Assembly: GCA_030692375.1 (NCBI GenBank)
Contig: JAUYCD010000140.1
Span: 1-32,170 of the forward strand
Source: Candidatus Latescibacter sp.
GTDB taxonomy: Bacteria; Latescibacterota; Latescibacteria; Latescibacterales; Latescibacteraceae
Direction: 5' to 3'
DNA length: 32,170 nt
Part shown: in pieces, positions 1-32,170 of the stretch
Numbering within the stretch: the first letter of the stretch is position 1
How the letters are laid out: every line of letters starts with the position of its first letter
Made by a program: the position numbers and the translations under genes
Notes under the pieces: generated by a model
Database searches by the model: none
Told to the model about the DNA's origin: nothing
Seen by the model: only the letters and a program-made list of their open reading frames with translations

Positions 1-72
1 TAAATATAATAACACGTAAGTGCAACATACTCAGTAAAATATCTGTTACATTTTGTTTTTTAGTCATTTAAG

Positions 73-96
73 TCCCCCGTTGGGGGATTTAGGGGG
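73..96. repeat. G/C-block hairpin, variant of repeat family A
   Basis: Positions 73-87 form a perfect hairpin (TCCCCC, loop GTT, GGGGGA), followed by a second G block at 92-96. It resembles the CCCCC/GGGGG palindromes found between genes later in the window, but lacks the TTA-TAA centre. It lies downstream of the lipoprotein gene on the minus strand. No T-run follows it on that strand, so a terminator role is not supported. I see nothing else in 1-184. Confidence 0.5.
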
Positions 97-184
97 CTGT
101 AGTTTTGAGGTTTACAGAAAGAAAATTATTTTTATGAATAATCCGGGCTATATCATATGTTGAAATTAAACTTCCGTCTCTCGA

Positions 185-904
185 CTATTTAATCGCAGAA
201 TAGAGATCACGTGCGAATTCTTTTGTAACACCTTTGGCAGTATTTCTTGTGAAATTGTTTACGATGTCCCATTTCCCGCTGATAAAACCATTCCAAACGA
301 CTCCCATTGTAGCTGTGCGTAAGACAAATACCTGTGCACTCATCGTTGCAAAATTTTGTTCAGCTCCGCCGGGGACAAGCGTCATACCTTTACCAGGGAA
401 ATTTTGCTTACCCAACATAGGCATCGCGGAAGCGGTAGCCCCCCTCGTTACTGTCATACCGAAAATCACAATAAGGTAGTCAACCCGGGCAGAAGCAAGT
501 TTTGCTGAAAGTGACTCACGACTCGCAGCCGTCAATGTCGCTATGCCATAAGCATCTTGAGAGAGAGTCAGATCAGTACGAATGCTGTCCAATGAAGAAA
601 AATTTAGCCTCCTGTACTTACCGTTTTGCCAGTCGTACATTTCTTCCTTGCCTGTAAGACAATCAACCAAGAATGACCGAATAAATGCCTCCCCGGACGC
701 GGGATTACCATCGAACGCGGAGATGAAGTCTTGTACCATAGATTTGATATTAATAGAATCCCAGAGTAAGAAAGCGCACCGATTTTTTAGCACTGAATAA
801 TCAGAGTACGAGGGATCACGAAAAATGATGGGGCGTTTAGCTGCACAACCTGACACAATACATAAGATAAGAATCGGTATCCACTTCCACATTTGACACC
901 TCAT
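185..904 (-). CDS. Putative lipoprotein of unknown function
   Basis: This 239-residue protein has a type II signal peptide: a short N-terminus, the hydrophobic stretch WIPILILCIV, and a lipobox ending V-S-G-C at Cys20. It should be lipidated and anchored to a membrane. The mature part matches no family I can name. It contains no obvious metal-binding or catalytic motif, and has a Gly/Met/Pro-rich segment around residues 160-185. The Met at 904 is preferred because AAGGA lies 9 nt upstream; Met5 is the alternative. It lies 54 nt downstream of the HsdS/AlbA_2 fusion gene in the same direction. It is the last gene of the accessory block, so it may be cargo of that block rather than a housekeeping lipoprotein. 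The lipoprotein call is firm; the function is unknown. Confidence 0.8.
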   Translation of the reverse strand: MRCQMWKWIPILILCIVSGCAAKRPIIFRDPSYSDYSVLKNRCAFLLWDSINIKSMVQDFISAFDGNPASGEAFIRSFLVDCLTGKEEMYDWQNGKYRRLNFSSLDSIRTDLTLSQDAYGIATLTAASRESLSAKLASARVDYLIVIFGMTVTRGATASAMPMLGKQNFPGKGMTLVPGGAEQNFATMSAQVFVLRTATMGVVWNGFISGKWDIVNNFTRNTAKGVTKEFARDLYSAIK

Positions 905-958
905 TTTACACGTCCTTGCCGCCGCGCTTCTCGCCGTCTGGTGAATGCAATTGTTTGG

Positions 959-2143
959 TCATTTCGGGAAGTGTTCCTGTATATAATGTAATGCATCGCG
1001 CGGAGGTAATTCAGTTGATGAAGGCCCAGAGCGCACGTAAAAGGCTTCAGGCGTGTTCTTGTCCGGTTTGAGCCAGACGTCCTCTTTGCTCTGCTTACAA
1101 ACGACCCAACAGATTCTCTTGTCATCAATAGTCACTAAATCATAGTCAATATACTGAAAAACACTGGGGATTATTTTGTCGGTGATTAGATTCCGTATGT
1201 GGAGGAGAAACTTGTCTTCATTTGCAAAATGATCTTGCTCGATCCCAAGGATAGTATGGTCGTCAGCGACACCTATCAAAAGCTCTCCGCCCTGTGTGTT
1301 ACAAAAAGCCACAATTGTCTTGAGTGTCGCAAGTTCTATATTGTTATCGTTCCGATTGGCCTTCAGATTCCAACGTAGTGAAGACTTAAACTCAAATTTT
1401 GATGTTTCGCCGTGAACAATTCGACTCTTTAAATTATTGGTCGAGATTTGAGACTTGATTTTACGAATTCGGTCTTCGTAATAGGTTGTGACTTGGGTCA
1501 ACTGGCTTTTCAAACGTTCGTTTTCTCCCTCTTTTCCGCGCGAGGCATTAAGTTGCACCCGTAGTTCGGCAATTTGTGCGTCTTTGCTTTGTAATTCATC
1601 ACGGAGAACAATTAGATCATCTGTCGTGGAGGACCCGATATGATCATCACCGAGTCGTTGAAGCTCGGAGAGTGGCAACAATGGAATTTGAATATTCGAT
1701 AAGGCACTAAGTGATAACCTTGGGATTAATGCCCCGCTTGTGGCTTTTTCCGCGTCTTGCAGAAAATGTTCCTGGCCTTTCAGAGTTCGGAGGTAAGATA
1801 CGATGTAGTCGTTATTTTCAGGCGTTCTGATGATAGCACAACTGTTGTTCACTACAGCCATAGGATCTGTATCACGATATATGTAAAGCTTTCGCCTGTT
1901 GAACAGTGTTGAGACAATGATGTCGCCGGGTTGAGCTATGGCTCGACGAAAACTGTCCTTTTGTGTGTCATCGACGTATGAATCCTTGTTAGTCTTCTCT
2001 AAACGACTGTCATTGATATTGCGCCCACCAATCAGTAAATATTTGCCCTGCTGTTTTCGTTCTTCTGGCAGGGGAGAATAGCCGGGAAATATAACTGCAA
2101 GTTCATTAATTGTTGCGATTCGTGTCTTTGGTGTCCCATTCAT
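959..2143 (-). CDS. HsdS-type target-recognition domain fused to AlbA_2/Schlafen-like domain
   Basis: The 394-residue protein has three parts. Residues about 1-165 resemble one half of a type I restriction specificity subunit: GDIIVS at 73-78, NNSCAIIRTP at 99-108, and SGALIPRLSLSALSN followed by IPLLPLSEL at 136-161, the usual end of an HsdS recognition domain. Residues about 172-235 are a charged heptad-like coiled coil, like the HsdS spacer helix. Residues about 248-392 look like an AlbA_2 (Schlafen-type, divergent AAA_4) domain: FEFKSSLRWN at 250-259, GGELLIGVADD at 285-295, and FYVRSGPSSTEL near the end. No hsdM or hsdR is adjacent. From family knowledge the first part should bind a DNA sequence and the last may bind or cut nucleic acid; the joint role is inference. 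AAGGA lies 8 nt before the ATG. The gene begins 20 nt after the R' box of an attC-like site and is probably the cargo of its own cassette. Confidence 0.8.
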   Translation of the reverse strand: MNGTPKTRIATINELAVIFPGYSPLPEERKQQGKYLLIGGRNINDSRLEKTNKDSYVDDTQKDSFRRAIAQPGDIIVSTLFNRRKLYIYRDTDPMAVVNNSCAIIRTPENNDYIVSYLRTLKGQEHFLQDAEKATSGALIPRLSLSALSNIQIPLLPLSELQRLGDDHIGSSTTDDLIVLRDELQSKDAQIAELRVQLNASRGKEGENERLKSQLTQVTTYYEDRIRKIKSQISTNNLKSRIVHGETSKFEFKSSLRWNLKANRNDNNIELATLKTIVAFCNTQGGELLIGVADDHTILGIEQDHFANEDKFLLHIRNLITDKIIPSVFQYIDYDLVTIDDKRICWVVCKQSKEDVWLKPDKNTPEAFYVRSGPSSTELPPRDALHYIQEHFPK

Positions 2144-2162
2144 GGTTTCATCCTTTTCTTAG

Positions 2163-2243
2163 ACCCAACGCCCCGGTTGAGCGGCCGGTTTTCCCGTAGC
2201 GAAGCGGCGGGGAAACCGGTCCGCCTCGAACCTGTTGTTAGAT
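2163..2243 (-). other. Integron attC-like recombination site at the 3' end of the SIR2 gene
   Basis: Read on the minus strand, this 81-nt site begins with R'' ATCTAAC (RYYYAAC consensus) and ends with R' GTTGGGT (GTTRRRY consensus). After a 5-nt spacer comes L'' GTTCGAGGCGG, which pairs with L' CCGCTCAAC except for two unpaired extra bases on the L'' side. Such extrahelical bases are a hallmark of attC sites and set their orientation. The inner part folds as CCGGTTTCCCCG against CGGGAAAACCGG with one mismatch, capped by a CCGCTTCG-containing tip. The SIR2 stop codon TAA lies inside the R'' box, the normal place for a cassette attC, and the next gene starts 20 nt beyond R'. Structure, box consensus, orientation and position all agree. 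I could not scan for an integrase, and none is in the window. Confidence 0.85.
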
Positions 2244-3419
2244 GGCGATTTCCAGCACACGGTGAAGTGCCTTTGTTTTCAACGCCCATTCTAATGTGTG
2301 GCGGCCGATATCTCGATAGCTGGCTCCGAATAGTGCGGAGTAGTTCTCATGGACTTGCGAGTTGGGATCGACAACAAAAACGTTGGGCCTATTTGTCCGC
2401 GTTCCGGTGGCGAGTGCAGCATGGATCAGCGCACGCATAAAACCATCGGTCGGCGGCATGCTGTAACCGATAAACAGAATCGTATTTGCCGTGCTGAGCT
2501 CATTGAATGCATATTTCCAAACATTTGCCAACCAGTGTTTTCTCGCTACCTTTGCGTAGGTTGGAGGAACAATAGCAGGCGTCAGTGATTGACCATAGTC
2601 GTTACGAATTTTCCAAATCGCGTCAACAGCAAATATAGCTGGTTTATTCAGAAAATTGTAGGACAGGCCGATAGGTTTATCGTCTCCAAGATCGATGGAA
2701 ACAAATAATTTATGGTCGCCACTTTTAGACACGTCTTCGAAATAATTGACACTCCCGTGGAGCTTGCATAACACGAATTGTACGTCGGGGTCATCCTGAT
2801 TTACCCGCAAATAGGGCGTTGATCCGTGACCGGCATTGATGATGTTAACACCGTCGGAAAGTCCCTTGAACGGGTATGCACATAGTGCCCCGTTCTTCCA
2901 GGACATGTACTCGAAGATCAGATCGTAATTCGTCGAAATAACGGTTGTCCGTTTCCAAATACACGACTCGCTAAGAAGGCCGAAAAAGTCTGTGTAGGTC
3001 TGTTCCCGTGTTTTCCGGTCAGGATTCAAAAGTGGGCATTGCTGGTAGATTTTCCAAAGCCACAGCTGGATCTTTTCGATCAATTGATCCAGCGCGTAAT
3101 CCGTGTCTTGTAGGCGGATTGTCGAGAGTCCAGCTTCGTTCATTGCTTCGGCGATACAGAAAACCGTTTCGAGATTCTCCGCATCTTCCGACGTTACTGT
3201 CGGGGAACGGCGACATATTTTCTGGAAAGCATAGAAGACGTCGGCCGCTTCGACGAGCACCTGCGCAGCGTGCTTTTCGTTTTTCGATGCATGCTTCGAG
3301 AGGGTGCGGTAATCCTCTCGTGATTGAGGACCGAAAGCTGACATGACTGGGAGGCCAGCGTCAAAAGCAAAGCCAGCACCGAGAAAAATTACTACATCAC
3401 GTTTAGGTATCATGGTCAT
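2238..3419 (-). CDS. SIR2-like domain protein (candidate NAD-hydrolysing defence effector)
   Basis: The 393-residue protein has the hallmarks of a SIR2-like (SIR2_2-type) fold. These are the NAD-binding GAGFAFDAGLP at 14-24, STNYD at 162-166, KLHGS at 219-223 with the presumed catalytic His221, GYSMPPTD at 318-325, and a late VVDPN at 349-353. It lacks the four zinc cysteines of true protein-deacetylase sirtuins. In bacteria, stand-alone or fused SIR2 domains of this sort often deplete NAD+ in anti-phage systems; applying that here is inference. No second effector or sensor domain is evident. The gene ends inside the R'' box of an attC-like site, so it appears to be cassette cargo. Start choice lies between Met1 and Met3 (3413), neither with a strong ribosome site. 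A TATAAT-like box lies about 110 nt upstream at 3528-3533, without a good -35. Confidence 0.85.
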   Translation of the reverse strand: MTMIPKRDVVIFLGAGFAFDAGLPVMSAFGPQSREDYRTLSKHASKNEKHAAQVLVEAADVFYAFQKICRRSPTVTSEDAENLETVFCIAEAMNEAGLSTIRLQDTDYALDQLIEKIQLWLWKIYQQCPLLNPDRKTREQTYTDFFGLLSESCIWKRTTVISTNYDLIFEYMSWKNGALCAYPFKGLSDGVNIINAGHGSTPYLRVNQDDPDVQFVLCKLHGSVNYFEDVSKSGDHKLFVSIDLGDDKPIGLSYNFLNKPAIFAVDAIWKIRNDYGQSLTPAIVPPTYAKVARKHWLANVWKYAFNELSTANTILFIGYSMPPTDGFMRALIHAALATGTRTNRPNVFVVDPNSQVHENYSALFGASYRDIGRHTLEWALKTKALHRVLEIAI

Positions 3420-3443
3420 TGTTCTCGGAAGGGAAGTTTACCC

Positions 3444-3611
3444 ATCTAACAAGTAATTCTGTAGCCGTCTTTATAACACCCAATTTAAAAATTATTTCTA
3501 TTGAATCGCAAAAATAAATAATAAACTATTATACAAAAAAGCTAAATGTATAGCACCCTCATATCCTCACATAAGAGGCCATGCGAGCCGGGAATTATCG
3601 ACTTGTTCGTT
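3444..3611 (-). other. Possible long or decayed attC-like site upstream of the SIR2 gene
   Basis: On the minus strand a perfect R'-type core GTTAGAT lies at 3450-3444, 24 nt before the SIR2 start codon. It is preceded by GAATTACTT. That arm pairs with AACAAGT...AATTC at 3607-3592, except for a 4-nt insertion. The far R'' box (AACGAAC) fits the consensus poorly, and the 168-nt total is longer than most attC sites. The stretch between the arms is A/T-rich and non-coding, and I see no gene in 3420-3692. It could be a decayed site, a lone core site, or chance. Confidence 0.25.
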
Positions 3612-3624
3612 TTCATATTTGCAC

Positions 3625-3684
3625 ATTAAACGTTAAGAATCGGCGGCGCAGTCTCACCGTGTCCGCTGGATTTGCTTGTGGGGC
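3625..3684 (-). other. Degenerate attC-like site after the HNH endonuclease gene
   Basis: Read on the minus strand, this 60-nt stretch starts 8 nt after the HNH stop codon. It has R'' GCCCCAC (one departure from RYYYAAC), spacer AAGCA, L'' AATCCAGCGG, a 16-nt tip, L' CCGCCGATT, spacer CTTAAC, and R' GTTTAAT (one departure from GTTRRRY). L'' and L' pair with one extra base on the L'' side, as in true attC sites. Position, length and polarity fit a cassette end. The outer boxes pair poorly with each other, so this may be a decayed site. Confidence 0.45.
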
Positions 3685-3692
3685 CATTTCTT

Positions 3693-4412
3693 TCATAGAT
3701 TCCGCTCTATAATCTTCTTCACGTAGGCAGGCATCTCTTGCTGAAGTTCTTCCGTCTTCTTTTTCAACCGATCATAGACTGCAACTTCAGCATCTGTCCA
3801 GATGATGTCAAGCCGGCGCTCTTGGCGCATGGCAATGTGAGTGTAATCCTCAGGATAAGCCCAGTAACATGACCGACATATATTGGCATCTTTCTGTTCA
3901 AGCCAATTTGCGCAGTGCTCGCAAGACCACGATTTGGCGCGGTTTGCTGAGTTGCAGAGCAACATAAAGTCTTCTGTATCCTGCTTTCCTGCGATATCCC
4001 CCGCAACCTCAAATGGGATACGATGGTCAATCTGTAACTCTCGTTCACCGAATGGTTCAAGGTAAATGGCGCACCGCGGACCATACTTTTCGATCAGAAA
4101 TCGTTTCAGATCCTTCGTGAACGCCGTGCGGCCAATGAATTTTCCAAATCGGGATTTATTAGGATCTCCAAAACGGTATGCGGCAATCTTGCGTCCGTCC
4201 GAGCCTTCAACTCTGAACATCTCAATTGGGATACCGTTTTCTTTGACGTCACGCACGGCTCTCGGGGGATGATTGTAGCCATATTTGTCTTTCAACTCTT
4301 GCGTGGTTATGAAACCATGCTTGAGAATGTGGTCTATTACTGTCCGAGGACGCTTGGCTTTGACTTTTTTGCATAGCTTTATGAATTCTTTTGGAAGCTT
4401 TGGTTTCGTCAT
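3693..4412 (-). CDS. HNH endonuclease, probable restriction partner of the Dam-type methyltransferase
   Basis: The 239-residue protein begins with a helix-turn-helix-like region (residues about 22-80, VIDHILKHGFITTQELKDKY). An HNH nuclease core follows: LQIDHRIPFEV at 126-136 carries the DH pair, and LLCNSANRAKS at 151-161 supplies the Asn. Two cysteine pairs, CEHC at 164-167 and CRSC at 179-182, probably bind structural zinc. Its start codon overlaps the stop of the upstream methyltransferase gene as ATGA, so the two are translationally coupled. An HNH nuclease coupled to a DNA adenine methyltransferase is best read as a type II restriction-modification pair; recognition of GATC would be a guess from the methyltransferase family. 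An attC-like site follows the stop codon by 8 nt, so the pair may be one cassette. Confidence 0.85.
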   Translation of the reverse strand: MTKPKLPKEFIKLCKKVKAKRPRTVIDHILKHGFITTQELKDKYGYNHPPRAVRDVKENGIPIEMFRVEGSDGRKIAAYRFGDPNKSRFGKFIGRTAFTKDLKRFLIEKYGPRCAIYLEPFGERELQIDHRIPFEVAGDIAGKQDTEDFMLLCNSANRAKSWSCEHCANWLEQKDANICRSCYWAYPEDYTHIAMRQERRLDIIWTDAEVAVYDRLKKKTEELQQEMPAYVKKIIERNL

Positions 4413-5323
4413 GATCTCGTCTCAAAAAGGCACATTTGTTCGCTTCGCGGTAAGCGGTAGACAGTTTTCAATTTAATGAGTTCATCGGCTAATGCTGGGG
4501 AAATGTAAAGCGACTCAATAGTAGCGTCGTCCCTGCCCAATAGAGTTGCCTGCGTTGATCGGCCAGCTTGAAGCTCCGTGAGTGTAAGGTTTAAATGTTC
4601 GGGGAGGCGAATGCCATGAACTTTATCTCCGGTGCGTCCATCGTAACTAACAAGGTATCTGATATGCCTGGTGTTGAGGTGTTCAAGAACTTCGACAAAC
4701 TCACAAAACTGTACGCTGGTAAGGTAGCGTGTATCTTTATTCCCACAAACCCCCTGATATGGCGGATCCATATAAATAAGATCGCTCTCGGTCGCTTGCG
4801 TTAGAACATCCCTGTAGTTCTTGGATGAAAATGCCGTCTTCCCTTTTAGAAGAGATGATGCTCCAAGAATATGTTCTCGCATGGTGACGGGCATTGTTCC
4901 CTTTCGGCGGTTATCGGGACTCTGGTTGAATTCTCCATTAGCATTATATCGGACTGAGGCTTTGACACACCGTGCAAGTAAGTAGAGAAAGTAATCAGGT
5001 CTGCCTGTTAAGTTGAACTTGTCCCGAACCTTTTTGTAATACACCTTTGGATCGTCGAGTTGTTCATGCCAAAGGTCTTCATATTCCTTGGCCAGCTTGT
5101 CCGGTGTGGTGACAATGGCGCGCCAAAGATCGATCAATGGTTTATTCAAATCGTTTATCTGAAAAGCCTTTGCGCTCTTGTACGTGGCTGCGGCCAGCGA
5201 TATCGCTGCCGATCCGGCAAATGGCTCATACAGAGTAGACACACTCGCCGGGAAGCACCGCAAAATATCGTCCGCCAAGTTTCGTTTGCTCCCCTGATAA
5301 GGGATTGGATGAGGAATATTCAT
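4409..5323 (-). CDS. Dam-family DNA adenine N6-methyltransferase (restriction-modification)
   Basis: This is a D12-class adenine methyltransferase. Counted from the upstream Met at 5329, PYQGSKRNLA at 10-19 and YEPFAGSAAISL at 34-45 form the S-adenosylmethionine site, and DPPY at 188-191 is the catalytic motif IV. The total of about 305 residues is normal for Dam/M.DpnII relatives. It methylates adenine in DNA and, with the overlapping HNH nuclease, would protect host sites. The Met at 5323 is preferred because AAAGG lies 8 nt before it but only 2 nt before the Met at 5329; the extra two residues are the only difference. A promoter-like TTGACA/TATTTT pair lies about 120 nt upstream. The sequence is A/T-richer than the kdsD gene that precedes it, consistent with acquired DNA. 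Confidence 0.9.
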   Translation of the reverse strand: MNIPHPIPYQGSKRNLADDILRCFPASVSTLYEPFAGSAAISLAAATYKSAKAFQINDLNKPLIDLWRAIVTTPDKLAKEYEDLWHEQLDDPKVYYKKVRDKFNLTGRPDYFLYLLARCVKASVRYNANGEFNQSPDNRRKGTMPVTMREHILGASSLLKGKTAFSSKNYRDVLTQATESDLIYMDPPYQGVCGNKDTRYLTSVQFCEFVEVLEHLNTRHIRYLVSYDGRTGDKVHGIRLPEHLNLTLTELQAGRSTQATLLGRDDATIESLYISPALADELIKLKTVYRLPRSEQMCLFETRS

Positions 5324-5442
5324 GCCCATAGCCTTTAAATTCTCTTCATTGAGTTTTAATAAGTATTATTTTTTTTCTCTATGACACCCATGACTGTATA
5401 ATACCGTGTCTGCTGTAGTTGCAAAGTCAATATATGTGTATC

Positions 5443-5470
5443 AAAATACCTTAAATCATCTCACTGTCAA
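5443..5470 (-). promoter_or_regulatory. Putative sigma-70-type promoter for the methyltransferase-HNH genes
   Basis: On the minus strand a perfect -35 box TTGACA (5470-5465) is followed, after 16 nt, by TATTTT (5448-5443). It sits in the 187-nt gap between kdsD and the methyltransferase and points at the latter. It could also drive the cassette genes downstream. The -10 box is imperfect and the leader of about 120 nt is long. Confidence 0.5.
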
Positions 5471-5510
5471 GTGTTTTTCATTCCAGATGCACAACTCGCA
5501 CCCTTATCTT

Positions 5511-6494
5511 TTACACCACTCCCGCGAGTGAAAGATCTATCCACCGGATCAGCCCGATCGGAACGCGGTCTGAATGGGTCACCACCAGTGTGGTCACGAT
5601 GTGTTTCTCCATAAGATTGACCGCCGCGGCCGCAAAGGCGTTCGGGTCGATGGTCAGGGGATCGGAGCGGGGGGACCGGTCACGGCTGGTATGCGCCATG
5701 GCCTCCCGTGCATCCACTTCAAGGGGCCGGGGGACACGCTGGAGAAGCCTCCTCAAATCGCCGTCGGTTATAACCCCGGAAAGACGGCCCTGTTCCGTGA
5801 TAACCGCGATGCCCAGCTTCTTGTCGCTCATTACCTCAATGACCTCGCCCATGGATGCATTGATATCCGCCAGCGGAAGATCGTCGCCGCAGATCATCAG
5901 GTCTTTCACCCGGTAGGTGAGTTTATTGCCGATGGTACCTCCCGGATGCAGAACGGCGAAATCATCGGCGGTCAGCCCTTTACGGTTCAGGAGGCTGATG
6001 GCGAGCGCATCGCCGAGAGCCAGTGCGGCTGTGGTCGAGGCAGTCGGCACGATATTGAGCGGACAGGCCTCGCGTTCCACCGCGGTATTCAGCACCACAT
6101 CGGATATTCCGGCCAGATTGGATACCGGATTCCCGGTTATGGCGATGATGGGTATCCCAAGCCGTTTCAGGTGGTTGAGCATACTGTTCAACTCATCTGT
6201 GGAGCCGCTCTTGGATATGATGATCGCCGAATCTCCCCGCATGATCATACCGATGTCGCCATGGGCGCCCTCCACCGGATGGATGAAAAAGGCCGGAATC
6301 CCTATACTCGCAAGGGTTGAGGCGATTTTTCTGCCGATTATCCCCGACTTGCCGAGACCGGACACAATGACCCGTCCTTTGGTACGGGATAATATTTCTT
6401 CCGCACGGTCAAACTCCGGCCCGATACGATCGATCAGACGGATAATGGCTTCTGCTTCCGTTTTCAGCACTTCTATGGCTATTTCCCTGCTCAC
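5511..6494 (-). CDS. kdsD: Arabinose-5-phosphate isomerase (SIS plus CBS-pair domains)
   Basis: KdsD/KpsF converts ribulose-5-phosphate to arabinose-5-phosphate, the first step towards Kdo for lipopolysaccharide or capsule, so the host is probably a diderm. A SIS sugar-isomerase domain fills roughly residues 20-165 (VIVSGLGKSGIIGRKIAST, then EGAHGDIGMI and IIISKSGSTDEL). Two CBS domains follow to the end, with GVITDGDLRR in the first. The GTG at 6494 is chosen: it gives 327 residues, the usual family length, and CGAGG lies upstream. The frame stays open to an ATG at 6557, but the extra 21 residues are aromatic-rich, lack a ribosome site and are not typical of the family. It is the first ordinary chromosomal gene to the right of the accessory block. 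Confidence 0.93.
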   Translation of the reverse strand: MSREIAIEVLKTEAEAIIRLIDRIGPEFDRAEEILSRTKGRVIVSGLGKSGIIGRKIASTLASIGIPAFFIHPVEGAHGDIGMIMRGDSAIIISKSGSTDELNSMLNHLKRLGIPIIAITGNPVSNLAGISDVVLNTAVEREACPLNIVPTASTTAALALGDALAISLLNRKGLTADDFAVLHPGGTIGNKLTYRVKDLMICGDDLPLADINASMGEVIEVMSDKKLGIAVITEQGRLSGVITDGDLRRLLQRVPRPLEVDAREAMAHTSRDRSPRSDPLTIDPNAFAAAAVNLMEKHIVTTLVVTHSDRVPIGLIRWIDLSLAGVV

Positions 6495-6607
6495 CTTTTC
6501 AGTAACCTCGCTTTTAATGAATTTCAGGTAGTATTTATACCAATATGGGTATGCCATTAAATAAGGTTCGTGATCGTATATATAGATGCCGAAACAAGTT
6601 CGGATGC

Positions 6608-6692
6608 AGCGGACTCTTCGACAGGCTCAGAGTCCGCTGTCCGAGCACTGAGCTTGTCGAAGTGCACGTGTCATCCTGAACTCGTTTCAGGA
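6608..6692. repeat. Cluster of three interlocking palindromes between kdsD and the CBM9/FGE gene
   Basis: AGCGGACTCT at 6608-6617 pairs exactly with AGAGTCCGCT at 6629-6638. CTTCGACAGGCTCAG at 6616-6630 pairs 14 of 15 with CTGAGCTTGTCGAAG at 6648-6662, so the two hairpins are mutually exclusive. TCCTGAA at 6674-6680 pairs with TTCAGGA at 6686-6692. It looks like a dispersed repeat rather than a terminator, as no T-run follows. The rest of the 6558-6894 gap is A/T-rich; apart from a ribosome site just before 6895 I see nothing in it. Confidence 0.65.
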
Positions 6693-6894
6693 TCTAAATG
6701 TGCAATCAATGCGCAATATTTCTAAAAATACTTACCAAATGACATAACCGGATATACTTATTTCTCTTTTGGTTTGTGAAAATATATATATTTTCAGAAC
6801 ATCTTTCAACCTTAATCTCACATAAGAGAATGCTTATGTCGAATCAAGTCTTCCCACGATAAAATATACCCAATTACTGATATGGAGAAATCAT

Positions 6895-8571
6895 ATGCGC
6901 TCACGGTCTATTATCCCTTTATCTTCAATTGCGGCAGCAGCAATAATATATCTCACTTTTACCCGGATGATTTGTCCTGCAAATTTCGACAGGGAACCGG
7001 GCTTTGTTTATCCTGTCATTACCAGTCCTTATGCTCCGAAATCGTTTAAACCTCAGTCCTATATCGTTTACAAAACTATAGATGATATCACAATAGATGG
7101 CGCACTGGACGAATCGAGCTGGAAAAAAGCCAGGTGGACCGACAGTTTCGGCCATATTTTCATGGAAGGTTACAAAAAACCGTTCCTGGCGACCCATGCC
7201 AAAATGCTCTGGGATGAGAAGCAGTTTTTTGCCGCAGTAAAGCTCGAAGAACCGAACCTGTTGGGTCATGTTGTCGATAAAGACTCGGAGATATACTTTG
7301 ACAACGACTTAGAACTTTTCATCGATGTCGATAATGACAGCCAGAATTATATAGAGCTTGAGTTCAACTGTCTGGGCACTGTCTGGGATATGCTGCTGCC
7401 AAAGGAATATGGCAGGGGAGGAATACCGTTCAGTCATCCGAAGATTGAAGGCAGCCGCCCATGGGATTTGGAAGGTTTACGTGCCGCGGTGAGAATGGAG
7501 GGGAGCATCAATTATCCTCTTGATAAAGACAATGAATGGATTATTGAGATTTCGATTCCCTGGGAGTCGCTCAGAAAAACCGGCAGGGATGGCTCAGTGT
7601 TGAATCAACCCGGGAGTAATTTCAGGTTGAATTTCAGTCGTGTCGAACATCCCTGGCCGAGGACGTGGCCGGTCATGGACTGGGAAAACAGGGGCGGGCC
7701 TTGCTGGGACTGGACGTGGTCGCCGAACCTCGTCTACAATATGCACAGCTGCGAATCGTGGGGGAAGGTTATTCTTTCAGGCCGTTCTGTACTCCAAGCG
7801 GCTGACAGCGACTACAAGAAAACGTTCCCTTTCACCAAACCGCCTAATTCACAAAGAAAACCGGATTTGGGAGAGATGGTAAAAATTCAGGGAGGAACCT
7901 TTACCATCGGCCCTGACGAGACCGACCCGGAGGATTCACCTCCAGGCACAGTGACCGTAAAAAGTTTCTTTATCGACCGGTACGAAGTGACCATTTCTGA
8001 GTTTGTCCGGTTCCTGAATGAATCCGGTGGAAAACAGTACTATGAAGAAGATATGGCGAATCCCGACTTTTGCGGTGTTGTAAAAACAAAAGACGGCGCC
8101 TTTTCCGCCGTTCCCGGCAAGGAATATTACCCCATCGTAATGCTGAAACTTGAGGCTGCACAAGCCTATGCATCCTGGGCGGGTAAGCGTCTTCCTAAAG
8201 AGTTCGAATGGGAAATCGCCGCCAGGGGAATTACGGGAAGGAAGTACCCCTGGGGAAACGAGCCTCCTGACGCCGGTCGTTCAAACTACGACAGCATGGT
8301 CGGTCATTCATCACCGGTAGGCAGCTACGAGCGTGGGAAGACTCCCGATGGGATTTATGATATGGCAGGGAATGTCTGGGAGATTGTCGAAGGTTCATGG
8401 GCAGCTTATCAATGGAAGGGCGATTCAAACAAGCTAAGAACCACCGATCAACTTATTCGCGGCGGCTCATGGATTTCACCTCCGGCGAATATTACCGTAA
8501 CATATCGAAACGTCATGAAAGGAGCATTTGCTCCGATGTATGGTTTTCGATGCGCAAAGGATGCTGATTGA
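6895..8571 (+). CDS. Exported CBM9-like and FGE-sulfatase-like two-domain protein
   Basis: The 558-residue protein starts with a hydrophobic signal or anchor (IIPLSSIAAAAIIYLTF). Residues about 62-295 resemble the family 9 carbohydrate-binding module seen in large exported proteins: TIDGALDESSWKKARW, then LWDEKQFFAAVKLEEP and DNDLELFIDVDND. Residues about 327-556 are an FGE-sulfatase (formylglycine-generating-enzyme-like, SUMF1) domain: MVKIQGGTFTIG, YEVTISEFVRFLN, AGKRLPKEFEWEIAARG, YPWGNE, DMAGNVWE and the closing IRGGSW. The active-site cysteine pair of true formylglycine-generating enzymes is absent after RGGSW (ISPPANITVTYRN), so it probably does not activate sulfatases and may be a binding or other-activity relative. 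GGAG lies 7 nt before the ATG. It converges with the beta-helix gene, 30 nt apart. A role in binding exported polysaccharide is inference. Confidence 0.88.
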   Translation: MRSRSIIPLSSIAAAAIIYLTFTRMICPANFDREPGFVYPVITSPYAPKSFKPQSYIVYKTIDDITIDGALDESSWKKARWTDSFGHIFMEGYKKPFLATHAKMLWDEKQFFAAVKLEEPNLLGHVVDKDSEIYFDNDLELFIDVDNDSQNYIELEFNCLGTVWDMLLPKEYGRGGIPFSHPKIEGSRPWDLEGLRAAVRMEGSINYPLDKDNEWIIEISIPWESLRKTGRDGSVLNQPGSNFRLNFSRVEHPWPRTWPVMDWENRGGPCWDWTWSPNLVYNMHSCESWGKVILSGRSVLQAADSDYKKTFPFTKPPNSQRKPDLGEMVKIQGGTFTIGPDETDPEDSPPGTVTVKSFFIDRYEVTISEFVRFLNESGGKQYYEEDMANPDFCGVVKTKDGAFSAVPGKEYYPIVMLKLEAAQAYASWAGKRLPKEFEWEIAARGITGRKYPWGNEPPDAGRSNYDSMVGHSSPVGSYERGKTPDGIYDMAGNVWEIVEGSWAAYQWKGDSNKLRTTDQLIRGGSWISPPANITVTYRNVMKGAFAPMYGFRCAKDAD

Positions 8572-8601
8572 ATGATAATGCTGCGGCGGTTAGACAATTC
8601 C

Positions 8602-10290
8602 TCACCGCTGCTCCCAGGGGGCGTATTGACCGGATACGCCGGCGTGACGGCCGAACCTGAGAGGTGGATTCCCGCGCTCGAACGCACCCAGGTCTGGTTT
8701 GCTTCCCTTAAAATCATCGTTGAAGTTTGGGATGGTTATTCCCGCGTCGACAGCGGGATTGGGTACAGTTACCACCTTGTCGGTGACTGACAGTTTCTTG
8801 CCGTCATGCACGGTCGTTGTAAGCCCCCACTCAATTTTCGAGGTGGTCGGCGCGAGGTAGAATTCGATTCCGTTCGCGGGGATAAAGGACGGCTTCCCGT
8901 GAATCCCGTGGCTCTCGTAACCGGGAACGAGCGGTATGCCGTTGAACAGGTCGTAGTCGAGATCGCTGGGAATCGCCGGCTCACGGGTGCCTGTGAGGGT
9001 TCCCGGACAGTCGAAGATGTTGTTCCTCGATACTACGTTTGTACAGGGGTGGCTGCTGAACACACTGAAAGCGCCCCGAGGCTGCAAGGCTGTGTTGTGG
9101 AAAATATACCGCCTTCCGCCGATGTAGGGGTCGCGCTCGCCGAGCTTGATCATGCTGCCGCCGAGGGGGTCGAGATGCGTCCGGCGGCTGACGCCGAAAA
9201 TATTCCTGAAGATGTACAGCGGGCCTTTGGAGGTGACCGCTGTGGCGACATGCTGGTACGTATGGTGGAGGTAATTTCCCCAGATGCGGACGTTCATGTT
9301 GGCGCCCTCGCTCTCAATAGCATCGTCCCAGGTATTCGAGATGATATTGCCATAAATGTCTGAATCCCGGCAGGGGCTGCCCTCGAAGCTGTAATTGTCG
9401 CCGCCGCCGAACCCGTCGTTGAAACCGTGATCTTCTGTCGATCGTATCTCGTTGTACCGGATGATATTCCCACCTTTGGAATTTATGAGAGTGATCGCCT
9501 GCGGGCCGTTGGGATGGCCGGCGTCCCAGTCGTTCGATGCTCCACGGGGATTCTCCATCAGATTGTTCTGGATAACGAGCCCGTAAGTCCCCGATTCCGC
9601 GAACACAGCGCTGTCGGAGCCTCCGAGGTTGCCGAAGGAGCGCGGGCCTCCGCCCCTTCCCCAGAAAGTGAACCAGCAGTCCTCGATGACCACATCATGG
9701 ACACCTTCCTTAATCAGAATGGCGTGAATGCCCGCGTTTTTCAGAACCAGCCCCCTGATGATTACATACGACGATTCTACGATGATATTGTAATCGGCGA
9801 AATTCTCGGGGTCGAGGACAGTCTTGGCCCCATCAGCGGGGGTAACCAGATGCCATGCGTTGGGAGCGCCCGCTTCGGAGATTCGGAGGGTCTTGTCGGT
9901 CGTCCCATCCGGGAGAAACGTCGTTTTACCTACCGGGAAACGGTCGCTGCGGGTCCGTGCTTTCATGGCGACCTTTTTCCCGCCGCAATTGAGAATGAGT
10001 TCGTAAGAGGTGTCGGGAGTGAGACCGACGATGCTTCCGCGGAATTCATGATCCCGGATATCGAACCAGAGGGGGAATCCTTGTTTCCAATCCTTCGTTC
10101 CTTGAGCGCGGAAGCTCATCGCGCACTCGCCGGGGGAATCGGTATCGACCTTGTAGTAAATGCCCAGACATTCAAAGGTTGGCGCAGCATAGGGATTTTC
10201 GCCCGCCGGTATAACGAATCCCTCTGCAAAAGCAGAGAATCCCGTTATGGCGGCCAGAAGAATAGAGACTGAGGTTGATTGCAGTTTCAT
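8602..10290 (-). CDS. Secreted right-handed parallel beta-helix protein
   Basis: The 562-residue protein has a clear signal peptide ending AFA at about residue 22. A short beta-sandwich-like part follows to about 130 (fibronectin-like YYKVDTDSPGECAMSFRA ... TSYELILNCGG). Then comes a long series of turns typical of the pectate-lyase or PbH1 beta-helix superfamily: YVIIRGLVLKNAGIHAILI, VVIEDCWFTF, LVIQNNLMENP, IIRYNEIRS, DIYGNIISNTWDDAIES, VRIWGNYLHH and LYIFRNIFG. Such proteins bind or cleave polysaccharide outside the cell; no substrate can be assigned. The start is supported by GGAG 9 nt upstream. Next on its 5' side is a gap with two family A repeats. The plus-strand reading frames across this gene are shadows produced by its G/C-rich codons. 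Confidence 0.88.
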   Translation of the reverse strand: MKLQSTSVSILLAAITGFSAFAEGFVIPAGENPYAAPTFECLGIYYKVDTDSPGECAMSFRAQGTKDWKQGFPLWFDIRDHEFRGSIVGLTPDTSYELILNCGGKKVAMKARTRSDRFPVGKTTFLPDGTTDKTLRISEAGAPNAWHLVTPADGAKTVLDPENFADYNIIVESSYVIIRGLVLKNAGIHAILIKEGVHDVVIEDCWFTFWGRGGGPRSFGNLGGSDSAVFAESGTYGLVIQNNLMENPRGASNDWDAGHPNGPQAITLINSKGGNIIRYNEIRSTEDHGFNDGFGGGDNYSFEGSPCRDSDIYGNIISNTWDDAIESEGANMNVRIWGNYLHHTYQHVATAVTSKGPLYIFRNIFGVSRRTHLDPLGGSMIKLGERDPYIGGRRYIFHNTALQPRGAFSVFSSHPCTNVVSRNNIFDCPGTLTGTREPAIPSDLDYDLFNGIPLVPGYESHGIHGKPSFIPANGIEFYLAPTTSKIEWGLTTTVHDGKKLSVTDKVVTVPNPAVDAGITIPNFNDDFKGSKPDLGAFERGNPPLRFGRHAGVSGQYAPWEQR

Positions 10291-10365
10291 TGTGATTTCT
10301 CCGTAAATGAAGTTTCCTAACCCTAAATGAATTACCCTGCAGCAAGCTGCGATGTATCCAAAGAT

Positions 10366-10411
10366 GATCCCCCTGTCACCTTTGGTGACATCCCCCTTAC
10401 TAAGGGGGAAA
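10366..10411. repeat. Repeat family A copy
   Basis: The unit reads ATCCCCCTGTCACC, loop TTT, GGTGACATCCCCC, TTACTAA, GGGGG. It contains two successive hairpins (GTCACC/GGTGAC and CCCCCTTA/TAAGGGGG). A second copy in the opposite orientation follows at 10449-10492, so the pair forms a larger inverted repeat in the gap between addA and the beta-helix gene. Confidence 0.75.
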
Positions 10412-10448
10412 AAAGAGAAAAACCATTCTACCGCCGATGGTATCGGTT

Positions 10449-10492
10449 GCCCCCCTTAATAAGGGGGGATGTCCGAAGGACAGGGGGGATCC
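10449..10492. repeat. Repeat family A copy, inverted relative to the previous one
   Basis: CCCCCCTTAATAAGGGGGG is followed by ATGTCC, loop GAA, GGACAG, GGGGGAT, the mirror image of the copy at 10366-10411. It lies about 40 nt downstream of the addA stop codon on the minus strand and could slow or end transcription there. No T-run follows, so a true terminator is not claimed. Confidence 0.75.
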
Positions 10493-10529
10493 TACCACGA
10501 CGCAAGCATCGGTGAATTCCTGGATTATA

Positions 10530-13500
10530 TCATCTGAAGCATATCCGGCAGAGCGAATAACTGGAGCAGAATGTGCAGCGCTCCGTGCGGTTCGGGCTGA
10601 AATCACCGGCATCGAGCGAGGCTATCGTTTTCGTAAGGAGTTGTGAAATTCCGGCGATGCTTTCCTCGAAGCATGGAATATCGCGGGTGAGTCCCGGAGT
10701 GAGAAAATGGAGAATCAGCCTGGAGGGAAGAATATCTTCCGCATACCACACCGCCAAAGCATAAATCTCCATCTGTACCTGATAACGATGTACAAGGTCC
10801 TCCACATCCTCCGGCAGGGCCGCATCGGTTTTGAAATCGATGATCATCACGCGGTCACCGGTTCGAACTTTCAGGTCCATTGTCCCCCGCACCAAAACGT
10901 CATCATGCACAAACGCGAACGGCTCTTCCTTCCTCAGCTCTTCCGCCCCCGCAATCACCCGGCAAAGATCGCTCCCGATGAACCTGCCGAGATGATCTTT
11001 AAGACTATTTCGGAGCTCCGGCGTCAATTCTCTTTCTGCAAGCTCATCCACGATTGCCGGAAGAAGGTTTCCGGTACGGTAATCCCAACGTTCGAGTGCA
11101 CGGTGCGCCAGAATGCCATACTCGAATCCCAGGCTTTCCCCATGCTCCCTATGCAGAAAAGGGTCCAGGCCGTATATGTGCTTGAAGAGATAGAGAGCAG
11201 GACATTTCAGGTAATCCATTACCTGGGTGGGACTGAGTGTGTCCGGCTTCCCCTTATACCGCAGGGGCAGAACGGGGGAAAACAACAAATCTGCCGGAAG
11301 ATTCGGAGTGGGAACATCTTTTCCGGCATCGAGAATGGATTGCCATGTATCTGATCTGCGGTCCGGCTTTTTTTCCTTATGATCCGTGATTACACGGCAG
11401 GTAAACAGATCCCCCGGGCTGTCGGGGCCGGGTTCCCCTTCCGGCGAGAGCGAAAGCGCGCTTTCGAGCCAGCCCAACCAATTGTCCTTCTCATACCAGG
11501 GGTCCCCATTTTTAGAGGGCTTTTTCCCGGTAATAAACAGGTAATCCTCCGCTCTCGTGCAGGCGACATAGAACAGCCGCTTGCTTTCCGCCAGCTCCTT
11601 GCGTTTTTCCAGCTCAGACGCCACAGCGCTGGTCATCATTCTGACCGTTTTACCGGAAAGCGTCCGATAACTGAAACCGGGACCGAGCTCGTCATGGAAA
11701 ACAAACGGATGCGGATTATTCCGAGTCCTGGAGGCGCTGTCGGCAAGGAAGACAACCTTGTATTCCATTCCCTTGGCTTTGTGAATAGTAATGATGCTGA
11801 GCGCATCCCCGCGGACTTCCAAAGTTTCAACAGAATCTGTTCTCATCTCCCCGCTCTTGAGAAGGCTGGCGAATTCGCGTAACTTGCCGCCCTTCGCCTC
11901 GAAATTATCCGCTGTCCGAAGGATGAGATCGAGAATGGCCAGCGACATCTCCCCACGGAGCGGGTCCGCCAGAAGGGTGAGTGTGTATCCGGTTTCACCG
12001 AACGCCATTTCGAGCAGTTCACGGATTGTTTTACGGTCACGGAACGCGAGAAGATTTCCGAGGATTTCCCGGATACGGGAAATGTCTTTACCTTGGGACC
12101 ATTCTTCCCGAGAAATATCTTCAGTGAGAAACGCATCCGCCAGAGAACCGCTTTTCCCGGCCAGCAGCCGCAGGCCATAGAGAACATCGGCATCCAATCC
12201 GCATAAAGGGGACAGGAGCACGGCGGTGAAGAGAACCTGGTCTTCGGGATGAGAGAGCCAGCCCAGCAGGTTGGCGATATCGCATGCTTCGGGACTGGCG
12301 AGCGGATTTCCCCCGGCCAGATTTACAAAAGGGATGCCCCGGCGCAGGAAAGCCTCCTCATATCTTCCGGTCTGAGTCCCTTTACGGAGGAGAAGTGCCA
12401 TCTGCCCGCAGGAATAACCGTATGTTTCCCGCAATTCCTCAGCTTTTGCGGCAATAAAATCACCTTCCAGGGAGCGGCAGGCATCCGCATTCCCCGCATC
12501 GAACACCACAATCTCTACAGGAGAGCAATGGTCATTCCCCTTCCGGTACGATTTCATATCCGAATAAACGGCATCGAAAGGGTTTTCCGGGTCATCCCGG
12601 CCCATTATCCGGCCGAAAGTATGATTGATGAAGCCGATAATCACCGGAGTACTCCGGTAATTGACCTTGAGAGGTTTGAAGTCCACGCTCGGACGGGCGG
12701 TGAATGCATTAAAAACAGCCACATCCGCCCCGCGGAACCGGTATATGGATTGTTTCGGATCCCCGACGGTAAACAGTTTCGCCGAAGAATTCCCGGCAAT
12801 CATCCGTAGAATGTCAAGCTGAAGGCTGTCGGTATCCTGGAACTCATCCACGAGAATATGTTTGAACGAACCGGACACTTTCCGGCAGACATCTGCATGA
12901 CGGCGGAGCAGACGCCAGGTTTCGATCAGGGTATCGTCATGGTCAAGGTACGACTGCGATTTTTTCAACCGGAGGAAATGCTCATCGAGTTTCACATATT
13001 CCTCGATCAGGCAGGAAACCACCAGGGGTGTGATGTCCTTTTCCTGGCGGTAGTAGGAGCTGACAAGGTCGAGAAATTCCAGATACTCCCTTATCCCGCC
13101 TTTCACCTGTTCGGCGCTGATGCCCTGATCCGTCCAGGCATCCTTTATTTTTTTGTTCAGACGGGGCAGCTTTGGCGGTATCAGTGCAATCACTTCCCGA
13201 AGGAATGCCTCATCCACGCGGTCATTTTCAACCATTTCCCTGATCTGTACTGAGCCTTCAAGTATATCGGGAAGCATACTAGAGAGGCTGTCTTCACCTG
13301 GGCGGATGGCATGAAAATCCCGTAATCTCGTTTCGAAACTCTCCAGATTTTTCAGTATAAACTGCCGGTATTGGGACCGTAGTATTTCAGGAGAGGGAAC
13401 TCCATGCACGTCCAGCCATTTTACCACCTCCACCCGCCGGGAAAGGAGCTGGGTGAGAATTCGCCTCAATCCCTGGAAACCGAGCGCCCGAACGAGAATA

Positions 13501-13967
13501 CCAATACGCTCGGGATCCTCATCGAGACGGGATTTGAGAAATCCGGACAAAGCCTCCGCCTGAAACCGCGAGGAAAAGGTATCATCCAGGATTTCAAACT
13601 GCGGATCGACTCCGGCCTGCACGGGATAAGCCCGCAGGATATTATTACAGAAAGCATGGATGGTCGAAATGGGGGCGGAATAGATTTTTTCCGCCGTTTC
13701 ATGCCACAGTGCGGCGGTATCAGGATACTGTTCAGCCAGTTCCAAAGCTTTCTGAGCGATACGGGCTTTCATCTGGTCGGCGGCCTTGTTGGTGAATGTA
13801 ATGGCGGCTATTTCTGAAAGAGAAATCTGTTCGCTGTTCACCAGGTAAAGGTATCTTCCCACCAGGACCCTTGTTTTTCCGGAACCTGCGCCTGAGCAGA
13901 CTGCCACCTCGTCCGCCTGTGACGTCGCGGCAAGTTTCTGTTCGCTGTCCAGGTCACGAATCGGCAT
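10530..13967 (-). CDS. addA: AddA helicase-nuclease subunit (RecBCD-type double-strand break repair)
   Basis: AddA is the 3'-5' motor and nuclease of the AddAB complex, which processes DNA ends for recombination and destroys foreign linear DNA. The 1145-residue protein has UvrD-type helicase motifs: Walker A GAGSGKT at 26-32, ITFTNKAADQMKARI, VDEFQDTDSLQLDIL (motif II), GDPKQSIYRFRGADV, ITIHKAKGMEYKVVF, and LFYVACTRAEDYL. The C-terminal PD-(D/E)XK nuclease has GTMDLKV, IIDFKTD (ending about 1049) and YQVQMEIYALA. A four-cysteine set (LKCPALYL, then CTFC-x5-C at the C-terminus) suggests an iron-sulfur cluster of the kind better known in AddB. The ATG at 13967 is used because GGAGG lies upstream and the protein then starts MPIRDLDSEQ, normal for the family; the open frame to 14207 runs into addB. 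It overlaps addB by 14 nt. Confidence 0.95.
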   Translation of the reverse strand: MPIRDLDSEQKLAATSQADEVAVCSGAGSGKTRVLVGRYLYLVNSEQISLSEIAAITFTNKAADQMKARIAQKALELAEQYPDTAALWHETAEKIYSAPISTIHAFCNNILRAYPVQAGVDPQFEILDDTFSSRFQAEALSGFLKSRLDEDPERIGILVRALGFQGLRRILTQLLSRRVEVVKWLDVHGVPSPEILRSQYRQFILKNLESFETRLRDFHAIRPGEDSLSSMLPDILEGSVQIREMVENDRVDEAFLREVIALIPPKLPRLNKKIKDAWTDQGISAEQVKGGIREYLEFLDLVSSYYRQEKDITPLVVSCLIEEYVKLDEHFLRLKKSQSYLDHDDTLIETWRLLRRHADVCRKVSGSFKHILVDEFQDTDSLQLDILRMIAGNSSAKLFTVGDPKQSIYRFRGADVAVFNAFTARPSVDFKPLKVNYRSTPVIIGFINHTFGRIMGRDDPENPFDAVYSDMKSYRKGNDHCSPVEIVVFDAGNADACRSLEGDFIAAKAEELRETYGYSCGQMALLLRKGTQTGRYEEAFLRRGIPFVNLAGGNPLASPEACDIANLLGWLSHPEDQVLFTAVLLSPLCGLDADVLYGLRLLAGKSGSLADAFLTEDISREEWSQGKDISRIREILGNLLAFRDRKTIRELLEMAFGETGYTLTLLADPLRGEMSLAILDLILRTADNFEAKGGKLREFASLLKSGEMRTDSVETLEVRGDALSIITIHKAKGMEYKVVFLADSASRTRNNPHPFVFHDELGPGFSYRTLSGKTVRMMTSAVASELEKRKELAESKRLFYVACTRAEDYLFITGKKPSKNGDPWYEKDNWLGWLESALSLSPEGEPGPDSPGDLFTCRVITDHKEKKPDRRSDTWQSILDAGKDVPTPNLPADLLFSPVLPLRYKGKPDTLSPTQVMDYLKCPALYLFKHIYGLDPFLHREHGESLGFEYGILAHRALERWDYRTGNLLPAIVDELAERELTPELRNSLKDHLGRFIGSDLCRVIAGAEELRKEEPFAFVHDDVLVRGTMDLKVRTGDRVMIIDFKTDAALPEDVEDLVHRYQVQMEIYALAVWYAEDILPSRLILHFLTPGLTRDIPCFEESIAGISQLLTKTIASLDAGDFSPNRTERCTFCSSYSLCRICFR

Positions 13968-16878
13968 ATTCACTCTCCTCCCCGGAGATTTCCCTTCCTC
14001 CCCTGCATAGCAGGCGAAAATCACACCAGCGGGAATCTCTGCACTCGCCGGGAGGATACTCCCCCCTCCGTATTCTACCAACCGATGTGTGTGCGCTCTC
14101 ACAGGCCATCCGGATATATTCCGCCCAATCATCGCCTGTAACGGGCTTCCTTTCGGCTTTATAGCAGACATGGGCCATCTCGCGCAGGTTATAGAATACA
14201 CCATCATGGATGCTGCTGCCCGGAACGATCTGCTCAGTCGCCGCTTTCAAATAAAGAGGCGCCTGGAGGGCCTTACCGGAAACCAAATCTGAAAGCGATG
14301 CTTTGCAGTCTCCGGTCTTGTAATCTATGATACGGATACGGGGAGGCGTTTCGTTCGCATCGATGTCGATACGATCGATGCGGCCTGAAACCAGGACCAG
14401 GTCGCTTCCTTTTTCAAGACGAAGCGGAGGATATGGAGTTGCACAGGAGAAACTTTCAAGCCCGAAACCGGTCTCAAGAAAGAAGGGCCGAAAAGGTGCG
14501 GAGGAAAAGTATTCGGCCTCGTTTTCGAGAAAATATTCCATCCAGGCAAGAAGGAATTTTTTCTCGGCCAGCATCACCACCGGATGGAGTCCTGCAAAGG
14601 CATCGGCCTTTTCCGCGAACACCTGCCCGCTGATTTCCCTTATCAGGCTCTTCATGTCGTTGAGTTCATCCCGGCTGAAACCCGCCCGGCCCAGAGAGAT
14701 GCACCGCCGGTAAAACCGGGCCAGGATTTCATGGATGAGGATGCCCCGGTCAGACGCTTCCACCTCGCCGATAGTTTCCCTATCCACCCGAAGCCGGAGA
14801 ATACGGGCGAGGAAGAACCTGACCGGGCAGGAGGCATATTCTTCCAGTTCGGAAACGGAATACACCCGCCCGCCTCCCCACTCCCGGCTGACCGATTCGA
14901 GAAGAGCCGGGCTCTCAAGGATAAGTTCAGGTTCTTTTTGCATCCTGCTCCAGACGGCTAAAGACAGCTCCAGGCGGGCTGCGGCGGACTGGTCCCTCCT
15001 GCGCTGACCGGCGAGAATGACGGGGGCAAGTTCCGGATTCGCTTTCATCGCACGAATGATCTGCTCATCCCTGCCGCGGCGGTCGCAATACCCTCCCTCC
15101 CAGGCAGCGCCGGGGACTCCGCGATGAAAAGCATTCAGGCACCATGAAGCCGTATTCCCGCGAATCTCCCTTAGATAGGGTGAAACGGCCGGATCCCCGC
15201 CCTCATTGTCGATGCCGGGGAATGTCAGAAATAATTGTTCCGCGCCGTGCATGGACAGGTAAAAGAGGAGACTGTCCTCAGATTCGGCGTGCTTAAGCAT
15301 CTCACGGGCGTATACCGGATCATGGAGAGAGAAACCGCCTTGTCTTCCGGCGAAAGGCCTGTTATCCAGACCAGTGAGAAACACGATCCTGCGGGTGGCA
15401 TAACGGGCATGGTTCACGTCGGCCAAAAGCACCCCTTTTCCTGCGCAGGGCTGTTCGATAATGAAGGCATCCCGGAGAAACAAAACGAGAAGGCGATGCA
15501 ATTCAGTAACTTTCACCATTTTACGAAGGGGGGAATAGAACCGGGCGAATGCATCGAGAAGCTCCTTTAGGCGCTCGAATGCCGCGGCTTCCGAAAGCGC
15601 GCACTCAGGGTCTCCGCCGCCGTCCAGATTATTCCGGATGTTGAGCCATTCGATCATTCTCTTCACACTGGATATGAAGCCTTCGGGAGAATCAATATCG
15701 GCAAGCATGCAGCTCCAGCCGCGGTCATCCGTCTCCGGGCCGGCGGGTGTTCCGGTTTTCCGTGTCCGGTCGCCGGTGTATTGCGAGGAGAGAACTCCCG
15801 CCGCCAGCTCATCGTCATCCGGGTGAATGGAGGACTGGATCGCATCGAGAACGACCCTAACCACGGGATGAGTGGAAAGCGGACGCCGAACTCCTCCTTC
15901 CACTTGAATCCCATTCTTCCGCAGGGCGATGTCCAGGGGAGTTCCATAGCCCGGCCTTGACCGTGCGACAATCATGATGTCATGATGTTCCCAGATACCC
16001 CGGGCGATCTTATCCCGTATGAAGCCCGCGATCCACCCGGCTTCGGCTTCTTCGCTGCGAAAGGTATGAATCTGCACATCGCCGGGAGTTACGGTCCCTG
16101 TCCAGGTTCCGCCGCGGAAACCCCGCACGACCACACCTGTACCGCCTTCTTTTTTGGAATCTACCCGGACAACCCTCCCTCCCAGCTCTTCCAGACGGGA
16201 ACGGAGTTTACCGGGCAGGTCAAAAAGTTGAGGCCGCGAAGGATCATCCGGAATACTCACCGCGCTCCGGCTGAAACCGGCCATGAGCCGGGAGATGAAC
16301 TGAAACTGCCTCTCGGTAAGGTCATAGAAACCGTGGGCGATGAGCGGCCCACCGAACCCCTGTGAGAACCGCTCCGCCCGGTCGTCCGAAAGCGCCATCA
16401 TCACTACGCCTTCATGGTCGGCGGCCCGGAGCCGTTTCAGGTGCACATCGTACGCGGCGGCGACAGCCTCTATTTCACGGGCGCGGATGAAGGTTTTATC
16501 CGTGCTGCGGATATCTGCAAGATACAAAAGAATGGTATTGATAAAACCGGGATACCCGGCAATTGTGGAATAATAGGAGCTCCGGCCGATACGGCTCGCT
16601 GCAAGCTCTCCGGCCAGGGCTCGTTTTACCGGGGGATCTATCATTTCGGCAGCGACACCGGCTTGAGACAGGATGGCCAGAGCAAGTCCCTCCATCGTAT
16701 AGACCCGGTGGCCGGTGAATCCGTTTCCGGATAGCACGGCCAGTTTCCTCTCCAGTGCGGCAACCGAGCCGCTGTCGGGAACCACGGCGCAGACCGGCCC
16801 CAGACGGAGGGGGGTCCGTTTCAAAAGGGCGTCGAGATTGGCTTCCGGGTCGGGTCCGGCAAAGATGGTAAGATTCAT
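13954..16878 (-). CDS. addB: AddB-type PD-(D/E)XK nuclease/helicase-like subunit
   Basis: AddB partners AddA in DNA end processing and Chi recognition. This 974-residue protein has an inactivated-helicase look. Its N-terminus (TIFAGPDPEANLDALL) lacks a Walker A GxGKT/S, while the body keeps the family layout, for example GFYDLTERQFQFISRLM near 185-200 and LADVNHARYATRRIVFLTGL near 490. The C-terminal nuclease is intact: SCPVRFFLARIL, ILIHEILARFY, VSGRIDRIDID, RIIDYKTGD (ending about 857), QAPLYLKAA. Cysteines in SCPVRFF and in CRDSRWCDFRLLC near the end are placed to hold an iron-sulfur cluster, though their spacing is C-x5-C-x5-C instead of C-x2-C-x5-C. Its end overlaps the addA start, so the two are translationally coupled. 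The ribosome site before 16878 is weak. Confidence 0.93.
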   Translation of the reverse strand: MNLTIFAGPDPEANLDALLKRTPLRLGPVCAVVPDSGSVAALERKLAVLSGNGFTGHRVYTMEGLALAILSQAGVAAEMIDPPVKRALAGELAASRIGRSSYYSTIAGYPGFINTILLYLADIRSTDKTFIRAREIEAVAAAYDVHLKRLRAADHEGVVMMALSDDRAERFSQGFGGPLIAHGFYDLTERQFQFISRLMAGFSRSAVSIPDDPSRPQLFDLPGKLRSRLEELGGRVVRVDSKKEGGTGVVVRGFRGGTWTGTVTPGDVQIHTFRSEEAEAGWIAGFIRDKIARGIWEHHDIMIVARSRPGYGTPLDIALRKNGIQVEGGVRRPLSTHPVVRVVLDAIQSSIHPDDDELAAGVLSSQYTGDRTRKTGTPAGPETDDRGWSCMLADIDSPEGFISSVKRMIEWLNIRNNLDGGGDPECALSEAAAFERLKELLDAFARFYSPLRKMVKVTELHRLLVLFLRDAFIIEQPCAGKGVLLADVNHARYATRRIVFLTGLDNRPFAGRQGGFSLHDPVYAREMLKHAESEDSLLFYLSMHGAEQLFLTFPGIDNEGGDPAVSPYLREIRGNTASWCLNAFHRGVPGAAWEGGYCDRRGRDEQIIRAMKANPELAPVILAGQRRRDQSAAARLELSLAVWSRMQKEPELILESPALLESVSREWGGGRVYSVSELEEYASCPVRFFLARILRLRVDRETIGEVEASDRGILIHEILARFYRRCISLGRAGFSRDELNDMKSLIREISGQVFAEKADAFAGLHPVVMLAEKKFLLAWMEYFLENEAEYFSSAPFRPFFLETGFGLESFSCATPYPPLRLEKGSDLVLVSGRIDRIDIDANETPPRIRIIDYKTGDCKASLSDLVSGKALQAPLYLKAATEQIVPGSSIHDGVFYNLREMAHVCYKAERKPVTGDDWAEYIRMACESAHTSVGRIRRGEYPPGECRDSRWCDFRLLCRGGREISGEESEYADS

Positions 16879-17012
16879 GGTATTCCCAGGTTCAGGTAAA
16901 CGGGAAATAATCGTTTATTTCTTGAAATATACGGGAAAAAGGGCTGAGGTGAAACAGGAAAGCGGGGCTTTCACCGGACTTCCTATGCAAAATTGTCTGA
17001 CGGATGGTCAGG

Positions 17013-17338
17013 ATGGAAGGATGACCGGGAAAAAGATTTCCTGGCCATCCCCTATATTTTTACATCAATATTTTGTAACTCTTTATGATGCTTATCTTTC
17101 CACGAAAATATATTCTTGAAAATATTCTCTGGTTCAAGTCCTCGTGAAGGACTAATCCCCCCTGTCCTTCGGACATCCCCCCTTGTTAAGGGGGGAATCA
17201 TGTTAGCAGGCAGCTTTTACCCCCTTAATAAGGGGGTCGCCGCTTTATGCGGCGGGGGGATTTTATCTAAAGAGAAGATAAGTGATATGGCATGCCTATC
17301 GCCGAATAAAAAATGGAAGGATGACCGGGAAAAAGATT
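17013..17338. repeat. 26-bp perfect direct repeat, copies exactly 300 nt apart
   Basis: The same 26 bases (beginning ATGGAAGGATGACC and ending AAAGATT) occur at 17013-17038 and 17313-17338. The 274 nt between them hold two family A palindromes. The first copy also forms the loop of the 17002-17050 stem. The flanks of the two copies differ. Confidence 0.85.
17155..17262. repeat. Two tandem repeat family A units
   Basis: The first unit (17155-17197) reads ATCCCCCCTGTCC, loop TTC, GGACATCCCCCC, TTGTTAA, GGGGGGA, matching the copies at 10366-10492. The second (17220-17262) is CCCCCTTAATAAGGGGG followed by the stem CGCCGC, loop TTTAT, GCGGCG and a run of G. They sit between the two 26-bp direct repeats. 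Confidence 0.75.
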
Positions 17339-17550
17339 AGTCCTTGCAAATCAGTAAAATTTCATATTTTTTTAAACTATTTTCTTTTTTCGGGTGTCAA
17401 ACAGGCATAAAAAAGAAAGACAAGGCGAAGGGTGACAATAACCGGAACCGGGGAAAAACACGATTTATACAGAGCTTCTCATCGAATACCGGAAAATATA
17501 AATGTATATCCCGGTTTCCACGAAAACTTTGAAAAAGGAGAATGAAAACA

Positions 17551-18651
17551 ATGACTCGTAAAAGACTCTTTTCGTTCCTGCTCTTTTTCACTCTGCTGAT
17601 TATTCTGGTTGCGGCAGTGGCTCAGACGCAGGTGCAGAGACCGAAGGCAAACTTCGTTGACCGTATTTCCGCCGTGCTGGAAAAGGCCGGCTGCCCGCTT
17701 TCTCAGCGCCAGCTCGATGCGATTGCAAAGATCACGCCCGGACCGGACGCCCGTGGCGCCATGCAAAAGATTCTGAGCGATGACCAGAAAAAAGCCCTGC
17801 AAAGCGCGCTGAAACAGCAAAGAACGGGGCTTCAACTGAGAGGGATGGCGCAGAGACTAAAAGCAGCGGGTATCCCGCTCACCGATGACCAGATCGCCAA
17901 GATAAAAGCGCTCAAACTCGGCGAAGGAAAGGGCGCTCTCCAGTCCATCCTCACCGCCGATCAGGTGAACGCGCTGAAAAAGGGAGCAGGATTGAAACGT
18001 GAGCGTCTGGTTATTGGCGGGATCGCCGTGCAGCTCAAAAAAGCCGGATATCCGCTCTCCGTAAGACAAATAGCACAAATCAAGAATTTGGTAAAAGGAG
18101 CAAAATCCCGCGACGCACTCATGAACATCCTCACTGCAGAGCAGAAAGTCGCGCTCAAGAAGCCTTTCGTGGACAGGCTGGCAGCAAGATTAAAAGCTGC
18201 CGGACAGCCGCTTTCTGATGAGCAATTGAAATCCATCAATGCTATTATGCCTGGTAAAAACGCCCGTGAGCAGGTGAAAGCTATCCTGACTTCCGAACAG
18301 GTTTCCGCCCTGAAAAAAAGTATCAGCGAAGCCGCGCCGAGCACAGGAACTACAGATAAAGCGACTGCGGCAGGTGAAACGCCCAGGGTGTTCAATGCTC
18401 TTAAACCGAATTATCCCAACCCGTTCAACCCCAGCACCACAATCGAGTACAGTATCGTCCAGCCGGGGAATGTCCGGGTGCAGATCTTCGGCATCAACGG
18501 CCAGCTCATCTCCACCCTGGTGGACTCCTACCAGGCTGCGGGCTGGCACAGCGCCACCTGGAACGCCGGGAACCTCGCCGGAGGCATGTATATCTGCACT
18601 GTCACTTCCGGCGGTTTCACCCAGTCAAGGAAAATGACCCTGCTGAAATAA
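17551..18651 (+). CDS. Secreted protein of four helical repeats with type IX secretion sorting domain
   Basis: The protein has a signal peptide (LFSFLLFFTLLIILVAAVA), then four degenerate repeats of about 50-60 residues, then an Ala/Thr-rich linker, then a C-terminal T9SS type A sorting domain. Each repeat reads roughly LKxAGxPLSxxQLxxIxxL, then a Gly-containing turn with a basic or acidic pair, then ALxxILTxEQxxALKK; clear examples start at AGCPLSQRQLDAI, AGIPLTDDQIAKI, AGYPLSVRQIAQI and AGQPLSDEQLKSI. The tail has NYPNPFNPSTTIEY, VRVQIFGINGQLI, AGWHSATWNAGNLAGGMY and a final KMTLLK. It should cross the outer membrane by T9SS and be anchored or released. The LTxxQ rhythm recalls Spy/CpxP-like helical proteins, but no homology is claimed. 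The ATG at 17551 is chosen because GGAG lies 10 nt upstream; the ATG at 17542 is too close to it. A strong terminator follows. Confidence 0.88.
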   Translation: MTRKRLFSFLLFFTLLIILVAAVAQTQVQRPKANFVDRISAVLEKAGCPLSQRQLDAIAKITPGPDARGAMQKILSDDQKKALQSALKQQRTGLQLRGMAQRLKAAGIPLTDDQIAKIKALKLGEGKGALQSILTADQVNALKKGAGLKRERLVIGGIAVQLKKAGYPLSVRQIAQIKNLVKGAKSRDALMNILTAEQKVALKKPFVDRLAARLKAAGQPLSDEQLKSINAIMPGKNAREQVKAILTSEQVSALKKSISEAAPSTGTTDKATAAGETPRVFNALKPNYPNPFNPSTTIEYSIVQPGNVRVQIFGINGQLISTLVDSYQAAGWHSATWNAGNLAGGMYICTVTSGGFTQSRKMTLLK

Positions 18652-18688
18652 CACCTCTTTAATAAACTTCCAGCGATAAAAAACAAAT

Positions 18689-18714
18689 AGGAGGGGGATT
18701 TGTCCCCTCCTTTT
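18689..18714 (+). terminator. Rho-independent terminator after the T9SS-tailed gene
   Basis: AGGAGGGG at 18689-18696 pairs perfectly with CCCCTCCT at 18704-18711 around a 7-nt loop, followed by TTTT (through 18714). It lies 38 nt after the stop codon. Confidence 0.8.
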
Positions 18715-18778
18715 GCATTATTATCCATTGTAAATGATATAGTAAAAAAGGAAATTTTACCTTCTACTCAGCTTTTTT

Positions 18779-18923
18779 AACCTCACCCCCTGTCCCCCTC
18801 TCAGCCAGGAGAGGGGGTAACTCATTATGCGCCTTGTTCTTACCATCTCATAACTCCGGGGTCCCCGCAAGTGCTTGCACTTGTGGGGTGGATAGAGAGG
18901 GTGGCCGAAGGCCGGGCGAGGTT
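18779..18923. repeat. Composite repeat family B, full-length copy
   Basis: The element is bounded by AACCTCACCC (18779-18788) and GGGCGAGGTT (18914-18923), a 9-of-10 terminal inverted repeat. Inside are CCCCCTCTC/GAGAGGGGG (18794-18817), a stem CCCCGCAAGTGC/GCACTTGTGGGG, and the block GTGGCCGAAGGCC near the right end. Read on the opposite strand, its modules match in order those of the copy at 26790-26899. It fills most of the 341-nt gap 18652-18992 between convergent genes; beyond it and the terminator I see nothing there. Confidence 0.75.
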
Positions 18924-18992
18924 ATCGTCAATTCAGAGAGCTTTTTCATACTTTTTGCCGGATCATCATCCCTCATCCTTCATCCTTGTCTT

Positions 18993-19754
18993 TTACAGCC
19001 CCCCGATCGGAAGCTGTCCCACGGAATACGGGACAAAAACCCCCGCTTTCAGATTCTTAATCGCAGCGTCTATGACCGCCTGCCCGCCTTTCATGCAGAA
19101 GAGGCCGTGCCCCGGAAAGAGGCTGTCGATGCCGAGACCGCCCAGACGGGGAAGGCTCGCGTGGTAATCAAGCAGGTTCGACCCCGGATAGTTGAGGAGG
19201 CCGAGGACTCCACCCCAGAAGAACATATCGCCGTCGAACATGCACCTGAGACCGTCCAGTTCCATGAGGTAGCATACCGAATCGGGCGAATGGCCGGTTA
19301 TGTTCAGCGCGGTGATATGGACTCCCCCGATATCGAATTCTTCGGCGTCGCTGACTGCATGATCCACCGGGCAGTGTATATAGAAGTAGTCGGGAGCGTA
19401 GAGGCCGCAGGCTTTGGCGTCGTTTACCCAGAGTTCCTCGTCATTCCCCTGTTCGAGCATGTACTTTCCGACATTCCCACTGATCCATACCTGGCACCCG
19501 AACCGGTCTTTGAGCGCCTTTGCCCCACGGGCATGGTCGGTATGGTGGTGGGTCAGGAGAATGTGGCTGATTTTCTTCGGATTGAATCCTTCCGCTTTGA
19601 TGGAACCGATAAGGCCCTCGGTGTCGTAGCCGTTTCCCGCATCGATGAGAAAGATCCCCTTCGGCCCTTTGATCAGGTAAATATGGCAGTCGCCGCCTTC
19701 GGTCAGCCCCAGGGGGGTGTCGCCGACCAGGTAGATTGATGGTGTAATCCGCAT
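18993..19754 (-). CDS. MBL-fold metallo-hydrolase
   Basis: The 253-residue protein has the metallo-beta-lactamase superfamily signature THHHTDH at 68-74 (H-x-H-x-D-H), preceded by IFLIDAGNG at 34-42. Further metal ligands are in ITGHSPDSVCYL, MFDGDMFFWGG and the closing LFPGHG. It should be a cytoplasmic di-zinc hydrolase of the glyoxalase-II or lactonase-like branch; the substrate cannot be read from sequence. The ATG at 19754 is chosen over the longer open frame to 19868, because GGAGG lies 7 nt upstream and the protein then begins MRITPSIYLVGD, normal for the family. It is divergent from the transglutaminase-like gene across a 146-nt A/T-rich gap. Confidence 0.88.
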   Translation of the reverse strand: MRITPSIYLVGDTPLGLTEGGDCHIYLIKGPKGIFLIDAGNGYDTEGLIGSIKAEGFNPKKISHILLTHHHTDHARGAKALKDRFGCQVWISGNVGKYMLEQGNDEELWVNDAKACGLYAPDYFYIHCPVDHAVSDAEEFDIGGVHITALNITGHSPDSVCYLMELDGLRCMFDGDMFFWGGVLGLLNYPGSNLLDYHASLPRLGGLGIDSLFPGHGLFCMKGGQAVIDAAIKNLKAGVFVPYSVGQLPIGGL

Positions 19755-19900
19755 GGCTGTTCCTCCGCTGAAAGTGAAAAAATTGTGTGGTTTATGTCGA
19801 AATATAACATGTATCTTACAACGAAGAAAGTAAGTATCATACGAATCAGTGGTACAGACAATATTCAAAATATACTTTTTAACAACGGAGGCTGTTTGAT

Positions 19901-22666
19901 ATGATTTATTCCGTTATTAAACTAAAGAGCGCCGCCTGGCTCTTATCCATTATAATTGCCTTCTCTTCTCCTTGCCTTGCCCAGAAGAAACCAACTGTCC
20001 CGGATATCAGCACCACCATCGCAGAGGACATTTCCGATTTCACATGGGCGCGGGTCTCATTTCGTATAAAACCGCCAACTAAAGAAGCGATCCTCTGGTT
20101 CTACGCCTATCAGTACTATGACAATTCCCTCCCGCTCCGTATCGAGGTGAACGGACACGCGGCGGCGTACAACTCGGAAAAAGGGAAGGGCAAGTTTATC
20201 TGGCATAAAACCAACATTCCGGCTAATTACTTTTCCCCGGGAGTCAACCGGATTGTTTTCAGAACCGATTCATCGGCAACAAATTCCTGGGCAATAGGGG
20301 CGGAATGGGCGGAAAACCCCCGGGGCAGCGCCAAATCCTCCAACCGCGGCAAAAGCTGGTACACCGCCAATCTCGGGTATAACTACAGCCTGGTGGGAAA
20401 TTATGCCGTCCGCCTGACCGATGGCGGAGGAAATGCGCTGGCAGTGACTCTTCTCGAGCCGGAAAAAGGAAAAAGGCCTGTTGCACGAGCTTTCTCGCCG
20501 AAAGTTGATCCATTTCCCGCCGGGAAAGGACAATTTGAGGCATTTTCTTTTGAACGGTCCTTTTCCGGGAAAGAACTGTTTGACTGTCCGCGCGACACGC
20601 ACATTGAAACAGACGGGAATCTCCCGATTTTCCGGCTCAAGCGCGGCGAGTTGATCAAGGACGAGGACGGCAACGCCCAGTTCAACATCGACCGCACTGC
20701 CTTCGAGCGAACAGATTCCCTCAAAGTGCCCTGGTGGCTCGGAGAGCAGGTGACCGACACCGTGTGGATAAAAAAAGTGCTGGAATTGAAAAATCCGGAG
20801 ACTGATAAAGCCGCCCTGATGTTCTTTTACGAGATTCAGGCCCATTATCCGCGAAAAGGCGGCTACTGGAGCGTCGAGGGCGGCTCGCAGTCGCCGCTCC
20901 ATGTCATCATCAACGGAACCGAGCTTCCCCCGATCAAACCGGACATCGGATACCGCAACCGTACCGAAGACTGGCGTCAGGTGGACTTTCCGCCCGGTCT
21001 CCTGAAGAAGGGCATCAACACTGTGGTCATGCACGCAGAAAAAGGCGGAGACTGGCGGTTTGCATACGAGAATTCCGTCTCTCCCAACCGGAGCGCACGG
21101 AGCATGGACGGCGGAAAAACCTGGGACTACAACCGCCTCGGCGAAAACCGTAACGAAAACGGCGAATACCTGGTTCGTTTTCTCCTGGACCGCTGTCATG
21201 AACAGGGAATGGTCTGGTCGGCGTCAATCGCCCTCTGGGAGAAAGACGGGAAGGGTTTTCTCACGCCTGTGAAGAATCTCGAAGTATCCGTTACTCTCGA
21301 AGGCGAGACTCCGGCGGGCGCTATGTTCCGGCCGCAGGTCAGGTTCGGGACGACGCCGGTTCCCGGGGAGGATTCCTGGACTGACTGGGGAGAACCTTCC
21401 TACGGGAAGAATCTTACCATGCAGGTTCCCGGACAGGATTTCCGGTACATGCAGTGGCGCGCAGTTCTCAGCACACGTTCGCTGAAAATTACGCCGCGGC
21501 TGACCGGAGTCCGCCTCATAGTAAAGGGAGAGCGCGGAACCTTCCCGGACGGGAAATATGTGACCCTTTCCTCCCTCGACAACCCGCCGCTAAGGCTGGG
21601 AAGCCTGGAAAGGAAGTATGATTCTTATGGCAACGAGATTCTCAGGGAGCTTCGGGAAAGGTATCATCTCGACGATGTGGTGAAAGACGGGCGCACAGAG
21701 CTGGAAAAACTGGCACTCCTTGCTTCCTGGGTCCATGAGTCCCGTTTTTCATCGGCGAAAGAGGGAGAACAGCACCGCAGTAAAAACGGCATCGATAGCC
21801 GCACCACACACTGGGCGCCCAACAACGCGCTCTGGGCTTTGAACATGTTCAGCCGCGGTTACGGCCACCTGGACAGACGGTTCGGCTCTCACTGTCATGA
21901 TTACAACAGCGCTTTTGTGGGCTGCTGCGAGGCGCTCGGATTTGTCGCCCGCCCGCTCATCATGACCCGTGCGGAATCAGCGCTCGGAGGTCACAGTTTC
22001 CCCGAAGTCTGGTCCAACGAATTCAACCGGTGGATTTTAGTCGACGCTTACGTGAACGCTTATTATCTCCGTGATGACGGCGTCCCGGCCAACACCATGG
22101 AAATCCACGAAGCGCAATTCGATTCCACCCTATTCAAGCGCATCTCCACCTTCCAGATGGACCGTATCTCTTCTCCTGCCCGGAAAGCCGCCGGGGACGC
22201 CTACAAACCCCAGGTGAAGGAATGCCCGCGCGGGTATGAATCCTTCGGCATCTGGCTCCGCTCCGATCTCATGAATGAACCGGCGCCCTATCCAATCTGG
22301 GACGGCGTCCACTCATTCCGCTGGGATGGCCGTCTCTGGTACGACGATCCGCGCGCGCAGTCATTCGCCGAATTCAGCCGCTACTCGAACCGTGCGGACG
22401 ACCTGTACTTTTCTGTGAACCAGTGTTTCATCAATCCGGAATACCGGGGAGGCGACTTGGTGGTTATCAGGCTCTCACATACCATGCCCAATTTCCGGTG
22501 CTATGAGGTGCGGTTCGACCGCCGGGGGGAATGGACTGAATACCGGAGCGATTTCCCGGTCAAACTGCATAAAGGGGAAAATGTCATTGAAATCCGGCCG
22601 GTCAATCTCTGGGGAATAAAGGGCGCCGCAAGCACGGTGACAATGTCGAATAAGCTGCCGGGGTAA
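19901..22666 (+). CDS. Large secreted protein with duplicated sandwich domains and a transglutaminase-like core
   Basis: The 921-residue protein has a signal peptide (SAAWLLSIIIAFSSPCLA, about 27 residues). Two related beta-sandwich-like segments follow. Segment one, about 45-165, contains PLRIEVNG, SPGVNRIVF, SNRGKSWYTANLGYN and VGNYAVRL. Segment two, about 290-430, contains PLHVIINGTEL, KKGINTVVMHAEKGGDWRF, SMDGGKTWDYNRLGEN and NGEYLVRFL. Residues about 600-760 form a transglutaminase/protease-like core with a full Cys-His-Asp triad: C665 in SHCHDYNSAF, H698 in GGHSFPEVW, D715 in WILVDAYVN. The C-terminal part is another beta-rich domain. Such proteins act on peptides or sugar-linked peptides outside the cell; the substrate is unknown. 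GGAGG lies 9 nt before the ATG. A MITE-like element begins just after the stop codon. Confidence 0.87.
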   Translation: MIYSVIKLKSAAWLLSIIIAFSSPCLAQKKPTVPDISTTIAEDISDFTWARVSFRIKPPTKEAILWFYAYQYYDNSLPLRIEVNGHAAAYNSEKGKGKFIWHKTNIPANYFSPGVNRIVFRTDSSATNSWAIGAEWAENPRGSAKSSNRGKSWYTANLGYNYSLVGNYAVRLTDGGGNALAVTLLEPEKGKRPVARAFSPKVDPFPAGKGQFEAFSFERSFSGKELFDCPRDTHIETDGNLPIFRLKRGELIKDEDGNAQFNIDRTAFERTDSLKVPWWLGEQVTDTVWIKKVLELKNPETDKAALMFFYEIQAHYPRKGGYWSVEGGSQSPLHVIINGTELPPIKPDIGYRNRTEDWRQVDFPPGLLKKGINTVVMHAEKGGDWRFAYENSVSPNRSARSMDGGKTWDYNRLGENRNENGEYLVRFLLDRCHEQGMVWSASIALWEKDGKGFLTPVKNLEVSVTLEGETPAGAMFRPQVRFGTTPVPGEDSWTDWGEPSYGKNLTMQVPGQDFRYMQWRAVLSTRSLKITPRLTGVRLIVKGERGTFPDGKYVTLSSLDNPPLRLGSLERKYDSYGNEILRELRERYHLDDVVKDGRTELEKLALLASWVHESRFSSAKEGEQHRSKNGIDSRTTHWAPNNALWALNMFSRGYGHLDRRFGSHCHDYNSAFVGCCEALGFVARPLIMTRAESALGGHSFPEVWSNEFNRWILVDAYVNAYYLRDDGVPANTMEIHEAQFDSTLFKRISTFQMDRISSPARKAAGDAYKPQVKECPRGYESFGIWLRSDLMNEPAPYPIWDGVHSFRWDGRLWYDDPRAQSFAEFSRYSNRADDLYFSVNQCFINPEYRGGDLVVIRLSHTMPNFRCYEVRFDRRGEWTEYRSDFPVKLHKGENVIEIRPVNLWGIKGAASTVTMSNKLPG

Positions 22667-22675
22667 TTCAGAAAT

Positions 22676-22914
22676 ACGGATATGTCGTTAAGTAAGCTAA
22701 GGTGATCATCCGAAAGGTTAATCCCCCCTGCCCCCCTTATTAAGGGGGGAAAGAGAAAATTGTTACTTTTACTGTGTAAACATTTATTAGGATTTGACAG
22801 AACCCTCTCCCTATATTCCCCCCTTAATAAGGGGGGCAGGGGGGATATTTAAAGACGCAGAAGCACACAATTTCTAACATTTACTGTATTTTGCTGACTT
22901 AACGACATACCCGT
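22676..22914. mobile_element. 239-bp MITE-like element with terminal inverted repeats and 10-bp target duplication
   Basis: The ends form 22-bp inverted repeats (consensus ACGGRTATGTCGTTAAGT plus MAGC; 20 of 22 match) at 22676-22697 and 22893-22914. ATTCAGAAAT is repeated perfectly on both sides, at 22666-22675 and 22915-22924, as expected of a target-site duplication. Inside lies a perfect 31-nt inverted repeat of family A (22721-22751 and 22816-22846). No open frame fits a transposase, so it would move in trans. Removing the element and one repeat copy puts the stop codons of the two convergent flanking genes one base apart. Confidence 0.8.
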
Positions 22915-22916
22915 AT

Positions 22917-24134
22917 TCAGAAATTGATCTGGTCGTCGCTCATAACCCGCTCATCCCCGGTCAGCTCGAATACCTGTTTCATCAGCTCGACATCGTGGGG
23001 GGTCTGCTTGACATCGCGGCGGGCAAACATCCGCTTCTGGGTGGTGACCACCTGGTCAAAGCCGATTTCGGTCACCTGGCCGACACTCCGGGCGTAGTTG
23101 GTGAAACAGGGCACATTGGTTGTCACCGTGCCGTAAATCATGCTGCACGCTCCGACTATCTTTCCGGTAAAGAAAGAGGTGTTGACCGCCGATTTAACGA
23201 AATCCCCGATGATTGACCCTAAGAACTGCATACCTGTTTCCACCCGCTTTCCCCGGTAGTACACCCGCACTTTTCCATAGGTGTTCTTGAGGTCGCTGGT
23301 CGAACTTCCCGCGCCGAGATTCACCCACTGGCCCACCCAGGAATGCCCGAGGAAGCCGTGGTGCTGTTTGTTCGAGTGCGATTCGATGACCGTCGCTTCC
23401 ACCTCGCCGCCGATCTTGCACCCTTCGCCGATGGAGGTTTTGTCCTTGATGGCTGAATGTTCGATAATTTTTGTTCCCTTCCCGATATGTACGGGGCCTT
23501 CGAGATAGTTGAAGTGCATGATCTTCACTCCGCTGTCGATTACCACCGGCCCCTTTTCGGTATCCACCGCCACGGTAGGAGCCATGTCCACGGTGTCCTC
23601 CAGAAATACATTCTTCTGTATCTCACGGTACCGGCCTCTCGAGATGAGGTAATCCAGGTTGGATGGGAAAATGCGGAGATGGGTTTCGACAATCTGGTGA
23701 GGCCAGTCGATGGTGCGGAACAGCTCCCGCTCGAGGGGAAGCCCCTGCTCAAGCAGGAGAGAGCCGATGGTTTGGGACGAAACATCCGGCCCGAGATTTT
23801 TTCCCGCCGGAATAAGCGCGGCGGCGACCCGGTTTCCGCTTGTGGTAATGAATGGATCATTCGAGGCGAGAAGATCGCGAATGGTCTTATTGTAGGAAAT
23901 ATCCGGCTCGATCGAGGCATTCAAGAAAAGTATGGGTGATTCGTCGGAAGGCTTGGCGTCGGGTGCGCCGTTGTTAAAAAAATGTTTGCGGCGGAGAGTA
24001 AACAAGGGGACATCGAGAGATTTCACCAGATCGAAAAGGGTAAGCGAGCCGACATGCAGCTCGTAGAGCGGCCGGAACAGCCCGACCGGGCGGAGATTGT
24101 CGCATTGATTATCCTCGAAGAGAACGATATTCAT
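22917..24134 (-). CDS. Alternative GlmU-type sugar nucleotidyltransferase/acetyltransferase-like protein
   Basis: The 405-residue protein resembles the 'alternative bacterial GlmU' group of Bacteroidota and relatives. The N-terminus has MNIVLFEDNQCDNLRPVGLF and the hallmark RPLYELHVGSLTLFD, a divergent nucleotidyltransferase-like part to about 170. Residues about 190-340 form a left-handed beta-helix of hexapeptide turns (VVIDSGVKIMHFNYLEGPVHIG, TSIGEGCKIGGEVEATVI, WVNLGAGSSTSDLKNTYG). In canonical pathways GlmU acetylates glucosamine-1-phosphate and makes UDP-GlcNAc for wall and lipid A; adjacency to glmS, 25 nt upstream, supports that role. GGGAGG lies just before the ATG. The stop codon lies in the right copy of the MITE's 10-bp target repeat. 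Confidence 0.87.
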   Translation of the reverse strand: MNIVLFEDNQCDNLRPVGLFRPLYELHVGSLTLFDLVKSLDVPLFTLRRKHFFNNGAPDAKPSDESPILFLNASIEPDISYNKTIRDLLASNDPFITTSGNRVAAALIPAGKNLGPDVSSQTIGSLLLEQGLPLERELFRTIDWPHQIVETHLRIFPSNLDYLISRGRYREIQKNVFLEDTVDMAPTVAVDTEKGPVVIDSGVKIMHFNYLEGPVHIGKGTKIIEHSAIKDKTSIGEGCKIGGEVEATVIESHSNKQHHGFLGHSWVGQWVNLGAGSSTSDLKNTYGKVRVYYRGKRVETGMQFLGSIIGDFVKSAVNTSFFTGKIVGACSMIYGTVTTNVPCFTNYARSVGQVTEIGFDQVVTTQKRMFARRDVKQTPHDVELMKQVFELTGDERVMSDDQINF

Positions 24135-24159
24135 TTAACCTCCCGGAAAAAGTCATGCT

Positions 24160-25983
24160 TTACTCCACTGTCACGCTTTTAGCCAGGTTCCTGGGGCGGT
24201 CTACATCACACCCCCGCGCCACCGCCATGTGGTAGGCCAGAAGCTGAAGCGGGATAACTCCTAGCACCGGCACCAGCGGATCCAGGGTCGCAGGAATACG
24301 AATGATGTCCTCCGCAAGGGTGTCCAGACTCGTGCAATGCTCACGGACCACTGCGATGATCCTTCCACCGCGGGCGCGGATTTCATTCACATTGGATACT
24401 ATTTTGTCAAGAATCCTGCTCTGGGCGGCAAGCACCACAACCGGCATATTTTTATCTATCAGGGCGATGGGGCCATGCTTCAATTCAGCGGCGGGGATTC
24501 CCTCGGCGTGAATATAGGATATTTCCTTGAGCTTGAGCGCACCTTCAAGAGCCAGCGGGTATTCATACAGACGGCCGATGTAGAGAAAATTGGAGAAATG
24601 GAGGTATTTCTCCGCGATGGATTTGATGGAATCGCTCAGTTTCAGGGTCTCCTCCATCTGCTCGGAGAGCTTACGGAGGGCGTCGATGAAAATGAGTCCG
24701 TCCCGGAGGGGCATGTTCCTCATGCGGCTGGCCTGAAGGGCAAGGAGGGCAAGCACTACCACCTGGCTGGTGAACGCCTTGGTTGAGGCTACCCCGATCT
24801 CCGGCCCGGCGTGCAGGAACACTCCCTGCCCGCACTCACGGGCGATGGAGCTTCCCACCGCATTCACAATTCCCATGACCGGCGTTCCGAGACGCTTGGC
24901 CTCGCGAATCCCGGCCAGTGTGTCCGCCGTCTCCCCCGACTGGCTTATGGCAATGACCAGCGCTCCCGGATCGATTGCCGGATTGGCATACCGGAATTCG
25001 GCGGCGTAGCAGACTTCGGTGGGAATCCGCGCCATGCCTTCGAACAGGTATTTCCCTATCAGTCCGGCATGCCAGCTTGTCCCGCAGGCAATGATCTTGA
25101 GGCGTTTTGCCTTGAGCAGGAGGCTCTCGTCGATGCCTCCGAGATGAATTGTGCCTTCACTCTGCCAGATACGGCCGCGCATGGCGTCGAGTACGGTCTG
25201 GGGCTGTTCGTGGATTTCCTTCTCCATGAAATGGGTGTAGCCTCCCAGCTCCACTGCTTTTAGGTCGAAGGTTATCTGCTCAATTTCCTTGACTGTGGGA
25301 GTCTCATCCAGCCGGAAACTTTCGAACCCGTCTCCCCGGAGGACTGCGCATTCGTTGTCGTCCAGGTACACCACAGAGCGGGTATAGGGGATTATTGCGG
25401 AAGGGTCGCTGGCCGCAAGGGTAAAATCCGGCCCGCGGCCGATGACCAGGGGGCTGCCCCGCTTTCCCAGGAGAATTTCACCAGGAGCGTCTCTGGAGAT
25501 GAGCGCAATGCCGTAGGTTCCCTCGAGGCTTTTCAGCGCCTCGAGAAAAGCGAGGCGCAGGTCGAGTCCGTCCTTCCGGAGCTGTTCGATAAGGTGCACG
25601 ACAACTTCTGTATCCGTTTCGCTCAGGAAGGTATGCCCGATATCCAGGAGTTTCTGTTTAAGGGGCTTGTAATTTTCGATGATGCCGTTGTGCACAAGGG
25701 CGAGCGAGTAGGAACAGTCGACATGCGGGTGAGCATTTTCCGCGGTCGGGGCGCCGTGAGTAGCCCAGCGGGTATGGGCTATGCCGCATTGAAAACAGTT
25801 TTGGGGAAAATCCTCCAGGAATTCATCGGAGATTCTACCTTCGGCCTTGTGGATAAAGAGATCATCTTCACCGCCGACAGCGATGCCCCAGGAGTCATAT
25901 CCCCTGTATTCCAGCCTGCGGATGCCGTCTACCAGAATGCCGGGTGAAATCCCTTTTCCCACATATCCAAAAATTCCGCACAT
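24160..25983 (-). CDS. glmS: Glutamine-fructose-6-phosphate aminotransferase (isomerizing)
   Basis: GlmS makes glucosamine-6-phosphate from fructose-6-phosphate and glutamine, the entry step to UDP-GlcNAc. The protein begins MCGIFGYVG, so Cys2 becomes the N-terminal nucleophile after Met removal. This fixes the start at 25983 rather than the longer frame to 26061. The glutaminase domain (RRLEYRGYDSWG, HTRWATHG, LVHNGIIENY, SETDTEVVVHLI) is followed by two SIS domains (IACGTSWHAGLIGKY, ISQSGETADTL, IGRLYEYPLALEGALKLKE, AEGIPAAELKHGPIALI) and the usual C-terminal PRNLAKSVTVE. At 607 residues the length is typical. It is 7 nt from the upstream zinc peptidase gene and 25 nt from the GlmU-like gene downstream. 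No glmS ribozyme is apparent. Confidence 0.97.
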   Translation of the reverse strand: MCGIFGYVGKGISPGILVDGIRRLEYRGYDSWGIAVGGEDDLFIHKAEGRISDEFLEDFPQNCFQCGIAHTRWATHGAPTAENAHPHVDCSYSLALVHNGIIENYKPLKQKLLDIGHTFLSETDTEVVVHLIEQLRKDGLDLRLAFLEALKSLEGTYGIALISRDAPGEILLGKRGSPLVIGRGPDFTLAASDPSAIIPYTRSVVYLDDNECAVLRGDGFESFRLDETPTVKEIEQITFDLKAVELGGYTHFMEKEIHEQPQTVLDAMRGRIWQSEGTIHLGGIDESLLLKAKRLKIIACGTSWHAGLIGKYLFEGMARIPTEVCYAAEFRYANPAIDPGALVIAISQSGETADTLAGIREAKRLGTPVMGIVNAVGSSIARECGQGVFLHAGPEIGVASTKAFTSQVVVLALLALQASRMRNMPLRDGLIFIDALRKLSEQMEETLKLSDSIKSIAEKYLHFSNFLYIGRLYEYPLALEGALKLKEISYIHAEGIPAAELKHGPIALIDKNMPVVVLAAQSRILDKIVSNVNEIRARGGRIIAVVREHCTSLDTLAEDIIRIPATLDPLVPVLGVIPLQLLAYHMAVARGCDVDRPRNLAKSVTVE

Positions 25984-25990
25984 TGGGCTG

Positions 25991-26692
25991 TCAGTTCCTT
26001 TGGTTACGAAGAATAATGAGCCGGAGAAGAGTGAGAATAGCTGTTGTTGCGGCGGCGACATAGGTCCAGGCGGCGGCTCTCAGAACAGCGCGGGCTTCGG
26101 GGATTTCATCCCTGGTAAGGTATCCGCCCTTTTCCAGCACCAAAAGCGCCCGGTTCGAGGCATTGAATTCGACCGGCAGAGTGATGAGTGTGAATCCAAC
26201 CGCCACCGAGAAAAGAATTATGCCCAGATCCAGAAGCCATTTCAAGTGGATACTTGGAGCAAACAGGGGAATGATCATACCGATCATGAAAAGCCAGATG
26301 CCGAGCTGTGAACCGGTGGCCGCGGCAGGGGCGATCGCTGTCCGAAGAACGAGCGCGGCATAGCGTTCGCCGTGCTGGATGGCATGGCCGGCTTCATGCG
26401 CGGCGATACCCAGGGCCGCAATGCTCTGCGAACCGTATACACCTTCGGAAAGGCGCAGAACCCCTGCGCTGGGGTCGTAGTGGTCGGTAAGCTCGCCGGG
26501 TATAGACTCGACAGCGACCTTGGAAAGCCCGCTGCGATCCAATATGTCCCTGGCTACCTTCGCTCCGGTGACACCGGAACGCGACCGTACCTGGCTGTAC
26601 TTTTTGTACGCCGAGGATACTTTCGCCTGCGCCCAGAGTGTGAGAATAAGCCCCGGAATCATGAAAATCATTGTGGGGTCCCAAAAGAACAT
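25991..26692 (-). CDS. Membrane zinc metallopeptidase (Zn_peptidase_2 / YugP-like)
   Basis: The 233-residue protein has an N-terminal membrane helix (MIFMIPGLILTLWAQ), then a cytoplasm- or membrane-facing domain with the catalytic HEAGH at 99-103. Two or three further hydrophobic helices follow (LGIWLFMIGMIIPLF, LLDLGIILFSVAVGFTLI, AAATTAILTLLRLIIL), with VEFNASNRAL between, a conserved stretch of the family. The substrate of this family is poorly known. GGAGG lies 7 nt before the ATG. It lies 7 nt upstream of glmS, so co-transcription is likely, although a functional link to amino-sugar synthesis is not established. Confidence 0.92.
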   Translation of the reverse strand: MFFWDPTMIFMIPGLILTLWAQAKVSSAYKKYSQVRSRSGVTGAKVARDILDRSGLSKVAVESIPGELTDHYDPSAGVLRLSEGVYGSQSIAALGIAAHEAGHAIQHGERYAALVLRTAIAPAAATGSQLGIWLFMIGMIIPLFAPSIHLKWLLDLGIILFSVAVGFTLITLPVEFNASNRALLVLEKGGYLTRDEIPEARAVLRAAAWTYVAAATTAILTLLRLIILRNQRN

Positions 26693-26789
26693 GTAACCAC
26701 CTCCATGGTTTATTGTTATACAAAAGGATATTATACATGCTGTATTAGATGATTAGGCAAGAAAAGTTTAAAACCTCCTGTTTTACTAA

Positions 26790-26899
26790 AACCTCACCCG
26801 GCCTTCGGCCACCCTCTCCTAATTAGGAGAGGGTAAAGATCAGGTCAGCAGTGAGTTACCCCCCTCTCCTGGATAGGAGAGGGGGATAGGGGGTGAGGT
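26790..26899. repeat. Composite repeat family B, second copy
   Basis: The element is bounded by AACCTCACCC (26790-26799) and GGGTGAGGT (26891-26899). It contains the small hairpin GGCC, TTC, GGCC, a perfect 24-nt palindrome at 26811-26834, and CCCCCTCTCCT/AGGAGAGGGGG (26860-26885) with a 4-nt loop. Its modules match the 18779-18923 copy read in the opposite direction. It lies downstream of fmt and upstream of the zinc peptidase gene. Confidence 0.78.
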
Positions 26900-26967
26900 A
26901 AAAAGAGTCAGAAAGATATAAAACTTTCCTTTGTTATATTATACTTTCCCGGGTCTGAAAAGTTCCG

Positions 26968-27909
26968 TCAATTGCACTCATCAGCGGTAATCAGGGCGCC
27001 TTCCGCAATCCTGTATCCTCGGACGAATGAAGCATCATCCATTACCTTTTTCCCGGGGGGCTGTACCTCCAGAAGCCGGAGCTTCCCCTTCCCGCATGAT
27101 ACTGCCAGCCCTTCACGGGGCGATGCCTTGACTGCCAGCCCCGGAGTTCCCGGAGTATCTTCATTAATTACACGGGTACGGTGGATTTTCAGGTTTCCGC
27201 CGCGCCATAGGGTGAACGCCCCGGGTTCGGGATTCATCCCCCGCACCTGGTTATGGATGCTTCGGGCATCCCTCGACCAGTCTATGAGGCCGTCCCTGCG
27301 GAACAACTTCGGCGCCGGTTTCCCCTCCCTCATTGGCTGCGGTATACGGGGGGCCATTCCTGAAGCAATAAGGTCCACCGTTCTGATCGCCAGTTCCGCG
27401 CCGATCTCCCGCATGCGGGCGCCGAGCTCGCCGGCGGTTTCGTCCTGGCCGATGGAGATTCTTTCTGTAAGGATGATGTCTCCGGTGTCGACCTGTTCAT
27501 CGATGAAAAAAGTGGTAATGCCGGTTTCGCTGTCGCCGTTTATGACCGCCCGGTTGATGGGAGCAGCCCCCCGGTAATCAGGCAAAACGGAGCCGTGGAG
27601 ATTGACCGTGCCCAGCGGAGGAATGGAGAAAACCTCACGGGGCAGGATTCGGAACGCCGCCACAAAAAAGAGGCCGGCACTGATTTCATAAAGCCGGGCG
27701 ATGAAACCGGGGTCGGCAAGCTTTACCGGTTCAAGGACCGGTATGCCCAGTTTGAGCGCCTCTGTTTTCACCGGCGTGGGAGATGGGTGAAGCCCCCTCC
27801 CGGAGCAGGCATCGCAGCGGGTTACCACTAAAGCAACCTCGTGACAGCGGGCCAGGGCACTCAGACTCGGCGCCGCGAAATCCGAAGTTCCCATGAACAC
27901 GATGCGCAT
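26968..27909 (-). CDS. fmt: Methionyl-tRNA formyltransferase
   Basis: Fmt formylates initiator Met-tRNA using 10-formyl-tetrahydrofolate. The 313-residue protein starts MRIVFMGTSDFAAPSL, the usual family start. It carries the active-site set N103 and H105 in TVNLHGSVLPDYRGAAPINR and D141 in FFIDEQVDTGDI. The C-terminal anticodon-arm-binding domain is present (GLAVKASPREGLAVSCGKG). It overlaps def by one base (TGATG), so translation is coupled, and the deformylase and formyltransferase pair is a common arrangement. It is the last gene of the tgt-yajC-def-fmt operon; a family B repeat lies beyond its end. Confidence 0.97.
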   Translation of the reverse strand: MRIVFMGTSDFAAPSLSALARCHEVALVVTRCDACSGRGLHPSPTPVKTEALKLGIPVLEPVKLADPGFIARLYEISAGLFFVAAFRILPREVFSIPPLGTVNLHGSVLPDYRGAAPINRAVINGDSETGITTFFIDEQVDTGDIILTERISIGQDETAGELGARMREIGAELAIRTVDLIASGMAPRIPQPMREGKPAPKLFRRDGLIDWSRDARSIHNQVRGMNPEPGAFTLWRGGNLKIHRTRVINEDTPGTPGLAVKASPREGLAVSCGKGKLRLLEVQPPGKKVMDDASFVRGYRIAEGALITADECN

Positions 27910-28429
27910 CAGCTATTGCCGTTTTCTTCCGCTATTTCACGGAGCGCTTTAGCCAGAAGCAATTTTCTTACAGTGCTCAGGCGGTCCACAAAAAGAATCC
28001 CGTCGAGATGGTCCATTTCATGCTGGACGATTCTCGCCACAAGGCCATCCGCATCGATTTCCCGGACCGCACCGTCCGGGTCCCGGTACTGTATACGAAC
28101 CTTCTGGGGCCTGGTCAAATCCTCATAAATTCCCGGAATTGAGAGGCATCCCTCCTCCATGACACATTCCCCTTCCTGGGAAAGGACTTCCGGGTTGATC
28201 AGGGTAAGGGTGTTTTCCACCTCTTCGCCGAACGAAAGGTCGACAATCACGATTTTCCGGAGGTCCCCCACCTGCGGCGCGGCAAGACCGAGGCCGTTCT
28301 CCTCGTACAGAGTATCGATCATGTGGTCGATAAAGTCTTTCAGCTCGGAGTCAAATACAGTCACTTCTTCCGTTTTCTTCCGCAGAACCGGGTCTCCGAA
28401 GCGGCGGACTTTTGTAGTTGGTGGAGCCA

Positions 28430-28430
<1 letters not shown>
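27909..28430 (-). CDS. def: Peptide deformylase
   Basis: Def removes the formyl group from the starting Met of new proteins. All three motifs are present in the 173-residue protein: GLGLAAPQVG ending at 55, EGCLSIPG at 93-100 with the metal-binding Cys, and QHEMDHLDG at 136-144 with the two His ligands and catalytic Glu. The N-terminal RRFGDPVLRKKTEEV is standard. It overlaps yajC upstream and fmt downstream by one base each, so all three are translationally coupled. Confidence 0.97.
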
Positions 28431-29976
<1,546 letters not shown>

Positions 29977-29994
29977 CTATTATCACAGTACTAT

Positions 29995-30023
29995 AAGATA
30001 ACGGAAAGGAAGGGAAGGGTCAA
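29995..30023 (-). promoter_or_regulatory. Sigma-70-type promoter of the tgt-yajC-def-fmt operon
   Basis: On the minus strand TTGACC (30023-30018) is followed after exactly 17 nt by TATCTT (30000-29995). The tgt start codon is about 50 nt further on. Nothing else is seen in the 132-nt gap to the next gene. Confidence 0.65.
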
Positions 30024-30075
30024 GGAGTCTTTGGGGAAAGATGAGAATGGAGCCGCGGCGTTCGCCTTAACAGTC

Positions 30076-31068
30076 TCAAACGGGTTTAAGGGAATCCCAT
30101 GGTCCTTCCTTCGGGAAGTATTTCATCGTTGTTTTCTTAAGTGTCTGAAGTGTGGTAAGTATCATCATTTCGGTTCCGGGCGCCAGTGACTGCATATGGC
30201 TCAGGTGGTTGTTCAGTTCCTCCTCCGATCGCCCATGCGTCATGGTGTACAGCTCATACGGCCAGTCGGGGTACGAACGTCTCCGGTAACAGTGGCTGAC
30301 CCACGGCATGGATGCGAATAATTCACCGAGCGTATCACAATCGTCCGTTTTCCATACATCAAGCGTGTTTGCAATGTAACCCGCCCGATGGTGGTTAAGC
30401 CGTGCGCCGAATCTCCTGATGATGCCGTATTCGACCCAATCCCTGACGGTGTCGATGATACCGTCCTCGACAGCGAAGAGCTCTTGTGCGATGTGTCTGA
30501 ACGGATACTCGACAAGAGGGAAACCGTCATGGAGACACCTGACAAGCCGTATCTCGTCATCGTTAAACGGTCGTATCATCCTGCTTTTGCGAGGGCTTGT
30601 CCGGTGAGGCGAAGTTTCTCCGAACACAGCACAGACTTTATACACCTTCAGCGCCGGCAAGTTCATAACACGCCGTACGCCGGGATACTGTTCGACCCAC
30701 GACAGCATACTGTTGACGACGGTTTCCGACTCAGCCGATATAGTGAACCACATTGCGAATGCATGGTCACGCAGGTAGTTATGAGTGATTTCGTTGATGG
30801 GAAACAGCGCAGCCGCAAACTCATCCACTTTCTCTTTATCAATCTCGACTGCGACGAGTGTACTGACATAACCAAGTAGCCGCGCTTCAAAAACAGGGCT
30901 GAATGCACGAATTATACCGTTTTGCATGAGAGTGCGGATGGATTCTATCACATCTCTTTCCGACCACCCGATACGTTCCGACAGCTGTTTATACGGGCGC
31001 TCGACGATCGGGATGTCCGACTGGATGATTGAAAGCAGTTTCTTTTCTTTTGCTGTCAGGCTCGGCAT
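30076..31068 (-). CDS. Fused siroheme decarboxylase (AhbA/AhbB or NirD/NirL type)
   Basis: The 330-residue protein is two Lrp/AsnC-like halves in tandem, each a helix-turn-helix followed by an alpha-beta domain. Half one (about 5-150) has GIIRAFSPVFEARLLGY and ITHNYLRDHAFAMWFTI. Half two (about 170-312) has GIIRRFGARLNHHRAGY and VSHCYRRRSYPDWPYELYTMTHG. These are the characteristic conserved blocks of siroheme decarboxylase, in which AhbA and AhbB, or NirD and NirL, remove two acetate carboxyl groups of siroheme to give didecarboxysiroheme. It feeds either siroheme-dependent heme synthesis or heme d1. Resemblance to Lrp regulators is structural ancestry, so it is probably not a transcription factor. 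GGAGTG lies just before the ATG. It lies 44 nt downstream of the polyferredoxin membrane gene. Confidence 0.88.
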   Translation of the reverse strand: MPSLTAKEKKLLSIIQSDIPIVERPYKQLSERIGWSERDVIESIRTLMQNGIIRAFSPVFEARLLGYVSTLVAVEIDKEKVDEFAAALFPINEITHNYLRDHAFAMWFTISAESETVVNSMLSWVEQYPGVRRVMNLPALKVYKVCAVFGETSPHRTSPRKSRMIRPFNDDEIRLVRCLHDGFPLVEYPFRHIAQELFAVEDGIIDTVRDWVEYGIIRRFGARLNHHRAGYIANTLDVWKTDDCDTLGELFASMPWVSHCYRRRSYPDWPYELYTMTHGRSEEELNNHLSHMQSLAPGTEMMILTTLQTLKKTTMKYFPKEGPWDSLKPV

Positions 31069-31112
31069 ATCACTCCAAGTTGTGTTTATACAAAGGAATT
31101 ACACGCTTTTTA

Positions 31113-32144
31113 CTAAAGCCCCCTATCCCTTTGTACCTTTCCCCTGTTGTGGTCGTATATCGGGCTGTGTATATCTCTTATCCGCATCATATATTCGTGT
31201 GCCGAAACACCATTGTGCCAGTTCCCGGTCACCATGCCTGCTCCAACAAACGAGAAATAGACAACAATAATCAGCGCCGAGAGAGTATATCCCGACAACG
31301 CCAATCCTTTTCCGGGGAGCTTCAGATCGAGTGTGTGGTCCACAGGACAGGCTTCCACACACGCCATGCAGGCCGTACACTCATCGGAACGGACACGGCG
31401 CTGGCTGTGCACCGAAATAAACGAGGGACAAGCCCCTGAGCACTTTCTGCAGTTTGTACAGGTCCCCGGATTCCTTGTGACCTTGACCGGGCTGAGGATG
31501 CTCAAAACTCCGAGCAACGCTCCGTACGGGCAGAGATACCGGCACCAGAAATTCCTGAAAAGCACCGAGAGCACGATCAATATACCGATAACAATGAAAG
31601 TCGTTCGTGAAATATCGGTAAAAAACATGAGCATTTTTACATCCGCCACGATGTTATACGGACTGTAGATAAATGCACGAAGGGCTTCTGCATCCATTGA
31701 GACAAGAATCACCCACGAGAAAAATGCGAGAATAACATACTTGAGGCTCCTGAGAATGCCATCCAGAACAAACGGCATCCCGACGTTTTTCCCAAACAGC
31801 CTTTCCCCCGATTTCCACAGGAATTCAGAAAGGAATCCGACAGGGCATATCCAACTGCAGAACGCCTTTTTGAAAAGGACAGCGATGACCAGTATGGCGA
31901 CAAAAATGACGAGACCGGCGGGATGAATGTCATTGATCTCGCCGGTGAGTACCATGTACTTGAGGCTCATCAGGCTGCTGATCGGCAGAAATGCCTCGAC
32001 AGAAGGAGGGCGTCCGAAATACCGTGTTTCACCGATGGTCTCACAGTACCGTACGAAACCGTAAAAACGGTACCCCACGATTAATACCAGAATAGTGAAA
32101 AACAACTGGACGCAGTTTCGTGTGAGCTGATACTTTTTCTTCAT
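31113..32144 (-). CDS. NapH-like membrane polyferredoxin (4Fe-4S)
   Basis: The 343-residue protein has about five membrane helices, beginning CVQLFFTILVLIVGYRFYGF. It carries the paired motifs CSWICPVGF and CRYLCPYGA typical of NapH/NosR/CcoG-like membrane iron-sulfur proteins, then two 4Fe-4S ferredoxin clusters (CTNCRKCSGACP and CTACMACVEACP) and a last helix near residue 300. It should pass electrons from the quinol pool or inner membrane to a periplasmic or cytochrome partner, perhaps one needing the heme made by the neighbouring decarboxylase; that link is inference. No strong ribosome site precedes the ATG, and the frame stays open to the window edge, so a longer N-terminus cannot be excluded. 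A minus-strand frame ending in TGA at 32141 overlaps the ATG and could be the end of another gene. Confidence 0.88.
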   Translation of the reverse strand: MKKKYQLTRNCVQLFFTILVLIVGYRFYGFVRYCETIGETRYFGRPPSVEAFLPISSLMSLKYMVLTGEINDIHPAGLVIFVAILVIAVLFKKAFCSWICPVGFLSEFLWKSGERLFGKNVGMPFVLDGILRSLKYVILAFFSWVILVSMDAEALRAFIYSPYNIVADVKMLMFFTDISRTTFIVIGILIVLSVLFRNFWCRYLCPYGALLGVLSILSPVKVTRNPGTCTNCRKCSGACPSFISVHSQRRVRSDECTACMACVEACPVDHTLDLKLPGKGLALSGYTLSALIIVVYFSFVGAGMVTGNWHNGVSAHEYMMRIRDIHSPIYDHNRGKVQRDRGL

Positions 32145-32170
32145 AGCCGGAAGCAGAAAAAGGGTAGCCA

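What the first reader, a model, noticed from the sequence alone, without database searches (positions are those of the whole stretch)
959..2143. HsdS target-recognition domain joined to AlbA_2 domain by a coiled coil
The protein keeps one restriction-specificity half and its helix spacer but replaces the second half by an AlbA_2/Schlafen-like domain, with no HsdM or HsdR nearby. It could be a DNA-sequence-guided single-gene defence or regulatory protein.
Basis: partly seen in the sequence, partly recalled or inferred. Interest (0 to 1): 0.65.

Follow-up and report, generated by a model that had tools for sequence, protein, structure and literature searches.

The report
Restriction-type DNA reader fused to Schlafen nuclease
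A bacterial gene joins half of a restriction enzyme's DNA-recognition subunit to a domain of the Schlafen kind, which in animals cuts transfer RNA, so it may be a one-protein alarm that reads a DNA sequence and shuts down translation; that activity is inferred, not shown.

Summary
The 394-aa ORF (959-2143, minus strand) has one HsdS-type target-recognition domain (TRD, residues 8-166; PADLOC Specificity_I E 4.7e-11; its model matches PacII S at E 5e-11), two helices (171-244) and a Schlafen-type AlbA_2 domain (246-379; Pfam E 2e-22). The catalytic glutamates and aspartate of SLFN13 are kept (E246/E251/D294) and invariant in every relative compared.
The AlbA_2 part belongs to a subfamily that works as a plug-in C-terminal module. 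I found it on HsdR, BrxL, GmrSD, DNA methyltransferases, response regulators, cyclic-nucleotide-binding, Cache and membrane sensor domains. TRD-helices-AlbA_2 recurs in at least three other bacteria behind an HsdM-like methyltransferase domain, twice inside type I restriction operons. So this is a stripped TRD-AlbA_2 member, not a second HsdS half exchanged for AlbA_2.
The gene starts 20 bp after a genuine integron attC site (covariance model E 9e-6), which ends a SIR2 defence-gene cassette. A Dam-HNH restriction pair lies upstream.
Best reading: a homodimeric DNA reader that gates a Schlafen-type RNase (abortive defence). Rivals: an accessory subunit for HsdM, a DNA nuclease, or a DNA-binding regulator. 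It is a new variant of a known kind; no activity was tested.

The parts
959..2143 (-). TRD - helical spacer - AlbA_2 gene, 394 aa
   Evidence: single ORF; Pfam and PADLOC
1646..2122 (-). single HsdS-type target-recognition domain, residues 8-166
   Evidence: PADLOC Specificity_I E 4.7e-11; Foldseek to PacII S, Esub1 and other S subunits
1412..1633 (-). helical spacer, residues 171-244 (helices 171-200 and 205-244)
   Evidence: AlphaFold2 models
962..1438 (-). C-terminal AlbA_2 / Schlafen-type module, residues 236-394
   Evidence: Pfam SLFN_AlbA_2 E 2e-22; fold matches SAMD9 tRNase domain and SLFN13
1406..1408 (-). E246, equivalent of rat SLFN13 E205
   Evidence: invariant in alignments A1, A2 and A5; SLFN13 active site in PMC5862951
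1391..1393 (-). E251, equivalent of rat SLFN13 E210
   Evidence: as above; profile alignment to SLFN11/13/14
1262..1264 (-). D294, equivalent of rat SLFN13 D248
   Evidence: as above
2163..2243 (-). integron attC site (R'' ATCTAAC ... R' GTTGGGT) that ends the SIR2 cassette; the TRD-AlbA_2 ATG follows 20 bp on
   Evidence: covariance model built from class 1 integron attCs: 30.9 bits, E 9.4e-6, only match in the window; 1 motif-plus-fold hit in 40 shuffles of the window
3444..3450 (-). GTTAGAT: 5' boundary (R') of the SIR2 cassette, exact complement of its attC R'' ATCTAAC
   Evidence: sequence
2238..3419 (-). SIR2_2-domain gene, 393 aa, the cassette gene directly upstream
   Evidence: Pfam SIR2_2 E 9e-10; PADLOC SIR2 E 9e-12
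3625..3684 (-). weak, degenerate attC-like site just downstream of the HNH gene
   Evidence: 14.7 bits, E 0.028 for 6 kb without filters; R'' and R' cores imperfect
3693..4412 (-). HNH type II restriction endonuclease gene
   Evidence: PADLOC REase_II E 1.3e-58
4409..5329 (-). Dam-family (D12) adenine methyltransferase gene, partner of the HNH gene
   Evidence: Pfam E 1.2e-35, PADLOC MTase_II E 5e-87

Best explanation
The protein is a DNA-triggered effector. The single TRD recognises a half-site. The helical spacer makes it a dimer, so that two TRDs read a two-part site, as a half-size HsdS does. Binding to that site, on invading DNA or on DNA lacking the proper methylation, switches on the C-terminal Schlafen-type domain. 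That domain then cleaves RNA, most likely tRNA, through E246/E251/D294 and arrests translation as an abortive defence. Shown here: the domains, the conserved triad, the recurrence of the architecture and the defence-rich, integron-linked setting. Inferred: dimerisation, DNA binding, RNase activity, activation on binding, and defence.
For: The TRD is real by profile and by fold. AlbA_2 has the fold of the SAMD9 tRNase domain and of SLFN13, and the SLFN13 triad is invariant in 56 of 56 relatives and present in all 79 scan hits checked (the pattern matched 77; the other two keep the three residues and differ only in neighbouring letters). The same module is the C-terminal output of sensors (response regulator, cyclic-nucleotide-binding, Cache, membrane proteins) and of defence proteins (HsdR, BrxL, GmrSD, methyltransferases), as expected of an effector that different inputs switch. 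In relatives the TRD-AlbA_2 unit is joined to an HsdM-like domain whose NPP(F/Y) motif is altered in all three cases (NPPL, FPPI, CSPL), so DNA reading is kept while methylation looks lost. Two of these three lie in type I restriction operons. The gene follows a SIR2 defence cassette and a restriction-modification pair. Published Schlafen-linked bacterial systems are reported to cleave tRNA in abortive infection (PMC12839542).
Against: No activity was tested. SAMD9 AlbA_2 also binds DNA (PMC11221667), so the domain could act as a binder only. No protecting methyltransferase of the HsdM kind is encoded beside the gene, so how self DNA is spared is unexplained. The own-genome HsdS TRDs are not similar to this TRD. 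The helices could form an intramolecular hairpin rather than a dimer.
Confidence: 0.42

Rival explanations
1. An accessory S-like subunit for a type I methyltransferase in trans: the half-S part docks on HsdM (for example HsdM of contig C28) and carries the Schlafen domain to the complex as a guard that fires when restriction is inhibited.
For: TRD-AlbA_2 relatives sit in type I operons next to HsdM, HsdS and HsdR; AlbA_2 is also fused to HsdR; the own genome encodes HsdM and HsdS.
Against: No hsdM beside the gene; the cassette-like setting points to a gene that works alone; one relative (L194) is an orphan HsdM-like-TRD-AlbA_2 gene without hsdS or hsdR nearby.
Confidence: 0.25
2. A sequence-specific DNA nuclease, a minimal restriction enzyme: the TRD finds the site and AlbA_2 cuts DNA.
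For: Fusions to methyltransferases in a type IIG-like order; Schlafen-family domains bind DNA (PMC11221667).
Against: The closest folds are tRNA or RNA nucleases; the module is also fused to Cache, cyclic-nucleotide and membrane sensors, where a DNA cutter is less expected.
Confidence: 0.12
3. A DNA-binding regulator or transcription factor: the TRD gives the site and AlbA_2 is a second nucleic-acid-binding domain without catalysis.
For: AlbA_2 has been annotated as DNA-binding (PMC6299218); some partners are transcription-linked domains (Sigma70_r4, HATPase_c_2).
Against: The acidic triad is invariant across divergent partners, which binding alone would not require.
Confidence: 0.15
4. A decaying remnant of an HsdM-TRD-AlbA_2 gene that lost its first domain, without present function.
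For: Relatives carry the HsdM-like domain; a lone copy in one genome.
Against: Intact ORF with its own start 20 bp after the attC and all catalytic residues kept.
Confidence: 0.06

Closest known systems
Half-size (single-TRD) type I specificity subunits, e.g. Esub1 (PDB 8vsq/8vsr) and the ~200-aa S genes next to hsdM in L179, L180, L183
   Same: one TRD followed by helices; TRD fold; TRD sequence relatives
   Different: here an AlbA_2 domain follows and no hsdM is adjacent
HsdM-like - TRD - AlbA_2 proteins (L194 818 aa; L195 541 aa; Pseudoalteromonas nigrifaciens plasmid protein WP_089369358.1, 783 aa)
   Same: TRD-helices-AlbA_2 order; alignment to L195 runs through TRD end, spacer and AlbA_2 (30% identity over 285 columns, E 4e-32)
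   Different: they keep an HsdM-like domain; the window protein has none
Schlafen / SAMD9 tRNase domain (SLFN13, SLFN11, SAMD9)
   Same: AlbA_2 fold and E/E/D active site
   Different: single lobe; bacterial; joined to a DNA-recognition domain. RNase activity not shown
Prokaryotic Schlafen (AlbA_2) effectors of defence loci (BREX-linked Schlafen RNases, PMC12839542; pAgo-linked AlbA_2, PMC6299218)
   Same: AlbA_2 used as a defence effector or nucleic-acid module
   Different: those described are fused to a histidine-kinase-like domain plus wHTH, or to pAgo; no TRD fusion was found in the papers searched

Membership tests
Type I restriction-modification specificity subunit (HsdS) | TRD fold | tested here: met
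Type I restriction-modification specificity subunit (HsdS) | two TRDs separated by conserved helices | tested here: not met
   one TRD only; the C-terminus is AlbA_2
Type I restriction-modification specificity subunit (HsdS) | hsdM (and hsdR) in the same operon | tested here: not met
   none among the ORFs of the 32-kb contig; HsdM on another contig
Schlafen/AlbA_2 RNase | AlbA_2 fold | tested here: met
   Pfam E 2e-22; Foldseek to SAMD9 tRNase domain and SLFN13
Schlafen/AlbA_2 RNase | catalytic Glu, Glu, Asp | tested here: met
   E246, E251, D294 aligned with SLFN11/13 and invariant in relatives
Schlafen/AlbA_2 RNase | tRNA/rRNA cleavage | not testable with these tools
   needs a biochemical assay
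Vertebrate Schlafen core | two-lobe (duplicated) SLFN core | tested here: not met
   one AlbA_2 stretch only
Integron gene cassette (TRD-AlbA_2 gene) | 5' end at an attC R' core | tested here: met
   ATG 20 bp after the attC that ends at 2163
Integron gene cassette (TRD-AlbA_2 gene) | own attC downstream of the gene | tested here: not met
   no significant match near 960-840
Integron gene cassette (SIR2 gene) | downstream attC whose R'' matches the 5' R' | tested here: met
   attC 2243-2163; ATCTAAC against GTTAGAT at 3450-3444
Complete integron | integron integrase gene | tested here: not met
   no match over the TIGR02249 cut-off in a genome estimated 97% complete

The most novel reading that the evidence does not exclude
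A single-protein innate-immunity sensor in which a restriction-enzyme DNA-recognition domain directly gates a Schlafen-type tRNase: sequence-specific recognition of foreign DNA answered by translation arrest, without DNA cleavage, carried in an integron cassette setting, and one case of a general plug-in Schlafen output module shared by restriction, BREX and signal-transduction proteins.
Probability: 0.33. Interest if true: 0.78.

Novelty: new variant of a known kind. Interest (0 to 1): 0.55.

Why it matters
If right, it links DNA-sequence recognition by restriction-type TRDs to translation arrest by a Schlafen-type RNase in one small protein, which can be tested on the bench with one gene. 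The wider finding, that one AlbA_2 subfamily is appended to HsdR, BrxL, GmrSD, methyltransferases, TRDs and several kinds of signalling sensor, suggests a common bacterial output module related to the animal antiviral Schlafen/SAMD9 nucleases and gives many natural fusions with which to learn what switches it.

Tried and rejected
Rejected: the idea that AlbA_2 replaced a second HsdS half (the module is appended to unrelated proteins). Rejected: a housekeeping architecture (single copy in this genome and no full-length relative in the genomes, plasmids or phages searched). Led nowhere: viral contigs and phages give almost nothing; blastn of the attC against plasmids was uninformative, so a covariance model was built from class 1 integron attCs instead; promoter and terminator scans were at chance level; no other attC in the 26 further loci scanned, 25 of this genome and one of a same-family genome; a combined TRD plus AlbA_2 alignment misaligned the TRDs, so the two were modelled separately. 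The TRD in the full-length model has low confidence because only AlbA_2 rows were deep, so TRD claims rest on the separate model. The own HsdS TRDs do not resemble this TRD, so the idea of a shared target with the resident type I system has no support. [quoted passage not shown]

Full report
Observation. The ORF at 959-2143 (minus strand, 394 aa) is intact and single-copy in its genome. Its N-terminal third is an HsdS-type TRD. Pfam Methylase_S is only sub-threshold (E 0.0025), but 36 PADLOC families match at E <= 0.001, nearly all specificity subunits, best E 4.7e-11. An AlphaFold2 model of residues 1-235 (mean pLDDT 83.7) matches solved S subunits first: PacII_M1M2S E 5.4e-11, half-size Esub1 E 2.3e-10, then other S subunits. 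The C-terminal part is AlbA_2 (Pfam E 2e-22), modelled at pLDDT about 97 and matching the SAMD9 tRNase domain (9o0d), SAMD9 bound to DNA (7ksp), SLFN5, SLFN13 and SLFN11. Between them lie helices 171-200 and 205-244.

Catalytic residues. SLFN13 needs E205, E210 and D248 (PMC5862951). A profile of the module aligns E246, E251 and D294 with them in SLFN11, SLFN13 and SLFN14. These three, with F252, K253, K275, N282 and G285/G286, are invariant in the 56-row alignment A2 and the 40-row alignment A5. All 79 scan hits checked keep the triad; two missed the search pattern only because of neighbouring letters.

The module. A scan of species genomes with the module found 570 confirmed relatives, a lower bound, of which 80 loci were kept. 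Pfam on 56 full ORFs gives these N-terminal partners: HsdR domains (7-9 members), cyclic-nucleotide-binding (7), response-regulator receiver (6), BrxL (3), Cache (2), GmrSD (1), and single cases of HATPase_c_2, Sigma70_r4, HARE-HTH and acetyltransferase. Clustering of the N-terminal parts of the kept loci gives groups of 30 (an approximately 250-aa region without a Pfam match, mostly Bacteroidota), 19 (HsdR), 10 (cyclic nucleotide), 8 (Cache), 6 (receiver) and 3 (BrxL). Further partners, read from sequence: multi-helix membrane segments (L003, L135, L138, L139, L023, L026), an ion-channel-like segment (L145) and Eco57I-like methyltransferases (L142, L196-L198). BrxL-AlbA_2 lies next to pglZ, and an HsdR-AlbA_2 gene lies next to an hsdS gene. 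So the module is a plug-in C-terminal output shared by defence and signalling proteins.

The same order elsewhere. Three proteins carry TRD-helices-AlbA_2 behind an HsdM-like domain: L194 (818 aa, orphan), L195 (541 aa, after HsdR, HsdM, HsdS and an Mrr-like gene) and a Pseudoalteromonas nigrifaciens plasmid protein (783 aa, before hsdM, hsdS, a second AlbA_2-type gene and hsdR). BLASTP of the window protein to L195 runs from residue 112 to 392, through TRD end, spacer and AlbA_2 (30% identity, E 4e-32). The NPP(F/Y) motif of the HsdM-like domain is altered in all three (NPPL, FPPI, CSPL), while the Eco57I-like fusions keep NPPW; that the former are inactive is inferred. No other TRD-AlbA_2 protein without the HsdM-like domain was found in the genomes sampled, in plasmids or in phages. 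The sampling is partial, so rarity is not proven. Among the TRD's sequence relatives are half-size S proteins of about 200 aa next to hsdM (L179, L180, L183).

Setting. On the same strand upstream are a SIR2_2 gene (2238-3419), an HNH restriction endonuclease gene (3693-4412) and a Dam-family methyltransferase gene (4409-5329). Between the SIR2 gene and the TRD-AlbA_2 gene is an integron attC. A covariance model built only from attCs of class 1 integrons of plasmids finds 2243-2163 (minus) with 30.9 bits, E 9.4e-6, the only match in the window. Known weaker attCs in the control records score 15-34 bits. Its R'' (ATCTAAC, holding the SIR2 stop codon) is the exact complement of GTTAGAT at 3450-3444, the expected 5' end of the SIR2 cassette. 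A motif-plus-fold search gave one hit in 40 shuffles of the window. The TRD-AlbA_2 ATG lies 20 bp beyond the attC, as in cassettes, but no intact attC follows the gene, so that this gene is itself a cassette is only suggested. A weak attC-like site (3684-3625, E 0.028) follows the HNH gene. No integron integrase passes the TIGR02249 cut-off in the genome.

Mechanism. Shown: domains, triad, recurrence, setting. Inferred: the TRD reads DNA, the helices dimerise it, and binding switches on an RNase that arrests translation. The inference rests on the fold and triad shared with Schlafen and SAMD9 RNases, on the module being an output of many unrelated inputs, and on the published statement that Schlafen-linked bacterial systems can cleave tRNA in abortive infection (PMC12839542). 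The main gap is how self DNA is spared. Possible answers are absence of the site, methylation by a resident methyltransferase, or a partner subunit; none was tested.

Novelty. Bacterial Schlafen-type effectors in defence loci, BREX-linked and pAgo-linked, are published. A TRD joined to AlbA_2 was not found in the papers searched, but that library holds only open-licence papers. I rate it a new variant of a known kind.

Noticed in passing
window 2163-3450 (minus): A SIR2_2 gene forms a textbook integron cassette (attC plus matching 5' boundary) in a genome without a recognisable integron integrase; the contig ends about 2 kb further on, so a longer array may be missing.
   Followed up: yes
window 3625-3684 (minus): Degenerate attC-like site directly after the HNH gene, suggesting that the Dam-HNH restriction pair may also once have been a cassette.
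   Followed up: partly
L054, L056, L059, L064, L070, L100, L105 and about 23 more loci: A large family, mostly of Bacteroidota, with an N-terminal region of about 250 aa (no Pfam match) fused to the same AlbA_2 module; possibly an undescribed sensor domain.
   Followed up: partly
L216:2332-6916 (minus): BREX locus whose BrxL carries the AlbA_2 module at its C-terminus, next to pglZ; a BrxL-Schlafen fusion.
   Followed up: partly
L196:6671-15238, L197:3-6402, L198:6113-14561: Eco57I-like methyltransferase-AlbA_2 fusion (about 1,350 aa) next to an approximately 1,130-aa protein with a shared start and end (partial in L197); it looks like a two-gene defence system.
   Followed up: no
L145:1006-1992: Ion-channel-like membrane segment fused to the AlbA_2 module.
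   Followed up: no
L130:4138-6456 (IMG/VR contig): Viral-contig protein of 773 aa ending in the AlbA_2 module; the only hit in viral contigs.
   Followed up: no
G000 contig C28 (L199, L205): Resident type I cluster with HsdM (514 aa), HsdS (two TRD matches) and an HsdR-like ORF; its TRDs do not resemble the window's TRD.
   Followed up: partly
window 185-904 (minus): Small lipoprotein-like gene downstream of the TRD-AlbA_2 gene without any family match; could be another cassette gene.
   Followed up: no

Follow-up and report, generated by a model that had tools for sequence, protein, structure and literature searches.

The window, a 32,170-nucleotide stretch of Candidatus Latescibacter sp. DNA, encodes a 366-residue protein (17551-18651, forward strand) in which a putative signal peptide is followed by four repeats, a linker, and a C-terminal type IX secretion system (T9SS) type A sorting domain. 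The first-pass observation holds up, and its interpretation is supported in part. Judged from sequence comparisons, the repeat appears to be a compressed, tandem, and exported unit of one Latescibacterota family that is either related to the Spy/CpxP unit or resembles it. We propose, with a probability of roughly 0.4, that the protein is an exported array of shortened LTxxQ units, with multivalent, holdase-like binding outside the outer membrane.

Gene and repeat unit

The longest form of the open reading frame extends from 17542 to 18651 on the forward strand and encodes 369 residues. In our reading of the sequence, a GGAG at 17537-17540 precedes the ATG at 17551 by 10 nt and the ATG at 17542 by just 1 nt; owing to this spacing, the start at 17551 given in the first-pass annotation is preferred over the alternative at 17542. 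The putative signal peptide (17551..17622), assigned by eye, comprises the hydrophobic residues 9–27 followed by a probable cleavage site between AVA and Q. Repeats 1–4, each helical and about 54 residues long, are located at 17659..17820, 17839..18000, 18016..18177, and 18172..18333 on the forward strand, and score 78.3, 67.1, 72.2, and 71.0 bits, respectively, against the hidden Markov model A2. The linker between the repeats and the tail (18334..18411, forward strand) is a low-confidence region, with pLDDT values below 50 over model residues 236–271. An intrinsic-terminator-like hairpin (18689..18711, forward strand) lies 3' of the gene as a consensus match only, and nine such terminator-consensus sites were found in the region against 3.5 expected.

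All six repeat pairs score between 68 and 104 in pairwise comparison, above the maximum of 51 from 1000 shuffles, which confirms the four repeats proposed in the first-pass annotation. The protein contains eight L[ST]xxQ motifs, two in each repeat. The alignment of 24 repeats (A2) yields the consensus ILEKAGCPLTxxQIxxIKxLxPG...ILxxxQxxALK, in which Pro13, Gln18, and Gln43 are invariant in all 24. The motif glutamines are 25 residues apart in 18 of these repeats and 24, 27, or 28 residues apart in the other six. The first-pass annotation had recognized no family in the repeat, and our searches found no strong match to any named domain, so the outcome set there as a refutation did not arise. The whole window protein gave chance-level matches only against PDB sequences, the plasmid collection contained no match, and no description of the repeat was found in the literature searched, including passages of PMC4454575, PMC8144458, PMC4791398, and PMC5063474.

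The four-repeat gene stands alone. Upstream, on the reverse strand, are genes for a UvrD-type helicase with a PD-(D/E)XK nuclease domain (10530-14207) and a second PD-(D/E)XK protein (13954-16878), and a metallo-beta-lactamase-fold gene lies downstream (18993-19757, reverse strand). The neighborhood contains neither a chaperone or stress operon nor a regulator gene. Elsewhere in the window, an interspersed repeat about 136 bases long (17135-17270) contains an inverted pair whose arms lie at 17178-17197 and 17217-17236. A search of the genome gave 42 matches to it, of which 40 are strong (82–100% identical), and this repeat resembles a non-coding element of mobile or palindromic type. Two exported-looking proteins of 921 residues (19901-22666, forward strand) and 562 residues (8602-10290, reverse strand) match no Pfam family at E ≤ 1e-5.

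Sorting tail, distribution, and architectures

The sorting domain (18412..18636, forward strand) occupies residues 291–365 of the 369-residue form and exceeds the cut-offs of both PF18962 (33.5 bits, cut-off 27) and TIGR04183 (39.2 bits, cut-off 23). The genome of the window (G000; 3.9 Mb, 97% complete) encodes SprA/Sov (530.8 bits, 670.6 in frame; cut-off 200), PorU (615.7 bits; cut-off 420), and PorV (264.9 bits; cut-off 90). Since all three exceed their cut-offs, the T9SS export route is real, and the tail recognized in the first reading is borne out by both the profiles and the machinery. A further 93 places in the genome match the tail of the window protein at E ≤ 2e-5, giving about 94 with the window gene; the 93 are what is left of 101 matches once the window gene itself, four matches to the repeat, and three to the tail with E values of 0.38–0.80 are set aside. 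The T9SS tail is ordinary in this Latescibacter genome, and the unusual part is the cargo, in which the Pfam and NCBIfam profiles detected no enzymatic domain. We found no literature on Latescibacter together with type IX secretion, or on Latescibacterota together with T9SS.

The A2 profile, built from the 24 repeats, was run over 64 Latescibacterota genomes, several of which are incomplete, and matched at E ≤ 1e-4 in 12 of them. Each of the four genomes from the family of the window encodes full-length repeats (27 in 13 proteins), and none of the 60 other genomes of the phylum does. In eight genomes of another family, the match covers the second half of the repeat only, from position 26 or 27, and all four proteins scanned among these eight exceed the PF07813 (LTXXQ) cut-off. 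The remaining 52 genomes contain no A2 match. Among the 64 phylum genomes examined, the repeat is a lineage family confined to one Latescibacterota family. Exact-peptide scans of genome contigs, an insensitive type of scan, detected no relative when run with the window protein, and confirmed two of 227 pattern matches when the alignment A4 was used, both in Candidatus Latescibacterota (G001 and G003, which belong to the same taxonomic family as the window's genome); given this insensitivity, these scans do not establish the absence of the repeat outside the phylum.

The repeat occurs in several architectures, of which the first-pass annotation had missed all those outside the T9SS-tailed proteins, namely the free arrays and the fusions with HlyD adaptors and an amidohydrolase. 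Six stand-alone proteins contain two repeats (L031, L032, L033, L057, L059, and L092), one contains three (L058, the same as L100), and one contains at least four (L054, the same as L099). The last is clipped by a contig end, and thus a tail may lie beyond it. The T9SS-tailed members are the window protein and L055, a repeat-plus-tail orthologue in which one repeat is good and the other decayed. The L055 tail matches that of the window protein at 36% in a BLASTP alignment that includes one repeat, and is not recognized in NCBIfam at E ≤ 0.001. L055 (6529-7257, reverse strand) has a tail motif that reads YPYPF for YPNPF, extends 19 residues beyond the usual end, and is possibly decaying. A single repeat is located at the C-terminus of two HlyD/MacA-type adaptors (L056 and L060) and at the N-terminus of an amidohydrolase (L093; NF006689, 389.6 bits, cut-off 371). 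The N-termini of the family members read as signal peptides, except where the member is a HlyD adaptor. The gene rows of the two adaptors (L056, 5405-11357; L060, 4961-10767) consist of the repeat-ended adaptor, a second adaptor-like gene, a MacB-like permease, and a TolC-like gene, and the gene for the secreted amidohydrolase (L093, 2612-4111, reverse strand) lies amid a row of amidohydrolase-like paralogues devoid of the repeat.

In the genome of the window, all 10 repeats found by the A2 profile search are in arrays, with no single-repeat protein, and none of the adaptor homologues examined there carries a repeat, indicating that the repeat has been gained or lost as a module. The neighborhoods of the repeat genes are not conserved. 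Two of the three stand-alone relatives in this genome adjoin amidohydrolase genes; PF01979 has 11 matches in the genome, four of which are on the contigs C261 and C128 that carry repeat proteins. In the repeat tree, good support is confined to three of 21 inner branches, and the tree is therefore used for two groupings only: the first repeats of the two-repeat proteins form a separate group, and the L054 repeats are near-identical. The origin of the window's array is not resolved by this tree.

The repeat domain of the window protein carries a net charge of +24 over 241 residues (+10.0 per 100 residues; pI 10.4), and contains no His and one Cys. That of L055 is second with +6 over 84 residues (+7.1 per 100 residues), so that, among the ten repeat domains for which charge was measured, the two tailed members rank as the most basic, a trend that rests on n = 2. 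The eight untailed stand-alone relatives range from −1.6 to +3.9 net charges per 100 residues (L100 is neutral, L099 has +3.6, and the two-repeat proteins span −1.6 to +3.9), and the strong basic charge is therefore not a family trait.

Likeness to LTXXQ proteins and predicted fold

The window protein scores 23.8 bits against PF07813, half a bit under the curated cut-off of 24.3, and none of the eight stand-alone relatives reaches this cut-off. The 24-repeat profile was compared by hhalign with six LTXXQ proteins of the phylum, yielding a probability of 94 and a score of 43.0, in an alignment that places both motifs in order over 43 columns around a deletion. By comparison, 400 column shuffles scored no higher than 22.15, the reversed profiles 11.3 and 10.4, and five unrelated control families from the same genome set 10.6–13.1. 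Restricting the comparison to the two LTXXQ proteins encoded in the genome of the window gave a score of 29.6, and restricting it to the four from the other family gave 50.5. Against Escherichia coli Spy and CpxP, the repeat profile scored 29.2 versus at most 19.9 in 200 shuffles, with the alignment located in the second-motif region; the other-family LTXXQ proteins, serving as a positive control, scored 47.6 against the same pair. Among Spy, CpxP, and ZraP, the repeat profile scored worst against ZraP (17.2), and its best matches among 177,635 PDB sequences were Spy, albeit weak (E = 0.05). The link to Spy/CpxP, which the first-pass annotation had drawn from the LTxxQ rhythm, holds in these controlled profile comparisons, and they support the view that the repeat is related or closely alike to LTXXQ proteins. 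The spacing of the motif glutamines is 73 residues in E. coli Spy and CpxP, and 34–41 residues within the units of three LTXXQ proteins from the other Latescibacterota family. In that family, the LTXXQ proteins L095, L096, L097, and L098 each comprise two Spy-like units, and a nearby gene resembles one for an ECF sigma factor (named by eye).

Two AlphaFold2 models, one of the whole protein and one of the repeat domain, were built from a three-row alignment. Both predict that each repeat forms four helices, that the two LTxxQ-type motifs mark helix starts, and that neighboring repeats have a long helix in common. The mean pLDDT values are 64.9 for the whole protein and 77.9 for the repeat domain, with pTM values of 0.35 and 0.41, and hence the overall curvature of the models is not reliable. 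A Foldseek search with both models, which are of moderate confidence, retrieved no solved fold at E ≤ 0.001. In VIA-align, rows with Z ≥ 5 corresponded to DnaK/Hsp70 substrate-binding domains; they were matched to the low-confidence T9SS tail and were rejected, and the second model gave no row with Z ≥ 5. The absence of Spy and CpxP from the listed VIA-align rows is uninformative either way.

As a pattern, L[ST]xxQ is found generically at helix N-caps, and part of the LTXXQ likeness could therefore be convergence. In the full form of this explanation, the repeat would be an unrelated helical repeat that reuses a common capping pattern, a question of origin that is compatible with any functional reading. 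The sub-threshold Pfam score and the lack of a fold match are consistent with it, as is the better sub-threshold score against the NHLP leader model, which 9 of 24 single repeats match, compared with 4 of 24 for LTXXQ. However, the alignment of both motifs in order over 43 columns, above the shuffles, the reversals, and the five control families, argues against it, and the NHLP match spans only about 22 of 63 profile positions. We consider convergence possible, though rather unlikely. The NHLP leader itself was dropped as an identity: the whole window protein matches NF038399 (the Os1348-type NHLP leader) with an E value of 1.9e-7 and 31.1 bits, under the cut-off of 40, the best stretch (profile positions 27–48) covers part of one helix pair only, and none of the 64 phylum genomes contains a member over the cut-off. 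Since the repeat falls under the PF07813 cut-off, NHLP scores better, and convergence is a live rival, the repeat is not filed as an LTXXQ member and is regarded rather as a compressed variant.

Proposed function and comparison with known systems

We propose that the four-repeat protein would be exported first by Sec and then by the type IX system, ending at the cell surface or in the medium. In each unit, the PL[ST]xxQ and IL[STN]xxQ helix starts would build a small four-helix repeat, and neighboring repeats would stack via the common long helix. The strongly basic helical surface could then bind multivalently, with low specificity and independently of ATP, so that outside the outer membrane the array would hold proteins that are unfolded or have just been exported, or an anionic polymer of the surface. 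We infer the surface location, fold, binding, and holdase activity of the window protein, and propose, by analogy with Spy, a holdase as the most likely role, with an adhesin for an anionic polymer less likely. To our knowledge, Spy-type chaperones have been described only in the periplasm. A review (PMC8144458) treats Spy as a periplasmic protein that forms dimers and binds clients without ATP through a basic concave face with hydrophobic patches.

The function might instead be structural or adhesive, in which case the protein would have no chaperone role and would act as a stalk, or as a polycation that adheres to DNA, LPS, or anionic polysaccharide. The charge of the two tailed members, the missing enzymatic domain, and a repeat number that varies from one to four or more would suit such a surface protein; on the other hand, the charge trend has n = 2, and the lone repeats on the adaptors and the amidohydrolase are too short for stalks, which makes this reading fairly doubtful. 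Those lone repeats could also point to docking, whereby repeats would bind each other and arrays would recruit single-repeat exported proteins in a cohesin/dockerin-like manner. Single repeats on two HlyD adaptors and a secreted amidohydrolase coexist with free arrays of two to four in the same genomes, Spy forms dimers according to the same review (PMC8144458), and the amidohydrolase genes adjoining two of the three stand-alone relatives would fit as well. However, the genome of the window has a tailed array with no single-repeat partner and adaptor homologues without the repeat, and the neighborhoods are not conserved; we thus regard docking as improbable. Metal or stress sensing, as in the ZraP/CnrX-type LTxxQ relatives, seems very improbable: although in other Latescibacterota genuine LTXXQ proteins are encoded next to the ECF-like sigma factor gene named by eye, and the repeat-bearing adaptors adjoin MacB- and TolC-like genes, the window's repeat domain has no His and one Cys, the score against ZraP is the lowest, and no regulator is near the gene.

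The holdase-like array is thus our preferred reading. A broader idea, which we consider unlikely, is that a miniature, tandem-repeatable Spy-type unit arose in Latescibacterota and serves as a mobile extracytoplasmic module, comprising the T9SS-displayed, extracellular and ATP-independent holdase and single units on export adaptors and a secreted amidohydrolase for holding or docking partners. If the holdase reading is true, a Spy-like chaperone unit can shrink to about 50 residues, repeat in tandem, and pass the outer membrane, thereby providing a minimal unit for asking which part of Spy suffices for client binding, as well as a testable function for part of the T9SS cargo in an uncultured phylum. 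If the protein is merely a basic surface repeat, it would be ordinary lineage-specific cargo.

With T9SS type A cargo (TIGR04183/PF18962), the protein shares a C-terminal sorting domain over both cut-offs and the core machinery in its genome, but its cargo is a small basic helical repeat devoid of an enzyme or known binding domain. With the Os1348-type nitrile hydratase leader peptide (NF038399), the match is partial and falls on the repeat's helix-turn-helix half, whereas the window protein is exported and repeated and scores below the cut-off. The LTXXQ proteins of PF07813 (Spy and CpxP) are likewise small exported helical proteins in which every unit has a pair of LTxxQ motifs at helix starts, and the profile likeness exceeds the controls. 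In contrast to Spy and CpxP, the motif glutamines of the repeat are about 25 rather than 73 residues apart, and the unit, under the Pfam cut-off, is repeated two to four times in tandem and occurs in fusions with a T9SS tail, with HlyD adaptors, or with an amidohydrolase.
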